This document shows positions 1 to 64,000 of a DNA stretch of 64,000 nt, piece after piece. The first letter of the stretch is position 1; each line of letters starts with the position of its first letter. The stretch lies in contig JAHYIY010000002.1 of NCBI GenBank assembly GCA_019429255.1, positions 1-64,000 on the forward strand, in the 5' to 3' direction. Below the pieces are notes generated by a model that did no database searches, was not told the DNA's origin, and worked only from the letters and a program-made list of their open reading frames with translations. The stretch is from Desulfuromonadales bacterium (GTDB lineage: Bacteria > Desulfobacterota > Desulfuromonadia > Desulfuromonadales > Geopsychrobacteraceae). A program made the position numbers and the translations under genes.

Positions 1-52
1 CAGACGTCGCAAGCCTGTCGGTTTTGTTGCTGTCATCTTCGTTACCCTTAAA

Positions 53-1831
53 TCAGCGGAAAAACAGATCAAGCCCACCGGCCTGACGTTCGGCCAGCTC
101 CGGAATGCGTTGGCGTTGAAAGCGCCGTAAGAGTGGAAAAATCCAACCGGTCAGACGAATCAGCAGGGTGCGGTCAAGGAGCCGATAGTCAGCTTCAGAA
201 CGCATCAGCAGGGCGAACAGGGCTCCGGCGGTGATCCAGCGCAGGCGAAAGGGGGAATAATCACTCTCAATAAGAAATCCCTGCGGATGTTTATTCCGGT
301 AACGCTCAATCCGGGCGCTGATCTTGATAATCCGTTTTTTGCCGGCTTTGCCCAGATAGAAACGCCGCAGTGAATAGAGCAGACGCATGGTGTCCACCCC
401 CAGGGTCAGATCCGCTTGCTCGACAGATAGCTGTTTGATCAACAAACGTAACTGGCGGATCAACTGGCGCCCCTCGCGATCATCATTGCGAATCTCGGCA
501 GGCGAATCGAGATAGGCGCGAAACATCAGCCGCAGCGGCTGGTTGACCAGGATGGTATCCCAGAAAATCCACAACAATGGTGGCACCCGCAAACGGCGAA
601 ACCAGATCTGGCGGCGGGCAAAGGGGGCAAAATACCAGAGCCGGTCAATCAGGCGATCAAAGATGTCAACAACCTCGATCATGATTTCCGCATCCTGCTC
701 GTTGAACCGCTCCCGGCAGAATTGCCGCATGATCGATGCCGCAGCCCTGGGGGTAGTGAAGAGTTCGATGGCGGCTTTGGTATTGAGTTCATTCCAGGGG
801 GATGAGTTGTCAAGAAAGGTCAAACGGTCAAAATGGGACCAGCCACCGGTCTGACACCAGACCAGGATCCCCCGTAAGGTTGGACAGGTGCTGAGCTGCT
901 CCCGGTATTCTTCATACTGACGACCGGCATAGGCGGGAAAGATGCCAAAGCCTTCGTACTCACGCCGGGCCTGCAGCTCGATGATCTGGGCATGCCTGGA
1001 AGCCAAAATCCGTTCATTCAGGGGCAGATAGCGAAAAAAATCGGCGCCGCCGTATTTGCGCGACACGACAAAGGCATCAGAGCGGATGCCGGCAAAGGCT
1101 GCTTGTTCTGTGGTTTCGTTCCAGGAAATATCGCCGATCGGGAAGGCCCCCAGACTCCAGGTGCGAAAAATCAACAATGTGTTGTGGGCTTCACAAACGG
1201 GCAGGCTCTCTTGCAACCAGCGGTTACATTGTCGTGCTGAGGTAATCCACAATCGACTTTTGAACGGCGAGTCAACATCATGACCATCGGCCTCGCCGAT
1301 GCGGATGACAATTCCGGACACTTCCGCAAAGGTGGTAAACAACTGCTCCAGACAGTGGACGAATATCTGCCGGACCCGACCATCGCGGCCCGACCGGCTA
1401 CCTGCTGCTGCTTCAATATACTGATTCCAGAACATCAGGTCGGTATTGATAAAGATGCGCAGACCCGCAGCGGCCGCGATGGCAAAGGCACGTTGCATCA
1501 GGGAACGCCAGGAATGGACGGTTTCTTTCAGCGGGGCGGAATAGCTGTCGAGGATCACCAGGTGGGCCAGATCGTCGAAGGTGATGGCAGTAAAACCCAG
1601 CGCGCGGACCTTGTCACAATAGCTGACCAGGGCAGCGCAGATCTGGTCGCTGTGATGATCACTGATCTTGCCGGCACTTATCAGGGCATCCAGAGGAGCC
1701 TTGGACCAGTTTTTACGCTGGCCATTGATAAAAGGCGTAAAAAAGGGGGCACTGCCGTCAATCAGCAGCAGATCTCTATCCTGTCTCGTCACATTGCCGA
1801 CCTCTATGTCGGTGTTGGTATCTTCGAACAT
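53..1831 (-). CDS. Hypothetical 592-aa protein, possibly glycoside-hydrolase-like
   Basis: I do not recognise this protein with certainty. It has no signal peptide. The first 350 residues alternate hydrophobic strands with helices and carry clusters such as GFTAITFDDLAH, IVIRIGEADG and GILVWCQTGGW. This resembles the TIM-barrel part of some glycoside hydrolases, which is an inference only. The last 200 residues are rich in Arg and Leu and look helical. The ATG at 1831 follows GAGGAGC closely, which supports the start. It is transcribed away from the PHP-glycosyltransferase gene at 2051, and the two may share the 220-bp intergenic region. A carbohydrate role would fit that neighbour but is unproven. 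Confidence 0.6.
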   Translation of the reverse strand: MFEDTNTDIEVGNVTRQDRDLLLIDGSAPFFTPFINGQRKNWSKAPLDALISAGKISDHHSDQICAALVSYCDKVRALGFTAITFDDLAHLVILDSYSAPLKETVHSWRSLMQRAFAIAAAAGLRIFINTDLMFWNQYIEAAAGSRSGRDGRVRQIFVHCLEQLFTTFAEVSGIVIRIGEADGHDVDSPFKSRLWITSARQCNRWLQESLPVCEAHNTLLIFRTWSLGAFPIGDISWNETTEQAAFAGIRSDAFVVSRKYGGADFFRYLPLNERILASRHAQIIELQARREYEGFGIFPAYAGRQYEEYREQLSTCPTLRGILVWCQTGGWSHFDRLTFLDNSSPWNELNTKAAIELFTTPRAAASIMRQFCRERFNEQDAEIMIEVVDIFDRLIDRLWYFAPFARRQIWFRRLRVPPLLWIFWDTILVNQPLRLMFRAYLDSPAEIRNDDREGRQLIRQLRLLIKQLSVEQADLTLGVDTMRLLYSLRRFYLGKAGKKRIIKISARIERYRNKHPQGFLIESDYSPFRLRWITAGALFALLMRSEADYRLLDRTLLIRLTGWIFPLLRRFQRQRIPELAERQAGGLDLFFR

Positions 1832-2050
1832 TGCTCCTCGTTACCGCCCGCACAAAAAATTGATCACTGCCCATTCCCCGTTAATACCCTTGCTGACGTT
1901 TCCAAAGTGTTAAATCTCTGTATGAACAATGTTAGTGCCGTTTGCCCCGGTCTGATCGGGATCTAAACTGAACTTAAATCTTATGTTCTTCTCATCTCAT
2001 ACTAACGTTGGAGGGGATAATCGAGGAAAAACAAAAGGAGAGTAATCAGT

Positions 2051-4480
2051 ATGGCACTGGCCGATTTACACGTTCATTCGAAATATTCCAATCACCCGTC
2101 CGAGTGGTTTCTGCAGCGCCTTGGCGCTTCGGAATCCTATACCGAACCGGAAACAATCTACGCCCTTGCCCGTCAGCGCGGCATGGACTTTGTCACCATC
2201 ACCGATCACAATCGGATCAAGGGCTCTCTTGAACTGGTGGAGAAATATCCGGATCGCTGCTTTACCGGGGTGGAATCAACCGCCTACTTTCCCGAAGACG
2301 GCTGCAAGGTTCATATCCTGATCTATGGTCTTGATCGCGAACAATTTGCCCGCATCCAGAATCTGCGAAAAAATCTCTATGAATTGCGTGATTATCTCAA
2401 AGAAGAAGATCTGGCCTGTGTCGTCGCTCACGCCACCTACGCGGTCAATGATCGCTTGAGCCTGGAACATCTGGAAAAACTGCTGCTGTTGTTCAATCAT
2501 TTTGAGGGACGTAATGGCAGTCGCAGTCCATTGCACAATGATTCGTTATCCATGGTTGTGTCGCAACTGACCGCTGATGATATCGAGCGTCTGGAACAAA
2601 AACACGGCATCGCTCCCTGGGGAGAAACGCCGTGGAAAAAGGGTCTGACCGGCGGTTCCGACGATCACGCCGGTTTTTTTATCGGCAAAACCAGCACCAG
2701 GGTGGTAGCGAAAACTCCGGCGGAATTTATTGACCAGATCAAGCAGGGTCGCTTGCTGCCGCAAGGACGGCAAAACAACTTTCAGGGACTGACCTTCGCC
2801 ATCTACAAGATCGCTTTCGATTTTTCCCAGCACAAAAGCACCGCTTTTACCCACTCGACTCTGAGCGATCTGACCCGCTACCTGTTCTCCGAGGAAAAGC
2901 TCAGCTTCAAGGATCGTCTGCGCTTAAACCGCATGCGGTCACAGAAGAATAATCACATCTACCAAAGCATTGTCCGGCTGATTGAAACCAGCCGTAACCT
3001 CGATCAGGACGACATCGATACCCGCCTGGAGCTTCTCTACGACTGCCTCAGCGATATTTCTGATCAGTATTTCCGCTCCCTGCTGGAATCCCTCACCACC
3101 AACCTGGAAGAGATGGATCTGATCCGCATCATCGCCGGTCTCTCCTCCAGTATTCCGGGGATTTTTCTCTCCGTCCCCTTTTTCTCGGCCTTCAAGCATA
3201 TGTTCGGCGACCGCCGGCTGATCAACAGCCTGGTCACCAGCCTTGGTCATGTCGGCGAACCCAAGGCTAAAAAGATTCTGTGGATGACCGACACCTATAC
3301 CGACCTCAACGGGGTCTCCATGACCCTGCAGACCATCGGCCGCCTGGCGGATGAAACCGGGTACGGCATTCGAATCCTCTCCAGCTTGACCGAGGTGCAA
3401 CGGGCGCAGGATCTGCCTGGCGCCAGTCTGGTGATCCCCCCGCTGCATTCCTTTAAGTTACCTCACTATGAGGATCTGACCATAAATGTACCGTCGGTGT
3501 TGCGCATGCTCAAGGCGATCTACGAGGAAGACCCTGACGAAATCTATGTTTCGACACCGGGGCCGGTCGGTCTGCTTGGGGTGCTCATCGGTCGCATGCT
3601 TGGAACCCCGGTGAAAGGGATCTACCATACCGACTTCACCATGGAGGCCGAGGCAATCATCGACCAGCCGGAGGTTTCAGCCCTGATTGAGAAGTACAGC
3701 CAGTGGTTCTTCAATCAGTTCGACTCCCTGCTGGTACCGACGACGGAGTATATGGAGCTGCTGAAAAAGCGCGGCTATCGTCATCGCCACATGGAACTGT
3801 TCCGGCGTGGGTTGCGGACTGAGCATTTCAAGCCCCAGCCGGTCACGATCGGCAAATCATGTAATCATTCCCGGTTGCTCTATGTCGGGCGTATTTCCAA
3901 AGACAAAAATCTTGATTTTTTGATCGATGTCTATCGCCGTATTCGCCAACAGCATGCCGGCATTTCCCTGACCATTGTCGGTATTGGCCCCTACCTGGAA
4001 ACCCTGCGGACTAATTGTTCCGATCTGCCCGATGTTACCTTTACCGGCAAGGTTCCTTACCCTGAGTTACCGGAGCTCTACAATCGTCACGATCTGTTCC
4101 TGTTCCCCAGCACCACCGACACCTTCGGCATGGTGGTCCTCGAAGCCCAGGCCTGCGGTCTGCCGGCACTGGTCTCCAACATCGGCGGACCACGCGAGAT
4201 CGTCCGCGACGGACAAACCGGTTATGTTCTCGATGTGTCATCAACCCAGAGCTGGGTAACGCGCCTGGAGGAGCTGCTGGCTGATCTGGCACATGGCGGT
4301 AACCTGTGTCGATTGTTGGGAAGAAACGCGCGGGAACGGGTCGAGTCGACCTATAGCTGGAATACCATCCTGGAGGATATGGTGCGCCCGGAGATTGAGT
4401 CTGATCGCCCGTTGCGCCACCGCCAGCCCTCACCGATTAAGCGGATGCTGAAGTTCGCGTCGAATATGATGGTGCACTGA
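2051..4480 (+). CDS. PHP-domain / family 4 glycosyltransferase fusion protein
   Basis: A two-domain protein of 809 residues. The N-terminal 250 residues form a PHP-type metal-dependent hydrolase domain: DLHVHSKYS near residue 5, TITDHN near 55 and GGSDDHAG near 200 supply the expected His/Asp metal ligands. The C-terminal 400 residues form a GT-B glycosyltransferase, with the acceptor start near KILWMTDTYTDLNGVS, the donor domain near LLYVGRISKDKNLDFL and the E-x7-E type motif TDTFGMVVLEAQACGLP. It is probably cytoplasmic and transfers a sugar to a lipid or polysaccharide acceptor, which cannot be read from the sequence. The PHP part may hydrolyse a phosphoester or deacetylate. AAAGGAGAG lies upstream of the ATG. 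Confidence 0.88.
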   Translation: MALADLHVHSKYSNHPSEWFLQRLGASESYTEPETIYALARQRGMDFVTITDHNRIKGSLELVEKYPDRCFTGVESTAYFPEDGCKVHILIYGLDREQFARIQNLRKNLYELRDYLKEEDLACVVAHATYAVNDRLSLEHLEKLLLLFNHFEGRNGSRSPLHNDSLSMVVSQLTADDIERLEQKHGIAPWGETPWKKGLTGGSDDHAGFFIGKTSTRVVAKTPAEFIDQIKQGRLLPQGRQNNFQGLTFAIYKIAFDFSQHKSTAFTHSTLSDLTRYLFSEEKLSFKDRLRLNRMRSQKNNHIYQSIVRLIETSRNLDQDDIDTRLELLYDCLSDISDQYFRSLLESLTTNLEEMDLIRIIAGLSSSIPGIFLSVPFFSAFKHMFGDRRLINSLVTSLGHVGEPKAKKILWMTDTYTDLNGVSMTLQTIGRLADETGYGIRILSSLTEVQRAQDLPGASLVIPPLHSFKLPHYEDLTINVPSVLRMLKAIYEEDPDEIYVSTPGPVGLLGVLIGRMLGTPVKGIYHTDFTMEAEAIIDQPEVSALIEKYSQWFFNQFDSLLVPTTEYMELLKKRGYRHRHMELFRRGLRTEHFKPQPVTIGKSCNHSRLLYVGRISKDKNLDFLIDVYRRIRQQHAGISLTIVGIGPYLETLRTNCSDLPDVTFTGKVPYPELPELYNRHDLFLFPSTTDTFGMVVLEAQACGLPALVSNIGGPREIVRDGQTGYVLDVSSTQSWVTRLEELLADLAHGGNLCRLLGRNARERVESTYSWNTILEDMVRPEIESDRPLRHRQPSPIKRMLKFASNMMVH

Positions 4481-4961
4481 CTTAGTTGAGCCACATGCTT
4501 GCCCGCAGGGTGTAAACCCTTGCGCCCTCTTATCTTCTTGTCGCTTTTCTTCGACCCTTCAGGTTTGTGTTTGCCTTTGCTCCTTTTGGGGTAGAGGCAC
4601 ATTTTTTTTGCGAGGTGCCATTTTATTCTGCCGCACCGTCACTTTTTTTCACTGCTCGCATGGGGATTTTAATCCTGCGGAGCGAAGAAACAATACAGAC
4701 AACCGATTAGATAAAACCCGATTCTAAACTAAAATAATTGATCTAATTCAGTTAGTTGGAGCCATTATTGGGTTGAGCTAAAACCACAAATAGTAAAAAA
4801 TAAACTATCGATTTGGCCAGCAAAATGAATAGTTGCGTAACATGCTGTTTTAAAAGGGGAAAATAAAAATTTCTACTTGACAGGTGGCGGGTGAAGGTCC
4901 ACAATTTATCCATAAAACCTTTTATGGTAATAAATCATATATAACGAAAGAGAGGCTGACA
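4481..4961. other. Gene-free stretch, AT-rich
   Basis: About 480 bp without a convincing gene. The first 120 bp read antisense as a Lys-rich, frame-broken peptide that I do not trust. The distal half is AT-rich and holds a candidate promoter near 4877-4905 ahead of the zinc-ribbon gene. Confidence 0.5.
4877..4905 (+). promoter_or_regulatory. Candidate sigma-70 promoter for the zinc-ribbon gene
   Basis: TTGACA at 4877-4882 is followed after 17 bp by CACAAT at 4900-4905. The -35 box is perfect and the -10 box is weak. The start codon lies 57 bp further on. Confidence 0.35.
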
Positions 4962-5174
4962 ATGCGTTGTCCAGTGTGTGGAAGTTACGAACAGAGTGTT
5001 TTATCGATGAAATCCAAGCAATTTGTCGAGGGATTGGTGGAATGTTCGGTGTGTGGAAGCTCCTGGGCGATCAATCATGGTCATGCTGAAATGGTTGTCG
5101 ATGCCCATCCCCAGAGTTTCCTGACGGGGCAGACTGAATGTGTCGAAGCTGACGATTATGTATGGGCCGCCTGA
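4962..5174 (+). CDS. Small zinc-ribbon protein (70 aa)
   Basis: A 70-residue protein with two CxxC knuckles, CPVCG at residues 3-7 and CSVCG near 28-32. This predicts a single zinc-ribbon fold. The function is not known. The chosen ATG follows GAAAGAGAGG; a longer GTG-initiated reading from 4884 has no ribosome site and puts 26 residues ahead of the first knuckle. A decayed copy lacking the first knuckle lies at 10490-10660 and keeps the downstream order, so this gene and the one at 5361 moved or duplicated as a pair. Confidence 0.72.
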   Translation: MRCPVCGSYEQSVLSMKSKQFVEGLVECSVCGSSWAINHGHAEMVVDAHPQSFLTGQTECVEADDYVWAA

Positions 5175-5203
5175 GGTCTTAGTCTGCTAAAAATTTCGTG
5201 TCA

Positions 5204-5340
5204 GTTCAGCACCGGATCGGGAGTCCTATGTCAAGGGACGCTTTTCGTCATCCATGACCGCTTTTTGTCGCCGTCCATGGCGACAAAAACCCTTGCCACA
5301 GGACCCCCGACCCTGCGCAAGGATAGAGCTGAATAATTAC
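5204..5340 (-). repeat. Palindromic intergenic repeat, copy A (inverted orientation)
   Basis: This is a reverse-complement copy of the element also found at 18384, 24746 and 58936. Its core is TTTGTCGCC-GTCC-ATGGCGACAAA, and its ends read TTCAGC and GCTGAA. The whole unit folds as one long imperfect hairpin. Confidence 0.85.
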
Positions 5341-5360
5341 AAACTTTAAGGAGAGATATT

Positions 5361-5561
5361 ATGGAAGCACATAATTTAAGTGTAGCGGGACCCTGTCGTT
5401 GTGGTGGTCAGGTCAAAATTTTCGGGCCCAGCGATTTTGCTCCACACAGCCATTGGGGACTTTACTGCTCGCATGATAACTGTGAGCATATGGTGAACGG
5501 CGAAACCCTGGAGGCCGCTATTCTCGAGTGGAACCACAGCCTGGAACCGGCCCACAGTTGA
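5361..5561 (+). CDS. Small Lar-like zinc-binding protein (66 aa)
   Basis: A 66-residue protein with CRCGG near residue 13, a second Cys pair CSHDNC near 37, and the ending AAILEWNHS. This pattern resembles the restriction-alleviation Lar family, where a treble-clef or zinc-ribbon ends in an aliphatic-x-WN motif. The similarity is suggestive and says little about function. AAGGAGAG lies upstream of the ATG. A truncated copy sits at 10690-10780 behind the decayed zinc-ribbon gene. Confidence 0.68.
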   Translation: MEAHNLSVAGPCRCGGQVKIFGPSDFAPHSHWGLYCSHDNCEHMVNGETLEAAILEWNHSLEPAHS

Positions 5562-5630
5562 GCTGAAGAGAGAGTTAGCTGATCCGACCTGGGGGCGACT
5601 GCCCTCGCAGTGCGCCCGCGGGCGGCTCGG

Positions 5631-6029
5631 TTATTTCTTTTTTGAAGTCTTTTTCTTTGACCCGGACGATTTCTTTTTGTCCTTGCTCTTTTTGGCTTGA
5701 GTGGACTTCTTTTTATCTTCCTTCGCAGATTTTTTCTTCAGATCCTTGTTTTTCTCCTTGCTCTTCTTTTTCTTCTTCTCGACTTTTTTGTCCTTGTCTT
5801 TTTTGCTGGAGTTACCAGGCGGCACAGGAGTGTCTGCTACCGCAGCTCCGATCAATAGCCGGGCGGCCTCGATCACCTGCCCGGCACGAATCGTATTGAA
5901 TCCTTTGATGGCAGCCAGGTCCCCAACCCGTTTAGCGGCGAGATCTTCAGCGCTGTGGATACCATGATCAGCCAGCAAAACAGCAGTGGTCGGACCGATT
6001 CCAGGGACTTTTTCGATAGATGTTGGCAT
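5631..6029 (-). CDS. Helix-hairpin-helix protein with Lys-rich tail
   Basis: The 132-residue protein starts with a helix-hairpin-helix unit (VPGIGPTTAVLLADHGI then DLAAIKGFNTIRAGQVI, residues 7-50), as used for sequence-independent DNA binding. After a short Pro-rich linker, about 60 residues are almost entirely Lys with Ser, Asp and Glu. Such a tail resembles histone-H1-like or DNA-compacting proteins. An upstream in-frame ATG at 6152 was rejected because AAGGAG sits 7 bases before the ATG at 6029. It lies downstream of the RHH gene and may end the CHAD-ParA-CYTH transcription unit. The Lys tail could also bind polyphosphate, which is an inference from the neighbours. Confidence 0.72.
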   Translation of the reverse strand: MPTSIEKVPGIGPTTAVLLADHGIHSAEDLAAKRVGDLAAIKGFNTIRAGQVIEAARLLIGAAVADTPVPPGNSSKKDKDKKVEKKKKKSKEKNKDLKKKSAKEDKKKSTQAKKSKDKKKSSGSKKKTSKKK

Positions 6030-6051
6030 GTGAATTCTCCTTGATGGTTGG

Positions 6052-6222
6052 TCAGCTCTGTTGGTGCTCCACAACAAACCTGCGGATAAAACGCCTGATT
6101 TCACGGGCTGCGCTGGTATCCAGCTCGTCACATAAGGCGACAAATTGATCACGTTCAGCCGTATTGATGCGGATCAGCAGTTGACTGTCTTTTTTGCCGC
6201 CCTTTTTCTGTTTGTTGCTCAT
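6052..6222 (-). CDS. Small ribbon-helix-helix-like protein (56 aa)
   Basis: A 56-codon gene. After a Lys-rich N-terminus it reads LLIRINTAERDQFVALCDEL and then helix 2, SAAREIRRFIRRFV. This is the strand-helix-helix pattern of ribbon-helix-helix (Arc/CopG-type) DNA-binding proteins. Its ATG overlaps the TGA of the upstream CYTH gene (ATGA), so translation is probably coupled. It may act as a local repressor or as a partner of the ParA ATPase, since ParA-type operons often carry a small RHH protein. That role is inferred from position only. Confidence 0.7.
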   Translation of the reverse strand: MSNKQKKGGKKDSQLLIRINTAERDQFVALCDELDTSAAREIRRFIRRFVVEHQQS

Positions 6223-6731
6223 TTTTCCTCGTCGGTCTGTTGGCCAGTACCTTGACCAATATCCACCGGTAATCCGGCGGTCGCCAACATGGCATTGCTA
6301 AAGGCACGATCCCGGGTGACCTCACGGCCGACAAAGTCCGGCGGAACAAATTCGCGACTGTCGGCAACCGTTGCAAATTCAACTTCAAGCAGTATCAGCG
6401 GTTCCAGCGCACCGCGAAACAGATCCATTTCCAGACAATAGCCTGACTGATCCAAGATATAGCGGGTTTTTTCAACCCGTTTTCCTGCGGTCAGGGGCCA
6501 GAGCATGGCGAACAAATCGCTGTTGATTTCTTTTTCCTGTTCCTGCCGATCCAGACCACTGCCCCGCTTCAAGGTCATGGTGCAGCACCCGGCGCGGTTG
6601 CGGATGCGCAGTTCCTGTTGTGTTTCAAGAAGCAGATAGCCCTGATCGATGTTTTCACCCTGGTGGTCATCCAGAAGACCCGCCGGCAGGGAAGCAACCA
6701 GAAACTTGCGTTCAATCTCCCTGTTCGTCAT
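6219..6731 (-). CDS. CYTH-domain protein (triphosphate tunnel family)
   Basis: A 170-residue CYTH domain. The signature EIERKFLV lies at residues 5-12, followed by alternating charged strands (ELRIRNRAG, TLKRG, EKEI, KRVEKTRYIL, EMDLF, LLEVEF). These line the tunnel that binds metal-triphosphate in inorganic triphosphatases and class IV adenylate cyclases. In most bacteria such proteins hydrolyse tripolyphosphate. The partner CHAD domain is encoded separately in the same operon, whereas many bacteria fuse the two. The start abuts the ParA gene stop at 6732. Confidence 0.9.
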   Translation of the reverse strand: MTNREIERKFLVASLPAGLLDDHQGENIDQGYLLLETQQELRIRNRAGCCTMTLKRGSGLDRQEQEKEINSDLFAMLWPLTAGKRVEKTRYILDQSGYCLEMDLFRGALEPLILLEVEFATVADSREFVPPDFVGREVTRDRAFSNAMLATAGLPVDIGQGTGQQTDEEK

Positions 6732-7487
6732 TTATCCAATACCTGCTAGCTGGAGTTCGACCTCTTCCCATAACGCCAGATAAGCCCTGTTCGCCTGGCG
6801 CCCGCGGGCAAAGAGGTCGAGGGGGGCGCGATGGACCCCCATTCTTTCAACATCGGTTGAATAGGGGATGGCATGGCGCAGAATACGCTTGTACCGCTGA
6901 CGCATGCCCAGGGCCGTATCACGATGCAGCTGCTTGCGCGCATCGACCATGGAGAAAAACGGCAGAAGCTTTTTGCGGTCATAGTCCTTGTCTTTGAAAA
7001 ATCGCACCAGCTGATCATAAGTGCGTTCCGATAAGGGGGTAGGAATCACCGGCACCAGAATCAGATCGGCGGCGACAAAGATATTCTCGGCCAGGCGACT
7101 GACGGATGGTGGACAGTCGAGCAGGATCAGATCGTAATCCTGACTGATTTTTTTCAGCAGGCGCCGCAACACCGTTTCTCTGGAATCCGTCTGTTTTAAC
7201 AGAATATCGAGATTGCGCAGGGATCGTTGGGCCGGAATAAGATCCAGGTTGGAATAGTCACTTTCCCTGATCTGCCCCATAAGGGCATCCGTTTGTTCTA
7301 ATGTCTGTTTTTTCCACTTGCTGCCCGCTTCCGGGCGCACCCGGAAATAAAAGGAAGAGGCCCCCTGGGGATCAAGGTCGATCAACAGGGTTCGCTGCCC
7401 TGATTGTGCTGCTCGGTAGGCCAGATTGACAGCGGCAGCGGTTTTGCCGACCCCGCCCTTGAAGCTGTAACAGGCAACTATTTTCAT
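6732..7487 (-). CDS. ParA/MinD-family P-loop ATPase
   Basis: A 251-residue ATPase with the deviant Walker A motif KGGVGKT at residues 9-15, the switch DLDPQG near 38-43, and Walker B-like LILLDCPPS near 120. This identifies the ParA/Soj family, which forms ATP-dependent dimers and positions cargo on the nucleoid. No ParB is encoded nearby. The gene overlaps the CHAD gene by 4 bases and abuts the CYTH gene. The likely cargo is therefore a CHAD-marked polyphosphate granule, as known for PhaM/ParA-like granule segregation. This cargo is inferred. Confidence 0.88.
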   Translation of the reverse strand: MKIVACYSFKGGVGKTAAAVNLAYRAAQSGQRTLLIDLDPQGASSFYFRVRPEAGSKWKKQTLEQTDALMGQIRESDYSNLDLIPAQRSLRNLDILLKQTDSRETVLRRLLKKISQDYDLILLDCPPSVSRLAENIFVAADLILVPVIPTPLSERTYDQLVRFFKDKDYDRKKLLPFFSMVDARKQLHRDTALGMRQRYKRILRHAIPYSTDVERMGVHRAPLDLFARGRQANRAYLALWEEVELQLAGIG

Positions 7488-8998
7488 GATCCACCATCCT
7501 GTGCCGCTGCATCTGTAAATAGTTTTTGAAACTGTTCGGCGATCTCGGTGTCGGAAAAAGCCGCTATCATGTCAACCACCTGCCCCCGCTCATGTTGTTG
7601 TTTGCTGTAAAGTACGGCGATCAGTCCGCTGATGGCATCCCGCTCGGCGGTTTTTATTCCAGCACCGCGCAGCAAAGACTCAAGGAATAAGCATTGAGAG
7701 GAATAATCATTAAAACGTCCGAGGTTGTCCTGTAATTTTTTCAGTGCCTTGATCAATTGCCGCACCTGATCGTATGCAAAGAGTTCGGCAAACAGCTCAA
7801 GCAGATACCTCAACTTTTTGGCTTCGATGCGTACTTCATGAACCCGGTCGTCGGGGGTTGTTGCGTCAATGCGGGCGTCATGTCGCTTGATCTTGCGATA
7901 TTGCGACAAGATTTTGCGACTGACCCGCTTTTTGATCGCAGTACCGGAACGCGGGGCAGAGAGATCCGGTGGCTCTTTTAGCCGCTGCTCAAGTTGCTGG
8001 GCGGTTTCAAGATATTCTTCCTGTTTGAGGGTTGCCGTGACCTTGCACCAGACCTTCCGGCGACGGCCCCTCAAGCGTTTAAACAGCCCCTCAAGCCCGG
8101 GGTGGAAATGTGCCGGCAGCATGGCACGGTAGCCATCCTGATCAAGCAGAAAAACATCAAGGTCACGCAATTGATTGGTGGTTTTTGCCATGCTCTTCAA
8201 TGGTTTTTGGATGGCGCAATAAAGCTGAGGGGTGAGTTCTTTTTTAAACAGGCTGAGTAACGATCGCCCTTTGCGTAGGTTAACCCGGTACTGATGGGTA
8301 AATTCGCTATCGATGTCGGCGATCAGCCCTTCTTCCTGTTGCCGTGCCAGGCTTAATAGCTCCGCTACCATTCTCAGAACGATTTCCGCTGTCGGCAGAT
8401 CCGGGTTGACGTGAAACCCCGGTTTGGTCGCAGGAGGGTTCGGGTTCAGGCCGCAGCGTTGGAGCAGAAACTTGCGGGTGATTGCTGACGGGCAGGTCCT
8501 GGTTACGGGGTTGAGGCCATTGACAAGAGCTTGCACCTCCTGATTGTAACCCCGCAGTGCGTGTATTTTCAGAAAAGAGGGCGGCGCTGGTGTGGTGTCA
8601 ACAAGGTGGTAAAGGGTGGCGCGGGCAACAATTTTATCATCGCTGTTCAGAAAGGCCAGCGGCTGCTCCTGCCAGCGACTGTTGAATTGAGGAAGCAGAG
8701 CGCGTACCGAGACCAGGGGTTTCAAAGCGCTGAAAAGGGGGTCTTTCAGCTGTGCGATAAGGGATGGCCAACGCTTGGCAGGGACAGCCACGCTCAGTTG
8801 ATCGTCGCGATCATAGAGCTCCAGGCCGTTGCCGGCGACATGTACCAGCACCTGTCCGGACATCCAGATCGCCCAGTCGACTGTGTCGAGGACTGTCAGT
8901 TGGCGCGGTTCAGGGTTTTCCGCGCAAACCCTCATTCTGGTCAGCTGTTCCAGATCTGCGAGCGGAAGTGATTGTTTAAGCTCAAGATAATGATTCAC
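7484..8998 (-). CDS. CHAD-domain protein
   Basis: The 504-residue protein has a CHAD domain from about residue 225 to 500. Conserved basic helices HQYRVNLRKGRSLLSLF, TNQLRDLDVFLL and HEVRIEAKKLRYLLE form the positively charged polyphosphate-binding channel. The first 200 residues match no domain I recognise. CHAD proteins bind inorganic polyphosphate and localise to granules. The GTG start at 8998 is the only reasonable one before MNHYLELKQ. It is first in a tightly coupled run CHAD-ParA-CYTH-RHH and is followed upstream by ppk2. Confidence 0.88.
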   Translation of the reverse strand: MNHYLELKQSLPLADLEQLTRMRVCAENPEPRQLTVLDTVDWAIWMSGQVLVHVAGNGLELYDRDDQLSVAVPAKRWPSLIAQLKDPLFSALKPLVSVRALLPQFNSRWQEQPLAFLNSDDKIVARATLYHLVDTTPAPPSFLKIHALRGYNQEVQALVNGLNPVTRTCPSAITRKFLLQRCGLNPNPPATKPGFHVNPDLPTAEIVLRMVAELLSLARQQEEGLIADIDSEFTHQYRVNLRKGRSLLSLFKKELTPQLYCAIQKPLKSMAKTTNQLRDLDVFLLDQDGYRAMLPAHFHPGLEGLFKRLRGRRRKVWCKVTATLKQEEYLETAQQLEQRLKEPPDLSAPRSGTAIKKRVSRKILSQYRKIKRHDARIDATTPDDRVHEVRIEAKKLRYLLELFAELFAYDQVRQLIKALKKLQDNLGRFNDYSSQCLFLESLLRGAGIKTAERDAISGLIAVLYSKQQHERGQVVDMIAAFSDTEIAEQFQKLFTDAAAQDGGS

Positions 8999-9078
8999 AA
9001 TGGGCTACCTGCGAAAAAGTATATACATTGTATAGCTAAATTGGCAGTGAAACAGCAACATTTTTCGTATCACAGCCA

Positions 9079-9945
9079 TTAGTAGATTTCCGGTACATAC
9101 CGGGGTTCGTCAACCACCGGGCGCTCATAACCGATTTCCGGCGGGCGTCGTGGCAATTCAACCGGTCCCGGCGTCAGATCTTCGTAGTCAAACATGCTCA
9201 GCAAATGGGAGATAACATTAAGGCGGGCGCGTTTTTTGACATCGCCATCAACTTGATACCAGGGGGCTTCACTGATGTTGGTGTGGACGAACATCTCATC
9301 ACGGGCGATGCTGTAATCGACCCAGCGGGAGCGTGATTTCAGATCGATGTCGCTCAGCTTCCAGCGCTTGATGGGGTCGGCGTTGCGGGCATGGAAGCGT
9401 TTTTCCTGCTCTTCGTTGCAGATGGAGAACCAGTATTTGATCAGCACAATGCCGCTGCGTACCAGCATCCGCTCAAATTCCGGGCAGGAGCGCATGAATT
9501 CCCGATATTCGGACTCGGTGCAAAAGCCCATGACCCGCTCGACCCCGGCGCGGTTGTACCAGCTGCGGTCGAACAGCACCAGTTCACCCCCGGCGGGAAG
9601 ATGCTCAACGTAACGCTGGAAGTACCACTGACTGCGCTCCCGCTCGGTCGGGGCCGGCAGAGCCACAACCCGGGTAATGCGCGGATTGAGGGGCTCGGTG
9701 ATGCGGGTGATGGCACCCCCCTTGCCGGCGGCGTCGCGTCCTTCGAAGAGTACCACCACTTTGAGCTTTTTCTGGCGAACCCACTCCTGTAGCTTCACCA
9801 GCTCAATCTGTAGACGCTTGAGTTCTTGCTGGTAGGTTTTGTTGTCGATGGACTTAAGGGGAACCAAACGCTTGCCACTGTCGCGTTGATATTTGCGTCG
9901 CTGCTTGCTTTTCTGCTCTTTGGGGAAGGTGTTGTCCTGGCTCAT
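9079..9945 (-). CDS. ppk2: Polyphosphate kinase 2
   Basis: A 288-residue PPK2. Walker A GRDAAGKGG lies near residue 58, Walker B LFDRSWYNR near 112, and the lid region RKRFHARN-type reads EKRFHARNADPIKRWKLS near 185. The enzyme transfers phosphate between polyphosphate and nucleotides. The start at 9945 follows AAGGAGGGCGT, which fixes it over an upstream extension to 10083 that would run through the sixA frame. It overlaps the sixA-like gene by 4 bases. A deletion remnant of a second ppk2 lies at 11726-11912. Confidence 0.92.
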   Translation of the reverse strand: MSQDNTFPKEQKSKQRRKYQRDSGKRLVPLKSIDNKTYQQELKRLQIELVKLQEWVRQKKLKVVVLFEGRDAAGKGGAITRITEPLNPRITRVVALPAPTERERSQWYFQRYVEHLPAGGELVLFDRSWYNRAGVERVMGFCTESEYREFMRSCPEFERMLVRSGIVLIKYWFSICNEEQEKRFHARNADPIKRWKLSDIDLKSRSRWVDYSIARDEMFVHTNISEAPWYQVDGDVKKRARLNVISHLLSMFDYEDLTPGPVELPRRPPEIGYERPVVDEPRYVPEIY

Positions 9946-10409
9946 ACGCCCTCCTTCTTGGGATAATCGTAATATCTCAGACGCGCACAACCCGGCGTCA
10001 GGGCTGACCAGTCGGTTAGTTCCAGGGTCAGCTCCAGCACGGCACAGGTGGGTAGCCATTCGGGAGCCGGAGGGTAGAGCCACCGTCCGATCAGGGCGAT
10101 CTGGTCGACGTCAGGCAGGTTGCGCACCACCTCAATCAGTGTTGTCAGGGAAGCGTCATAAATGCTCCGGTCATAGGAAACTACAGCCTCAGGCAAGTCA
10201 AGGCCTTTGGCCGGCAAGCGGGTGGTCTCAAGGGCACGCCGGGCCGGACTGCTGAGTAAATATTCCGGGGTGCTACCACGTTCGACTATGCGTTTGGCCA
10301 TCCGTGGTGCCGTCTTGTTGCCGCGCCGGTTAAGGGGGCGATCAACATCACGTTCGGCGTCACTGGTCCAGTCCGATTTGGCGTGGCGGATCAAGGTCAG
10401 TTTTTTCAT
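9942..10409 (-). CDS. sixA: SixA-like phosphohistidine phosphatase, internal deletion
   Basis: A 155-residue histidine phosphatase of the SixA type. The catalytic RHAKSDW (RHG-type) motif is present at residues 8-14. Comparison with the intact paralogue at 11926 shows a 9-codon in-frame gap: here IALIGRWLYPPAPEW, there IALIGHNPGLSHLGLWLCPQAPEW. The missing segment holds the second catalytic His of the family (GHNPG). The protein is therefore probably inactive or altered. It starts the ppk2 transcription unit; the start is set by alignment to MKKLTLIRHAKSDW of the paralogue. Confidence 0.8.
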   Translation of the reverse strand: MKKLTLIRHAKSDWTSDAERDVDRPLNRRGNKTAPRMAKRIVERGSTPEYLLSSPARRALETTRLPAKGLDLPEAVVSYDRSIYDASLTTLIEVVRNLPDVDQIALIGRWLYPPAPEWLPTCAVLELTLELTDWSALTPGCARLRYYDYPKKEGV

Positions 10410-10489
10410 GCTCAACCCCCTAAAAGTAGGCTCGGCCAGTTTCCCCCTCCTCAGAGATTTACAGAAACAATGATGCACTAACTATCCAA

Positions 10490-10660
10490 ATGAAATCCAA
10501 GTAATTCGCCGAGGGCTTGGTAGAGTGTACAACCTGCGGCAGTTCCTGGTCGATCAATCATGGTCATGCTGAAATGGTTGTCGATGCTCATCCCGGGAGT
10601 TTTCTGGAAGGGCAAACCGTCTGTGTTGAGGCTGACGATTACGTGTGGGTGGAATAACCA
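10490..10660 (+). pseudogene. Decayed copy of the zinc-ribbon gene at 4962
   Basis: Reads MKSK-stop-FAEGLVECTTCGSSW and onward to DDYVWVE-stop, closely matching residues 16-70 of the protein at 4962. The first zinc knuckle and start region are missing and an early TAA interrupts the frame. Confidence 0.8.
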
Positions 10661-10689
10661 CCCTTTTTTTGAATTTAGGGAGATATGTT

Positions 10690-10780
10690 ATGGAAGCACT
10701 GAACGTTAATGTCGCTGGTTCCACGGGGCCAGCAACAAGGGCAGGTGACTTCGATGAGGCCACCTGCCCTTGTTGGTAAA
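10690..10780 (+). pseudogene. Truncated copy of the Lar-like gene at 5361
   Basis: Starts MEALNVNVAGSTGP, matching MEAHNLSVAGPC of the intact gene, with a similar upstream GGGAGATAT. After a dozen codons it runs into the hairpin that follows the membrane-protein pair and stops. Confidence 0.65.
10733..10775 (-). terminator. 15-bp perfect stem-loop behind the membrane-protein pair
   Basis: CAACAAGGGCAGGTG and CACCTGCCCTTGTTG form a perfect 15-bp stem with a 13-nt loop, 26 bp after the stop at 10801. No T-run follows. An analogous hairpin follows the second copy of the pair at 47518. Confidence 0.6.
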
Positions 10781-10800
10781 TCAGCGGGTGAAATGTCAGC

Positions 10801-11025
10801 TTAGTTTTTTGCGGCTACAGTTTTGCGTGAGCCCTGGGCGACAGCTTTGGTCAGGCCGAACAGCACCAGAATCGCCGGTACCAGCTGGGCGACAATAATC
10901 AACGCACAGAAACCGACAAACAAAAGAACCAGTAATCCGCTGCTGTAGGTAACCGCGGTATCAACGGCAAAGGCTGGAGCAGCAAGAATCAAGACAACGG
11001 CGAGGGATGATAATAATGATTTCAT
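10801..11025 (-). CDS. Small exported/membrane protein, pair member B1
   Basis: A 74-residue protein. It has a typical signal peptide (MKSLLSSLAVVLILAAPAFA, cleavage after AFA), a short SSG-containing segment and one strong transmembrane helix (LLVLLFVGFCALIIVAQLVPAI). A basic tail ends in KN. The function is unknown. It is nearly identical to the protein at 47583 and distantly similar to its upstream partner at 11114; the shared core is FVGFCALIIVxQLVPA. AAGGAGAAA precedes the start. It is co-transcribed with 11114 from the sigma-54 promoter at 11401. Confidence 0.75.
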   Translation of the reverse strand: MKSLLSSLAVVLILAAPAFAVDTAVTYSSGLLVLLFVGFCALIIVAQLVPAILVLFGLTKAVAQGSRKTVAAKN

Positions 11026-11113
11026 GAGGTTTCTCCTTATTGATGAAAAGGTTCAGCTTCAGGCACCTGATGATTAGTGACCGGTGCCTGAAGTTCATGT
11101 GCTCGTCAAGATG

Positions 11114-11341
11114 TTAACTTTTTACCTTGATAGCTTCACGGTCACGTCCGAACAGGCCCCTGAGAATTCCGACCATCATCAGGGTCGCCGGTACCAGCTG
11201 GAATACAATAATCAGGGCAAAAAAGCCCAGGAATAAAGAGACCAGCAGACTTCCTTCTCCAGCACCGGTGGCCCCGGCAGCAAAGGCAGAAGAAGAAAAG
11301 GTCAACAGGGCGATCAGGGCATTACGTAATGTGGTTTTCAT
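11114..11341 (-). CDS. Small exported/membrane protein, pair member A1
   Basis: A 75-residue protein. A signal peptide ends near SSSAFAAG, then comes a Gly-rich segment and a transmembrane helix (LLVSLFLGFFALIIVFQLVPATLMM), followed by the basic tail GLFGRDREAIKVKS. It is almost identical to the protein at 47841. A two-gene cassette kept in two places suggests the pair works together in the inner membrane, perhaps as a hetero-oligomer or stress protein. That is a guess. The sigma-54 promoter lies 60 bp upstream. Confidence 0.75.
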   Translation of the reverse strand: MKTTLRNALIALLTFSSSAFAAGATGAGEGSLLVSLFLGFFALIIVFQLVPATLMMVGILRGLFGRDREAIKVKS

Positions 11342-11400
11342 GATGTCCTCCTATGGCAAGCTGCTGAAGATCAGCATGCTGTGTTGTTGACTTTCTATAA

Positions 11401-11416
11401 AGCAGGGACCGTGCCA
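11401..11416 (-). promoter_or_regulatory. Sigma-54 promoter of membrane-protein pair, copy 1
   Basis: On the minus strand this reads TGGCACGGTCCCTGCT: GG and GC are separated by 10 bases as required for -24/-12 boxes. The same sequence is kept at 48128 upstream of the second copy, TGGCACGCTCCCTGCT, with changes in the spacer only. Confidence 0.75.
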
Positions 11417-11725
11417 ACATCTGGAAATTTCTCTGCGAAAGGCTTCAACTAGCTGAAATTATTCAGTGGAAGATTTTTGAGTAGGGGATGGGAGGGGTCT
11501 GTAGCGCATTGTTCTTCTGAGGATGTATATAGGCAAAATATACAGGCAAGGCACCAGGATGCCCCAGGATGGTTCACTATTGAAGTCTAACTTGTTGATA
11601 CTTAAGAAAAATATCGATGTATAAAATAATCAGATGTTTTTTTTGTACACTGCTATTTTCCTGAGAAGTCCTCTCCTGAACCAATGTCATGCCTCTTTTC
11701 GCTGTTCAGGCCGGTCGACAAATAA
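11417..11725. other. Gene-free upstream region shared with the second cassette
   Basis: No gene is seen. Blocks such as TGTATAAAATAATCAGATG followed by a T-run and GTACACT (11618-11651) recur at 48345-48378. The duplication therefore includes 200-300 bp upstream of the sigma-54 promoter, where enhancer sites would lie. Confidence 0.55.
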
Positions 11726-11912
11726 TCAGTATCTTTCCGGCACATAGTCAGGTTCGTTTATTTTCCGGCGAACCCATTCCTGAAGCTTGACCAGCTCAAT
11801 CTGCAGGCGTTTAAGTTGTTTTTTATTGATGCTTTTCTGCGACAGGCAAGGTTCACCGCTATCACGCTCATATTTGCGCCGCTGTTGGTGTTTCGCGCCC
11901 TTGGATTACACA
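11726..11912 (-). pseudogene. ppk2 remnant with large internal deletion
   Basis: Reading minus strand, the frame gives QRRKYERDSGEPC and KRLQIELVKLQEWVRRK, matching the N-terminus of the intact PPK2. It then jumps directly to NEPDYVPERY-stop, matching its C-terminus DEPRYVPEIY. About 210 codons, including both Walker motifs, are gone. The ATG behind AAGGAGG is out of frame with the remnant. Confidence 0.85.
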
Positions 11913-11925
11913 TCAGCACCTCCTT

Positions 11926-12411
11926 CTAGTGCTTTGGATAATCGTAACCAGCCAGGGTCGCGCAACCGGGTGTGACCGCAGCCCAGTCATCAACAGTAAG
12001 TTCGAGTTCCAGCACTGCACAGGTCGGCAGCCACTCGGGAGCCTGCGGGCATAGCCACAGGCCAAGATGACTAAGGCCGGGGTTATGGCCAATCAGTGCA
12101 ATATGCTCTGGGGCGGACAGTTGACGTATAATGTCTATCAATGTTGCCAGAGAGGCTTCATAAATATTGCGGTGGAAGATAATCTGCTCTTGCGCCAACT
12201 CAAGTCCTTGCGCCAGCAATGTAGCTGTTTCGGCCGCTCGCTGTGCCGGGCTGCTGACCAGCAGATCAGGCACGCTACCGCATTTAAGGATGCGTCCGGC
12301 CATCATCGTGGCCGCCTTGTTGCCCCGCCGGTTGAGTGGGCGCTCAAAGTCGCTTGCCGCACCACTACTCCAGTCTGACTTGGCGTGGCGAATCAGGGTA
12401 AGCTTTTTCAT
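11926..12411 (-). CDS. sixA: SixA-like phosphohistidine phosphatase, intact
   Basis: A 161-residue phosphohistidine phosphatase. RHAKSDW at residues 8-14 supplies the nucleophilic His and GHNPG near 107 the second His, both needed for catalysis. In E. coli the homologue dephosphorylates His-phosphorylated phosphotransfer proteins. Here the neighbours suggest a link to phosphate or nitrogen-PTS signalling, which is unproven. It is the better-preserved member of the duplicated ppk2-sixA pair; its own downstream ppk2 is the remnant at 11726. Confidence 0.88.
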   Translation of the reverse strand: MKKLTLIRHAKSDWSSGAASDFERPLNRRGNKAATMMAGRILKCGSVPDLLVSSPAQRAAETATLLAQGLELAQEQIIFHRNIYEASLATLIDIIRQLSAPEHIALIGHNPGLSHLGLWLCPQAPEWLPTCAVLELELTVDDWAAVTPGCATLAGYDYPKH

Positions 12412-12529
12412 CTAAATCTCCCGCGGTGATCAGTAGTTCTTGCAGCTTCTGACCTTTTTGGTTAATTTTAGCATTGAATCTCATAGGCCGTGTTTTATTC
12501 AACCTATTCACACATTGAAAGGTTAGCAG

Positions 12530-12712
12530 ATGAGCTGTTTAAAGGGTAAATCCGACGTAAAAAAAACCAAGGCCAAGTTTGTCTGCAAAAAATGTGATGC
12601 CCTTACCCGGGACAAGGATGAAGTCTGTAAGCCGGAAAAGCTAGAAAAGGCAAAAGAGCCGAAAAAAGACGGGAAAAAAGCTAAGGATAAGAAAAAAACT
12701 CCCAAGGGATGA
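12530..12712 (+). CDS. Small Lys-rich Cys-containing protein (60 aa)
   Basis: A 60-residue protein with about one third Lys. Cys residues at positions 3, 19, 22 and 33 include a CKKC knuckle, so one zinc could be bound. The second half is an Ala/Glu/Lys tail. GAAAGG precedes the ATG by 7 bases. The composition is like the tail of the HhH protein at 5631. A nucleic-acid or polyphosphate-binding role is possible but not shown. Confidence 0.62.
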   Translation: MSCLKGKSDVKKTKAKFVCKKCDALTRDKDEVCKPEKLEKAKEPKKDGKKAKDKKKTPKG

Positions 12713-12721
12713 CAGCTGCTG

Positions 12722-13327
12722 CTAACAGATACGGCTGAACACCGCCATCTGCGTTGAACCTCCCAACCTCATATCTACCTCTCCGATGTCGGAAAAGGTC
12801 ACCTGATAACCATTGCGTTCGGCGACTCCTTGCGCCCAGCGGCGAAATTTTTGCCGGTCCCACTCGAATTGATGATCAGGATGGCGAAATCGCCCTGGAA
12901 CCATGCCGTGGAGGAGGTTATATTCGCTGTTGGGGGTGGTGATCAGAACCGTCTGCGGGGCATAACCGGAAAACACGGCACGCTCCACTAATGATAACCG
13001 CCCCGGCGCCACATGTTCGATGGTTTCGACCAGTGCAACGGCGTCAAACCCCTTTAGCTCATCAATAAAGTCAGTGAATGAAGCCTGATATAGGGTCAGC
13101 CGGGTGCCATCCGCCTGATGCCGGTGAAGAGCCAGTTGATACCGGGCTTCCTGCAGCACCTCCTGCGAGGTATCAATCCCAACAATGCGGCGAAACTGCG
13201 GCTGCTTGGCCAGCAGCAGCAGCAACTCTCCCGGGCCACAACCCAGATCCAGTACCGTCACGGCCCCACTGCCGCAGAGGGCTTCAACCACTGTATCGAG
13301 GCGTTCTTTATGCAGAAGAGTGACCAT
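12722..13327 (-). CDS. Hen1-like RNA 2'-O-methyltransferase domain protein
   Basis: A 201-residue SAM methyltransferase. Motif I is VLDLGCGPGELL near residue 24. The pair ETIEHV near 110 and RHPDHQFEWDRQKFRRWA near 150, with PNSEYN between, matches the metal-dependent Hen1 family, which methylates the 2'-OH of RNA 3' ends using Glu/Glu/His/His and a divalent metal. Bacterial Hen1 usually has an extra N-terminal domain and a Pnkp partner for RNA repair. Neither is seen here, so this is a stand-alone catalytic domain whose RNA substrate is unknown. It is convergent with the gene at 12530. Confidence 0.82.
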   Translation of the reverse strand: MVTLLHKERLDTVVEALCGSGAVTVLDLGCGPGELLLLLAKQPQFRRIVGIDTSQEVLQEARYQLALHRHQADGTRLTLYQASFTDFIDELKGFDAVALVETIEHVAPGRLSLVERAVFSGYAPQTVLITTPNSEYNLLHGMVPGRFRHPDHQFEWDRQKFRRWAQGVAERNGYQVTFSDIGEVDMRLGGSTQMAVFSRIC

Positions 13328-13383
13328 CGGGGTCCGTTGTAAAGGTTAGCGGCCATGCAGATCTGGTGCCGCACAGATTGTTT

Positions 13384-13782
13384 TTATTCGAGCAGATCCT
13401 GAGGTGAATACACAACTTTGCCATGTAACAGAGAATAGTAGCGAATCCAGCCTGGCGCGTGTGACATGAAACCGGAGATGGCAATCACCACAATCAGGAT
13501 GATAATGGTGTGTTGCAGGGCGAAATGCAATGCCAATAACAGCAGCAATTTCAGATAGACAGCAAAACCCCTTAACTGAACAAACCAGATCCAGCCGGAA
13601 TAGGCTTCCATCCCGACCAGGACAACACCCGAAATCATGGTCAGATAAAAATACGTCGGCTCCGATGCCCTAAACATGGCGGCACCGAACATTCCCGCCA
13701 TACCGATCAGGTGAATGGTCCTGACCGCGACCTTGGTCAACCGCCGTACGCTGTTATCGGGAAGATCTTTCAGAAAGGACAT
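13384..13782 (-). CDS. Hypothetical membrane protein (132 aa)
   Basis: An unrecognised inner-membrane protein with three or four transmembrane helices: around residues 20-40, 46-62, 75-92 and 90-108. There is a basic N-terminus and a cytoplasmic-looking C-terminus. HIS residues in helix 1 (RTIHLIGMAG) and helix 3 (LHFALQH) could bind haem or metal, which is speculation. It follows moeA on the same strand after 80 bp and may end that operon. Confidence 0.65.
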   Translation of the reverse strand: MSFLKDLPDNSVRRLTKVAVRTIHLIGMAGMFGAAMFRASEPTYFYLTMISGVVLVGMEAYSGWIWFVQLRGFAVYLKLLLLLALHFALQHTIIILIVVIAISGFMSHAPGWIRYYSLLHGKVVYSPQDLLE

Positions 13783-13861
13783 AAAGGAGACGGCCTCTTA
13801 AATGAATGATCTGAAACAAGGCGGACGAAACAGGTCGGCGGATTCTGTCCCACGCAACCGA

Positions 13862-15073
13862 TCAAGTTGGTTCAACCTCGCTAAAAAGCACTACGTCGAC
13901 CTTGTCGCCCGCATCAACGGTGCCCTGCGCTTCAGGCAGTACGGCAATACCATTGGCGCGCAACGATGTACGCAGGATGGCGGTATTCTGATCGCCTGAA
14001 CTTTCAGCAATCAACTGCCGCCCATCGCTGAAAACCCGCACGCGATAAAACTCCAGGCGTCCTTTTTTCTTCATATGCGAACCGGCAAAGACAGCCTGGA
14101 CCCGAGCTCGAAACAGCTGTTGATGCCCTATCATCTTTAGCAAAGCAGGTCGCACCAGCATTTCAAAGATGACCATACTCGACACCGGGTTGCCCGGCAG
14201 GGAGAATATCGGACGACCCTGGTGGGTTCCAAAAGCCGTCGGCTTGCCCGGTTTGATGTTGATTTTCGAGAACAGTCGCCTGACGCCGAACTCCTCCAGT
14301 ACATCATTAACCAGATCGAGGTCACCCATGGAAATGCCGGCCGTGGTAACTAAGACGTCAGCATCACGGCTATCATTGAGTTTTTCCATCAGGCTTTCGC
14401 GAGAATCTCGGGCAATGCCGAGAAGGCAGGGAATGCCGCCAATGTCGCGTACGGCCGCAGCAAGGGAGTAGGCATTGCTATTAACAATCTGTCCGGGACC
14501 GACACTGTCACCGGGTTCAACCAGTTCATCGCCGGTAGACAGGATGGCAACCCGCACTCGACGATATACCTCGATGAAAGGCATGCCGAAGGTCGCCAGA
14601 ACATTGATTTCCGGGGGTCTTAAAAGGGTCCCGGCAGTCAGTGTCAGATCGCCTTTACGGATATCTTCTCCGCGCATCCGAATATGTCTGCCCAATCGGA
14701 TTTTCCCTTTGATAATCAGCTTACCGTCAGTTTCTTCGGTTTCTTCAATGGGGACAATGGCGGCACAGGCTTCCGGAGTGGGGGCCCCGGTCATAATCCG
14801 TACAGCGGTGCCGGGCTTAACCGTCATGCCGATGGCGCTGCAGCCGGCAGGCAAATAACCATCTATGATCAGGGGTACCGGAGATTCACAATCAGCGGCA
14901 TTCAGGGCGAAGCCGTCCATGGCTGAGTTATTCCAAAGCGGCAGGTCGGCAGGCGCGTGGATATCTTGTGCCAGCACCCGGCCGGATGCCTCTGATAAAG
15001 CCACCAACTCGGTCGGCAGCAACGACACAGTTTCGAGGATTAACCTGGAGGCAGAAGCAAAGCTCTCAGCCAT
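13862..15073 (-). CDS. moeA: Molybdopterin molybdotransferase MoeA
   Basis: A 403-residue MoeA/GephE-type enzyme. It inserts molybdate or tungstate into adenylylated molybdopterin. Motifs include LPLWNNSAMDGFAL near residue 43, RIMTGAPTPEACAAIVPIEE near 93, the GD-rich core ILSTGDELVEPG near 180, TTAGISMGDLDLV near 240 and SLPGNPVSSMV near 295. It lies in a run with a tungstate ABC transporter, MoaD- and ThiF-like proteins and downstream of the tungsten aldehyde oxidoreductase. A role in tungsten cofactor assembly is therefore likely. Confidence 0.93.
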   Translation of the reverse strand: MAESFASASRLILETVSLLPTELVALSEASGRVLAQDIHAPADLPLWNNSAMDGFALNAADCESPVPLIIDGYLPAGCSAIGMTVKPGTAVRIMTGAPTPEACAAIVPIEETEETDGKLIIKGKIRLGRHIRMRGEDIRKGDLTLTAGTLLRPPEINVLATFGMPFIEVYRRVRVAILSTGDELVEPGDSVGPGQIVNSNAYSLAAAVRDIGGIPCLLGIARDSRESLMEKLNDSRDADVLVTTAGISMGDLDLVNDVLEEFGVRRLFSKINIKPGKPTAFGTHQGRPIFSLPGNPVSSMVIFEMLVRPALLKMIGHQQLFRARVQAVFAGSHMKKKGRLEFYRVRVFSDGRQLIAESSGDQNTAILRTSLRANGIAVLPEAQGTVDAGDKVDVVLFSEVEPT

Positions 15074-15092
15074 TTATATCTCTCCGTGTTGT

Positions 15093-15758
15093 TCAAATCC
15101 GCAGACATGCTGCGGTGGGTTGAGCCGGCAATATACCATTGTTGATGCACAGCAGTTCGGCACCTATACGTTCCGCCTGAAACCGGTCATGGGTAGAAAA
15201 AACAACGGTGACGCCATATTTTGGCAGCCTTGCCAGCAGCCCTTCAAAAGCCGGTTGGCTGTTACCGTCGATATTAGCTGTTGGTTCATCCAGCAGCAAC
15301 AGGTCAGGTTTTAATATCAGGGCGCGCGCCAGAGCTACCTTCTGGGTCTCACCGGAAGAAAGCTCGTTGGCTTGACGTCGTTCAAAGCCCTCGAGTCCGA
15401 CAATGGACAGGGTTAAGGTAATCCGTCGCGCCTGTTCTTCGCGGGCAACTCCCCGCAGTTTGAGCCCGTAGGCAAGATTATCGCTGACCGTGCCCTGAAA
15501 CAGATAGGGTGACTGCTCAACATAGGTGACTTTTTTACGCAATTGATCCGGATCCCTGGTGGTTGAACCGGGAAACCGAACAGCTCCACGCTGGGGATCG
15601 ATTAACAGGGCCATTATTCTCAGCAAGGTACTCTTGCCGGCGCCGTTAGCTCCGGTCAAAGCATAAACCCGCTTTGGAAAAAGCTCCAGATACTCCACAG
15701 ACAAACGAAAATCACCACGACCAAAGAGAATCTGCTTCAACGTCACAACCGGTTCCAT
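15093..15758 (-). CDS. tupC: Tungstate/molybdate ABC transporter ATPase (TupC-like)
   Basis: A 221-residue ABC ATPase: Walker A GANGAGKST near residue 36, Q-loop EQSPYLF, signature LSSGETQKVALARAL near 137, Walker B LLLLDEPTANID. No C-terminal Mop domain is present, as is usual for TupC. It follows tupB by 5 bases. The ATPase is intact, although the partner permease is frameshifted and the binding protein is a remnant. Confidence 0.82.
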   Translation of the reverse strand: MEPVVTLKQILFGRGDFRLSVEYLELFPKRVYALTGANGAGKSTLLRIMALLIDPQRGAVRFPGSTTRDPDQLRKKVTYVEQSPYLFQGTVSDNLAYGLKLRGVAREEQARRITLTLSIVGLEGFERRQANELSSGETQKVALARALILKPDLLLLDEPTANIDGNSQPAFEGLLARLPKYGVTVVFSTHDRFQAERIGAELLCINNGILPAQPTAACLRI

Positions 15759-15762
15759 CGTC

Positions 15763-16450
15763 TCACCTTTGCTGTAACATGTTCAGAAACAGGTTGACAA
15801 TCAATGCCACAGAGAGCAGGACAAGACCTAAAGACAGACCAAAAACAAATTCTCCTTTGCTGGTTTCAAGCGCAATAGCGGTGGTCATGGTGCGGGTTGA
15901 ACCACGGATATTGCCGCCCAGCATCATCGCTACGCCGACTTCGGCAATCACTCTTCCGAATCCCGCGATCAGCGCTGCCATAACGCCAAACCGGATTTCT
16001 CTGATCAACTGGACCGAAGCCTGTAAATGCGTTGCACCCAGCGTTCTGGCCGTATCAATAACACGGTGATCGGCGCCAATTGACACAGGCAAGAACATAA
16101 TTGGCGACAATGGGTATGGCCAGAACTGTCTGCCCGGCAATCATCGCCACGGGAGTAAACAGCAGCCCGAGTTCGCCCAACGGCCCCTGCCGGCTGAACA
16201 GGCCGAACAACACCAGACCGATGACCACCGTCGGCATCGCCATCAGGGTATTGAGCAGGGTAATCAGCACCCTGCGTCCGGGAAACCGCCGCAAGCCAAG
16301 CCACAAACCGACAGGGATACCAAGAGCCGCCGCAATGACAATGGCAACGCAGGCAGTATAAAGGGAGGTCCAGACAGCAAGCTGAACCTCCCGATCAAAA
16401 CTGAAAATCAATTCGACAGCCGCAAACAGGGAGTCGGACAAATAGTTCAC
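15763..16450 (-). pseudogene. tupB: Tungstate ABC permease tupB, frameshifted
   Basis: Two overlapping reading frames together make a full TupB-like permease. The first (GTG at 16450, after AAGAGG) runs through four membrane segments to AIPIVANYVLA. The second continues from SIGADHRVIDTARTLGA, the EAA-type ATPase contact, through FGRVIAEVGVAMMLGGN to the end. A one-base indel near 16075-16100 separates them. It is either real decay or a sequencing error in the source. Confidence 0.8.
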
Positions 16451-16459
16451 GCATACCTC

Positions 16460-16605
16460 TTAGTGCGTATAAAAGAGTTGATCTCCGGCCATCTGAAAAC
16501 TGTTGATGAACTCTTGTCGACTCTCCGAGGTCATAAAGTCAAGGGATTTCTGAGCAAAGACCTGCTTGATACGGGGTGCCGTGCGGGACAAACCATGATG
16601 ACCAC
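16460..16605 (-). pseudogene. tupA: C-terminal remnant of tungstate-binding protein tupA
   Basis: The last ~45 codons read RIKQVFAQKSLDFMTSE and end DQLFYTH-stop, the usual tail of TupA-type binding proteins. Just upstream in another frame VIMVCPARHP fits the preceding family segment, so a frameshift also lies near 16560. The rest of the gene is missing and the ThiF-like gene begins at once. Confidence 0.7.
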
Positions 16606-16613
16606 AGTCGCTT

Positions 16614-17450
16614 TCATTGCACCGGAATGTCATCAAACTGCATTTGCAGCAAATCCACTGACAATATCCGCTCGTCCAACAGCCCTCCCTGTCCGAGTAG
16701 AACCTTGCAGACTTCCGCTGCTTGAAAACTTCCCACAACCGCCGGAGTAAAGGACGGATTGCCGAATGTCGACTCGATCCCCTTACCTGCTGTCCAGTTG
16801 GCGTAGAGCTTTTGCATGGTGCCTTGACCTGGTTTGATGCAACCCACCTGACCAAACCAGCCGGCAATCGCGCCATACACCAGAGGAACCTCAACCTGAT
16901 GGCAGATCTGTTCAAGATCAAGGCGGCCCTTGACATTGTCGATAGCGTCAACCACAACGTCGACGCCGCTCAGGATGTCGACACCGTTGTCTCTTCCCAC
17001 AATAACCTGCCGCGGTTCGACCTTAACAGCGGGATTGATCTCTGTAACCCGACTGACAGCTGCGGCCACCTTGGAAGTGCCGAGATTGGTGATTGTTGAT
17101 AGCAGTTGCCGGTTCAGGTTGTGCTCTTCAAAAACATCCGAATCGATTACCCGCAACCGACCGACACCCAGCCGTGCCAGTTCTTCGATGACATAACCAC
17201 CCAGACCGCCGCAACCGACCACGGCCACTCGTGATTTTAACAGCTGGAGCTGCTGTGTTATTGAGATCATGTGACGGTTACGCTGGTAACGAGCGGGGAG
17301 AAAACCGGACTGCATGATAAGTTCGTCAGCTTCGCTGCAGGTTACACCAATCAGATCCATCAATTTCAGCTGATTCGGCCAGGAAACGAGATCGCCCTCA
17401 GCGTGCCCGGAAAAAAAATCCTTCAGTTGCTCATGGTCAATATTTTTCAT
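16614..17450 (-). CDS. ThiF/MoeB-family E1-like adenylyltransferase
   Basis: A 278-residue E1-like enzyme. The nucleotide site VAVVGCGGLGGYVIEELARLGVG lies near residue 72, followed by the DxDxFxxxNLNRQ motif (RVIDSDVFEEHNLNRQ) and DAIDN near 170. It should adenylate the C-terminal Gly-Gly of the MoaD-like protein encoded one base upstream. The first 65 residues are an added segment not present in MoeB. Zn-binding CxxC pairs typical of MoeB are absent. Linked to the aldehyde oxidoreductase, it probably serves the tungsten pyranopterin pathway. Confidence 0.85.
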   Translation of the reverse strand: MKNIDHEQLKDFFSGHAEGDLVSWPNQLKLMDLIGVTCSEADELIMQSGFLPARYQRNRHMISITQQLQLLKSRVAVVGCGGLGGYVIEELARLGVGRLRVIDSDVFEEHNLNRQLLSTITNLGTSKVAAAVSRVTEINPAVKVEPRQVIVGRDNGVDILSGVDVVVDAIDNVKGRLDLEQICHQVEVPLVYGAIAGWFGQVGCIKPGQGTMQKLYANWTAGKGIESTFGNPSFTPAVVGSFQAAEVCKVLLGQGGLLDERILSVDLLQMQFDDIPVQ

Positions 17451-17451
17451 A

Positions 17452-17679
17452 TTATCCCCCTCCGACCAGGGGGAAAATCGCCAGGACATCATTATCGGCA
17501 AGCTGCCGTTGTAAATCGACATGCACTGAATTCAACAACAGAATGCCAATTTCCGTTTCCGGTATCTTCAACTCCCTGACAACATCGGCAACTGTCGTTG
17601 CTGGTGGATACTCCCGGATCTCGCGATCAAAGCGGTCAATGCGAAATGAGGCAAAAAGTTTAACCGTAACCTGTATCAT
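17452..17679 (-). CDS. MoaD/ThiS-family sulfur carrier protein
   Basis: A 75-residue beta-grasp protein ending in Val-Gly-Gly-Gly, the tail activated as a thiocarboxylate. Family features are VKLFASF near the N-terminus, the middle motif LLLNSVHVDLQRQLADND and the ending DVLAIFPLVGGG. It donates sulfur in molybdopterin (or thiazole) synthesis. The adjacent ThiF-like gene is the likely activator. Such MoaD copies are common beside tungsten aldehyde oxidoreductases. Confidence 0.88.
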   Translation of the reverse strand: MIQVTVKLFASFRIDRFDREIREYPPATTVADVVRELKIPETEIGILLLNSVHVDLQRQLADNDVLAIFPLVGGG

Positions 17680-17744
17680 AGTACTCCTCCGCTCATGGGG
17701 ATCATATATGGGTGCGAGGTGGGAAAGGGAAAGTAAGGAAAGGT

Positions 17745-18359
17745 TCAGTCTTTCCAGACTACCTTTAATAAAACCGTCTGTTGAGGGGCCAGGGTTGTCA
17801 GCAGTTTCCCCCCCAGCTCAGCACAGGGGTACAGTTGGCTATTCAGAGCAAAAGAATCGCAACCGTCCCGGAATGAAGAAGCTCCTTCATCCAACAATGT
17901 GATCAGCTCAGCGCCTGAAAGAAGAACCCCCCTTTCCAACAACAAAGGGCCGACCTCTTGCATGAGCATATTGAACAGCTTGATTTTAACCTTGCCCGCG
18001 CCAATCGTAGCTGTCTGTGTCGGATGATAGGTAATTTCGCCACGCATGGCGGCCAGATGTCCGCCACGACGCATGGTCGAACCGACCAAACCAGGCATGG
18101 CTGATGACAGGGCCAGGGTTGATCCATCTTTGACAATTGACGCAGCTGCATCATCAATTGCCTTGCCATCGAGAAACAGGGTCGTAATCCGATCCGTCAC
18201 ATAAGCTTCAGCGATACCGAGCTGGTTATTCAAGAGTTTCATAACGTTATCGCCGGTTATCACCGGCAACCAGACACCCCGTTGCAGCAGCGGATAAAAT
18301 TCGCTGATCAAGTGTGCTTTAAGGGTTAACTGTAAATTCAGATCGGTAGCAGCTTGCAT
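17745..18359 (-). CDS. Hypothetical protein of the aldehyde-oxidoreductase operon
   Basis: A 204-residue protein that I do not recognise. It has no signal peptide or membrane helix. Two segments resemble each other weakly: FYPLLQRGVWLPVITGDNVMKLLNNQLG near residue 22 and VGPLLLERGVLLSGAELITLLDEG near 140. This hints at an internal duplication around a small MoaD-like centre (VTDRITTLFLDGKAIDD ... ALSSAMPGLVGSTMRRGG). It sits between the aldehyde oxidoreductase and the sulfur carrier, so a cofactor or assembly role is plausible. Confidence 0.6.
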   Translation of the reverse strand: MQAATDLNLQLTLKAHLISEFYPLLQRGVWLPVITGDNVMKLLNNQLGIAEAYVTDRITTLFLDGKAIDDAAASIVKDGSTLALSSAMPGLVGSTMRRGGHLAAMRGEITYHPTQTATIGAGKVKIKLFNMLMQEVGPLLLERGVLLSGAELITLLDEGASSFRDGCDSFALNSQLYPCAELGGKLLTTLAPQQTVLLKVVWKD

Positions 18360-18383
18360 CGTCGGCCCTTCTTTAAAAAATAT

Positions 18384-18541
18384 GTAACTATTCAGCTCTA
18401 TCCTTGCGCAGGGTCTTTGGATCCTGTGGCAAGGGTTTTTGTCGCCATGGACGGCGACAACAAGCGGTCAGGGATGACCCAACGGGAAACAATCGCGTCC
18501 CTTGACATAGGCCTCCCGATCCTGTGCTGAATAGATACAAA
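18384..18541 (+). repeat. Palindromic intergenic repeat, copy B
   Basis: Starts GTAACTATTCAGC and ends GCTGAATAGATACAA, with the core TTTGTCGCCATGGACGGCGACAA. The arms GGATCCTGTGGCAAGGG and GTCCCTTGACATAGG pair with each other. It closely matches copies C and D. Confidence 0.88.
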
Positions 18542-18562
18542 AATATATAAATAGCAATCTGT

Positions 18563-18594
18563 TAAAAAAACCGGGGCCGTTAACGCGCCCCGGT
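18563..18594 (-). terminator. Rho-independent terminator of the aldehyde oxidoreductase
   Basis: ACCGGGGC and GCCCCGGT form the stem at 18570-18594. On the minus strand it is followed by seven T residues, 28 bp after the stop at 18622. A T-run on the other side makes it bidirectional. Confidence 0.85.
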
Positions 18595-18621
18595 CTTTTT
18601 TCTGTCAGAAATCAGATGATA

Positions 18622-20364
18622 TCAGCTCCAGTTGTAAAGCTCGTCAAGCTCTTCATCCTTGACCGCAAAGGTAAGATTGTGCGGTGCCAGAGGTTCGGTC
18701 TTGAAAAAGCGGGGGAGACGATCATCTTCAGCGCCAAATCCGGCCTTTGTGTTGAACTCACGCTCCAGATTGAGAACCTTTTTACCTAAAGCGACAACAT
18801 CGTCACCAGTCATCTCGATACCGTAAAACGCACCCAGCAAGTCGAGCAGGGCTTCAAAGGTTTCCGGCTGATCGAGAATCGGAAAGGCGATGAACAGACA
18901 CATGCCGGTAGCATCAATCGCGGTTGTCGCGATCTGCAGGTTGCGTGACAGGTCGACCTGACCTTCGGGTTTGAGAGGATCAACATCGCCGCCGACTTTA
19001 AGGATGTTGGTAGCAACCGCGTAGCCGGCAGTGTGATCTGCACCCATGGTACTGGTAGCGTAGGTCACACCAATACCCTGAACTGTGCGTGGGTCGTAAG
19101 CGGGCAGAGCCTGACCTTTGACCACAGGAACCCTCTCCACCGCGAAGGCTTTGCCGGTCATTTCGGCGCCACCACCAAGAATCCGTCCCAGCGGAGTACC
19201 TTTGCCGACTTCGTCACGGACCAGTCGAATAGCCCCTTCGCAGTCACCGAATTCAATCACGCCGCCATCCATGGCGACACCGATGGCGACACCCATTTCG
19301 ATCGTGTCTACGCCGATGTTGTCATCCAGAAAGTCGAGCATGGCAATAGTATCAAGGTCATCAATGCCACAGTGGCCACCATGGGACCAGACAGTTTCAT
19401 ATTCGGGCTGTTTGGTCAGGAATTTTCCGTCTTTATCGTTGTAAATTCCTGAACACTGGATAACGCAGCCACGGTGACAACCATGGGTGGCAAGGCCGCC
19501 GCGTTTGATTTCCAATTCGGCTTGGGCTTCGCCACTGATCTTGGTGCCGCCCTCAAAAAATCCGGTTTTAAAGTTGTTGGTCGGATAGCCACCCGCCTCA
19601 TTGAGAACGTTGGTCAGGATATTGGTTCCGTAAGCAGGCAGTCCTTCTCCCGACACTGCATGCTTGCGAATTCCCTCGACATAGGCCCGATTGGCAGCCT
19701 TGAACTTTTCCGGATCTTTCGGTTGACGATGCTTGCAGCCGTTGTCATCAAAAATAATCGCCTTGACCTGCTTGGCACCCATGACCGCACCGACACCGCC
19801 GCGACCACAGTGACGGCTGGGTCGTACCTCAGGATCACTGCAGGCAATAGATGCGGCAGCCATTTTGCGCTCACCGGCTGAGCCGATGGTCATATAAGCG
19901 ACCTTGTCGCCGTACTCTTCACGCAATTTCTCAACCAGTGGGTAATTGTCCATCAACTTCAGATTGTTGTCGACGCTGATAGTGACTTTGTCCTTGTCGA
20001 TATGGATTTTGTAAAGATCATCGGTGGCCGGTTTACCTTCAATAATGATCGCTGCGTAGCCGAGCCGCGCCATGACCTGGGCGACCTGTCCCCCGGCATT
20101 CGACTCCTTGATGCCTCCGGTCAGTGGGCTTTTACAGCCAACGGAAATCCGGCCCGACATGGCAGCGGCCGTGCCACTCAGCATCCCCGGAGCGATGACA
20201 AGTTTGTTTTCCGCGCCCAGCGGATGACAGTCGGGGGGTACCTCTTTTGCCACAATCATCGATGTGGTTGCCCTGCCACCCAAAGCGGTAAATTCTCCCG
20301 CCTCTTCAATGCTCTGAGAAGGACCTCCTGATGCCCCCATGTTAATACGCAGAATTTTATCCAT
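18622..20364 (-). CDS. aor: Tungsten-containing aldehyde:ferredoxin oxidoreductase
   Basis: A 580-residue enzyme of the AOR family. It oxidises aldehydes to carboxylates with ferredoxin, using a bis-pyranopterin tungsten centre and one [4Fe-4S] cluster. Cluster ligands are visible as Cys296, Cys300 and Cys304 (GCHRGCVIQC) and Cys489 in DATGMC. Pterin-binding stretches include GKGTPLGRILGGGAEMTGKAF near 387. The start at 20364 follows GGGAGGATACAA. It has its own sigma-54 promoter at 20530 and upstream palindrome at 20677, like mftA. It would remove the aldehydes made by the alcohol dehydrogenases of the island. Confidence 0.95.
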   Translation of the reverse strand: MDKILRINMGASGGPSQSIEEAGEFTALGGRATTSMIVAKEVPPDCHPLGAENKLVIAPGMLSGTAAAMSGRISVGCKSPLTGGIKESNAGGQVAQVMARLGYAAIIIEGKPATDDLYKIHIDKDKVTISVDNNLKLMDNYPLVEKLREEYGDKVAYMTIGSAGERKMAAASIACSDPEVRPSRHCGRGGVGAVMGAKQVKAIIFDDNGCKHRQPKDPEKFKAANRAYVEGIRKHAVSGEGLPAYGTNILTNVLNEAGGYPTNNFKTGFFEGGTKISGEAQAELEIKRGGLATHGCHRGCVIQCSGIYNDKDGKFLTKQPEYETVWSHGGHCGIDDLDTIAMLDFLDDNIGVDTIEMGVAIGVAMDGGVIEFGDCEGAIRLVRDEVGKGTPLGRILGGGAEMTGKAFAVERVPVVKGQALPAYDPRTVQGIGVTYATSTMGADHTAGYAVATNILKVGGDVDPLKPEGQVDLSRNLQIATTAIDATGMCLFIAFPILDQPETFEALLDLLGAFYGIEMTGDDVVALGKKVLNLEREFNTKAGFGAEDDRLPRFFKTEPLAPHNLTFAVKDEELDELYNWS

Positions 20365-20529
20365 TTGTATCCTCCCTTGCGTGTAAATTACCAGCCGAAG
20401 TGAAGCCTCCCCGCATTGGGAGGTCAATCGTCACTGTCAGGCGCGACAGAACTCGGTCTTGCCAACTATTTAGTGTGAAACCTGGTCGGACGGAACTTGC
20501 TCTTAACCCAACACACTGAACTTGCTTTG

Positions 20530-20545
20530 AGCAAAAAACATGCCT
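20530..20545 (-). promoter_or_regulatory. Sigma-54 promoter of the aldehyde oxidoreductase
   Basis: Minus strand AGGCATGTTTTTTGCT: GG-N10-GC spacing with a perfect TTGCT -12 box. The predicted transcript has a leader of about 155 bases. The enhancer-like palindrome at 20677 is 131 bp upstream. Confidence 0.75.
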
Positions 20546-20676
20546 TTTATAACAGTGGTTGTTTTTCCCGCAGCCCGCAAAGCCGGGACAGGGGAGAATC
20601 CTTTCAGAATAGCAGACAACAGGGTACTTGTCCTGAGAGGATATGATTTTTCCCAGGATGGCATCGACATGCCTTT

Positions 20677-20693
20677 TGTGGAAATTTTCTACA
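20677..20693 (-). promoter_or_regulatory. Palindromic enhancer-like site (aldehyde oxidoreductase)
   Basis: TGTGGA-AATTT-TCTACA, one of seven 17-bp imperfect palindromes in the island. It lies 131 bp upstream of the -24 box, a typical distance for NtrC-type activator sites. Confidence 0.7.
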
Positions 20694-20787
20694 CTGTCGC
20701 AAAAAACCACAGCGGACGCTTCAAGCGATGAATCCTGCTGAACATCAGTCAACGTCACCTGGCCACCTTGTCAAGCGTATGTCATCG

Positions 20788-22221
20788 TCAGGCCGACAGC
20801 TTGACCTTGCCGAAATCAAGACGATACGACGTGAAGCTTTTTATTTTCCAGCATCCCCTGAAAACCCCGCAGCCATAGGCAAGCTGTTCAAGAAAGTAGT
20901 AAAAGTAGAATTGTGGCAGCGACAGTTGCGCCCGGCGCACCTGATGATCAACCATGCCCACTCCCAACAGCACCAGCAACAGAACAACGGACAAGGGCGG
21001 ATAGAGTATGGAAAGCGTCAGAAATAACGCCAGATAATAGCGCAGCAGATGATAACCGAGGTAATAGGCAAGGCTCCCGCAGGCCCGCACTCGGGCCGCG
21101 ATCAGCGTTCCCAATCCGAGGGACAGACCCTGACTTGCCAGCTTCCGGCGCAACACCAACCCATCCGCCAACAACAGCAGAATGGCCGGGATCAAAAAAA
21201 GAACACTCAGACTGACGATGGCGCTTGCGGCGAAAAACAGAATGACCGCCAGGGCCCATGGTAGCGGCATTTTTTTGCCTCGTCGGGGATGCAGTTGCTG
21301 CAACAACCCTTCGGAAGTACCGTAGTCAAACCGGCGCCGCATAAAGGGCCACAGTCGACTGCGATGCGCATGAAAAACAACCCCTCGCGGTAAATAGCGA
21401 ATTTTCCAACCCTTATCCCGTAACCGCCAGGTCAGATCAACATCCTCGCCCACATGCAGTTCGGTGCGGAACCCCCCGGCAGCGGCAAAGGCCGATTGGC
21501 GTACCAGTAGGTTACAGCTGGGCAAATAGAAGGTGTCGGCGCCGGAGTCTCCGACCATGTCACGGCGCCCCAGGTTGAGGCTTGACATCACTGCTTCATA
21601 GCGATCCAGGGCTGATTCATGGTGCATGCCGTCGACCCAGCCACCAACCGCAGCCAGACGCTCATCAGCAAATGCGGGCAACAGGTCATTGAGCCAGTCG
21701 GGTGCGGCGGTACAGTCGGAATCAATGAAGGCGAGAATGTCACCAGAGGCTGCCGCCGCCCCTCGATTGCGCGCCAGGGCGGGCCCCCCTCCGGTTGTTC
21801 CTGATGAAAGCACCAGCGCTCCCAATTGGCGGGCGACCTCCGGCGTTTCATCGGTACTGCCGTCATCGACAACGATGATCTGGAGCCTGTCATCGGGATA
21901 GTTCAGCTTATGCAGCGACAACAGGCATTGCGACAGGTCTTCAGCGCGGTCTTTGACCGGAATAATAATACTGACGGAGGGCAACCCAGGAAGCACTCCA
22001 AGGTCGTCCTGGACACACTCAATAAAGCCACCACTGTGAAGTTTTTGCAGGATGGCTTTTTCCGCATCCGATTGGGGCATGACCGTTTCAGTGGTCATGG
22101 GTTGAATCAGCTTTAATAACGAATCATTTAATTTGACCGTCCGTAACGGTCGCAATGACACCAGAAAGGCGCCCTGAGGCGTACTTTTGATACTGATTCC
22201 CTGAGCCAGTCGATAGGCCAT
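20788..22221 (-). CDS. mftF: Mycofactocin glycosyltransferase MftF
   Basis: A 477-residue membrane-bound GT2 glycosyltransferase. A PqqD/MftB-like head (1-80) is followed by the GT-A domain from VSIIIPVKDRAEDL near residue 82, with DDGSTDETPEVAR, the DxD metal motif IDSDC near 168 and GEDVDLTWRLRDKGW near 258. Two hydrophobic blocks near 325-370 and 395-435 anchor it. In mycobacteria MftF adds a beta-1,4-glucose chain to premycofactocin. Its ATG overlaps the TAA of the preceding 64-codon ORF (TAATG), so translation is probably coupled. Lies downstream of mftC in the mftABC operon. Confidence 0.92.
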   Translation of the reverse strand: MAYRLAQGISIKSTPQGAFLVSLRPLRTVKLNDSLLKLIQPMTTETVMPQSDAEKAILQKLHSGGFIECVQDDLGVLPGLPSVSIIIPVKDRAEDLSQCLLSLHKLNYPDDRLQIIVVDDGSTDETPEVARQLGALVLSSGTTGGGPALARNRGAAAASGDILAFIDSDCTAAPDWLNDLLPAFADERLAAVGGWVDGMHHESALDRYEAVMSSLNLGRRDMVGDSGADTFYLPSCNLLVRQSAFAAAGGFRTELHVGEDVDLTWRLRDKGWKIRYLPRGVVFHAHRSRLWPFMRRRFDYGTSEGLLQQLHPRRGKKMPLPWALAVILFFAASAIVSLSVLFLIPAILLLLADGLVLRRKLASQGLSLGLGTLIAARVRACGSLAYYLGYHLLRYYLALFLTLSILYPPLSVVLLLVLLGVGMVDHQVRRAQLSLPQFYFYYFLEQLAYGCGVFRGCWKIKSFTSYRLDFGKVKLSA

Positions 22222-22415
22222 TATAGCGCCCCGTTTCCGAGACCTTCGGTGAATAAAATGTCCTGCAATCTGGCGGCCGTTGGTTCTGCCGACAGGACAC
22301 AGGTCTTTCCTTCCAGGCGCTTAAGGGACGAGGACAGATTCGCGGGCATCACGATAAGAGCTCCATGGGCTTCAATTAAACGACTGTCAAACGGCAACGC
22401 TAGTGCTGTCGGCAA
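22221..22415 (-). CDS. Uncharacterised 64-codon ORF between mftC and mftF
   Basis: A possible small gene that overlaps the 3' end of mftC by 29 bases and shares its stop with the mftF start (TAATG). It would begin with TTG at 22415. The product, LPTALALPFDSRLIEAHGALIV and onward to LFTEGLGNGAL, has no Cys and no membrane helix and matches no family I know. The tight overlaps at both ends argue that it is translated. A degenerate leftover of another mft gene cannot be excluded. Confidence 0.5.
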   Translation of the reverse strand: MPTALALPFDSRLIEAHGALIVMPANLSSSLKRLEGKTCVLSAEPTAARLQDILFTEGLGNGAL

Positions 22416-23424
22416 TCGAGGTTACACATCTCTCCAGACATTCCGGGTCGCCCTCGGAAATGTCATTTTTCAGATGGTAAGCAACGGCCGGACATCCTCC
22501 GTGGCATTGATCAAAGCGCTTGCAGTCTTCACAGGAATGGATCCGCAAGCCCCGGAACGAGGCGAAAATCTCCGCATCCTCCCAGATCTGCTGAAAACTT
22601 TGCTGCCGCAAGTCACCTGCGGTAAAAAATTCGGATTGCAAAAAGGCGCAGGGATAGACCTTGCCGCATGGATCGACACAACAGGTCAATTTACAGGCAC
22701 CGCACAGGTTCAGCCCGAGGCCTTGTCGTTCCTGGCTGGTCAACGAAAAAAAACTGTCCCCGGTGCGGATATTTTCGTTACGCCCCAGCCAATCGGAAAA
22801 AGCCAGCAATTGAGACGCATTGGGTCGTAGCTCCTCCCAATTGTCGGCGCCCCGCCCGGAAGGGCGAAAACGGCTGATGCGCAGGGTCACACCGAGTTCC
22901 TCGGCCAGGGTACTCAAGGCTGGAATCTCATCGGCATTCTGGGTCGTTAATACCGTGTTGATACTGGTGGGGATCGGTGAACGTGCCAGCAGCTTGAGAG
23001 CACCGATCGCCGCAGCGTAGGTTCCCTTGCCGCGAATCTCTTCACAGGTTGTCTTTTGCGCACCATCCAGGCTGACCTGAATGGCGACCAGTCGATTACG
23101 CGAGAGTTGCTCGACCAGATCCGCGTCGATCAGGGTGCCGTTGGTCGAAATACAGGTCATGATCCCGCGTTGGTGGCAGGCCTCCAGAATCTCCATAAAA
23201 TCGGGACGCATGAAAGGTTCACCACCACCGAAATTAATCTGAAAAACCTTTTGCTGATGGAGCTGCTCGACCAGATCCAGAGCTTCCCGGGTCGTCAATT
23301 CATCCGCGGCCGGCTCTGCAGAAGAGGACAAGCAGTGGCGGCAGCGCAGGTTACACGCCAGGGTGACTTCCCAGGTCAGGTTGACCGGGGCACGCAACCC
23401 CTGTTCGACAAATCTATTGCTCAC
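22387..23424 (-). CDS. mftC: Mycofactocin maturase MftC (radical SAM/SPASM)
   Basis: A 345-residue radical-SAM enzyme. The CX3CX2C site is Cys24, Cys28 and Cys31 (CNLRCRHC), followed by GGGEPFMRPDF near 66 and the SPASM domain with CGACKLTCCVDPCGKVYPC and CEDCKRFDQCHGGC near 240-320, for two auxiliary Fe-S clusters. MftC oxidatively decarboxylates the C-terminal Tyr of MftA and then cyclises Val-Tyr to make the precursor of the redox cofactor. It overlaps mftB by 11 bases. Confidence 0.95.
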   Translation of the reverse strand: MSNRFVEQGLRAPVNLTWEVTLACNLRCRHCLSSSAEPAADELTTREALDLVEQLHQQKVFQINFGGGEPFMRPDFMEILEACHQRGIMTCISTNGTLIDADLVEQLSRNRLVAIQVSLDGAQKTTCEEIRGKGTYAAAIGALKLLARSPIPTSINTVLTTQNADEIPALSTLAEELGVTLRISRFRPSGRGADNWEELRPNASQLLAFSDWLGRNENIRTGDSFFSLTSQERQGLGLNLCGACKLTCCVDPCGKVYPCAFLQSEFFTAGDLRQQSFQQIWEDAEIFASFRGLRIHSCEDCKRFDQCHGGCPAVAYHLKNDISEGDPECLERCVTSIADSTSVAV

Positions 23425-23662
23425 GCAAAAAACCCCTTTCCAACAATTGTCCTAAAAATTTGTCCACACTGTTTTTTTGCTGCGTGGTCAAGTTGTCCGG
23501 CAACGCTTTTATCTGGTGCAGATTCTCAATAAAAGCTGCGTCAAGCAGACTGCCTGTTTCGGCAAAAAGCAGGCGCGGCCCCCGGGAATCATAAAACAGG
23601 AGGCCGAACCCCTCTTGTCGAACGCGACAGGCAGGGTGCAGCATGTAGCCTGCCGCAGCCAT
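23414..23662 (-). CDS. mftB: Mycofactocin chaperone MftB
   Basis: An 82-residue PqqD-like RiPP recognition protein. It presents MftA to MftC. The winged-helix pattern is visible: PACRVRQEGFGLLFYDSRGPRLLFAE as strands, then two helices ending FLGQLLERGFL. The ATG at 23662 follows the mftA stop in TGAGATG; a longer reading from 23758 overlaps mftA and is rejected. Overlap with mftC and proximity to mftA fit the usual mftABC order. Confidence 0.92.
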   Translation of the reverse strand: MAAAGYMLHPACRVRQEGFGLLFYDSRGPRLLFAETGSLLDAAFIENLHQIKALPDNLTTQQKNSVDKFLGQLLERGFLREQ

Positions 23663-23663
23663 C

Positions 23664-23783
23664 TCAGTACACTCCGCAGATGCCGTCGATGGCGAGCTCT
23701 TCGATATGGAATTCGTCCATGATCTGCGGCTCTTCGTTTGTTGTTTCCACTTCTTCACACTCGGTATCGTACTTCTTGTCCAT
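23664..23783 (-). CDS. mftA: Mycofactocin precursor peptide MftA
   Basis: A 39-residue peptide. It has an acidic leader (MDKKYDTECEEVETTNEEPQ) and the hallmark C-terminus ELAIDGICGVY; characterised MftA peptides end IDGMCGVY, so Met is replaced by Ile here. The last two residues, Val-Tyr, become the cofactor. AAGGAGAATAAC precedes the ATG at 23783. This gene is too short for many gene callers and a longer reading from 23921 lacks a ribosome site. The sigma-54 promoter lies at 23842. Confidence 0.95.
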   Translation of the reverse strand: MDKKYDTECEEVETTNEEPQIMDEFHIEELAIDGICGVY

Positions 23784-23841
23784 GTTATTCTCCTTTGGTA
23801 AATAGTTATTCACACGGTCTGTGTGTTGCCCTTCAACATAT

Positions 23842-23857
23842 TGCAATGTCGGTGCCA
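23842..23857 (-). promoter_or_regulatory. Sigma-54 promoter of mftABC
   Basis: Minus strand TGGCACCGACATTGCA is a perfect match to TGGCAC-N5-TTGCA. It sits about 60 bp ahead of the mftA start codon. Confidence 0.88.
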
Positions 23858-23989
23858 TATTATAACAGTGGTTTAGAGAAGACCTCCCGGAACCGATCAA
23901 AGTCGCGATTTTACGCAACATAGATTTTTTCAGCTGTGGAATTTCTGAACATTTCTAATGGATTTTTAACTGTTGAGGACGCCGTGCTT

Positions 23990-24006
23990 TGTGGAATATG
24001 TCTACA
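23990..24006 (-). promoter_or_regulatory. Palindromic enhancer-like site (mftA)
   Basis: TGTGGA-ATATG-TCTACA, 132 bp upstream of the mftA -24 box. It matches the sites of the aldehyde oxidoreductase and the first alcohol dehydrogenase in sequence and spacing. Confidence 0.75.
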
Positions 24007-24178
24007 CTGGCCACTTATTCTACAAAGCTTCGCGGGAGATTGGTGCCTTTATGGCCAGAGAACCGGGCGTGAGCGCCCGCTGGGTAGGGAATGAAATCTG
24101 CATTTGGTAAATAACCGGCGTTTATTTTAAGCTTACCTGGTTATGCACATAGCTCCAGTAACAAGGAGAGGGAGTATC

Positions 24179-24673
24179 ATGTCGATAAAACATTCTCATT
24201 GCGGCTATTGCGGAATGCTGTATCAGCAGCAGTCCTGGCCGCGTTATTGCGTCCATTGCGGACATGTCAGCTATCTGAATCCGTTGCCGGTGGTTGTCAC
24301 CCTGGTGCCCATTGGCGCCGGCCTGTTGGGAATCAGGCGTAACACTGAACCAAGCAAAGGGAAGATCACCCTGCCCGGCGGCTATATCGATATGGGGGAG
24401 ACCTGGCAGCAGGCAGCCAGTCGTGAAGTGCTGGAAGAGACGGGTGTTTTTATTCCAACGGATCAAATCACCCTGTACGACGTGCTCAACGGTACCGATA
24501 ACACTCTGGTAGTTTTCGGTCTGGCCGCCCCTCAACCGATACGTGTTTTAAAGCCCTTCTCGTCCCATGAAACGCAGGAAATCCTCTTGATTGATCGCCC
24601 CATGGAGCTCGGCTTTCCTAACCACACGCATCTGATTCGTAACTATTTCAATTCTTTAGGCTTGTTGTTCTGA
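24179..24673 (+). CDS. Nudix hydrolase with N-terminal zinc ribbon
   Basis: A 164-residue protein. The zinc ribbon HCGYCG...YCVHCG covers residues 7-31. The Nudix box GGYIDMGETWQQAASREVLEETGV lies near 65-88 and carries all conserved Gly, Arg and Glu residues, so Mg-dependent hydrolysis of a nucleoside diphosphate derivative is expected. The zinc-ribbon-plus-Nudix layout is like NudC or ADP-ribose pyrophosphatase relatives; the substrate is not known. It is divergent from mftA. AAGGAGAGGGAGT precedes the ATG. Confidence 0.88.
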   Translation: MSIKHSHCGYCGMLYQQQSWPRYCVHCGHVSYLNPLPVVVTLVPIGAGLLGIRRNTEPSKGKITLPGGYIDMGETWQQAASREVLEETGVFIPTDQITLYDVLNGTDNTLVVFGLAAPQPIRVLKPFSSHETQEILLIDRPMELGFPNHTHLIRNYFNSLGLLF

Positions 24674-24745
24674 TGGGAGGTTATGCAATGCTAGCGAAGC
24701 CGTCCCATCTGACACTTCCTGCGAAAGTATTATTCAATAACTGTT

Positions 24746-24904
24746 GTAACTATTCAGCTCTATACTTGCGCAGGGCCTTTGGATCCTGTGGCAAGGGTTT
24801 TTGTCGCCATGGACGGCGACAAAAAGCGGTCATGGATGACCCAACGGGAAACAATCGCGTCCCTTGACATAGGATTCAAAGGCCCGGTGCTGAACAGATA
24901 CAAA
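24746..24904 (+). repeat. Palindromic intergenic repeat, copy C
   Basis: Starts GTAACTATTCAGC and ends GCTGAACAGATACAAA. The core is TTTGTCGCCATGGACGGCGACAAA, a 24-bp near-perfect palindrome. About 90% like copy B by eye over most of its length. Confidence 0.88.
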
Positions 24905-24944
24905 CTGTTATGCTTTGGTTGCAGGAAATGGAGGGGCATCTGAT

Positions 24945-26903
24945 TTACCGGAAGGACGCCGGCAGTCGTACAATAAACTCCGATCCTTCACCAAGACGAC
25001 TGTTAAGAAGAATATTTCCACCATGTTCTTTAATGATATTGTAAGTAATGGCCAGGCCAAGACCGGTTCCTGAACCGACTTCCTTGGTCGTATAAAACGG
25101 TTCCCAGATCCTGTCGACAATATCGTCGGACATGCCACAACCGTTATCGCTGATCACCATTTCGATCGTTTCTTCTGCGGCGCTGCGAGTCGACACTTCA
25201 ACTTTGCCGCCCTCCTCAAGAGACTGATAGGCGTTAATCAACAGATTCATACAGACCTGACGTAAACCGGAAGGATCTGCCTTGATCCTCGGCAGGTTTT
25301 CTTGAAGGTTTTTTTCTACCTGGGTATGGCGATAGAGAGCATGGTATTTGAGCAATTCCATGACTTCCAGAAGAATCTGATTAATGTCGACGTACAGGGA
25401 TACTCCTTCAGATTTACGACCAAAACTGAGCAGATGATTGATAATGTCCTTACATCGATAGACCTCGGTCGTAATCATTTTCAGATACGGTGGAAAGATA
25501 TCCAGGCGAGGGTCTTTTGTCCCGCTGAGCTCATCACGAAACCGTCTTTCGAGAGCTTCGGCAAATCCGGCAATTGAGGACAGCGGATTGTTGATCTCAT
25601 GGGCAATGCCGGTTGCCAGAACACCGATGCTTGAGAGTTTTTCCGTCTGAACAAGATGCAGTTCCTGCATGCGTTTTTCGGACACATCCCGCAAGAAAAC
25701 CAGGGCGCGATGACGTCCTTCATGGGCATCGAAAATCGGCGTTGTCGTCACATCGAGGTAGTGTCGGTTTTTATCCAACAAGGTCAGAGTCAGTGAACTG
25801 TCGATCCTTTCCCCCCGTAATGCTCGTTCAACCGGACAGTTGTTGGCATCCGCAGCCGATCCCCGATGGAACAATTCGGCACAAGGCCGGCCGATTTGCG
25901 CCGCAACCGGAAGGAGCCGTTTGCTGACAACATTGTAATGCTGCACCCGGGCGTTCTGATCGTAAACCAGAATGGCATCGCCGATGGAGTCGAAAATCGC
26001 CTGAAGCTCATTGGTTATATTCCGCAACTCCACTTCGGCGCGTTTGCGCGCGGTAATATCCTGGGTGGTTCCATACAGTTTCAGCACCCTGCCGAAACTG
26101 TTGACCTGGGGTTCGATGATAGAATAAACCCAACGCTCCTCACCGGTTTCGAAACGCAGACGATGTTCAATCTCGTAGCTGCATCCAAGTTCGATGCCGC
26201 TCTGCAAGTGGCCGATAACCTTACTCTGATCCTCAGGATGGACCACCCTGGCGAAGTTTTCCTGCGTCGCCTGTTCTTCACTGAGCCGTAAGATCCGCAG
26301 CAATTCGCTCGAAGCGACTACCTTGCCGGTAGCGGGTTCAAAGCTCCAGGATCCGACATGTGTCATGGCCTGGGCTTTGGCCAGATTATACTCGCTCTGG
26401 GCCAGGGCCTGTTCCGCCTGCTTTTTTTCGGTAATATCGACCAGCACCGCCAGGCACTCATTGCCCTGGTCGGTTACCTTCGCCTCAATACGCACAAACA
26501 GCTGGCGCTGTTCGGGGTGCATCAGTTGGACCCGGCAGGTCTCTTTGCGTTGGCCGGTAAAAACTTCCCGGAGAAAATCAGCGAAAACCGACCTGTCGTC
26601 AACGGCGATAAAACGCTCAAATTGATGCTGGACAAGGTCATCAAAATGGTGTCCGAGCAACGCTTCACCAGTCTGATTAACTGAAAGAATGACCCCATCG
26701 CGGTCGAAGGTCACATAGCCGACGGGAGCAGAATCATAAAGAAAAGCATAAGTATTCCGGGAAGCTTCAAGTTCTTTCTGGGATTCCCTGAGTTGTTGAA
26801 TGGTTTTCTGCAGCTCCACCTCTTTGGCATCCAGCTCCGGTGAATGAACCGGATGGTTGCCTTTTGCAACAGGTCTTCTGACTTTTCCCACTTTGTTGTT
26901 CAT
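24945..26903 (-). CDS. PAS-PAS-PAS sensor histidine kinase
   Basis: A 652-residue soluble sensor kinase. After a helical segment come three PAS domains (roughly 50-165, 175-285, 300-410). The dimerisation/phosphoacceptor helix contains GIAHEINNPLSS near residue 430, and the ATPase domain contains NLLINAYQS, DNGCGM and GTGLGLAI. No membrane helix is present, so it senses a cytoplasmic signal. The third PAS contains a Cys/His pair (ELFHRG...NNCPVERAL). The same PAS-kinase core occurs in the kinase at 35370, so both may feed the activator at 34015. Confidence 0.9.
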   Translation of the reverse strand: MNNKVGKVRRPVAKGNHPVHSPELDAKEVELQKTIQQLRESQKELEASRNTYAFLYDSAPVGYVTFDRDGVILSVNQTGEALLGHHFDDLVQHQFERFIAVDDRSVFADFLREVFTGQRKETCRVQLMHPEQRQLFVRIEAKVTDQGNECLAVLVDITEKKQAEQALAQSEYNLAKAQAMTHVGSWSFEPATGKVVASSELLRILRLSEEQATQENFARVVHPEDQSKVIGHLQSGIELGCSYEIEHRLRFETGEERWVYSIIEPQVNSFGRVLKLYGTTQDITARKRAEVELRNITNELQAIFDSIGDAILVYDQNARVQHYNVVSKRLLPVAAQIGRPCAELFHRGSAADANNCPVERALRGERIDSSLTLTLLDKNRHYLDVTTTPIFDAHEGRHRALVFLRDVSEKRMQELHLVQTEKLSSIGVLATGIAHEINNPLSSIAGFAEALERRFRDELSGTKDPRLDIFPPYLKMITTEVYRCKDIINHLLSFGRKSEGVSLYVDINQILLEVMELLKYHALYRHTQVEKNLQENLPRIKADPSGLRQVCMNLLINAYQSLEEGGKVEVSTRSAAEETIEMVISDNGCGMSDDIVDRIWEPFYTTKEVGSGTGLGLAITYNIIKEHGGNILLNSRLGEGSEFIVRLPASFR

Positions 26904-27201
26904 CTCTTATGTCAATTACCTAAAAGGACTAGAATGTTCATTGCTGACATCACGAAGGCTCATCAATACCTGCATGCGTCAACTGTTTTCGACGTTTCAA
27001 GATGTTGTGGAAATCTATTGCCGCCGTCATACCTTTTTGATGCGATAAAGAACTCCATTATATAAGAGCACGGCAATCATCGGGACCAGGAACCTCCGCG
27101 AACACCATCATTGCCGATTTCTTTTATCTTAATCTCCCCCTCTTTGCCGACTGTTTTTCCAGGGGTCGTGATCGCTGTTAGCAAGAGTAACGAGGCCGTT
27201 A
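26904..27201. other. Gene-free stretch upstream of the PAS kinase
   Basis: About 300 bp with no convincing gene. I see a half-match to the enhancer palindrome, TGTGGAAATCTA near 27005, and no clear -24/-12 element. Confidence 0.4.
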
Positions 27202-28326
27202 TTACCAGTTATCTCCCGGAGCGAAATTCTGTCGACGATAATCACGGCCGAGGGCATCAGCCGTCCAGATGGCGGCTTCAACCATGTCTGCCGTCACGGT
27301 AAACCAGCTGAAATGAATGGTTTCTCCCGGCTCGACAGCAGCTTGCGCAACCATTCTGATCTCTTCTGGACCGACATTTCCCAGATGAAGATCTTCAAGA
27401 CAGATGGGCAGACCGACACCAACACAAAAATCCTGTACTTGTCGGATATGCTGCCGTGGTTGCCCTTCCAGCACAAGTTGAGCCAGCAGAGCAAAAGCTA
27501 CTTTTTCCCCGTGCAGAAGCCGTTGTGTTTGAGGCAGAACCGTGAAGCCATTATGAATCGCGTGGGCACCGGCATGCCCCGCATTTTCCGAACTTAAGCC
27601 ACTCAGTAAAGTATTCGCTTCGACAATCGCCTCAACGGCCGGAGTGACCAGCTTCTGTTCAACGGCCAGTTTCGCCGATCGACCCGACTCCAACAAGGTA
27701 TCATAGCACAGCCTTGCCAAGGTCAAGACTGCCAGGGTCGGAGTTTGCCCGCCTGAAAAACCGCTGGTCCGACCGCTCCGGGCACAGGTTGCAGATTCCC
27801 AGTAACAGGCCAGGGCATCACCCATCCCGGCTACCAGAAATTTTACCGGGGCCTTGGCAATAATCTCCGTGTCAACCAGTACACATTCAGGATTGCGGCG
27901 CAGGGACAGATATTGTTCAAAACTTCCCTCATCGTTGTAGATCACGGTTAAAGCGGAACAGGGTCCGTCGGTAGCCGCCGTGGTCGGAACGACAATCACC
28001 GGCAGATTCAGTTCATGGGCGACCGCCTTGCCGGCATCCAACGCCGCGCCCCCCCCCAGAGCGATAATCAGGTCAGCTCCCTGGTCTTGGGCCACTGCGG
28101 CCAGACGGTGAATCTCTTTCCAGGTAGAAATACCGCGAAAAGGTTCTGCGCAGCAGCTGAGCCCCTCTTGCGTAAGACTCTCTTCAATGCACCCGGCGCC
28201 CAGAGACAGGGCCGTATTTCCACCGATCAGTAAAGCCTTACTGCCCAGAGCCAGAGCGTGTGTGCCGATCCGGTTGAGCGCTGCTGGTCCCTGAATATAA
28301 CGGCCCGCTGAAAATAATACTCTCAT
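27202..28326 (-). CDS. Glycerol-dehydrogenase-like iron/zinc alcohol dehydrogenase
   Basis: A 374-residue member of the iron-containing alcohol dehydrogenase superfamily, closest to the GldA branch. The dinucleotide motif GGGAALDAGKAVA lies near residue 91, VPTTAATDGPCSAL near 113, and metal ligands are expected at Asp in AGMGDALACY, His in AGHAGAHAIHNG and His in LLHGEKVAF. GldA-type enzymes oxidise glycerol or vicinal diols with NAD. It follows the VWA gene and precedes the PAS kinase on the same strand. Confidence 0.88.
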   Translation of the reverse strand: MRVLFSAGRYIQGPAALNRIGTHALALGSKALLIGGNTALSLGAGCIEESLTQEGLSCCAEPFRGISTWKEIHRLAAVAQDQGADLIIALGGGAALDAGKAVAHELNLPVIVVPTTAATDGPCSALTVIYNDEGSFEQYLSLRRNPECVLVDTEIIAKAPVKFLVAGMGDALACYWESATCARSGRTSGFSGGQTPTLAVLTLARLCYDTLLESGRSAKLAVEQKLVTPAVEAIVEANTLLSGLSSENAGHAGAHAIHNGFTVLPQTQRLLHGEKVAFALLAQLVLEGQPRQHIRQVQDFCVGVGLPICLEDLHLGNVGPEEIRMVAQAAVEPGETIHFSWFTVTADMVEAAIWTADALGRDYRRQNFAPGDNW

Positions 28327-28384
28327 GGGTAAGTCTCTTCTGTCTTGAGGGCTTTTTTAATGGATTCATTCACATGGTCTGTCT

Positions 28385-29776
28385 TTACCAGTGACTGCGA
28401 CCGCTACCATCGAAGGTCGGCTCATCTCCACCACCGCCGCGCGTGTAATAATCACGATAATTGTAATCCGAATCGACCTCGACCTGATCGAATGATCTTT
28501 TGGAACGATGCTCCTCTTCAAGATAGATATTGCGGAACAGATCCTCGATAATCTCGTTCAGATCATCAATACTCTTGACTTCCTCGACGCGATCGCAATA
28601 GCTGCCATAGGTGTCCAGGATACAATCTCCACGTTTCCACAAAGATTTCTCTTCCGGACTCAGCCACAGCATGTAGCCGGCTTTTTCCCGCAACTGTTCA
28701 AGAACCCAGGCGTTTGCTTCATTGTAATTATTGCGCGCATCGCCTAAAAAAATCACCGCCGGACGGCCGCGGAGGTTATCCAGAAATTTATCCTTGAAGG
28801 CCTGCAGCACTTTTCCGTAATCGCTGTTGGCATCAAGATCGACAATTGTGCCGCTGTCGATCTGACCGAGCATATGATTGATCGGAGCGTTGTTCAGCAT
28901 GTCAGTAATTTCCGCCAGATCGGCGTTAAAAACAAAACTGCGGACAGCCATCAGACGATTGTGCAGGGTGTGCAACAACAACAGCATGAATCGCGAGGCA
29001 TGACTGACCGAGTAACTGACATCACAGAGCACGACAAGGCGGGGTTTCTGCTTTTTTTTGCGCCTTAGGGCCAGCACAAAAGGGACCATGCCGCTACGGT
29101 AGTTTTTCTGAATGGTCCGTACGACATGGATTTTCCCTCGATTTTCCATGTTTTTGACGCGCCGGATATCTTTTTTGAGCCGTAGCAACATCCGCGCAAC
29201 GGCATCCTCCATCGCCTCGATTTCCTGAGGACTGAAAGTGATATCACTTTGCTGGGCAAATGGTTGATTGTAGGCCATGGTGATGGGATTTTGCGCCATG
29301 CGCATCGATGGACGCGGCGCTTCCATGGCTTTCCGGTAGCCCTTCAGACGAATTTCCGTTTCGGTTCCGTCAAGATCGTCGAGACTTGTTTCCCGCAGTC
29401 CAATCAGGTCATTAAGGTCATCAGCGCTGAAGCCGGCATCAACATGAGCCAGGGTCATGTTCTCATTGACCATCTCAGGGTTGGTGCCAAGCATTTTTTC
29501 CCCGTCGATGGCAAAAACAACTTGGCTCAGCAGATCCTGAGGGTCAAGACCCATTCCTTCGGGATAATTGTTAAAGAAACGTGCAAAAACCCGGTCAAAA
29601 ACAGGAATATCGTGAACGTTTTTAACCAGGGTCAGGCGTAGCATTGACCTCACCGAATCACGGGCTTCCAGTCCGCCGAAAGTTAGCGCACGGACGGCGT
29701 CAAGGCTTTCTCCCGGGGACACCCGTAACCCCTCTTTGCGCAAATCGGTAATAAATCTGGTGATGACTCTTTCCAC
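28385..29776 (-). CDS. VWA-domain CoxE-like protein
   Basis: A 463-residue protein. The C-terminal 250 residues form a von Willebrand A domain with the MIDAS-like motif LVVLCDVSYSVSHASRF near residue 260 and VIFLGDARNNYNEANAW near 355. The N-terminal part is helical, as in CoxE/YeiN-type partners of MoxR ATPases. I chose GTG at 29776, four bases after the AAA gene stop; the upstream ATG at 29851 lies inside that gene. The pair MoxR-VWA typically assembles or activates a metalloenzyme. Candidate clients here are the alcohol dehydrogenases or the tungsten enzyme. Confidence 0.85.
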   Translation of the reverse strand: MERVITRFITDLRKEGLRVSPGESLDAVRALTFGGLEARDSVRSMLRLTLVKNVHDIPVFDRVFARFFNNYPEGMGLDPQDLLSQVVFAIDGEKMLGTNPEMVNENMTLAHVDAGFSADDLNDLIGLRETSLDDLDGTETEIRLKGYRKAMEAPRPSMRMAQNPITMAYNQPFAQQSDITFSPQEIEAMEDAVARMLLRLKKDIRRVKNMENRGKIHVVRTIQKNYRSGMVPFVLALRRKKKQKPRLVVLCDVSYSVSHASRFMLLLLHTLHNRLMAVRSFVFNADLAEITDMLNNAPINHMLGQIDSGTIVDLDANSDYGKVLQAFKDKFLDNLRGRPAVIFLGDARNNYNEANAWVLEQLREKAGYMLWLSPEEKSLWKRGDCILDTYGSYCDRVEEVKSIDDLNEIIEDLFRNIYLEEEHRSKRSFDQVEVDSDYNYRDYYTRGGGGDEPTFDGSGRSHW

Positions 29777-29780
29777 GTTT

Positions 29781-30683
29781 TTATTCCAGTTCTTCGCGCG
29801 CCAGATCATTGACTTTTTCAAGATCGGCATGATGCTTGGAAATGACGCCAACGGTATTACCGACTACTGTCGGGGTTAATTTGTTGATATGAAGTATCAT
29901 CAGAACCTTGGCCCAGTCGAGGGTCTCCGACACACTTGGCGGCTTGCGCAGATTCAGGGATCGTACCTTGCGAATAAAAGAAACCATCTGTTGTGCCAGT
30001 TCCACACAAATGTCCGGAAATCGCGTTTGCACAATTTCGACTTCGCGCTCAAACTCCGGATAATCGATATACATGTACAGACAGCGCCGGCGCAAAGCAT
30101 CTGAAATCATGCGCGTGCCGTTACTGGTTAGAATAACCAGGGGTTTCTGCTTCGCTTCAATCACCCCGAGCTCGGGAATTGACACCTGAAAATCACTTAA
30201 GCACTCGAGCAGAAGGGCTTCAAATTCATCATCAGAGCGATCAATTTCATCAATCAGCAACACCGAACGTTGTTCCGAAAGAAAACTGCGCAAAATCGGA
30301 CGCTGAACAAGAAAGTGTTCAGAAAAAAACAAATTTTCTTCGCTTGCTAAAGATTCCACTGCCTCACGCAAATCACTAGTGGCACACAAATGGCGATCCA
30401 ACTGGGTGCGCAGCATCTGGGTATACAGCAACTGCTTGCCGTATTCCCAATCATAAAGGGCTTTACCCTCATCAATGCCTTCGTAACACTGCAGACGGAC
30501 CAAAGGAAACTTCATTGATTCAGACAGGGTTTTCGCCAGACCGGTTTTACCAACCCCAGGAGGACCCTCGATAAGAATCGGTTTCTCCATGCGCAGGGCA
30601 AGAAAAACTGCCGTTGCAATGGCGTCGTCAGCAACATACCCGCCTTTTCTGAGTAACTCCCTTACATCTGCTTCCGTCTTCAT
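29781..30683 (-). CDS. MoxR-family AAA+ ATPase
   Basis: A 300-residue AAA+ ATPase with Walker A GPPGVGKTGLA near residue 40, Walker B LLIDEIDRS near 145, sensor 1 LTSNGTR and the arginine-finger region DALRRRC. It is coupled to the VWA gene at 4 bases distance. MoxR proteins act as chaperones that load metal or cofactor. Its placement right after an iron alcohol dehydrogenase suggests a client in this island. ATG at 30683 follows AGGGGTGAAT; a GTG two codons earlier is less likely. Confidence 0.9.
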   Translation of the reverse strand: MKTEADVRELLRKGGYVADDAIATAVFLALRMEKPILIEGPPGVGKTGLAKTLSESMKFPLVRLQCYEGIDEGKALYDWEYGKQLLYTQMLRTQLDRHLCATSDLREAVESLASEENLFFSEHFLVQRPILRSFLSEQRSVLLIDEIDRSDDEFEALLLECLSDFQVSIPELGVIEAKQKPLVILTSNGTRMISDALRRRCLYMYIDYPEFEREVEIVQTRFPDICVELAQQMVSFIRKVRSLNLRKPPSVSETLDWAKVLMILHINKLTPTVVGNTVGVISKHHADLEKVNDLAREELE

Positions 30684-30732
30684 ATTCACCCCTTACTGCC
30701 TCAGTGACAAAACAGTTAAAAATTGGACTCGA

Positions 30733-30762
30733 TCGACATTCCCGCGAAGACGGGAATCCAGT
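30733..30762. repeat. Short palindromic repeat (CATTCCCGCGAAGACGGGAATCC type)
   Basis: ATTCCCGCGAAGACGGGAAT is a short inverted repeat of a type scattered through many bacterial genomes. Only one copy is seen here. It lies downstream of the terminator of the alcohol dehydrogenase. Confidence 0.45.
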
Positions 30763-30859
30763 GTGATTTTAGATTGTTAAAGAAATGATTCCGGATAAAT
30801 GCACCCGGAGATGACAAGTTTTTTTCTACTGAAACTGTAGCAAAGAGACACACGAGTTC

Positions 30860-30903
30860 TACAAAACAGCCGCCGGCTGCAAAAAACAAAAAGCCGGCGG
30901 CTG
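30860..30903 (-). terminator. Rho-independent terminator of the alcohol dehydrogenase
   Basis: CAGCCGCCGGCT and AGCCGGCGGCTG form a 12-bp perfect stem with a 13-nt loop; on the minus strand TTTTG follows. It lies 31 bp after the stop at 30934. Confidence 0.85.
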
Positions 30904-30933
30904 ATCGGTTCAATTAATCAAGAAATCAAGGGA

Positions 30934-32139
30934 TTACATGCAGCCCTTGAACACCGCACGCATGTTGTCAAAGCCGATGTCTACCGGATTGCCTTCGGAA
31001 CAGATATCAGCGGCAGCAAACTTTGACAGGCCATCGAGGTCTTCTTCCCTCAGGCCGAGGTCACCGAATGTGGTCGTGATGCCGAGATCATCCTTGAGCT
31101 CCTGGATCATTTCGATGAACAGTTCGCCCGCCTTCATATCGGAGATATGGCGCGTGTCGATACCAGCGGCGCGGGCCATCATAGCGAAGCGCTCGGGGCA
31201 GGCCGGCAGGTTGAGGCGACATACGTCGACGAGAGCGATAGCGTTGCACAGCCCGTGAGGTGAATCGTAGAGACCACCCATGGCATGGGCCATGGAATGG
31301 ACGATGCCGAGACCGGCGCTGTTGAAGCTGATGGCAGCTGCCATTTCGGCCCAAACCATCTGCTCAATGGCTTTTTCGTTGTTGCGGTTAGCCGAAGACT
31401 GGCGCAGGTTGGCAAAAACTTCGGTAATTGCCCACAGGCCCGGACCGTAAGCCGACTGCACACAGAGGCGAGAAGCAATCGCCTCAACCGCGTGAGTCAG
31501 TGCGTCCATACCGGTGTAGGCAGCGAGATTTTGCGGCATACACTGATGCAACAATGGATCATTGATCGATTTGCTTGGGGTGCAGTTCGGATCAAATAAA
31601 GCCATTTTGTATTTTTTTTCGGTATGGTTGATGATCGAGAAGCAGGAGACTTCTGAACCGGTACCGGAGGTGGTGTTAATTGCCAGTTGTGGGATCTTGT
31701 TGGCTTTTGTTGCCTTGAAGGCCCCTTCAAAGCTGCGGACATCCTGACCGTCATGGCTGTAGACCAGTTTAATCGCTTTGGCGCAGTCGGTGGTTGATCC
31801 GCCGCCGATGCTGATGATGCCGTCAAACTTGCCTGAAGCCAGCACCTTGGCCCCTTCCATAACTTCAAAATCTTTAGGATTCGGGGTGGCCTTGTCAAAT
31901 ACTTCAGAGGTAACACCGGCGTGCTTCAGAACGCCCTGGATGGTTTCAATGATGCCGGTTCCTTTGAGGCCGGTGGTGACGATCAGGGCGTTGTTCATTC
32001 CCAGGGCTTTGGCATCGTTGCCAACCATGGTATGCGCACCCCAGCCGATATTAACCGACGGATAGGCGTGGGACATTTTGATCGGGTATTCGCGTCTTTC
32101 GTTGCTGAGGGTACGTTTTACATCTCTAAAATGTGGCAT
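30934..32139 (-). CDS. Iron-containing alcohol dehydrogenase, type III
   Basis: A 401-residue enzyme of the methanol/ethanol/1,3-propanediol dehydrogenase branch. The dinucleotide motif is GGGSTTDCAKAI near residue 112; family signatures are TTSGTGSEVSCFSII near 153 and the metal ligands in MDALTHAVEA and HSMAHAMGGLYDSPHG near 210-285. It would oxidise primary alcohols with NAD or, as proposed for mycofactocin-linked family members, with mycofactocin and a tightly bound nicotinamide. A single-gene unit with a perfect sigma-54 promoter at 32320 and a terminator at 30866. The start follows GGGAGACAGATC. Confidence 0.93.
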   Translation of the reverse strand: MPHFRDVKRTLSNERREYPIKMSHAYPSVNIGWGAHTMVGNDAKALGMNNALIVTTGLKGTGIIETIQGVLKHAGVTSEVFDKATPNPKDFEVMEGAKVLASGKFDGIISIGGGSTTDCAKAIKLVYSHDGQDVRSFEGAFKATKANKIPQLAINTTSGTGSEVSCFSIINHTEKKYKMALFDPNCTPSKSINDPLLHQCMPQNLAAYTGMDALTHAVEAIASRLCVQSAYGPGLWAITEVFANLRQSSANRNNEKAIEQMVWAEMAAAISFNSAGLGIVHSMAHAMGGLYDSPHGLCNAIALVDVCRLNLPACPERFAMMARAAGIDTRHISDMKAGELFIEMIQELKDDLGITTTFGDLGLREEDLDGLSKFAAADICSEGNPVDIGFDNMRAVFKGCM

Positions 32140-32319
32140 GATCTGTCTCCCTTTGTATTAGGTGCTCAAATTGAGCACATGAACAATTTGATGGCGCTAA
32201 ACCGGGTCGATACAGTTAAGGTAACGGCGTTTTACCCTGAGTTGTTCACCACCTGTCGAATGCAAAAGCTTTGAACGTCGTGTCACCAAGGCTCTTCAGC
32301 AATACACAGACCCTCTTTA

Positions 32320-32335
32320 AGCAAACACAGTGCCA
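32320..32335 (-). promoter_or_regulatory. Sigma-54 promoter of the first alcohol dehydrogenase
   Basis: Minus strand TGGCACTGTGTTTGCT, a perfect TGGCAC-N5-TTGCT match. Confidence 0.88.
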
Positions 32336-32466
32336 ACTGAAAACAATGTTTTATAGATTAACTTAAAGATGCCGTTTAGCGGACGGATTTCTTTTTTACC
32401 AACAAAAGATACGGGGAAAATGCAGGATTAGCCAAGGGGGACAAGCGGCCGGACGGCCCGGCGGAG

Positions 32467-32483
32467 TAGGGAAAATATCTACA
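32467..32483 (-). promoter_or_regulatory. Palindromic enhancer-like site (first alcohol dehydrogenase)
   Basis: TAGGGA-AAATA-TCTACA followed by CTGG. It lies 131 bp upstream of the -24 box. The right half is perfect, the left half has two changes. Confidence 0.68.
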
Positions 32484-32574
32484 CTGGGGAGTTTTTCGCC
32501 AGTTTCACCGATGATGGGTGGGTGGGTAAATGGCACTTGCCGGCGATCTGTAGAAAAACGTTTCTCCGGGCCGA

Positions 32575-33681
32575 CTATGGGCGGATAGTTGTTTTTTCTT
32601 TCCAGCACGAAATCGCCTGCCGTTGCCGGCAGCGATCCTCGACCACCAGAAAATTGTTGAAACTACTCCAGGTGCGACCCATGCAGCCACCGCCGCAAGT
32701 ATTCCGTAAGACACAGAACTGACACTCGGGCAGGGATGTGACCCGCGCCTGACTGAGTTGTTGCAAATCAGACCAGAGTGGCAGCCCTTCCCTTAATGCT
32801 GCTTCAAGCCCTTTTGAAAAGACATCCTCGACGGCGTAAGAATCGGCATGACACATCAGGCAGGGGTATAGAATCCCTTCTGCGGTGAGATAGGGTGTTT
32901 TGATAAACGAGCAACCTTGGGCGTTCGAGCCCTCAGAACGACACCATTCCAGCGCGGCCACACAGCCGATTGCTTGATAATTCCGGCGGAAGATCTCATC
33001 CTGCTGCCAGCGCTCCAATAACCCAATGTACTGCTCGGGCTGCGGCGGCTGGACAAAGCCCTCCTTGCCGGCACGGCCACACTGGACCAGGGCACCGCTA
33101 CTGACAGAAGCGATACCAAGTTCGGCAGCGAGGGAAAATACTGCCGATAATTCGTGCAAATTGTGTTGCATTTCCGTAAAAAAAATCGCCAGCCGGGGGG
33201 CGAATCCAAGAGCGACCAGCTTTTTCAAAACCTCTATGGTCCGGTGATAAGAATTTCGCCCACGGATCAGATCGTGGGTTTGTGCACAGGCGCCGTCGAG
33301 ACTGAGTTGGATCTGTAAATGGTCAAATCCCGGTAAAGTTAAAGCGCTTATACTGGTATCGTCAAACAACAAACCATTGGTTTGCAGAATAATCCGGGAC
33401 AAATTTCGTTCTGCGGCATAGGTTAAAAAATCCAGCCATTGGGGGTGAAGTAACGGCTCTCCCCCCGTCAACCTCAAGCTGGAGCCTCCCAATGTGATAA
33501 AATCGTCCAGCACTTGAAAAAAAGAAGCCGGCGGTACCAGCGACTCCGACCGCGACGGCCCCGCCTCAAACCAGCAGTGGGCACATTGGAGGTTACATGT
33601 GGTGGTGATAGCAATGGTCAACGTCTGCGGAAGAGACAACCCTGCTTGCTCATAATCGTTAACTATCTGTTGGTCAGCCAT
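32575..33681 (-). CDS. Radical SAM/SPASM protein, second in the island
   Basis: A 368-residue radical-SAM enzyme. Cys29, Cys33 and Cys36 form CNLQCAHC; LTGGEPLLHPQWL follows near residue 74. The C-terminus carries SPASM-type Cys (YPCLMCHAD, LPECQFCVLRNTCGGGC near 280-340) for auxiliary clusters. Such proteins usually modify a peptide or a protein. No second precursor peptide is apparent next to it. It lies downstream of the kinase-activator-RHH genes, with a palindromic site 80 bp upstream of its start. Confidence 0.88.
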   Translation of the reverse strand: MADQQIVNDYEQAGLSLPQTLTIAITTTCNLQCAHCWFEAGPSRSESLVPPASFFQVLDDFITLGGSSLRLTGGEPLLHPQWLDFLTYAAERNLSRIILQTNGLLFDDTSISALTLPGFDHLQIQLSLDGACAQTHDLIRGRNSYHRTIEVLKKLVALGFAPRLAIFFTEMQHNLHELSAVFSLAAELGIASVSSGALVQCGRAGKEGFVQPPQPEQYIGLLERWQQDEIFRRNYQAIGCVAALEWCRSEGSNAQGCSFIKTPYLTAEGILYPCLMCHADSYAVEDVFSKGLEAALREGLPLWSDLQQLSQARVTSLPECQFCVLRNTCGGGCMGRTWSSFNNFLVVEDRCRQRQAISCWKEKTTIRP

Positions 33682-33760
33682 GGATTCTTCGGATCAATAT
33701 GTTTATGCACTACAGATCAAGAACAGCAGGTGGTGGCGCGATTCAGAATGGAATGAATAC

Positions 33761-33777
33761 TGTAGATTTTTGCTACA
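33761..33777 (-). promoter_or_regulatory. Palindromic site upstream of the second radical-SAM gene
   Basis: TGTAGA-TTTTT-GCTACA, an 11-of-12 palindrome of the island type. I find no -24/-12 promoter between it and the start at 33681. Confidence 0.55.
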
Positions 33778-33804
33778 AACAGGCATTCCCTCTTCCAAGG
33801 AGTC

Positions 33805-33984
33805 CTACAGACAAACCTGTTCTTTAACAACCACGTTTTTCAAATATTCGTTCAGTCCACATCGCAATATAGAAGAAACATCCACGGTGGCGCTTTGCCG
33901 CACCCGTTGCAGCATCTCCCACTCCGCCTTATTGACGCGAACAGAAAGGACATATCTTTTCGGCTGCTTCGCTCTTTTTCCCAC
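33805..33984 (-). CDS. Small ribbon-helix-helix-like protein (59 aa)
   Basis: A 59-codon gene that starts with GTG, 7 bases after AGGAG and 30 bases after the activator gene stop. The product contains RYVLSVRVNKAEWEMLQRVRQ and then VDVSSILRCGLNEYLKN. This is a strand followed by two helices, the fold of small ribbon-helix-helix DNA-binding proteins. It may be a second regulator of the island, encoded in the same operon as the sensor kinase and the activator. No experimental parallel is known to me. Confidence 0.65.
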   Translation of the reverse strand: MGKRAKQPKRYVLSVRVNKAEWEMLQRVRQSATVDVSSILRCGLNEYLKNVVVKEQVCL

Positions 33985-34014
33985 GACATATCTCCTAATA
34001 ATCAGCTCAAGGCC

Positions 34015-35373
34015 TCAGGCCTCCAGTCCGTATCTTTCCAGCTTGGTGTAAAGTGTCTTGCGATCAATCTCAAGGATTCTGGCGGCCAGGCTCTTATTCC
34101 CTTCAACCGATGCCAAAACCTTGCCAATATGCTCCTTCTCGACCATCCACAAAGGAACAATCCCGGCGTCCACGGACTCATTACCGCCCTTTGGATAGGG
34201 TTGCCGGGGTGGCGTGAAGGGTAAAAGATCCAGCGATATCACCGGTTCCAGGGCCAGAATACTGGCCCGGCGGATGACATTTTTCAATTCTCTGATGTTG
34301 CCCGGCCAATGGTGGCTGTAGAGGGCAGCGACGGATTCATCGGTAACTTCCCAGGGGGGTTGATCGGACGATGTTTTTTCTTTTAGAAAATGCAGCACCA
34401 GCGGCAGGATATCTTCTTTTCGCTCACGCAAAGGAGGAAGATTAATTGGTAGCAGATTGATCCGGTGGAAGAGATCTTCGCGAAAAGTCCCTTTGTCCAC
34501 ACAATCCTGGAGTTTTTTATTGGTGGCAAAAACAAAACGGACGTCAACGCTGATATCACGGCTTCCGCCCAACCGTCTGAAGGTCCCGGTTTCGATGATA
34601 CGCAACAGCTTCACCTGGACGTCAAGGGACATTTCCGATACTTCGTCCATAAACAGAGTGCCATTGTCAGCCAGCTCGAAAAGTCCGGCGCGAGCCTTGT
34701 TGGCGCTGGTAAAAGCTCCCTGCATATGACCAAACAGTTCGCTTTCGGCCGTATTCACATCGAGGCGACCGCAATTAACGGTCACAAAAGGCTTGTCTTT
34801 GCGGCGACTGGCATCATGAACGGCGCGGGCAATCAACTCCTTGCCGGTTCCGCTTTCGCCAAAAATCAGTACATGCTCTTCCGTGGCTCCCCAGCGTTTG
34901 ACGACGGATAAAATTTTTTCAATCGCAACGCTTCTACCGATGATCTGATGATTTTCAAGCTTGCCGATGGCCATCTTGAGGTTGATGTTTTCCCGCCGCA
35001 GATGATTTTTTTCATGGGCCTTGTCGATGACAATCTCGAGCTCATCGAGCTTAACCGGTTTTGTGAGGTAGTCATAGGCTCCCAGCTTGATACATCTGAC
35101 AGCGGTATCTATGTCGCCGTGTCCGGTGAACATGATGATTTCGGGGACGCTGGAATGTTCACGCATCCTTTCAAGAGCTTCGACCCCGCCCATTTCCGGC
35201 ATTTTGACATCCAGAAGTACCACACTGAAGCACTCTTCGACATAGCGCTCAACGCCTTCCCGACCACTGGCAGCTGTCTGGACAAGGTATCCGCTGCGGG
35301 CCAGTTCCATTTTCAGAAGTTCCCGCAGAGGGGCCTCATCTTCGACAATGAGAACTTTCGCTTTTTCGTTCAT
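34015..35373 (-). CDS. NtrC-family sigma-54 response regulator
   Basis: A 452-residue enhancer-binding protein. The receiver domain (1-120) keeps the acidic pocket EDE, the phosphorylated Asp in LLDVKMPE and Lys in TKPVK. The AAA+ domain (140-375) has Walker A GESGTGKE, Walker B LFMDEVSEM and the sigma-54 contact loop GAFTSA in place of the usual GAFTGA. The C-terminal FIS-type helix-turn-helix (NKSLAARILEIDRKTLYTKLERYG) binds DNA. It overlaps the kinase gene by 4 bases and is the best candidate for the protein that binds the 17-bp palindromes. Confidence 0.93.
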   Translation of the reverse strand: MNEKAKVLIVEDEAPLRELLKMELARSGYLVQTAASGREGVERYVEECFSVVLLDVKMPEMGGVEALERMREHSSVPEIIMFTGHGDIDTAVRCIKLGAYDYLTKPVKLDELEIVIDKAHEKNHLRRENINLKMAIGKLENHQIIGRSVAIEKILSVVKRWGATEEHVLIFGESGTGKELIARAVHDASRRKDKPFVTVNCGRLDVNTAESELFGHMQGAFTSANKARAGLFELADNGTLFMDEVSEMSLDVQVKLLRIIETGTFRRLGGSRDISVDVRFVFATNKKLQDCVDKGTFREDLFHRINLLPINLPPLRERKEDILPLVLHFLKEKTSSDQPPWEVTDESVAALYSHHWPGNIRELKNVIRRASILALEPVISLDLLPFTPPRQPYPKGGNESVDAGIVPLWMVEKEHIGKVLASVEGNKSLAARILEIDRKTLYTKLERYGLEA

Positions 35374-36587
35374 TGAACATCCTGACCTAACGGTATTTTT
35401 ACATGAAATTCAGAACCGACGCCGATCTGACTGTGGACCTCGATGGACCCGTGATGCTTTTCAATGACGTCGTAGGTAATCGCCAGACCGAGGCCCTGGC
35501 CTTTGCCAACCCCCTTGGTAGTAAAGAATGGACTCCAGATTTGATCAAGCATACCGGGTTCAATGCCACAACCATCATCAATGACCTTGACGACAACTTC
35601 AGTCGTATTGAAATCGGTTTCGAGGCGAACCGTTCCGGATTCAGAAATCGCATGAAAGGCGTTCAGTACCAGGTTCAGAATGACCTGCCTTAAGGCGCTG
35701 GCGTCTCCCAGAACCGGGGGAAGAGGGTCACGAAGATGATTCTGTAGCGTAATTCTTTCATCCCGACCCTTGTGCTGCAGCAATTCCAAAACTTCTCCTA
35801 TAATCATGTTGAGATCGACTCGCTCGAAGGAACCATCCGATTTACGGCTGAAGCTGAGCAGGCTTTCGATAATTCCCTTGCAGCGGTAGGCCTCCCTGAC
35901 GATGACCTCCAGATACTTCGGGAACTCAAGCAGGCGTTGATCCCCGACCAGGCTTGGATCGTCACGGAAACGCCGTTGCAGCGCCTCGGCATAGCCCGCG
36001 ACAGAGGTCAAAGGGTTATTGATCTCGTGGGCGACACCGGCTGCCAGCACCCCGATACTCGACATTTTTTCGGCATGCAGGAGTTGCAGTTCGCGCATCC
36101 TCCGGTCAGTCACATCACGAAAGAAGACCAGGGCGCGAGTTCCGCCTGCCAGATCCTCAATCGGAGTAACCACCACATCATAAAAAGCCTTACGTCCGTT
36201 ATCATCATGAATACGGTAATACGAAAGGTGGGAACTTTTTCCACCTAAAGCTTTTTCGATGGGGCAGAAGTCAGGGTTCGACTTTTTATCCGCATGAAAT
36301 AAAGCTTTACAGTTTGTCCCGATCAGCGTTTCCGTTGGAAAAAAGCGCGGACAAACATGGTTACGATGCTGAACAAGTCCTTTAGCGTCATAGATAACGA
36401 CGGCGTCGCTGATGGCATCAAAGATCGCTTGCAGTTCGGCTTTTTTTACCCGCAGACTGAGGTTGGCCGCCTCAAGTTCCTGGATTTTCTGCCTGACCTC
36501 ACCGTAGAAACCGATTTTTGAACTTTCGATTCCGAGCAACGTATTAAGAAAGTTATCGTCCACCTGAGTGGGTTTGATCTGTTTCAT
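35370..36587 (-). CDS. PAS sensor histidine kinase, partner of the NtrC-type regulator
   Basis: A 405-residue soluble kinase with one PAS domain (about 50-165), H-box GVAHEINNPLTS near residue 195, and the ATPase motifs NLVLNAFHA, DDGCGI and GQGLGLAI. The PAS domain carries a Cys-containing loop (NPDFCPIEKAL) very like the third PAS of the kinase at 24945. Its ATG overlaps the stop of the alcohol dehydrogenase gene (TGATG) and its end overlaps the regulator gene. It likely phosphorylates that regulator in response to an alcohol, aldehyde or redox signal. Confidence 0.92.
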   Translation of the reverse strand: MKQIKPTQVDDNFLNTLLGIESSKIGFYGEVRQKIQELEAANLSLRVKKAELQAIFDAISDAVVIYDAKGLVQHRNHVCPRFFPTETLIGTNCKALFHADKKSNPDFCPIEKALGGKSSHLSYYRIHDDNGRKAFYDVVVTPIEDLAGGTRALVFFRDVTDRRMRELQLLHAEKMSSIGVLAAGVAHEINNPLTSVAGYAEALQRRFRDDPSLVGDQRLLEFPKYLEVIVREAYRCKGIIESLLSFSRKSDGSFERVDLNMIIGEVLELLQHKGRDERITLQNHLRDPLPPVLGDASALRQVILNLVLNAFHAISESGTVRLETDFNTTEVVVKVIDDGCGIEPGMLDQIWSPFFTTKGVGKGQGLGLAITYDVIEKHHGSIEVHSQIGVGSEFHVKIPLGQDVQ

Positions 36588-37747
36588 CAGAAGGATCTCT
36601 TTAAGATGCCCAGCAGATCTTCTGCGTCTGTCTGGCGCGGTGATGTCAGGACACAGACATCCTGCAGTGCCAGCTCCGCAAGCTTATTAAGGTCCTCTTC
36701 GCGAACCCCCAGAGTTCTTAATCCGCGTGGGGAGCCTCCGGCATCGAGTAAGTTTTCTATTACGCTGACCGTCATTTCTTCGGCAAATTCTTCGTTCCCT
36801 TTCAATTCGCAGCCCAGGGCATTCAGCAAGCCGGCAATCTTCTCCGTGACGACCGGGTAATCATACTTAACCACTTCCGGAAGAAGAATCGCGTTGACGT
36901 CGCCATGATTAACATCGTAAAGACCACCGATCGGGTGCGACAGGGCATGTCCGATGCCAAGCAGGGCGTTTGAAAAAGCCATGCCGGCATGCAGGCTTGC
37001 GCGCGACAAATCTTCAAGATCCTCGATACGATGTTCCCGGACCGCTCTGACATAACTTTTGGCCAACAAGGTCAACGCCTGCAACGCATTGACATCGGTC
37101 AAACTGGATGCCGCAATGGAAAAATAGGCTTCTATTGCGTGGGCGAGGGCATCGACAGCGGTGCTGCCGACATGGTGTTGGGGTAACGTCAGTAATGTCT
37201 CAGGGTCGGTCAGGCTGATATCAGGGGCAATGCAACGGCTCATAATCGTAAATTTGCACAGCTGTTCGGTATCATTGATAACCGCAAACTGGGACACGTC
37301 GGAACCGGTACCGCAGGTGGTGGGACACAGTACCAATGGTGGAATAGGTCGATGAATTTTATCACTGCCCCGATAGTCGCCAATCCGTCCTCCGTTGGCA
37401 CTTAGAATAGCGATACCTTTGGCAGCATCCATCGCACTGCCACCCCCAAGGCCGACAATAACATCCGCTCCCTTGGCGACATACTCTCTGAACCCTGATT
37501 CAATCTCGTAGTCTTTCGGATTTGGGGTGATCTGGTCGAAATAAACAACATTCAAGCCGGATTCATGTAAACTTTTTATTGCCAGGTCAACCCAGCCGGC
37601 TTTAAATACCCCCTGATCGCTGACCAGAAAAACCTGCTTTCCCCCTAATCGCCGGGCACAGGAGCCTACCTGCCGCAAAAGGCCACGACCGAAAATGATT
37701 TCCGGTACCTCAAATTTGTAATGCTGAAAGCCGCCTTTTCCAGTCAT
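36587..37747 (-). CDS. Iron-containing alcohol dehydrogenase, second
   Basis: A 386-residue iron-type alcohol dehydrogenase. GGGSAMDAAKGIAI lies near residue 95, PTTCGTGSDVSQFAVI near 138 and metal ligands DALAHAIEAY and HALSHPIGGLYDVNHG near 195-275. I chose ATG at 37747 because AGAGG precedes it and because the sigma-54 promoter at 37809 leaves no room for the longer reading. It heads the operon alcohol dehydrogenase-kinase-regulator-RHH. The enzyme and its sensor are thus co-expressed, which suggests autoregulation. Confidence 0.9.
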   Translation of the reverse strand: MTGKGGFQHYKFEVPEIIFGRGLLRQVGSCARRLGGKQVFLVSDQGVFKAGWVDLAIKSLHESGLNVVYFDQITPNPKDYEIESGFREYVAKGADVIVGLGGGSAMDAAKGIAILSANGGRIGDYRGSDKIHRPIPPLVLCPTTCGTGSDVSQFAVINDTEQLCKFTIMSRCIAPDISLTDPETLLTLPQHHVGSTAVDALAHAIEAYFSIAASSLTDVNALQALTLLAKSYVRAVREHRIEDLEDLSRASLHAGMAFSNALLGIGHALSHPIGGLYDVNHGDVNAILLPEVVKYDYPVVTEKIAGLLNALGCELKGNEEFAEEMTVSVIENLLDAGGSPRGLRTLGVREEDLNKLAELALQDVCVLTSPRQTDAEDLLGILKRSF

Positions 37748-37808
37748 TGAACCTCTTGACATCAACGGAGGGAAATCACTGACACCATATCTAATGCAGT
37801 ATATACTA

Positions 37809-37824
37809 AGCAATACTCATGCCG
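37809..37824 (-). promoter_or_regulatory. Sigma-54 promoter of the second alcohol dehydrogenase operon
   Basis: Minus strand CGGCATGAGTATTGCT: GG-N10-GC spacing and TTGCT -12 box. It resembles the GGCATG form seen ahead of the aldehyde oxidoreductase. Confidence 0.7.
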
Positions 37825-37876
37825 AACAATAACATTGTTTTATTTTTTTAAAGTTTCGTTCGCTCCATGCCCAGGA

Positions 37877-37893
37877 TGAGCATAAACTCTACA
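37877..37893. promoter_or_regulatory. Palindromic site between divergent sigma-54 promoters
   Basis: TGAGCA-TAAAC-TCTACA, with a weak left half. It lies 52 bp from the leftward promoter and about 284 bp from the rightward promoter at 38177, so it could serve either. Confidence 0.5.
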
Positions 37894-38176
37894 ATGGCGC
37901 AATAATCCTCAGATTCGACACTGTCGCTAATGTAAGTCTAAAACACATGCCTTATTAATCCTCTGGAAAGAATCTAAAGTCATTTATTATAAATAGTTAG
38001 CTGTTTTTTATGTTTTCTCATCTGTCCGTACCCGGATCAGGCCAAATTTATTGATTCTGCTGAATGTGAATAGACGCAGAAAAATCTATCCATTTTCTCC
38101 CCATCATTTACCTACAATACCCGCTATCAATATCAAAAAACTAAAGAAAAAACCGATATAACGCCGTTTTTATTTG

Positions 38177-38192
38177 TGGCACCGGTATTGCA
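38177..38192 (+). promoter_or_regulatory. Sigma-54 promoter of the small-protein/membrane/porin operon
   Basis: TGGCACCGGTATTGCA, a perfect TGGCAC-N5-TTGCA match. The first start codon is 122 bp further on. Confidence 0.88.
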
Positions 38193-38314
38193 GTGGGTCA
38201 CTGCGTCACCAGGCAGCACGGCAGTATTGAAGTCTCTAAGTCTCTTTAATAGCAGGGGAAGGTCGTTCCAGGCCTTTTTCGTTACAGCGTTTCAAAAAAC
38301 CAGGAGGACAAGAA

Positions 38315-38587
38315 ATGCCAAAGTATCTTATCGAACGTGAGCTGCCCGGGGCAGGTGATCTTACGCCTGAAGTTCTGCAACAGATCTCTCAAAAATCATG
38401 TACCGTCTTGCAAGGGCTGGGGCCCCAGATTCAGTGGGTTCAGAGTTACGTTACCGCAGACAAAATCTACTGTATCTACCTTGCCCCAAACGCGGAAATG
38501 GTCCTTGAACATGCCCGTCAGGGGGAGTTTCCCGCTAACACTGTTGTCGAGGTCAAGTCAATCATCGATCCAACCACCGCGGAATAA
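38315..38587 (+). CDS. DUF4242-like small protein (90 aa)
   Basis: A 90-residue soluble protein. It begins MPKYLIERELPGAGDLTPEVL and ends EVKSIIDPTTAE, a layout typical of the DUF4242 family, predicted ferredoxin-like alpha/beta folds of unknown function. GGAGGACAAGAA precedes the ATG. It is the first gene of a sigma-54 operon with a membrane protein and a porin. Confidence 0.8.
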   Translation: MPKYLIERELPGAGDLTPEVLQQISQKSCTVLQGLGPQIQWVQSYVTADKIYCIYLAPNAEMVLEHARQGEFPANTVVEVKSIIDPTTAE

Positions 38588-38654
38588 GCAACTATTGATT
38601 CATTTTGTGATTTTCGCGGGAAGATTCCCGCGAAAATCACTCAGGAGGAAGGTT

Positions 38655-39182
38655 ATGACCCTAGCAATACTTGTAGCTATCAGTTTGATGTGGATTTCCG
38701 TAGCGATTCTGTTTTTAGGCAAGGGAGAAGCCAAAGGTACCGGAGCCATCACTGCTTTTGTTGGCCTGGTGACGGTCGTCGGCGCCTTTGTCCAGACCGC
38801 CCTGTTTCAGGACGGCTTTACCGGAGGGCTGTTGTTCGCTCACGGTCTGCTGTATTGCACCGTCGCCTACGCGTTAATGACCGGGCTTGAAGATCTGCGT
38901 TCCGTGGGGAACGTCAGTTTAACCGTCGCCTGTATTTCAGCTATCTACATGGTTCTGTTCTTTACCGGCGGCATCGCTGCGGACGGCTCCGTGCTCATCG
39001 GCCAGAGCAATTACTTCGCCCTGGCGTGCGCCGGGTATACGGTGCTGACCCTGGAAGTGTGGCTGAACGCCTACGGCAAACTCAAGGCCAGTACCCTGGC
39101 CTGGTCTTTGATCATCTGGGTTCCCGTCGGCTTATGGATTCCGGCCTTCATGCTGATGTCCACAGGCGCACTGCCATTTTAA
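38655..39182 (+). CDS. AmiS/UreI-like membrane protein
   Basis: A 175-residue protein with about six transmembrane helices (residues 2-22, 31-50, 58-78, 87-107, 120-140, 148-168) and short loops. Size, helix number and the C-terminal WVPVGLWIPAFML segment fit the AmiS/UreI channel family, which conducts small uncharged amides or urea. Sequence support is moderate. A channel for a small alcohol or amide would fit this island. The ATG follows AGGAGGAAGGTT. Confidence 0.68.
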   Translation: MTLAILVAISLMWISVAILFLGKGEAKGTGAITAFVGLVTVVGAFVQTALFQDGFTGGLLFAHGLLYCTVAYALMTGLEDLRSVGNVSLTVACISAIYMVLFFTGGIAADGSVLIGQSNYFALACAGYTVLTLEVWLNAYGKLKASTLAWSLIIWVPVGLWIPAFMLMSTGALPF

Positions 39183-39261
39183 TTTTATCTGCCATTTATC
39201 ATTTCAAACCAGCTGCCGGCGGCGTGAACAGCTCCGGCAGCCTTGAAAGGACGGAAACAAC

Positions 39262-40416
39262 ATGAAATCAGCACAGATTTTAAGGGGACTCCTGACGTGT
39301 TTTATTGTTCTTGCACTCAGCCTTCCCGCTTCAGCGGCAATTACCCTTTATGATAAAGATGAAACAACCTTCAGTGTTGATGGATCGTTCAACACCTTCT
39401 ACGTTTACAGCCAGAGCGATAAAAATACCGAAATGGAAGCAATCTCCGGTCCGGACCGCGATCAGTCGCGGGTCAAAATGGGCTTTCTCCCCAACTGGAT
39501 CGGTTTTAATTTCGGTAAACAGGTGGGAGACCTTAAATTAGGTGGTCGCTCGTCTTTCTGGGTCACAATCAATGACAGCGACAACAACTTAACGGAAACC
39601 GGTATTGATGTCCGGCAGTTCTACGGAACTGTTGACTCAAGCTGGGGCCAGATTCTGTTCGGTAAAGACTTCACCCTGTTCAACCGTTCAAATATTTTTC
39701 TGGACGAAATCCTGCTGGGCTATGGCAATGTCAGTGATACCCTGGGATTGCTAGACGGTAATGGTGTGTCCTTCGGCAATATCGGCACAGGCTACACCTA
39801 CCCCTTCCCTTCGGCACAGATCACTTACCGCACGCCCGAACTCCATGGTTTCAAGCTGGCCATCGGCATCATCGACCCATCACGAACCGTTGACAATGGT
39901 CAGGAAAAAACCCCTCGTTTTGAAGGTGAGTTGACTTATAATTACCAGTTTAATCGTGGCGACATCACCGCCTGGAGTGGGTTTCTCTATCAGAAGTCCG
40001 AAAGCACAAGTGCCGGTATCACTGACATCACGACCAAGGGTGTTTCCTATGGTGTCCGGGTCCGTTTTGCCAACGTCGGACTCCACGCTTCAGGCTTCAA
40101 TGCTGAAGGGCTTGGTTTTCTGTTAGGGGCTGGAGCTGACACCACCATTCCTGACCTAACTGTGGCGGGGGACAGTGAAGGCTATCTTTTGCAGGCCTCC
40201 TATACCCATGGTCCGGTTCGTTTGGTCGGATCTTATGGGCAAAACGAATTAAAAGCTGCACAGCGTTGGAAAAACGAAACCATGACCGGTGCGGTATTTT
40301 ACGATATCAATCAATATTTCAAAGCTGTCGCCGAATACAACGTCAACGAAATATCCATCGGCAGTGCCAAGGAAGAAACGAACACCATCGCACTGGGTTT
40401 AATCGTCAATTTCTGA
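39262..40416 (+). CDS. Outer-membrane porin
   Basis: A 384-residue protein. A signal peptide ends LPASAA near residue 27. The rest alternates short amphipathic strands, has no Cys, and ends in a Phe (LGLIVNF), the usual signal for insertion of outer-membrane beta-barrels. The alternating strand pattern and RxxYG-type motifs (RQFYGTVDSSWGQILFGKD) fit general porins. GGACGGAAACAAC precedes the ATG. It is last in the sigma-54 operon and probably admits the substrate of the island enzymes. Confidence 0.85.
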   Translation: MKSAQILRGLLTCFIVLALSLPASAAITLYDKDETTFSVDGSFNTFYVYSQSDKNTEMEAISGPDRDQSRVKMGFLPNWIGFNFGKQVGDLKLGGRSSFWVTINDSDNNLTETGIDVRQFYGTVDSSWGQILFGKDFTLFNRSNIFLDEILLGYGNVSDTLGLLDGNGVSFGNIGTGYTYPFPSAQITYRTPELHGFKLAIGIIDPSRTVDNGQEKTPRFEGELTYNYQFNRGDITAWSGFLYQKSESTSAGITDITTKGVSYGVRVRFANVGLHASGFNAEGLGFLLGAGADTTIPDLTVAGDSEGYLLQASYTHGPVRLVGSYGQNELKAAQRWKNETMTGAVFYDINQYFKAVAEYNVNEISIGSAKEETNTIALGLIVNF

Positions 40417-40503
40417 TCCATTACAAGGCAAGCCATCCTTCACAGCCAGGCGGGATGAGGCCCCTGACAGCTGGATGGTGTTTGAACCTTTGCTAAAAAG
40501 ACC

Positions 40504-40546
40504 GTGAAGGAGCTGCAGGAAACATTGTTTCCGGCAGCTCCTTCAC
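40504..40546 (+). terminator. Long stem-loop behind the porin gene
   Basis: GTGAAGGAGCTGC-A-GGAAAC and GTTTCC-G-GCAGCTCCTTCAC form a 20-bp stem around ATT, with one mismatch. There is no T-run, so it could also be a processing or mRNA-stability hairpin. Otherwise I see no gene between 40417 and 40968. Confidence 0.6.
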
Positions 40547-40848
40547 CCAATCCAGCGCCTGAAAAAGCAAAGAGGATGGAAGCGTCTTGAGTAAAAAACG
40601 TCGTCCTTGTCAAAAACTGCCTTTCGCAAAACTGTTCCGGGCGCACCTTGGACATAAAGCCTCCGTCAGGGGGTTTTTTTCTGCGTTTTTCCCTGACTGA
40701 AGCTCCATGTCGCCCTTGCTTCGCCGCGGGGTTGCTTTTGACTTGCAGATGACCGTGGCGCTGGTCAGGCAATGGGTGGTCTTGCTGAAAGCACACGGGT
40801 TGCGAATGATGTGCTGAATTAAGGCCGGTCGCGGTGCGGACAACTGTT

Positions 40849-40895
40849 GCAAAAACTAAAAAGCGCCCGCAACATCTCGTGGTGTGCGGGCGCTT
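40849..40895 (-). terminator. Rho-independent terminator of mftD
   Basis: AAGCGCCCGC and GCGGGCGCTT pair; on the minus strand TTTTAGTTTTT follows. It lies about 75 bp after the mftD stop. Confidence 0.85.
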
Positions 40896-40968
40896 GGTCC
40901 TTCCGTGAATCTTTGGTTGCTACGGTCACATGGAACCAGAACATGTGACTGCTATTCGAGGAAGCTGG

Positions 40969-42144
40969 TCAGGCACCGACCTTCCTCTCGAACCCTGCCG
41001 GGATGATCAGGTCATTCGGACTCAAGTCCTTGATGGAGGAGTGACCCATGGCCAGGAGGAACGAATCGAGGCCATTGCGCATGAGGTCGAGTACATTCTC
41101 AACGCCGGTCTGGCCGTTGGCGGAGAGGCCCCACAGGTATCCGCGGCCGATCATGACTGCCTTGGCACCCAGGGCGAGCGACTTCGCTACGTCTGTTCCG
41201 CGGCGGATGCCACCGTCCAGCACGATCTCGACATCTTTGCCGACGGCGTCGGCGATGCCGGGCAGGAAGCGGATGGCAGCCGGAGTCGAATCCAGGTTGT
41301 TGCCGCCATGGTTGGAGACGGATATTGCCGTTACGCCGGCGTCAACCGCTCTTCTGGCGTCGTCGATGCGGGTGATGCCCTTGAGCATAAAAGGCCCGCC
41401 CCATTCCTTGGCAATCCACGCCACATCTTCCCATGTCGGCGGAGGTGTCATCATCCACTCACCGTATGCCTGGAAGAAGGTCGGTGCCGGCTCACCGGAC
41501 TTGGCGGCATTGGGGGCCTTCAGGTCGGGGATGTAGAAGGCTTTGGCAAACTCCCACATCCACTTCGGCTTGGAGATCGCCTGGGGCATAAAGTACATCA
41601 TTGTCTTCAGATCCATCCGCTCGGGGATCTTCGGGCTCCCCCAGTCACGGCCGTGGGCATAGCACCAGTCGAGGGTGAGGATCATACCGACCGCCCCGGC
41701 AGCGCGGGCGCGCTCGACGCGCTGTTTCATTATCTCGCGGGAACCGGACCAGTAGGCCTGGAAGAAGGTCTTGGGGCAGGCCGCGCATACTTCTTCAATG
41801 GATTTGCTGGCGAATTGACTGAGGCTCATGGCTGTACCGCGGCTCGCCGCTGCGCGGGCGGCCGCCACTTCTCCGTCGGGATTTACCGCCTGAACACCGG
41901 CGGGGGAGATGAATACCGGCTGGGAGAGTTCCTGGCCCATGATGGTAGTTGTCTGGTCACGGGTGCCGGACAGACCGGCAATGTGCGGGGCAACCCCCAG
42001 TTCGGCAAAGGACTCCGTGTTGTCCCTGTAGGTGATCCCCTTTTCCGACCCGGCGAGGATCGCCTTGGAGACTGCTCGCGGCAGACGTTTTTCTGCCAAA
42101 CGTTCCGCCTCGGCTACGGTTTCGAACCAGATTGTCTTGCCCAT
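40969..42144 (-). CDS. mftD: Mycofactocin FMN-dependent oxidoreductase MftD
   Basis: A 391-residue alpha-hydroxyacid-oxidase-like flavoprotein. Motifs include PVFISPAGVQAVNPDGEVAAARAAA near residue 75, LTLDWCYAHGRD near 155, FMLKGI near 255, the catalytic His in SVSNHGGNNLDSTPAA near 285 and LDGGIRRGTDVAKSLALGAKAVMIGR near 318. In mycobacteria MftD deaminates the cyclised Val-Tyr intermediate and yields premycofactocin. It lies 17 kb from mftABC, an unusual separation. A palindromic site at 42296 lies upstream; I could not find a matching -24/-12 promoter. Confidence 0.94.
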   Translation of the reverse strand: MGKTIWFETVAEAERLAEKRLPRAVSKAILAGSEKGITYRDNTESFAELGVAPHIAGLSGTRDQTTTIMGQELSQPVFISPAGVQAVNPDGEVAAARAAASRGTAMSLSQFASKSIEEVCAACPKTFFQAYWSGSREIMKQRVERARAAGAVGMILTLDWCYAHGRDWGSPKIPERMDLKTMMYFMPQAISKPKWMWEFAKAFYIPDLKAPNAAKSGEPAPTFFQAYGEWMMTPPPTWEDVAWIAKEWGGPFMLKGITRIDDARRAVDAGVTAISVSNHGGNNLDSTPAAIRFLPGIADAVGKDVEIVLDGGIRRGTDVAKSLALGAKAVMIGRGYLWGLSANGQTGVENVLDLMRNGLDSFLLAMGHSSIKDLSPNDLIIPAGFERKVGA

Positions 42145-42195
42145 TGATTTTACCTCCTGAAATTTCCGGTCATCATACCGGTGTTTGAAATATGA

Positions 42196-42221
42196 GCGGC
42201 AAGCTTACATCTGCTTGCCGC
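42196..42221. promoter_or_regulatory. Hairpin/operator-like inverted repeat ahead of mftD
   Basis: GCGGCAAG and CTTGCCGC, perfect 8-bp arms around a 10-nt spacer. It lies between mftD and its palindromic site, 52 bp ahead of the start codon. Confidence 0.45.
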
Positions 42222-42295
42222 ATCTGTTTAGCAGTACCTGCCTCAGGCGAATATCGCACAATTTGTGTAGCAATTATCCACTTTGCCGTAGGTTA

Positions 42296-42312
42296 TGTAG
42301 AGAAATGCTACA
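42296..42312. promoter_or_regulatory. Palindromic enhancer-like site (mftD)
   Basis: TGTAGA-GAAAT-GCTACA followed by CTG. It is the most symmetrical of the seven sites together with 33761. Confidence 0.62.
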
Positions 42313-42894
42313 CTGATGGATATCTCTTTTGTGTCTGTCGAACTGTTGAGCAGAGCTAAAACGGTGCCACATCGTCTTTGATGGGACCGGGTGTTCTAAC
42401 TGTTCCATAAAGTCTAAAGACCCTTTGCAACAGGGCTGCCGAGCGTTTGGCGACTTGTGCGGAGCTGCTGGGATGGCGAGCATTTCTGCGGGGTGGTCTG
42501 TTTCACAAACGCGCATTTACTATTATGCAACCTTCGGGCCTAGTCGTAACAACGTTTGATTGTTTTAAATGTCTGGCGGCGGTGCCGTGGAAGAAACAGA
42601 TAACATCGATCTGGGTTAGATAATCAATGTCCGATCATGGCGCTAACAGTCGTTTTTCTCCGTCAGGCGAGGGTCTAGTACCTCACCTCTGGATAGTGAT
42701 GGTGCGCTCAATTGCAAAGATCTCATCAATAAAGCTGTTGGAAACGCTGTTTCCGGCGGCTTTATCACGACCCCATTGCACTTGGGGCATTTCACAGCTA
42801 AGATATAGAGATTCATTCAGGTTGATTGCTCATCTGGCGGATCGACAATTCAAGTTTCTGAACAGAAAATAAATAGATAACCTCAGGATCCAGC
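42313..42894. other. Gene-free stretch
   Basis: About 580 bp with only short, unconvincing reading frames on both strands. I see no -24/-12 promoter for the gene at 42895. The sequence may hold a decayed gene that I cannot identify. Confidence 0.4.
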
Positions 42895-43881
42895 ATGCAA
42901 ACTGTCGCAGATGTTCAGGCCAAACTAGCCAAAGGCGCCCGTTTAATCCTGGCTGGGGATAAAAGTCTATTGCAACAGCTGCCCAGCGGCTGTTGGATAG
43001 GCGGCACCATATCCTATTTTTCGACACGACAAGGTGCCCTTTTTAGTCAGGAATTGATCCACGTCACCGAATTACCGGACTGGGTTAGCGATATCAATAT
43101 CCGCACTTACGACACCGGAGATATCAACCAGGTTTACAGTGACGCTCCTGAGCACGGATTCACCTTCATTATCGTCCCCGCTCAAAGCCAGGTCCATTTT
43201 ACCTTTGCTCTCAACGCGCCAACATTCGCGAATTTCGCCAAAAAACCCCTCATCGGCTGGATTTCCGGAACCCGCCTTGATGAATCGCACAGCGACCAAC
43301 CTTATGTATTTAATGGCGAGACGAAAGAGCAGATAGACAACCGGGCGATCGTGATGCACGTTCATCTTCCCCCTGATAAAATTGCTGATATCGGTATTAT
43401 CAATATATTTGAGCAAGGCGATGGCGATGATATTTGTTTTCCGGAATCAGGTTTCAGCAGCAAATACGCCTTCATCAATGGTGTCGAAACCCTGTTCAGC
43501 GATTATCTCCGGCAACAGGGGCTTGACACGCGACTGCCGTTGGTCTCTGACTATTACGGCACCATGATCAGTACCGCTTTTCGGGAACGTCCGGGAGCCG
43601 ACGGGGAGGTCAGGTTTTACAATGCCGTTTTTGATTTTTTGACCTATCGTCACGCCAAACCAGTGACCAGCTATCAGACCCATTTCCAGCAAAAGATCTC
43701 CCACGGACCGGGGATCCAATCAATTTTCTCGTGCAACTGTATCCTCAACCAACTTTATGCCGGGTTGGAAGGAAGACAGGTCGATGGCGTGCATGGCCCT
43801 GCAACGTTCGGAGAAATTGCCTATCAGACACTGAACCAGACCATCGTTTATCTGCGTCTGATTGATCTGCGCCATAGCTGA
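42895..43881 (+). CDS. Unrecognised 328-aa protein of the island
   Basis: A 328-residue soluble protein of a family I cannot name. It begins MQTVADVQAKLAKGARLILAG and contains the conserved-looking stretches SGCWIGGTISYF near residue 30, FIIVPAQSQVHF near 90, and IFSCNCILNQLYAGLEG near 280, with a CxC. There is no signal peptide or membrane helix. CAGGATCC precedes the ATG. Its position between mftD and the third radical-SAM gene suggests a role in cofactor or protein maturation. This is inference. Confidence 0.6.
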   Translation: MQTVADVQAKLAKGARLILAGDKSLLQQLPSGCWIGGTISYFSTRQGALFSQELIHVTELPDWVSDINIRTYDTGDINQVYSDAPEHGFTFIIVPAQSQVHFTFALNAPTFANFAKKPLIGWISGTRLDESHSDQPYVFNGETKEQIDNRAIVMHVHLPPDKIADIGIINIFEQGDGDDICFPESGFSSKYAFINGVETLFSDYLRQQGLDTRLPLVSDYYGTMISTAFRERPGADGEVRFYNAVFDFLTYRHAKPVTSYQTHFQQKISHGPGIQSIFSCNCILNQLYAGLEGRQVDGVHGPATFGEIAYQTLNQTIVYLRLIDLRHS

Positions 43882-43928
43882 AAAATCACTCCAATCCGAT
43901 TCTTTTCCATCATAACAGCCTGACGAAG

Positions 43929-43945
43929 TGTAGAGAAATTCACCA
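43929..43945 (+). promoter_or_regulatory. Palindromic site (third radical-SAM gene)
   Basis: TGTAGA-GAAAT-TCACCA; the right half is degenerate. It lies 158 bp upstream of the -24 box at 44104. Confidence 0.5.
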
Positions 43946-44103
43946 ATGGTGAGATCCTCATCATTATTTTACCGAATTTTCCCTCAAGGCAGCGAGAAGG
44001 CTCTATCATGATGCTCAACCCAAACGTTGACGCTTAATAACCCTCTTCCAACAGGATAAAGATAGGAATTTCTGTTGAAAATACAGACATTCTGCGAAAA
44101 AAC

Positions 44104-44119
44104 TGGTCCAGGTCTTGCA
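44104..44119 (+). promoter_or_regulatory. Sigma-54 promoter of the third radical-SAM gene
   Basis: TGGTCCAGGTCTTGCA: -12 box TTGCA is perfect and the GG-N10-GC spacing is right; the -24 box differs at two positions. Confidence 0.6.
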
Positions 44120-44171
44120 GTTCAATGTCGATCACCGAAGAATAAACCCTTGTTGGAAAGCTTCACATCTC

Positions 44172-45506
44172 ATGATTCAATTATCTACCAACGACCATTC
44201 GCAACCCACCGTTCAGCCTGCTCTGCGTGAATGGCCGAGTAAATTGTTTGTTGAAACCACCAGTCGTTGCAATCTCGGGTGTCTGATGTGTGTCAAACAA
44301 ACCAGCGGTTGCGAGATCGCTGAAGGGGACATGCTCACCTCAACCTTTGCGTCTTTACGACCGGCTTTTCGGCATCTGGACGCCTTGATTCTTAACGGTG
44401 TCGGTGAACCCTTGTTGCATCCAATGCTGGACGAATTTGTCCGTGAGGCGCGGCGACTGATGCCACCCACCGCCTGGATTGGTTTTCAATCCAACGGTCT
44501 GCTGCTGAACTACGATCGCGCCTGCAGCCTGATGAATGCCGGCGTGAACAAGATCTGTGTTTCTGTTGATACGGTTGACCCCGCCAAACTCCGCAAGGTC
44601 CGGGAAGGAGCCGAACTTTCCGCTATCGATAAGGCTCTTGATGCACTAACCCGGGCTAAAACTTGTACCGGAAAAACCGACTTTCGTATCGGTATTGAGA
44701 TTGTTCTGATGCGCAGCAACATGACAGAACTCCCGGATCTGCTGGAATGGGCGGCCGGGCATGATGTGTCATTCGTTATCGTAACCCATGTTCTCCCCTA
44801 TGACCGTGAACACGAGCAGGAAGCGGTTTATACGACCTGTTCCGATGAAGCCATTGCTCTGTTCCAGCAATGGCGAGAACGGGCCGCCGCCGCTGGTGTC
44901 GACCTGGATCGCTATCCGCAGATTATCTGGAATTATCATAAGTCTGCTGTCGATCAGAAGGTCATTCAATTTGTTGAGCAGATGAAAGCCGCCGCAGAAA
45001 ACCAGGGTATTTTTCTTGATCTGAAAAAACTGTTTCAGCTTGACCCGGTCTGGCTTGATCAGGTGAAGGAAGCTTACCGCCGGGCGGAAGAGGTCGCGAC
45101 GCACCATCAGCTGGATCTTCAACTCCCTTCGCAGGTACTCAAGGAACAACGGCGGTGCGAGTTTGTCGAGGACGGTAGTCTCTTTGTTTCCTGGGATGGC
45201 GATATCCACCCTTGCTATTTTCTCTGGCACACCTATCGCTGTCGCGCTGGTGGTTGGGAGCAGCGGGTTCAGGCGAAAAGCTTTGGAAACATTAAAGAGA
45301 CCGATATTCTGCAACTCTGGAATTCATCTGACTTTGCAAATTTTCGCCGCAACGTCATTGGTTATGATTATCCTTTCTGTTCGAGTTGCGGGTTAGCTCC
45401 TTGTGATTATGTCCAGACCGACCAGTTTGAACAGGACTGCCACATCAATCAGGAACCCTGCGGTAGCTGTCTCTGGTGTATGGGGCTTTTTCAGTGCTTG
45501 CGCTAA
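44172..45506 (+). CDS. Radical SAM/SPASM protein, third in the island
   Basis: A 444-residue radical-SAM enzyme. Cys33, Cys37 and Cys40 form CNLGCLMC. LNGVGEPLLHP near residue 78 is the GGEP equivalent. Unlike the other two, its C-terminus is very Cys-rich: PCYFLWHTYRC near 350, CSSCGLAPCDY near 405, then DCHINQEPCGSCLWC, for auxiliary clusters. This layout resembles maturases found beside tungsten oxidoreductases, which would fit the aldehyde oxidoreductase here. A TTG reading from 44115 overlaps the sigma-54 promoter and is rejected; ATG at 44172 is preferred. Confidence 0.85.
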   Translation: MIQLSTNDHSQPTVQPALREWPSKLFVETTSRCNLGCLMCVKQTSGCEIAEGDMLTSTFASLRPAFRHLDALILNGVGEPLLHPMLDEFVREARRLMPPTAWIGFQSNGLLLNYDRACSLMNAGVNKICVSVDTVDPAKLRKVREGAELSAIDKALDALTRAKTCTGKTDFRIGIEIVLMRSNMTELPDLLEWAAGHDVSFVIVTHVLPYDREHEQEAVYTTCSDEAIALFQQWRERAAAAGVDLDRYPQIIWNYHKSAVDQKVIQFVEQMKAAAENQGIFLDLKKLFQLDPVWLDQVKEAYRRAEEVATHHQLDLQLPSQVLKEQRRCEFVEDGSLFVSWDGDIHPCYFLWHTYRCRAGGWEQRVQAKSFGNIKETDILQLWNSSDFANFRRNVIGYDYPFCSSCGLAPCDYVQTDQFEQDCHINQEPCGSCLWCMGLFQCLR

Positions 45507-45522
45507 GGTTTTTGATGTAAGA

Positions 45523-45607
45523 TTTGCCACGGAGACGACATCTTTTTACTGCTTTGAAAAACTCTCTCTCCTCCTCTTGATTTTTCAGGCGCCGTCTCCG
45601 TGGCAAA
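45523..45607. repeat. 15-bp perfect inverted repeat with 55-nt spacer
   Basis: TTTGCCACGGAGACG at 45523-45537 and CGTCTCCGTGGCAAA at 45593-45607. It follows the third radical-SAM gene. The spacer is pyrimidine-rich. The function is unclear: distant terminator arms or a mobile-element footprint. Confidence 0.6.
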
Positions 45608-45699
45608 GCCCTTGATTAAAGTGACTATCTTTCCTGCCGAAAGACCTGCAATCACTGCAAACATTCAGGTTTGAAGGCCCAAAAAGGGGTTATTGCAAC

Positions 45700-46062
45700 G
45701 TGAGCCTGGAATTTCTTGACGAAAAAAAGTTTTACGTCGAAATAACCTCCACCGATCAGATTTGGGTTGCCAAGGGAGATTATAACAATATTTATTTTCT
45801 TGATGTCCTGCCCCAGGGCGTTTGTCTGCCGGTCTGGTCAAACCAGGAGAAGGTATTTGATTATCTAAAAAATGCTCGGCCCATTGGCCCCCCATATTCG
45901 CCATTTTCAGTCAGCCTTGACAGGTTTAGCGAAACCTGGATGACGAATCCGGCTATGTCGATAAAAGAACTGGCCATAAACCCGAACGGCGCATCAACAA
46001 GAATGTTGATTGTTTCCACAGAAGAATTTCTTGCAGCAAGAAACAGGAATCGAAAGTTTTAG
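45700..46062 (+). CDS. DUF2750-like protein (120 aa)
   Basis: A 120-residue soluble protein. The pattern VWVAKGDYNNIYFLDVL then CLPVWSNQEKVFDYL, a basic/aromatic segment and IKELAINPNGASTRMLIVSTEEFL fits the small DUF2750 family of unknown function. The GTG start at 45700 has only a weak GGGG upstream. It is followed closely by the Fe-S oxidoreductase gene and may be its operon partner. Confidence 0.65.
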   Translation: MSLEFLDEKKFYVEITSTDQIWVAKGDYNNIYFLDVLPQGVCLPVWSNQEKVFDYLKNARPIGPPYSPFSVSLDRFSETWMTNPAMSIKELAINPNGASTRMLIVSTEEFLAARNRNRKF

Positions 46063-46082
46063 CATTTAAAAAGGCGGTATTT

Positions 46083-47456
46083 GTGGCTTTGAACCCATCA
46101 AAGGATCAAAAACCCCCACAGGAAATTGTTCGGGCTGCCGTGGAATTATGCGCCGATTGCGACACCTGTCGGACTGTCATGGAGGAGGATTGCCCTTTTT
46201 TCCCCGAGCTTTACCGCTTGTGGGACCAGGAAAAGGAAACCGGCGAACCGATTTCAGCTGCCGATATGCGCGCCCTCGTTGACCTCTGCACCCTCTGCGG
46301 TCTCTGTCCCTGCCCGCGAATTCCGATGGATTTGATGAGGGCAAAGTCTTATTGCATCGATAAGGAAGGGTTGCCTTTCTCGAACAAACTGTTAGCCGAT
46401 GTTCCCCGCCTCGCCCACCTGTGCGGAACCTTTCCCGGCCTTGTCAACAAGCTGCTGTCCTATCAACCGACAAGTCGTCTGTTGAGCAACATCGCCAAGC
46501 TTCATCCCGACCGGCAGCTGCCCCCCTTTCCCCAGGAGAATTTTTTTCAGTGGGCACGCAAAAAGGGGCTGACCACCCGCCGGGAAGATTGTGACAGGGT
46601 CACTTATTTTGTCGGTTGCACCGCAGGATATCTTTTCCCCCAAATCGGGCAGGCGCTGGTCCATATTCTGCAGCACAATGGTTTTCATGTCTATGTGCCG
46701 TCACAGGAGTGCTGCGGGATGCCGAACCTCATGGAAGGGGAACGCGACAAGACGTTGCAACGGGCCCTCACCAATATGAATCTGTTATCGGAAACCCTCG
46801 ACAGCGGCGATCCTGTCATCAGTTCCTGCCCCACCTGCGGGTATTATATGAAGACGATCTTACCGGAACGGGCATACTACTCTTCTGCCTACCAGGCATC
46901 TGTCGGTGCCGGTGAAGACGAAATGAAAATACCTGAAGACAGTCGTGGGGGCAAAAAACACAAAATCCTCAAAAAATCCATCTACAAAGAGATCCTCAAA
47001 GATGACGGCTATTTTACCTCCCTTGACCCCATGACCCGGATCCGCCTGGCAGAACATTTTTATGATGCCGGTGAGTATCTGGCTCGCCTTTATGCGGACG
47101 GAAAATTTAATACCAACCTCGCCGGCATATCGGGACGCATGGTTTATTTTGCCCCATGTCATCAGCGCGAACAGAAGATCGGCACGCCCTACCTTGATCT
47201 GCTGAGACTGATACCGGAGCTTGAGGTGTCAGCTGTCGGGGGTACAAACTGTTGCGGCATGGGAGGTAACTTTGGTTACAAGGCCGGTTTTCATGAGCAG
47301 TCCCTTGCCATCGGTCAGCCGTTAATAGAAAAAATCAGGAGCCTGGACCCGCAGGGGATCATTACCGATTGCATGAGCTGTCGGTTGCAGTTCAACCACG
47401 CACTATCTTGCCCGGTGTTTCATCCCCTCGAACTGCTGGAACAGGCCTGTCGCTAA
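46083..47456 (+). CDS. GlpC/HdrD-like Fe-S oxidoreductase with two CCG domains
   Basis: A 457-residue protein. Two [4Fe-4S] motifs lie in the N-terminal third: CADCDTC...DCPFF and CTLCGLCPCPRIP, so one spacer is shifted from the classical CxxCxxCxxxCP. Two CCG domains follow, SQECCGMPN...SSCPTCGYYM near 215-265 and APCHQREQ...GTNCCGMGGNFGY...DCMSCRLQF near 355-440. These bind a non-cubane or additional Fe-S cluster in GlpC, GlcF and HdrB. It probably passes electrons from a flavin dehydrogenase to quinone or another carrier. The flavin subunit is not encoded next to it. Start is GTG at 46083. Confidence 0.85.
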   Translation: MALNPSKDQKPPQEIVRAAVELCADCDTCRTVMEEDCPFFPELYRLWDQEKETGEPISAADMRALVDLCTLCGLCPCPRIPMDLMRAKSYCIDKEGLPFSNKLLADVPRLAHLCGTFPGLVNKLLSYQPTSRLLSNIAKLHPDRQLPPFPQENFFQWARKKGLTTRREDCDRVTYFVGCTAGYLFPQIGQALVHILQHNGFHVYVPSQECCGMPNLMEGERDKTLQRALTNMNLLSETLDSGDPVISSCPTCGYYMKTILPERAYYSSAYQASVGAGEDEMKIPEDSRGGKKHKILKKSIYKEILKDDGYFTSLDPMTRIRLAEHFYDAGEYLARLYADGKFNTNLAGISGRMVYFAPCHQREQKIGTPYLDLLRLIPELEVSAVGGTNCCGMGGNFGYKAGFHEQSLAIGQPLIEKIRSLDPQGIITDCMSCRLQFNHALSCPVFHPLELLEQACR

Positions 47457-47517
47457 CAGCCGGGGGCAGAGTGCAAGGTGGACTTCGACATGTGAAGAAT
47501 CTTAGATGGTTCCAGAA

Positions 47518-47559
47518 CCAGCAACGGCAGATGACCTTTTGGCCACCTGCCGTTGCTGG
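47518..47559 (-). terminator. 13-bp perfect stem-loop behind membrane-pair copy 2
   Basis: CCAGCAACGGCAG and CTGCCGTTGCTGG pair perfectly, 24 bp after the stop at 47583. It corresponds in place to the hairpin at 10733 but differs in sequence through compensating changes. Confidence 0.6.
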
Positions 47560-47582
47560 TTGACTGGCTTGAAAATATCTGC

Positions 47583-47807
47583 CTAGTTTTTAGCGGCTGC
47601 AGTCCGGCGTGAGCCCTGAGCAACAGCCCTGGTCATGCCGAGCAACACCAGAACCGCCGGTACCAGTTGGGCGACAATGATCAGCGCACAGAAACCGACG
47701 AACAACAGAACCAGCAATCCGCTGCTATAGGTGACCGCAGTATCAACAGCAAAAGCAGGAGCAGCAAGCAGCAGGACCACGGCGAGGGATGATAGCAATG
47801 ATTTCAT
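47583..47807 (-). CDS. Small exported/membrane protein, pair member B2
   Basis: A 74-residue paralogue of the protein at 10801; differences are few and conservative (for example LLLAAPAFA versus LILAAPAFA, and LLGMTRAVAQGSRRTAA versus LFGLTKAVAQGSRKTVA). Signal peptide, one transmembrane helix and the basic tail are all kept. The strong conservation with many silent changes suggests both copies are under selection. Function is unknown. Confidence 0.75.
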   Translation of the reverse strand: MKSLLSSLAVVLLLAAPAFAVDTAVTYSSGLLVLLFVGFCALIIVAQLVPAVLVLLGMTRAVAQGSRRTAAAKN

Positions 47808-47840
47808 GATTTTTCTCCTTGGCGATGAAAGAGAAGTTAC

Positions 47841-48068
47841 TTAACTTTTTACCTTGATAGCTTCGCGGTCACGTCCGAACAGACCCCTGAGAATACCGAC
47901 CATCATCAGGGTCGCCGGTACCAGCTGGAATACAATGATCAGGGCAAAAAAACCGAGGAACAAAGAGACCAGCAAGCTTCCTTTACCAGTCCCGATAGCG
48001 CCGGCAGCAAAAGCGGAAGAAGAAAAGGTCAACAGGGCGATCAGGGCATTACGTAACCTGGCTTTCAT
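47841..48068 (-). CDS. Small exported/membrane protein, pair member A2
   Basis: A 75-residue paralogue of the protein at 11114. The C-terminal 45 residues are identical; changes cluster in the N-terminus (MKARLRNALIALL) and the Gly-rich loop (AIGTGKGS). Start at 48068 follows AGGAGGTCGCC. It is the first gene of the second cassette, 60 bp after the -24/-12 promoter at 48128. Confidence 0.75.
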   Translation of the reverse strand: MKARLRNALIALLTFSSSAFAAGAIGTGKGSLLVSLFLGFFALIIVFQLVPATLMMVGILRGLFGRDREAIKVKS

Positions 48069-48127
48069 GGCGACCTCCTATAAAGAGATGCTGAAGATCA
48101 GCATGCTGTGTTGTTGTCCAGCTATAG

Positions 48128-48143
48128 AGCAGGGAGCGTGCCA
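48128..48143 (-). promoter_or_regulatory. Sigma-54 promoter of membrane-protein pair, copy 2
   Basis: Minus strand TGGCACGCTCCCTGCT. The element is identical to copy 1 at all -24 and -12 positions. Confidence 0.75.
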
Positions 48144-48279
48144 ATGTTTTGTGAATAGCTCATGATGGACTGTATCTATCCGAAACAACTGATGAAAAAT
48201 CTTCAAGAAGGGTTTGTGGAGAAGGCTATAGCGTCTGCTCGAGTTGTAGATGTAGATAGGTAAAATATACAGACAGGGC

Positions 48280-48307
48280 ATAGCAAGCCACCAGGTTGGT
48301 TTGCTAT
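48280..48307. promoter_or_regulatory. Inverted repeat upstream of membrane-pair copy 2
   Basis: ATAGCAAGCCA and TTGGTTTGCTAT are inverted arms with one mismatch. It lies about 137 bp upstream of the -24 box and could be an activator site. The region 48144-48548 contains no gene otherwise. Confidence 0.45.
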
Positions 48308-48548
48308 TAAAGTCTAACACGCTGATATTTATGATAAATATAAGTGTATAAAATAATCAGATGATTTTTTGGTACACTTATATTCCGTTGCATAAAGTCC
48401 CTCACCGAGAAAAATTTATCGCCCCCCTGGTTTGTCATACTTCCGGCCGTAACCCGGAGCAGCGGTTAGCTCTTTTAATGACATATGCCTGTGTTACAAT
48501 GGCCGGCCAGGCACGCTGGTCCCCCATAGCACGGCAGGAGGTTGAGCC

Positions 48549-49829
48549 ATGATTGCGGATCTGAAATACGGCAACGGCACCATTCCCCTCGAATATCCGC
48601 AAACACCCAATTTTCAGGGTGTTCTTTACCCGGCTGAAGCCACTGCGTTGCCAAATCCTGCCGCTGAGGTGGCGACTTCTCTCAATCTGCCCATCGACTC
48701 AATTCCGTTGGCGCAGATGGCAGGCGGTAAAAAAAATGCAGTTATCGTTATCAGTGATATCACCCGCCCGGTTCCCAACCGAATGCTGTTACCGGTGATC
48801 ATCGCCCAGCTTGAGCGAGCAGGCTTGCCAGCAGATAGTATCAGTATTCTGATTGCCACCGGCATCCATCGCCCTAACGAAGGGGCGGAGCTGGAAAAAT
48901 TGGTAGGTGCTGACATTGCCGCCAACTACCGGGTCAGCAATCACATGTCCAAGCAGGACGAGGACATGGTGCTGGTCGGCCACATCGCTGACGGGGTGCC
49001 GGCCTATGTCAACCGCCACTATGTTGATGCTGACCTGAAAATTCTCACCGGCTTCATCGAGCCCCATATGTGGGCGGGTTTTTCCGGCGGTCGTAAATCG
49101 ATCCTGCCGGGCATATCTTCGGTCAAAACCCTTGAGTTCATGCATGGTCCGGAAATGGTTGCCCACCCGCAAACCCGCTACGGGGTCCTCGCTGGCAATC
49201 CGTTTCACGAAGCCGGGCTGGCGATCATGGCAAAGGCCGGTGCTGATTTCATTGTCAACGTCACCCTTGATACCAGCAAGCGGGTTACCGGTGTCTTCTC
49301 CGGTCATCCGGTCAATGCCCATCTTGCCGGGGTGGACTTTCTATCGCAGCACTGTGTGAAAATCCTCGATAAACCCCTTGATTTTGTTGTTACCACCAAT
49401 TCCGGAGCGCCCCTTGACTGTAATCTGTATCAGACGGCAAAAGGGCTGTCCGGAGTTGCTGCCGCTACCCGTGACGGCGGTGTCATCCTCATCGCCAGTG
49501 AGTGTCCTGAGGGTTTTGGTAGTGAGGAATATCGGGAGGTCTTTGAATACGCAACCAGTCCACAGGCGTTCATCGACAAAGTAATGAAAAAGGAGTTTTA
49601 TGTTCCTGATCAGTGGTGTGCGCAGGAGACCTACCAGGTGATGACGAAAAAAGAGGTCTGGCTTCATACCGGCGGGATCGCTGCAGACACCCTGCGCCGT
49701 TTTCATTTCCACCCGGTAGCCGATATGACGCAAGCGGTCCGGCAACTGCTGGAACGCTTTGGCCATGACGCCCGCTGGGCGATTGTTCCCGATGGACCCA
49801 TGCTGATCCTCGATGTCAACTCCCGTTAG
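48549..49829 (+). CDS. larA: LarA-family nickel-dependent lactate racemase-like protein
   Basis: A 426-residue LarA family protein. Family marks are SDITRPVPNRMLLP near residue 74, ATGIHRPNEG near 108, NHMSKQDEDMV near 135, IEPHMWAGFSGGRKSILPGI near 178-197 with the Lys that carries the nickel-pincer cofactor, and HGPEM near 208. LarA isomerises lactate or related 2-hydroxyacids. The cofactor genes larB, larC and larE are not in the window. CAGGAGGTTGAGCC precedes the ATG. Confidence 0.9.
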   Translation: MIADLKYGNGTIPLEYPQTPNFQGVLYPAEATALPNPAAEVATSLNLPIDSIPLAQMAGGKKNAVIVISDITRPVPNRMLLPVIIAQLERAGLPADSISILIATGIHRPNEGAELEKLVGADIAANYRVSNHMSKQDEDMVLVGHIADGVPAYVNRHYVDADLKILTGFIEPHMWAGFSGGRKSILPGISSVKTLEFMHGPEMVAHPQTRYGVLAGNPFHEAGLAIMAKAGADFIVNVTLDTSKRVTGVFSGHPVNAHLAGVDFLSQHCVKILDKPLDFVVTTNSGAPLDCNLYQTAKGLSGVAAATRDGGVILIASECPEGFGSEEYREVFEYATSPQAFIDKVMKKEFYVPDQWCAQETYQVMTKKEVWLHTGGIAADTLRRFHFHPVADMTQAVRQLLERFGHDARWAIVPDGPMLILDVNSR

Positions 49830-49864
49830 GATCCCGCAACAGGTTCCTGGTCAGGTATAAACAG

Positions 49865-50224
49865 ATGAACAGACGCACAATTGTCAGCTTTCCCTGCCCC
49901 AAGGACTTCTGGTCGCAGGTTGAAAGCTGGGCGGCGGAAACAGGATTCACCTTGATCAGTCGCGAAGGGGAACAACGGCTTTACCGCAAGGGGCATCGGT
50001 TGCTGATGGCCCCCACCTGGGTGGAGCTTCGCCGCGATGGGAAAAAGGTGACCCTTGAAGCATGGGTTGTCGCCGACATGTTCCTGATTTTGAGCGCCCT
50101 GGCGGGGAAGAAACCTGAAGCGGGGATCGGATCAGGCGGACTGACAGCCATGCTGCCACGGCGCCGTGCGCGTGAAAAAGTCAATATCCTGCTGCGCCGC
50201 TTCAACCAGAAACCGATCACCTGA
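49865..50224 (+). CDS. Hypothetical protein (119 aa)
   Basis: A 119-residue basic protein that I do not recognise. It reads as alpha/beta: KDFWSQVESWAAETGF, then strands LISREGEQRLYRKGH and WVELRRDGKKVTLEAWV, then a hydrophobic helix VADMFLILSALAG, and a basic tail PRRRAREKVNILLRRF. It may be membrane-associated through that helix. It follows larA by 36 bases on the same strand. Confidence 0.6.
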   Translation: MNRRTIVSFPCPKDFWSQVESWAAETGFTLISREGEQRLYRKGHRLLMAPTWVELRRDGKKVTLEAWVVADMFLILSALAGKKPEAGIGSGGLTAMLPRRRAREKVNILLRRFNQKPIT

Positions 50225-50263
50225 TGCCGTGCGCTTAGCGGCCAAATTTTCCTGTCCAAAGCC

Positions 50264-50512
50264 CCAGGAAGAATTGTCTGGCATTTAAAACGCGGATGAC
50301 CGTGGAGCGAAATGGTCAGAACATCACTGCGGTGGTAAAAAATATTTTGCGTCCCGTTGCCGTGATGGTAGTCGATATCAATGATCGCGACTTTCCCCTG
50401 GCTACACAGCTCCTGCGCCGCCAGAGCGGCATTGTTGAAATAACAAAAGCCGCCAAAGGCACGGTGCTCAGCCCGGTGACCATCATCGTCTGTTTTTAAC
50501 CAATCAGCGCCG
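50264..50512 (-). pseudogene. Fragment of a histone-deacetylase-superfamily gene
   Basis: On the minus strand about 75 codons read DGHRAEHRAFGGFCYFNN, AIIDIDYHHGNGTQNIFY and DVLTISLHGHP. These are the central metal-binding motifs of HDAC-like/acetylpolyamine amidohydrolases. Both flanks of the gene are missing: the N-terminal 130 residues and everything after HGHP. No start or stop of the original gene is visible. Confidence 0.82.
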
Positions 50513-50589
50513 CTAAACCTGCTATAATTGGAGACTCTACTCTCACAGGATAGCACCTTACCATCCCTGTCCAACTAAGGAGTCTCGCC

Positions 50590-51090
50590 ATGACTGAAAA
50601 CAAATCACAACAACAGGATCAGGAAGAGATCAGCCTGTACGCCAGGATTGTCTCACGTACCGAAGAATTGATGGAAAGTGGGCGGAAAAATCTGGATGAA
50701 GCCCTGAAAAAAGCCAGCGAGGATTTAACTTCGGCAGGAGACTTTACCCGCGAGCAGTCTGAGCGCATTGCCGGCTACGTCAAACGCGATCTTGGCCACG
50801 CTGCCGATCATGTCAGCAAAACAACGGAATCCATCAAAGGTGCTGTTACTCCCCAACGACTCGCTGCTGGTGCCCAGAGCCTGTTCGCCAGAATCCTGAC
50901 AACCACATCGGAGCAACTCAAGGAATGGGCGCAAAAAGCGGAAGCTCAACTGGAGTTCAAGACCGGGGAAATTACCAGTCCCGGCACCCTGACCTGCAAG
51001 AACTGCAGCGAGGAGCTGCATATGAAGCGAACCACCAAGATTCCCCCCTGCCCCAAGTGTCATAAGACGGTTTTCCGAAAATCCTACTAA
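50590..51090 (+). CDS. DUF1451-like zinc-ribbon protein
   Basis: A 166-residue protein. Residues 1-125 form a charged, helical, coiled-coil-like region (RTEELMESGRKNLDEALKKAS and onward). The C-terminus is a zinc ribbon, CKNCSEEL...PPCPKCHKTVF near 137-162. This order matches the DUF1451 family, whose role is unknown. CTAAGGAGTCTCGCC precedes the ATG. Confidence 0.78.
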   Translation: MTENKSQQQDQEEISLYARIVSRTEELMESGRKNLDEALKKASEDLTSAGDFTREQSERIAGYVKRDLGHAADHVSKTTESIKGAVTPQRLAAGAQSLFARILTTTSEQLKEWAQKAEAQLEFKTGEITSPGTLTCKNCSEELHMKRTTKIPPCPKCHKTVFRKSY

Positions 51091-51167
51091 TAGGTCGGGG
51101 ATGTCAGGTCCCCCGTTCAACCTCTATTGTGCCGGCAGCAATGGCATTCATTGCCATTGCCGGCTTG

Positions 51168-51638
51168 TTACCTCCTGTCTGTCTGCGTCAGAGAGAGTTC
51201 ACCGGAGCGAACAACGTTGATCTTCGGCATGAAACGCCCGACATCAAGCTGGGCCTCGAAGGAATAGCTGAACACATCGCGCGGTTGATTGAGCCAGCGG
51301 GTAAAGAGGTTGATGGTACTGAACACATCAGGCCGCGCTTGCAGCAAGACCTCGCCGTCGCCATAGGCGGCGATCACCGGTAGCTGGTTGGTCACACCCC
51401 GGAGCACCGGTTCCCCTTCGAGGTAAACACCATAGGTCATTCCCTCCAGTTTCAGCGGTACTCGATTAGGATTACTGATGTGCAGGCCGATCTCAAAGGT
51501 TGGCACAATGGTGTCTCCCGGCAACACCCGGAAGCTGCTTAAGGTCGCGGTCGGGGTTTCAAATCCGGGGAACAGTGGGGCGCAGGCAGTGATTGACAGC
51601 AACAGCAAAATAACAGCAATTCGTTCGACTATCTTCAT
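51168..51638 (-). CDS. LEA-type-2-like lipoprotein
   Basis: A 156-residue lipoprotein. The lipobox LSITAC ends at Cys19, so the mature protein would be lipid-anchored. The rest is an immunoglobulin-like beta domain: FEIGLHISNPNRVPLKLEGMTYGVYLEGEPVLRG is the water-stress/late-embryogenesis-abundant-2 signature. Likely periplasmic, tethered to a membrane. Function unknown. Confidence 0.82.
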   Translation of the reverse strand: MKIVERIAVILLLLSITACAPLFPGFETPTATLSSFRVLPGDTIVPTFEIGLHISNPNRVPLKLEGMTYGVYLEGEPVLRGVTNQLPVIAAYGDGEVLLQARPDVFSTINLFTRWLNQPRDVFSYSFEAQLDVGRFMPKINVVRSGELSLTQTDRR

Positions 51639-51719
51639 GATTTCTCTTCCTTTTTTTCCTTCAAGTTCAATATTGACGCTTTCGTGAAAAGCAGCAGTTG
51701 GCGAGTTTTTGCCACGCCA

Positions 51720-52601
51720 TCAATATTGGTAAGCCTGGCGCAGACGTAATTCCAGGCGACTGGCCAGGCTTGAACAGCTATAGGTTAACAGAAAATAGAG
51801 GGCCGTCACGGTCAACCATACCTCAAAGGTCAAATAGGTCGCTGCCATCAGTTCCAGCCCCTGGAAGGTCAGTTCCTGAACCGAAATAACTGCAACGATC
51901 GCCGAATCTTTGATGGTTGAGATGGCCTGGCCGGCCAACGGGGGGATCATCCGCTGCAGCGCCTGGGGGAGAATCACCGTACGCAGAAGCTGCCAGCGGC
52001 GCATTCCCAGGGCGCGGGCAGCTTCCCACTGGCCCGTTTCAATACTGTTGATACCGGCGCGGACAATTTCTGCCACATAAGCACCCTCAAACAGGGCCAG
52101 GGTAAAGACCGCGGCAACAAAAGGCTCAATCTGGTCGCTGGGAGCAAAGAGTAAGGAAATCAGGTTTTGTACCCAATCGGGTGCTGCATTCAGCCTGACG
52201 CCAAGGTTGAACTGTGGCAGCACTTGATCACTGATGAAGAAAAAGAAAATAAACACCAGCACCAGCGGCGGCAAGTTGCGCAACAGGGTCACGTAAGTGC
52301 CACCCAGCAGGCGGTTGATCAGGTGCGAACTGATACGCAACAGGCCGGCAATGACCCCAAAGGGCAGTGCCAGCAGCAGGCTCCAGAAGCTCAGACGAAT
52401 GGTGGTAAACAGCCCCAGCAGAAGCATGTTGGGCACCCACGTGCCGTCGGCATCGCGGCGTAGCAGATACTGAGGGATGATCTGCCAGTTCCAGCGATAC
52501 TCGAGGCCAACACTGACCCGGTAGCCAAAATAGGCGACCAGGGCCATCAGAGTCAGTAGCAACAGAGTATCCAGCCACCCCCAGCGCAGGGAAGGACGCA
52601 A
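51720..52601 (-). CDS. Amino-acid ABC transporter permease 2
   Basis: A 293-residue polar-amino-acid permease of the HisMQ type with five or six membrane helices. The EAA loop EAARALGMRRWQLLRTVILPQALQRMIPPL near 195-224 contacts the ATPase. Like the permease at 53500 it has an extended periplasmic loop before the first core helix (YRWNWQIIPQYLL). It lies downstream of the binding-protein gene. No ATPase gene is present within the window next to this set. Confidence 0.9.
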   Translation of the reverse strand: MRPSLRWGWLDTLLLLTLMALVAYFGYRVSVGLEYRWNWQIIPQYLLRRDADGTWVPNMLLLGLFTTIRLSFWSLLLALPFGVIAGLLRISSHLINRLLGGTYVTLLRNLPPLVLVFIFFFFISDQVLPQFNLGVRLNAAPDWVQNLISLLFAPSDQIEPFVAAVFTLALFEGAYVAEIVRAGINSIETGQWEAARALGMRRWQLLRTVILPQALQRMIPPLAGQAISTIKDSAIVAVISVQELTFQGLELMAATYLTFEVWLTVTALYFLLTYSCSSLASRLELRLRQAYQY

Positions 52602-52653
52602 TAAAACCTCCAGTTAAAAAGTTGTCCGATGATGAGTCGCGTTGATCTGCAGC

Positions 52654-53475
52654 CTACTCGATCTGGTCGCGCCAGTCTTCTGTGGTAAACCAGTAGTTGT
52701 AACGCTCTTCCAGCCAGCCATCGGCAAAGCGCTGGCGGATCCAGTTGTTGAGAAAGTTAAGAAAGTCGGGGTCGCCTTTGCGCACGGCAAATCCGATAGG
52801 TTCACGGGTAAAGGTTTTACCCGCCAGAGGCAGAGACAGGCGTTCGGGGTAACGCAAGGCCTGAAACTCCGGAAACGGCTGTGAGGCGACCATGGCGGCA
52901 GCGCGATTATTGAGCAGTTCCTGAAGCGCCTGCCCTTCATCATCAAAGAGGCGCAATTTTGCCTCGGGCAGATAACGTTGGGCAGCAGCCGCGGCGGTGG
53001 TGCCGATGCGCGCGACAATGTCCATGTCCGGAGAATTAAATTCCGCCAGGCTGCTGCGCTCACCCGTCAGGCGCCGATTGGCAAGGATCGACATACCGGA
53101 GAATTCGTAAGGATCGCTAAAATTGACCTTGAGGTTGCGCGCTGGAGTGATCCCCATGCCACCGATGATGATATCGAACTTGCCGGTCAGCAGAGCCGGA
53201 ATAATTCCCGACCAGCGCGTCGGCACCAGTTCCAGTTCAACCTCCATGTCCTGAGCCAGTTGTTTTGCCACTTCGATTTCGAAACCGGTATAATTACCGG
53301 CCTTGTCCTTCATTGCCCAGGGCACAAAGGTTGAAAAGCCTACGCGCAGGCGGTTGTTTTTGATCACCTGTTCGAGGGTACTCTCCTGAATCAACTGCTG
53401 TCGGGCGTTATTGCCCCACAATGGGGAAGCGCACAGAAGCAATAGTGCCACTAACAGAATCAATCGGGTTTTCAT
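52654..53475 (-). CDS. Amino-acid ABC transporter substrate-binding protein
   Basis: A 273-residue periplasmic binding protein of family 3. A signal peptide ends SPLWGNN near residue 23. KNNRLRVGFSTFVPWAMKDKAGNYTGFEIEVAKQLA near 40-75 is the family N-terminal signature, and GKFDIIIGGMGITPAR near 113 follows. The ligand is most likely a polar amino acid. It sits between the two permeases, as in polar amino-acid systems. Confidence 0.92.
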   Translation of the reverse strand: MKTRLILLVALLLLCASPLWGNNARQQLIQESTLEQVIKNNRLRVGFSTFVPWAMKDKAGNYTGFEIEVAKQLAQDMEVELELVPTRWSGIIPALLTGKFDIIIGGMGITPARNLKVNFSDPYEFSGMSILANRRLTGERSSLAEFNSPDMDIVARIGTTAAAAAQRYLPEAKLRLFDDEGQALQELLNNRAAAMVASQPFPEFQALRYPERLSLPLAGKTFTREPIGFAVRKGDPDFLNFLNNWIRQRFADGWLEERYNYWFTTEDWRDQIE

Positions 53476-53499
53476 CAGATGCTCCTTGTCAATTGAAGG

Positions 53500-54303
53500 T
53501 CAACGGGAAGGGAAAAGCTGATATTCAAGGTATCTTACCAGAAGTGTCAACATTAGGGTAACGGCAAGATAAATGGCAGCGACAACAAACCAGATTTCAA
53601 AGGTCAAAAAGGTATCGGCAATAATCTGTTGGCCGCGCATGGTCAGGTCGTAGATGGCGATGGTTGATACCAGAGCCGAATCCTTGACCAGGGAAATTCC
53701 CTGGCTGGTCAAGGGCGGTATCATCTGGCGCAGGGATTGGGGGAGGATAACGTAGCGATAGGTCTGGGCCCTGTTCATCCCCAGCGAGAAGGATCCCTCC
53801 CACTGGCCGGAGGGGATAGCCAGGATACCAGCCCGAATAATTTCCGATGCGTAGGCCCCTTCAAACAGGCTTAAAGCAAGAACTGCGGCAGCAAAGCGTC
53901 CCATATCAAGAATCGGAGCGAAAACAAAGTAGATAACAAAAATCTGGATAAGCAGTGGCGTGTTGCGAATCAACTCGAGATAGACGCGGGCGATTGCAGT
54001 TGCCATCGGGCTGTTTGACAGACGCATCAGGGCAACAACCAGGCCGATGATTAACGACAGCCCGAGACTGATCGCGACGATTTCGAGGGTAACCCACAGC
54101 CCCTGAAATAGCAGTCCGAAACGCCAACCGTCGGAGGTGGTTTCAATCAGGTAGCGCGCCACCCTCTGCCATTGCCAATTATAGCCGAGGTTTTCCGCGC
54201 CGGTCACGAGCAGGTAGCCGCTGCCGATCATCAACAGCAAAAAAGCGCTGATCTGGAGCAGGTCGGTTATCTTTTTATTTAATCTGAAAGATAAAGAAAA
54301 GAT
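53500..54303 (-). CDS. Amino-acid ABC transporter permease 1
   Basis: A polar-amino-acid permease of about 267 residues, similar to the one at 51720 (EGSFSLGMNRAQTYRYVILPQSLRQMIPPLTSQG is the EAA loop). The start is uncertain. The frame stays open to an ATG at 54441, but that lies inside msrA. AAGGA sits before codon ATC at 54303, and the next standard starts are TTG at 54240 and ATG at 54231, which would cut into the first membrane helix. I use 54303 as a compromise. Confidence 0.82.
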   Translation of the reverse strand: MFSLSFRLNKKITDLLQISAFLLLMIGSGYLLVTGAENLGYNWQWQRVARYLIETTSDGWRFGLLFQGLWVTLEIVAISLGLSLIIGLVVALMRLSNSPMATAIARVYLELIRNTPLLIQIFVIYFVFAPILDMGRFAAAVLALSLFEGAYASEIIRAGILAIPSGQWEGSFSLGMNRAQTYRYVILPQSLRQMIPPLTSQGISLVKDSALVSTIAIYDLTMRGQQIIADTFLTFEIWFVVAAIYLAVTLMLTLLVRYLEYQLFPSR

Positions 54304-54325
54304 ATCTAATTCCTTGTTTTTCTTG

Positions 54326-54784
54326 CTACATTTGTGATTTTTTTTGAATGTAGCGCTGATGATATTCCTCCGCCCGCCAGAAGGTCGTCGCCGGAGCAAT
54401 CTCGGTGACGACCGGATCGTCATAGCGACCCGAGGCGTCAACAGTCGCTTTCATCTCAGTCGCAAGTTGGTGTTGCTCTGGGTTGTAGTAGAAGATGGCA
54501 GAGCGATACTGGCTACCGATATCCCACCCCTGGCGATTGAGGCTGGTGGGGTTGTGCAGAGCAAAAAAGCGCTCGAGCAACTGCTGATAACTGATGCGCG
54601 CCGGATCATACTCGAGATCTACCACCTCGGCGTGACCGCCGGCGCCGCTGCAAACCAGTTCGTAGGTGGGGTGCTCGATGCTGCCTCCCATGTAACCAAC
54701 GTCGGTGTCGATGACACCCTCCAGCACACGAAACTTTTCTTCAACACTCCAGAAACATCCGGCAGCAAAGGTTGCCTTGTTCAT
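54326..54784 (-). CDS. msrA: Peptide methionine sulfoxide reductase MsrA
   Basis: A 152-residue MsrA. It reduces methionine-S-sulfoxide in proteins with thioredoxin. The active site is [10 protein letters not shown] near residue 8, where Ser replaces the common Gly after Trp; Cys is kept. Family motifs [31 protein letters not shown] and [19 protein letters not shown] follow. No resolving Cys is present at the C-terminus. An ATG four codons further up (54796) is equally possible. Confidence 0.9.
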
Positions 54785-54839
54785 AAATCTATCCATTTCA
54801 AGAATTATAGAGGGTGTCTCGGTTTATATAGCGAGGGTC

Positions 54840-56441
54840 TTACAACCCTTGGAGCAGGGTCAATAGCAGCAGATTCGCACAACCGATGAGAAAGCCGAGC
54901 AATGCGCCGAACAGGTTGATGTACTTGAACTGCTCTTTCATCACTCCCATCAGCAGGTCTTCGACCTGGAGCAGGTCGAGGCGATTAACCTTGTCTTCGA
55001 CCATGCGTCGGACATTGAGGGTTTCGACCAGGCGTGGTGCTTCCTGTTTGAGCATCTCTTCCACCAGCCGGCACACGGAGATGTCGATCTCACGGCGCAG
55101 ATCTTGTGGAAAGCGTTCGGCAATCACGCCAAGGGGCTTCTGATAAACCCATATCTGAGTCTGTTCACTGATCATCCGTTTGAGCACCTGTTGCATCTGT
55201 GCTGAGCGCAGGGTTTCAAGCAGCTGATCAGCCATCCGGTCGACTCCCTGGTTGAGTCCGTCGCCAGGTAAGACGGCTGTCAACAGCTCGCTAAAGGGGC
55301 GATCCTTGATGCGATCCACGGCACTTTCCGTCAACACCAGCGCCGTATCAATCGTTGAGCGTGATTGTAATCGAGTCACCACCTGTTCACGGATGAACGC
55401 CTGAGCTCCGGCGACTTTTGCTGCGGAAATGTTTTCAGTAAAGCTCGCCACCGGACGATCGAACCATTGGTCGATGCGCTGGTGCAGCAGGGCCGCCATC
55501 TGCTCACGGGTACGCGGTTGACGTAACCAGATAGCGATTTCATCGCCGGCGCGATCAAGAAATTCGGGAATTTTTGCATAGATCTTTTTCAGGTCAATAA
55601 AGCCGCTGAGCAGGCCGGCGAGCCCGCCCAGAGAATCAAGGAAACCGTCAATCCCTTTCTTTCCCTTTTTCACCAACTGGGCGCGAAAGACCGGATCCTG
55701 GAACATGTCGCCAAATTTTTCAATCAGCGGTGGCAGCTCTTTTTCCAGTTGGGCCAGCAGCACCTCGATCAGCTCCGCCGGTAAATGATCACGTAACGGT
55801 CGTTTGCTGAACAGCAGTTGCTCGACCTTGCGATCAACGGCGCGACCGACCAGGGCTGAGGTCGCCGGAGATTGGAACAGACGGGTATAGCGGGCATCGA
55901 GATGGGATTGCCAGGCGCGGTTGCGCTCCGGGGTCAGCAGGCTGCCAAGGTCGCGCTCAAGCCACTGTTCCCCTTGGTCGCGCAAAAAGCTGCGCAGCTG
56001 CTCGGCAAACTGATCGCTGGCGAGATATTTCGATAATAAGCCAGCGAACTTGCTCTGGGCCAGCAGGACAATTTCAGCGAAGCGCCCACGAAAATGCTCC
56101 GGTACCAGGCTCGCCAGGGATCCGCTGGGACGATCCAGCAGCTGGCTGAGTTTCTCTGTCACTGTCATCCGTAGTTCGAGTTGAATGGATTCCTTGTCCA
56201 GCGCCTGTCCGACATCGCTCGCTGTCAACAGGTGCTCCCCGACCATTTCTCCCATGCGCCGTGCCAGTTCACCGCGTTTAGCTGGAATAATGCCGGGGGT
56301 GAGGGGAACGCGCAACCCAAACAGCCGCCACGCCCGTAATGGGCGAAACAGCATACGGATGGCGATATAATTGGTGACGTAACCGATCAGTGCCCCAAGC
56401 AGAGGCGGGATCAGATATGGAAGGTAGGACGTTAATTCCAT
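54840..56441 (-). CDS. DUF445 family membrane protein
   Basis: A 533-residue protein with membrane helices at both ends: LIPPLLGALIGYVTNYIAIRMLFRP at residues 10-34 and LFGALLGFLIGCANLLLLTLL near 510. The long middle is helical and charged. This matches the DUF445 (YheB-like) family. PLTPGIIPAKRGELARRMGEMVGEHLL near 46-72 is a conserved segment. Function unknown. Confidence 0.85.
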   Translation of the reverse strand: MELTSYLPYLIPPLLGALIGYVTNYIAIRMLFRPLRAWRLFGLRVPLTPGIIPAKRGELARRMGEMVGEHLLTASDVGQALDKESIQLELRMTVTEKLSQLLDRPSGSLASLVPEHFRGRFAEIVLLAQSKFAGLLSKYLASDQFAEQLRSFLRDQGEQWLERDLGSLLTPERNRAWQSHLDARYTRLFQSPATSALVGRAVDRKVEQLLFSKRPLRDHLPAELIEVLLAQLEKELPPLIEKFGDMFQDPVFRAQLVKKGKKGIDGFLDSLGGLAGLLSGFIDLKKIYAKIPEFLDRAGDEIAIWLRQPRTREQMAALLHQRIDQWFDRPVASFTENISAAKVAGAQAFIREQVVTRLQSRSTIDTALVLTESAVDRIKDRPFSELLTAVLPGDGLNQGVDRMADQLLETLRSAQMQQVLKRMISEQTQIWVYQKPLGVIAERFPQDLRREIDISVCRLVEEMLKQEAPRLVETLNVRRMVEDKVNRLDLLQVEDLLMGVMKEQFKYINLFGALLGFLIGCANLLLLTLLQGL

Positions 56442-56461
56442 GGTTAAGATGATACCGCTGG

Positions 56462-57457
56462 TTATTGATCCATCACGATCAGGGAATGGTCGCCGATATT
56501 CATGCGCCGTGGCGCCCCGATCAGGGTAACCGAGTCGCCTAACAGCGACTGATTAAGGCTCATGTGGCTGACCTTGCAATCGGCATTGATAATCGAGTCG
56601 CTGATCGTACTGAAGTCGACCTCGCTACCGGCAGCCACAGAGACGTGGGGTCCGATAATCGAATGACGGATACGCGCGCCCCGCTCTACATGAACCGGTT
56701 CAATCAGCACACAATCATCCACCTCACCATGAATATGGTGACGTCCTTCAAGCAGATAACGATTGGTTTCGAGCAGGGTCTCAGGCTTGCCGCAGTCGAG
56801 CCAGGCATCGATCTGCGGAGCCTTGAATTTTTTTCCTTCAGCCATCATGCGCATGAAGACAGCCGGTAGATAATATTCCCCCTTGACCGTATCACCGGCG
56901 GCGATGGTAGCCTCGATAGCGGCAATAAAACCGGCACCATCCTTAAGATAATAGAGACCGACCTGGGCTAAACGTGAAACCGGGGTGTCCGGCTTTTCTA
57001 CCATGTCAACAATGTAGTCGCCATCCATAACGTTGACCCCGAAGCGTTGATAATCTTCGACTTCGCGGGAATAGATGAGGCCATCAGCATCACTACAGAG
57101 TTGATCGATCCGGTTCAGGTCGGTAACAAAGATGGTATCGTTGAAGACCACCAGCAGATCATCGCCCGACTGGATGGAAGGCGCTGCCAGGGCAACGGCA
57201 TGAGCCGGCCCGAGGCGCTGTTGCTGGACCTGATAGCTGCAGCACAGCTCCGGGAAGTGCTCGGCCATGAAGGCTTCAACCTGGGCGCCATTTTCATCAG
57301 TGATAAAGATATACTCATCGATATCCAGAACCTTGAGGCGTTCGACGATATGCTCAAGGACGGTTTTGCCGGCCACCTTGACCAGCGATTTGGCTTTGGT
57401 GTGGGTGTGGGGACGCAAGCGCGTTCCTTTGCCGGCGACGGGGAGGACGACTTTCAT
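56462..57457 (-). CDS. Sugar-1-phosphate nucleotidyltransferase
   Basis: A 331-residue NTP transferase. The N-terminal activation signature is LPVAGKGTRLRPHTHTKAKSLVKVAGK at residues 5-31, followed by FNDTIFV near 110 and VEKPDTPVSRLAQVGLYYL near 155. The C-terminal 80 residues form a left-handed beta-helix (HIHGEVDDCVLIEPVHVERGARIRHSIIGPHV). It probably activates a hexose-1-phosphate with dTTP or UTP. ATG at 57457 follows AAGGAGACAGCC. Confidence 0.9.
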   Translation of the reverse strand: MKVVLPVAGKGTRLRPHTHTKAKSLVKVAGKTVLEHIVERLKVLDIDEYIFITDENGAQVEAFMAEHFPELCCSYQVQQQRLGPAHAVALAAPSIQSGDDLLVVFNDTIFVTDLNRIDQLCSDADGLIYSREVEDYQRFGVNVMDGDYIVDMVEKPDTPVSRLAQVGLYYLKDGAGFIAAIEATIAAGDTVKGEYYLPAVFMRMMAEGKKFKAPQIDAWLDCGKPETLLETNRYLLEGRHHIHGEVDDCVLIEPVHVERGARIRHSIIGPHVSVAAGSEVDFSTISDSIINADCKVSHMSLNQSLLGDSVTLIGAPRRMNIGDHSLIVMDQ

Positions 57458-57514
57458 GGCTGTCTCCTTTATTGTAAAAACGAGTGTTCCATTTTGGTGT
57501 TGCCGGTTGCTGTG

Positions 57515-58870
57515 TCATTTGCCTGCAGGGTCGCAGATTTCACCAATAAGATCGTAATCGGAAGAATCGGTAATACGCAACTTCACATAGTCGCCAATAT
57601 TTGCCTGACCGGCGGTAATCAGGCAGTGGCCATCGATATCCGGGGCCTGGCGGCGGCTGCGCCCTTTTAACAGCAGGTCGGTTTCATCACTGTAGCCTTC
57701 GACCAGCACCTCCTCAATCTGACCGATCAGGGCGCGATTTTTCTGGAAGGATACCCGCGCCTGGGCTTTCATCAGGCGCTTGAAACGCGAGGTTTTAGTC
57801 TGTGCCGCCACCTGATCAGGCAACTCGGCGGCGCTGGTCCCCTCTTCGCGCGAATAGCGGAATACGCCGACGCGCTCAAAGTGTCCCTCACTGACAAACT
57901 GCAGCAGTTTGTCGAACTGCTCACGAGTCTCGCCGGGAAAGCCGACGATGAAGGTGGTCCGCAGGGTCAGTTCGGGAATCCGCTCGCGCATGCGGGTCAG
58001 CAGCGCGCGCGTTCTTTCTTCGCCGAGGCGGCGATTCATCTGGTGTAAAATACTGTCATCAATATGCTGCAACGGCAGATCGAGGTAATTACAGATTTTG
58101 TCTTCGCCGGCGATCAGGTCGAGGAGTTCGTCGCTGATCCCTTCCGGGTAGGCGTAGAGCAGGCGCAGCCACACCAGACCGTCGATCTTGACCAGTTCGC
58201 GCAATAGCCCGGGCAGGGTTGCCCCATCGTTGCGGTCGTGACCGAAAGCGGTGATGTCCTGGGCGATCAGGTTCACTTCCGTGACCCCGTTCGCCACCAG
58301 GGAGCGCACCTCGGTCACCACCGAGTCGATACTGCGCGAACGCAAATCACCGCGCAGCTGCGGAATCACACAATAGGAACAGCGGTTGGAACAGCCTTCA
58401 GCGATTTTGACGTAGGTGCTGTAAGCCGGCGAGGAATTAACCCGCGGTGTGGTGTGATCATAGAGAAAATCGGGGACGCCGATGGTGCTGCTGGGGGTCG
58501 ACAGCTGCAGCTGTTGTTCGATCAGTTCAACGATCCTAGCCCCTTCCGAGGTGCCGATGAACAGATCGACCTCGGGTAATTGTTCCTGTAGCTGCTCCTG
58601 GTAGCGCTGGGGCAGACAGCCGGCAACGATCAGTAACTTGCAGCGTCCGCTGTGCTTGTGTTCGGCCACCTCGAGGATGGTGTCCACCGATTCTTCCTTG
58701 GCATCATTAATAAAGGCACAGGTGTTGACAATAATAATGTCGGCCTGATCCTCTTCGACAACGATGTTGAAACGCTCGGCGGGCAAATGGCCAAGCATGA
58801 CCTCGGCATCAACGAGATTTTTCGGGCAACCGAGGCTGACCAGACTGACATTGAGTGTATTCACGGACAT
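57515..58870 (-). CDS. rimO: Ribosomal protein S12 methylthiotransferase RimO
   Basis: A 451-residue radical-SAM methylthiotransferase. The UPF0004 domain has Cys in [19 protein letters not shown] and VAGCLPQRY; the radical-SAM site is [11 protein letters not shown] near residue 150; a TRAM domain ends the protein. RimO methylthiolates Asp of ribosomal protein S12. The DAE of PKNLVDAE distinguishes RimO from MiaB, which has NxxDSE. ATG at 58870 with GGTGG upstream is preferred over a GTG four codons earlier. Confidence 0.95.
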
Positions 58871-58935
58871 GCAGATTTCCACCAGCAGAGGTTAACAACA
58901 GATTCGACAGAGACTGCCGGAAAGATAAAAAAATC

Positions 58936-59083
58936 GTAACTATTCAGCTGCTGTCCTTCGCACAGGATCGGGGATCCTGTGGCAAGGGTGTTTGTCGCCA
59001 TGGACGGCGACAACAAGCGGTCATGGATGACGAAAAGCGTCCCTTGACATAGGATTCTCGATCCTGTGCTGAACAGATACAAA
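58936..59083 (+). repeat. Palindromic intergenic repeat, copy D
   Basis: Starts GTAACTATTCAGC, ends GCTGAACAGATACAAAA, with the core TTTGTCGCCATGGACGGCGACAA. It has a short internal deletion relative to copies B and C. Confidence 0.87.
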
Positions 59084-59086
59084 AAA

Positions 59087-59572
59087 TCAGGAGCGCAGAT
59101 TCTCAAATTGCAGCTCAATCCCTAAGTCCTGCCCCTTGAGGAACTGCATCACTTCCTGCAGATCATCAATTTTTTTGCCGGTAACCCGCACCTGATCTTC
59201 CATGATCTGGGCCTGCACTTTGAGCTTGGTGTCCTTGATCAGCTTGACGACTTCCTTGCCTTTTTCCTTGCTGATCCCCTGGATGATGGTGACCCGCACG
59301 CGCACGGCACCCGCTGATGCCGGTTCGATTTTGCCGTAGTCAAAACATTTGGGGGACAAACCGCGGCGCACCAGTTTGCCGATGAGGATATCCTTGATCG
59401 CTTCGAGCTTGTATTCGTCAGCAGCGAGAATCTTCAGGGCATCCTTTTCCAGTTCCAGTTCGTTGACCGTTCCTTTGAAATCAAAGCGCTGGGTGATCTC
59501 CTTGATCGCCTGATTGACGGCATTATCGACCTCCTGCAGATCAACCTTGGAGACAATATCGAAACTTGGCAT
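59087..59572 (-). CDS. yajQ: YajQ-family nucleotide-binding protein
   Basis: A 161-residue YajQ/DUF520 protein. It starts [21 protein letters not shown] and contains RFDFKGT near residue 29 and a [16 protein letters not shown] segment near 98, both family hallmarks. Homologues bind cyclic di-GMP or RNA and act as regulators. ATG at 59572 follows AGGAGGAAAGAG. The palindromic repeat D lies immediately downstream. Confidence 0.93.
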
Positions 59573-59732
59573 CTCTTTCCTCCTTGAAAATGACTGAAGA
59601 TCGGTTTTTTAGATTTACGCATATCCGCAGGGAAATTGACTAAACTGTGGCTTTATAGCACAAAACAGCTTAATGACAATAGCGCTGGAGTGGGCAAAAG
59701 AGGTGGATTGTATCGTTATAGAGGGCCGGCGC

Positions 59733-62123
59733 TTAAAGATCCAGACGAAAAAAGTCGCGTGCCTTGAACTGCGGCTCGCTGCTCATGCGGGTTGGTGCAG
59801 TGCCGGGAGAAAAGGCTTCGTAATAAGCATCCTTATAGTCTTCCGCAACGAGTAGACCATTCTGTCGATCGATGGGGAAGAATTCGATGGCGTCCGGAAC
59901 GGGGAAATGCTCGACCGGATACAGTTTGATCGCTTCCTGCATGAACGCGATCCAGGCCGGCAGGGCGGCACGTCCGCCAGTCTCGCTGCGGCCGAGGGGT
60001 TGTTCCTCATCATAGCCAATCCAGGAAACGGCGGCCAGTTGTGGAATATAGCCGACGTACCAGGCGTCTTTCAGGTCATTGGTGGTGCCGGTTTTCCCTG
60101 CGGACGGACGATTCAGCACTCGTGCCTGACGCCCGGTGCCGTGTTGGACCACACTTTCCATGATGTTCGTGGTCAAGTAGGCGGTTTCCGGTGAGATCAC
60201 CCGTCGCGGGGCCTGGCGGATCAGGCGCTGATCGGCGGCCATACCGGTAGCAAAGTCGGTTGGATCGATGGATTCGAGGATGCGCCCGTCCCGGTCGCGG
60301 ATCCGCGTAATGTAGGTTGGCGGCAAGAGGATGCCGCCACTGGCAAAGACCGTATAGGCCGTGAGCAGTTCCATGGGGGTTACGGCCGTTGAGCCGAGAG
60401 CCATGGACAGATCGCGCTGCAGGGGCGTTTCGATTCCCAGTTTCTGAGCATAGCCGGCAGCGTAGCCAACACCAATATCTTCAAGAATTTTGATGGTTAC
60501 AACATTGCGCGACAGGGCCAGGGCATCGCGGAAGCGGGTTGGCCCATGGAATTTTTCTTCGTAGTTCCGTGGTTTCCACTCTTCTATGTCACCGGTGTCA
60601 ACAAGCCGGTTTTCGTAGATCAGAGGAGTATCAAGAATAATGCTGGCCGGAGTGTAGCCTCGATCAAGGGCGGCGGCATAAATAAGAGGTTTGAATGCCG
60701 AGCCGGGCAGGCGCCGGGCCTGGATCGCCCGATTAAACTGGCTTTTGCCAAAGTCATAACCACCGACCATGGCACGGATCTGACCGGTGCGTGGATCGAT
60801 GGCGGCAAGAGCCGCCTGGGCCAGAGGTTCCTGCTCCAGTGCCAGTTCCAGCGTTTCGTTAGTGGTATTGAGGATCCGTACATCAATCAGGGCACCAATG
60901 GGCAAACGGGTGACGCGACCACCGTCGGCGTTGCCGACCGGTTCGCTATCGCCGGCAACCACTTCAATAGAGCCGGCCCAGTCGCTGGCGCTGATAGAGA
61001 TGGTACCAGTGCGATCGCCGATGCGGCAGAGAATCTGATCACCATCGCGACCGATGACCAGAGCCTGGACTTCTGAACCAGCTTCTAGCCCGGGGTCAGC
61101 AAATTCCTCAACCTGAGCGGCTAAAAATTCAGTCTGCGCGGCTGCATCAAGGACAATCTCGACGGGACGAAATCCGCGGCGCTTGTCGTGGGCGCGCAGG
61201 TTCTGTTTGACGGCATGCTGCGCTGCCTGTTGCAGTTTGAGGTTAATACTGGTCTCAACCTGGAGGCCGCCGGTATAGAGAAGATCCTCACCGAAGCGCT
61301 GTTCAAGATAACGGCGCACCTGTTCGTTGAAATAGGCGGTGACGTCGAGCAGGGTGTTCAGTCGCGGGGTAATCACCACCTCTTCGACCTCTGCGGCAAG
61401 CTGCTCGGCCGGGGTGATAAAGCCCTCTTCAAGCATGCGCCCGAGGACATATTTCTGACGATCCATGGCGCGCTGATAATGGCGATAGGGGGAATAGCGG
61501 CTCGGCGCCTGGGGGAGCCCGGCGAGAATGGCCGACTCGGCCAGGGTTAATTCTTCAACGCTTTTATCGAAATAGCTGCGGGCAGCCGCTTCGACCCCAT
61601 AGGAACGGTGACCGAGGTAGATCTGGTTCAGATAGATAGAGAGGATATCTTCCTTGGTCAGGGCCTGCTCCATGCGCCAGGCGAGAATCGCTTCCTTGAA
61701 TTTACGGGTAAAGGTGCGCTCCGGGGTCAGCAGCATGGTTTTGGCCACTTGCTGGGTAATGGTGCTGCCCCCCTGGGAAATACCTCCCGCTTTAATATTG
61801 TTGATGGCGGCGCGCATAATAGAGACAAAATCGATTCCCTGGTGCTTGAAAAAGGCGGCATCTTCGGCGGCAACAAATGCCTGGACCAGGGTTTTCGGTA
61901 TTTTTTCGTAGGACACCAAAAAACGTCGTTCGCGGGAATATTCGGCAATCACCGTGCCGTCGTCAGCATAAATGGTGGTAATCAGTGGCGGACGATAGTC
62001 TGCCAGTGAGTCGACCTGCGGCAAGGTTGCGGAAATATAAAAGTAGGCACCGAGCAGTACCGCAATGACCAGCAGGGGTGTGGCGAGAACAACGAAAAAA
62101 AGGTATGTTAGCAGACGCTTCAT
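59733..62123 (-). CDS. Penicillin-binding protein 1A
   Basis: A 796-residue bifunctional class A PBP. A membrane anchor lies at residues 5-30. The glycosyltransferase domain has EDAAFFKHQGID near 80, GGSTITQQVAKTMLL near 113 and RKFKEAILAWRMEQ near 135. The transpeptidase domain has the active-site Ser in LPGSAFKPLIY, SRN in ALSRNVVT and KTGTT near 690. It builds and crosslinks peptidoglycan from the inner membrane. An OB-like insert near 350-430 is typical for PBP1a. ATG at 62123 places the basic N-terminus correctly. Confidence 0.95.
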   Translation of the reverse strand: MKRLLTYLFFVVLATPLLVIAVLLGAYFYISATLPQVDSLADYRPPLITTIYADDGTVIAEYSRERRFLVSYEKIPKTLVQAFVAAEDAAFFKHQGIDFVSIMRAAINNIKAGGISQGGSTITQQVAKTMLLTPERTFTRKFKEAILAWRMEQALTKEDILSIYLNQIYLGHRSYGVEAAARSYFDKSVEELTLAESAILAGLPQAPSRYSPYRHYQRAMDRQKYVLGRMLEEGFITPAEQLAAEVEEVVITPRLNTLLDVTAYFNEQVRRYLEQRFGEDLLYTGGLQVETSINLKLQQAAQHAVKQNLRAHDKRRGFRPVEIVLDAAAQTEFLAAQVEEFADPGLEAGSEVQALVIGRDGDQILCRIGDRTGTISISASDWAGSIEVVAGDSEPVGNADGGRVTRLPIGALIDVRILNTTNETLELALEQEPLAQAALAAIDPRTGQIRAMVGGYDFGKSQFNRAIQARRLPGSAFKPLIYAAALDRGYTPASIILDTPLIYENRLVDTGDIEEWKPRNYEEKFHGPTRFRDALALSRNVVTIKILEDIGVGYAAGYAQKLGIETPLQRDLSMALGSTAVTPMELLTAYTVFASGGILLPPTYITRIRDRDGRILESIDPTDFATGMAADQRLIRQAPRRVISPETAYLTTNIMESVVQHGTGRQARVLNRPSAGKTGTTNDLKDAWYVGYIPQLAAVSWIGYDEEQPLGRSETGGRAALPAWIAFMQEAIKLYPVEHFPVPDAIEFFPIDRQNGLLVAEDYKDAYYEAFSPGTAPTRMSSEPQFKARDFFRLDL

Positions 62124-62336
62124 GTTATTGTTATAGACTTGTATGCAAAAAATTGGTTTTGTTGGCCGGCACCTATGTGACCACCGAAAGATCAATGCGA
62201 ATATATACCATGGGTGTCTGGGGGGAGCAACAGGATCCGGCAGGTTAGTATCCGGCGGTTATCAGGGATTCCAGGTTGCAGCCACTGCGATTTTTTGCAA
62301 TAGACATAATATTAGTACTTTGTGTTGGAGGAACAG

Positions 62337-63809
62337 ATGTATCGACATACCAAAATTGTTGCCACGGTAGGGCCGTCCTGTGGTGAGCGTGAGCAGCTCG
62401 AAAACCTGCTCAAAGCCGGGGTAGATGTGTTCCGGTTGAATTTTTCCCACGGTGAACTGGAGCAGAAAAGTGTCTGGATTGATCAGATTCGTGAACTTTC
62501 GATATTACACCGCAAGGCAGTATCGATCCTTGGTGATCTTCAGGGGCCGAAAATTCGTACCGGCATGATGCGCGGCGGTGCCCAGACCCTGACTCGTGGC
62601 CAGGAGGTGATCGTCACCACTGTTGACGTTGAAGGGAGTGACGGCATCATCCCGACCAACTATCAGGATCTGCCCGGTGACGTCAAGACCGGTGATCGGA
62701 TTTTGCTGGATGACGGACAGCTGGAACTCGAAGTGGTGCGCAGCAATGGTGTAGAGGTTCATTGTGTGGTAAAGCAGGGGGGGCAACTAAAAGACCGCAA
62801 AGGGATCAACCTGCCCGGCGTCAAGGTCTCGACCCCGGCTCTGACCGCCAAAGATTACGTTGATCTTGAGTTTGCCATCGCCCAGGAACTCGACTGGGTG
62901 GCCCTGTCCTTTGTGCGCACGGCGGAAGAGATCTGTCAGCTCAAACAGATTATTTTTGATCACCATTCCCCGATTCGGGTGATTGCCAAAATTGAAAAAC
63001 CGGAAGCGGTAGCCAACTTCAGCGACATTCTCGCGGCTACCGACGGAGTGATGGTAGCGCGCGGTGATCTCGGGGTTGAACTGCCTTCAGAGCAGGTGCC
63101 GTTGATCCAAAAGGGGATTATCCGCCAGTGCAATGAAGCCGGCAAGCCGGTGATTACCGCTACCCAGATGCTCGAAAGCATGATCGGCAATCCGCGTCCG
63201 ACCCGCGCCGAAACCTCCGATGTTGCCAATGCCATTCTCGATGGAACCGATGCGGTGATGCTGTCGGGGGAAACTGCAGCCGGTCTGTTTCCGGTGGCCG
63301 CGGTTGAGGTGATGAACCGCATCGCCCATGATGTCGAAGCCGACCAGAACCTGAATCCACGACGCTCCTTCAAGCTCGAGCATGCGACGGTTCACCAGAA
63401 TATCCCTGATGTCATTGGTCAGGGGGCCTGCCAGGCGGCGGAGCATGTGGGCGCAGCGGCAATCCTCGCCTTTACCCAGACCGGCAGTACCGCGACCCTG
63501 GTGGCCAAGTACCGCCCTTCCCTGCCGATTTATGCGGTGACGCCGACCCAACAGGTGCGTCGCCATCTCGCCTTGTATCGCGGCGTCAGCTCCCTGCGCG
63601 TAGATATTCAGGGGGATACGGAAGCGCAGATTGCCTCGGTTGAGAAAGTCGTACTTGAAAAAGGGCTGTTAAAGCCCGGCGATGTGGTGGTGATTACCAT
63701 GGGTAGCCCGGTGTCAGCCCCCGGAACTACCAATCTGCTGAAGATTCATCGCCTCGGTACGGGCAACTTTTATGAGGTGCATGGCGCACCTTATCGGGTG
63801 ACATCATGA
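62337..63809 (+). CDS. pyk: Pyruvate kinase
   Basis: A 490-residue pyruvate kinase. It transfers phosphate from PEP to ADP. Motifs are [11 protein letters not shown] near residue 5, FRLNFSHG near 32, [10 protein letters not shown] near 68, [10 protein letters not shown] near 220, the MARGDLGVE-type AARGDLGVE site (here [13 protein letters not shown]) near 243 and [18 protein letters not shown] near 275. ATG at 62337 follows GGAGGAACAG. Its stop overlaps the queC start (ATGA). Confidence 0.96.
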
Positions 63810-64000
63810 AAAAGGCCGTCGTCCTTTATAGTGGTGGCCTCGATTCAACCACCTGCATGGCCATCGCCAAAGAGCAGGGGTTTACTCCCTATGCCTTGAG
63901 CTTCAACTATGGTCAGCGTCATGCCGTTGAGCTGGAAAAGGCGCGCAAATATGCGCCGCTGATCGGTGCCGTCAAACATCTGGTGATTGATATCGATATG
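63806..64000 (+). CDS. queC: 7-cyano-7-deazaguanine synthase QueC (start only)
   Basis: The first 65 codons of QueC, cut by the window end. The PP-loop motif [15 protein letters not shown] at residues 5-19 and [16 protein letters not shown] near 32 identify it. QueC makes preQ0 for queuosine. Translation is probably coupled to pyruvate kinase by the ATGA overlap. Confidence 0.93.

Follow-up and report, generated by a model that had tools for sequence, protein, structure and literature searches.

Complementary gene losses in two adjacent sixA-ppk2 versions of a Desulfuromonadales genome

This locus raises the question of how one bacterial genome came to hold two sixA-ppk2 versions side by side, each with one broken gene. 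The window, i.e., the whole 64,000 nt stretch of contig JAHYIY010000002.1 that was analysed, carries both versions on the minus strand in the same orientation: copy 1 (9079–10409) combines an intact ppk2 with a sixA-like gene (sixA1) shortened in frame, and copy 2 (11726–12411) combines an intact sixA-like gene (sixA2) with a dead ppk2 (Table 1). The best overall reading, to which we assign a probability of about 0.72, is that two diverged adjacent versions suffered complementary losses and that the ancestral unit was split. The order of the locus, methyltransferase / sixA-ppk2 / CHAD / ParA / CYTH, provides a polyphosphate-related context.

Table 1. Positions of the two sixA-ppk2 versions and of neighbouring features in the window (memA and memB are our own labels)
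Feature	Positions	Strand	Remarks
CHAD-domain protein gene	7484–8998	-	directly downstream of ppk2; PF05235, E 3e-49
ppk2, copy 1	9079–9945	-	intact, 288 aa; P. aeruginosa-type PPK2; PF03976, E 4e-106
ATGA overlap	9942–9945	-	stop of sixA1 and start of ppk2
sixA1, copy 1	9942–10409	-	155 aa; 27 nt missing at junction 10086/10087 in alignments
CPxCG-type small protein gene relic	10490–10657	+	broken; open relative at 4962–5174
memA, small membrane-type protein gene	10801–11025	-	similar to memB
memB, small membrane-type protein gene	11114–11341	-	between copies 1 and 2
ppk2 remnant, copy 2	11726–11905	-	both ends only; in-frame start absent, in-frame TAA upstream
sixA2, copy 2	11926–12411	-	intact, 161 aa; PF00300 match
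Methyltransferase gene	12722–13327	-	upstream of sixA2; also a conserved neighbour of the lone sixA-ppk2 unit of G001 and G003

The similarity between the versions (E = 3e-55 for sixA2 against sixA1, 2e-10 for the ppk2 remnant against ppk2) rules out chance resemblance or a spurious reading frame. No third copy of sixA or ppk2 was found at E <= 0.001 in the whole genome, which is 99.93% complete. Two sixA matches occurred in one of the 44 family genomes, namely this one (G000), and the pair region was doubled in one of the four genomes of the genus, the G002 copy being interrupted by a contig end. A pair of the copy 1 type was found in none of the other genomes of these two sets (44 of the family and 4 of the genus, this genome included), and no relic of copy 1 was detected in G001 or Pelovirga terrestris (G003); the G002 locus is uninformative, as its contig ends inside ppk2. 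Separately, a 47-nt match in contig C93 of G002 was not convincing as a sixA relic, the best tblastn value for sixA1 being E 0.65.

The copy 1 PPK2 reached 376.1 bits against the TIGR03707 cut-off of 301.8, over model positions 2–226 of 230, and was 84–86% identical in amino acids to the single ppk2 products of G003 and G001. Its translation displays the Walker A and B motifs. It is otherwise an unremarkable PPK2 of the P. aeruginosa type, from which the copy 2 remnant differs in having neither a complete catalytic domain nor a start codon. The remnant comprises 59 codons, 48 of the 5' part and 11 of the 3' end; relative to copy 1, 229 codons are gone: the first 7, another 4 inside the gene, and a single internal in-frame block of about 218. 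The missing start and the TAA, which lies directly upstream, are lesions beyond those in the preliminary description. The remnant is a pseudogene.

Both sixA products fall short of the NCBIfam sixA cut-off (TIGR00249, 74.5 bits) with 28.9 and 44.4 bits, and they are therefore best named SixA-like; the best matches among solved structures were 2rfl, named a putative SixA, and 3f2i, the Alr0221 protein. SixA2 matched PF00300 with 35.2 bits (cut-off 21.7) and shares with this histidine phosphatase superfamily the RH motif, the conserved Arg and the GHNP motif, including the invariant H9 and the nearly invariant H109. SixA1 differs in that the GHNP segment is missing: exactly 27 nt are gone between 10086 and 10087, where the copy 2 codons read H-N-P-G-L-S-H-L-G, and the lost His aligns with the GHNP His of 2rfl. 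The role of this second catalytic His is that known from the superfamily. Every aligned row except that of sixA1 carries this His (103 of 104). The alignment was made up of both copies from the window, the top 80 among 510 loci and 22 of the relatives' 28 loci (L005–L032; the six partial or weak loci L027–L032 were left out), giving 96 distinct sequences. Among the sites at least 90% conserved in the 98 background rows, sixA1 lacks only H109, N110 and P111; it keeps R8-H9, the RH motif with the first catalytic His, which is invariant in a 32-sequence alignment. In E. coli, SixA activity is reported to need the first catalytic His (PMC7948535). SixA1 would have little or no catalytic activity.

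Each version has one broken gene, and no intact sixA or ppk2 turned up in the genome besides sixA2 and the copy 1 ppk2. The preliminary description had reported this arrangement, and it holds, with correct coordinates and contents: copy 1 has an intact ppk2 and a sixA without nine codons, among them that of the second catalytic His; copy 2 has an intact sixA and only the ends of ppk2, the internal loss being about 218 codons against the claimed 210 or so; and each pair retains the gene lost by the other.

Two relatives, G001 and G003, carry one intact pair. Copy 2 resembles the single pair of Pelovirga terrestris and that of a congeneric MAG. The amino acid identity of SixA2 was 78% to G003 and 69% to G001; at the nucleotide level, sixA2 was 78% identical to G003 versus 67% to sixA1, and the ppk2 remnant, over 177 nt, 81% to G003 versus 69% to copy 1. 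The trees contained chosen relatives rather than all matches (18 rows for the sixA protein, 13 and 10 for the concatenation and ppk2 trees, 9 for rpoB; 14, 10, 12 and 10 in the later AU-test trees), and the G022 ppk2, whose translation has stops, was left out of the ppk2 trees. In the concatenated tree, copy 2 and G003 grouped with support of 100/99, and a clade of copies 1 and 2 was rejected (AU p 0.00117; 0.0272 on codon positions 1 and 2). The rpoB species tree, (G001,(G000,(G002,G003))), agrees with copy 2 as the native copy, and copy 2 shares its methyltransferase and small-gene neighbours with the single pair of G001 and of G003. The native orthologue is most probably copy 2.

The preliminary description had proposed a recent duplication in this lineage, and this part did not stand in the concatenation. 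Sisterhood of the two copies was rejected there but not by sixA alone (AU p 0.0621), and the ppk2 remnant columns were similarly borderline (0.0534). Because copy 2 groups with G003 and the concatenation rejects a clade of the two copies, copy 1 is probably older than the divergence from G003, or else it derives from a different lineage; it would be either an older paralogue kept here only or a second pair that recombination brought in. The intact copy 1 ppk2 branches outside G001 and the other genus members (98/95) on a branch that is not unusually long. The sixA protein tree left the position of copy 1 open among four genus sequences; since sixA alone places copy 1 inside G001 and ppk2 alone places it outside, its two genes may not share a common history.

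Tentatively, and at somewhat less than even odds, copy 1 may be a xenologue, acquired by recombination beside the resident pair from a relative that branched near the base of the genus; the resident ppk2 would have been lost afterwards. A single gain would account for its presence in G000 only, where an old duplication calls for loss both in G001 and on the G002/G003 line. Recombination between species is also visible next to the locus, at about 2000–7750 of the window, which is about 96.5% identical to G003 (86–100% in 250-nt bins) against about 81% beyond it and 84.6% at rpoB; likewise, the G002 and G003 ppk2 genes are 93.9% identical over 462 nt versus 85.7% at rpoB. Against an import, no donor lineage appeared among the best 80 of 510 loci and the 44 genomes, and copy 1 shows no foreign GC content (58.9/56.9% versus 56.7% for sixA2), an argument qualified by the GC3 of its ppk2, 71% versus 63–67% in the G003 and G001 genes.

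With almost the same probability, slightly below that of an import, a tandem duplication may have taken place at the base of the genus, with copy 1 then lost in G001, G002 and G003 and both copies partly decayed in G000. The placement of the copy 1 ppk2 just outside the other genus members suits this history, as do the outer flanks, both of which look ancestral (the methyltransferase side matches G001 and G003, the CHAD side G002 and Desulfuromusa kysingii). It requires two or more additional losses that left no trace, and neither G001 nor G003 yielded a copy 1 relic.

A different proposal concerns SixA1, which would be a dead protein kept by selection rather than a decaying gene, either a leader that couples the translation of ppk2 to its own or a pseudophosphatase that binds phosphohistidine, with the active phosphatase in an independent transcription unit. 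We consider this unlikely. The lesions leave the frame open, the catalytic loop alone is gone among the highly conserved sites, and sixA1 ends in an ATGA overlap with ppk2, a type of overlap associated with translation coupling (PMC6728339). Unlike sixA1, the sixA genes of G003 and G001 have a stop separate from the ppk2 start and no ATGA overlap; in five distinct relatives with a closely adjoining ppk2, the matched regions lie 18–94 nt apart, the true ppk2 starts being uncertain in three. However, the picture would be identical if an ordinary redundant gene had recently suffered an in-frame deletion; a third of all deletions leave the frame intact. A shortened SixA was found in none of the 43 other genomes of the family set and none of the 103 other alignment rows. 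In codon models, the sixA1 branch had ω = 0.27 versus 0.13 elsewhere, which was not significant (2ΔlnL 2.47), and fixing it at ω = 1 worsened the fit (2ΔlnL 5.59), so the branch as a whole was not neutral. Since the frame also has no internal stop, SixA1 may still retain some role. These models do not set sixA1 apart and are weak, with synonymous change near saturation: ω was also raised in the intact copy 1 ppk2 (0.12 versus 0.05, 2ΔlnL 7.30), and the branch of the G001 sixA, likewise an intact gene, deviated as well (0.06 versus 0.18, 2ΔlnL 5.72).

A recent in-place tandem duplication with reciprocal decay, in which fast evolution makes copy 1 look old, is quite improbable, as the tandem arrangement in one orientation, the restriction to one of 44 genomes, the borderline single-gene tests and the raised ω of both copy 1 genes (significant for ppk2 only) are outweighed by the rejection in the concatenation, by the greater closeness of both sixA2 and the remnant to G003, and by the copy 1 ppk2 lying outside G001 on an ordinary branch.

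The interpretation as decay of a recent duplicate is, from these comparisons, partly supported. Decay after duplication assumes that sixA1 lost its His once both copies were co-resident; if copy 1 is older or foreign, the loss may have preceded their sharing of one genome. Under the preferred reading of two diverged versions with complementary losses, redundancy while both pairs were intact would have left one gene in each free to decay. Copy 2 would then supply the SixA-like phosphatase (SixA2) and copy 1 the polyphosphate kinase (PPK2). The net effect would be a split of the two-gene ancestral unit, and sixA2 and ppk2 are probably no longer co-transcribed because about 2 kb of DNA, which holds further genes and the relic of one, separates them. 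If two redundant pairs decay neutrally, a reciprocal outcome would be expected in one of two cases, so a single instance of it speaks neither for selection nor for a special mechanism.

In complementary (reciprocal) loss between redundant gene sets, different members are lost and one functional set is kept overall. The present case differs in that it concerns one genome, in tandem, and two pairs that are unlikely to be sisters; overall, it looks like ordinary decay of redundant genes. It offers a snapshot of how a two-gene unit can split: once a second version has been acquired or has arisen, the two versions lose different genes, and the survivors stand apart. It also cautions that tandem copies in the same direction are not necessarily recent duplicates, and for annotation it means that SixA1 activity should not be presumed and that 11726–11905 should not be annotated as a gene. 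In PMC10892726, ppk-parA-CHAD is described in Acidithiobacillus, and SixA and PPX are named in CHAD gene groups of biomining archaea; here, ppk2 stands instead of ppk1, and the sixA-ppk2 pair occurs twice in complementary states. Judged by titles and abstract openings, none of the papers listed on SixA, PPK2 and CHAD, pseudophosphatases, reciprocal loss, Pelovirga, translational coupling and operons described a split sixA-ppk2 case.

As for other elements, the window had no Rfam match at gathering thresholds. Neither promoter-like sites (3 versus 3.2 in the shuffled expectation) nor terminator-like sites (2 versus 3.8) were in excess. An inverted repeat at 10733–10775 was not counted among the latter. 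The open relative of the CPxCG-type relic gave weak zinc-ribbon matches under the Pfam cut-offs, and the memB and memA blocks recur at 47841–48384 and 47573–47830, respectively.

The presence of two sixA-ppk2 copies, each carrying a lesion, was confirmed, and their coordinates and structure had been given correctly in the preliminary description. Copy 1 comprises sixA1 and an intact ppk2, and copy 2 comprises sixA2 and a ppk2 remnant. "sixA" is used here as a label, as both genes are PF00300 members, each below the NCBIfam sixA cut-off.

Genes of the sixA-ppk2 locus, in order of transcription
Feature	Position	Strand	Remark
methyltransferase gene	12722-13327	minus	first in transcription order
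sixA2	11926-12411	minus	PF00300; downstream of methyltransferase gene
ppk2 remnant	11726-11905	minus	after sixA2
memB, memA (two similar small membrane-type genes)	11114-11341, 10801-11025	minus	after ppk2 remnant
sixA1	9942-10409	minus	PF00300; after small membrane-type genes
ppk2, copy 1	9079-9945	minus	after sixA1
CHAD-domain gene	7484-8998	minus	after ppk2
ParA-type ATPase gene	6732-7487	minus	after CHAD gene
CYTH-domain gene	6219-6731	minus	Pfam score just above cut-off; last of listed genes

Alignment with sixA2 demonstrated that 27 nt are missing in frame from sixA1 at 10086/10087, where sixA2 codes for H-N-P-G-L-S-H-L-G; comparison with Pelovirga terrestris (G003) revealed two bases (GG) common to the deletion flanks. 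In the alignment to 2rfl, a solved chain named as a putative SixA, the missing His is that of the GHNP motif, and it is absent in sixA1 only (1 of 104 aligned SixA rows, 96 distinct). Among sites at least 90% conserved in 98 background rows, sixA1 lacks only H109, N110 and P111. The ppk2 remnant retains 48 codons from the 5' part and 11 from the 3' end; about 218 codons are gone as a single in-frame block, 4 further 5'-part codons and the start are also missing, and an in-frame TAA lies directly upstream. The remnant is a pseudogene.

The complementary loss is exact as far as the assembly goes, since searches of the genome (2.74 Mb, 99.93% complete) found two sixA and two ppk2 places and no third place for either. 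A SixA match was found in 17 of 44 family genomes, this one included, and two matches in this genome only. Among 60 genomes, again including this one, sixA was matched in 25 and ppk2 in 23; four order-level genomes matched sixA a second time, weakly (24-31% identity), and several others had a second ppk2 match, mostly distant. Reciprocal loss from redundant pairs is a known kind of event, and this case adds another example, slightly unusual in its origin and in that a shortened SixA1 has been retained. A single reciprocal case carries no information on cause, because this outcome is expected in 1/2 of cases when two redundant pairs lose one gene each.

Concerning origin, the copies had been read as a recent duplication followed by complementary loss, a reading that is partly supported: the loss stands, and the concatenated genes reject the copies as sisters. 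P. terrestris and G001, a metagenome-assembled genome of the genus, each carry a single intact pair, whose neighbours (methyltransferase and small genes) are those of copy 2. Nucleotide identity of sixA2 was 78.3% to P. terrestris sixA versus 66.9% to sixA1, and that of the remnant over 177 nt was 80.8% versus 68.9% to copy 1. The sixA+ppk2 concatenation grouped P. terrestris with copy 2 (support 100/99) and rejected a clade of copies 1 and 2 (AU p 0.00117; 0.0272 without third codon positions). Single-gene values were 0.0621 for sixA and 0.0534 for the remnant columns; therefore, the rejection depends on the genes combined. The copy 1 ppk2 was placed outside G001, G002 (another genus genome) and G003 (98/95); sixA1 alone was placed inside G001 on DNA (87/81, not strong), and its position was not settled in the protein tree. 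The rpoB tree, (G001,(G000,(G002,G003))) with G000 as this genome, fits copy 2 as the native pair. Based on these identities, trees, AU tests and the rpoB topology, copy 1 probably either descends from an old duplication or was imported, two origins that the data do not separate.

The surrounding region shows signs of recombination. Positions 2000-7750 (about 5.7 kb) are ~96.5% identical to P. terrestris (bins 86-100%), and identity falls to ~81% across the remainder of the CHAD gene (rpoB, 84.6%); this stretch is likely a tract of inter-species recombination, one edge of which lies near 7750, within the CHAD gene. The ppk2 genes of G002 and P. terrestris are 93.9% identical over 462 nt (rpoB, 85.7%). 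In P. terrestris, ~22 kb separates ppk2 from the CHAD gene, and ORFs read in this gap (L160 10167-20000 and L161 400-5500) resemble a putative phosphonate C-P lyase cluster. In G002, ppk2, truncated at the contig end, adjoins the CHAD gene, and Desulfuromusa kysingii has the order sixA-ppk2-CHAD-ParA.

Branch codon models used four sequences (three for copy 1 ppk2), with synonymous distances near saturation. Omega was 0.27 for sixA1 versus 0.13 elsewhere (2dlnL 2.47, not significant), and omega = 1 fitted worse (2dlnL 5.59); the remnant gave 0.17 versus 0.11 (2dlnL 0.35), with omega = 1 worse by 3.86. The models do not set sixA1 apart, as intact-gene controls shift too: copy 1 ppk2, 0.12 versus 0.05 (2dlnL 7.30); G001 sixA, 0.06 versus 0.18 (5.72); and sixA2, 0.18 versus 0.14 (0.31). 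These values are compatible with lesions younger than the branches or with a still constrained sixA1, favouring neither.

According to published work, polyphosphate and nucleotides are products or substrates of PPK2, and polyphosphate is also a ligand of CHAD proteins (PMC6537752). SixA is a phosphohistidine phosphatase whose E. coli targets include NPr and Ndk (PMC7948535; PMC12934123). Owing to these functions, the sixA/ppk2/CHAD locus is read as a polyphosphate-related module. The presence of two pairs would have made one gene of each dispensable, and the genome would now depend on SixA2 and copy 1 PPK2, whose genes are separated by about 2 kb. This interval holds the memB/memA block, a broken CPxCG-type gene and the shortened sixA1, and sixA2 and ppk2 are probably transcribed separately; promoter and terminator scans did not rise above chance level. 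The sixA1 stop overlaps the ppk2 start (ATGA), unlike in P. terrestris and G001, where these codons are apart, and in the five distinct relatives that have a close ppk2 adjacent, where 18-94 nt separate the matched regions; this makes coupled translation of sixA1 and ppk2 plausible.

The memB/memA block (10791-11657) recurs at 47573-48384 with 80-85% identity, and memB has seven matches in this genome and eight in P. terrestris. The broken CPxCG-type small protein gene (10490-10657), upstream of sixA1, is 81% identical over 160 nt to an open relative at 4962-5174. A dispersed repeat of ~100-160 nt at 5195-5342, 18377-18542 and 24744-24904, with no Rfam match at gathering thresholds, was detected via shared matches in P. 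terrestris and G002.
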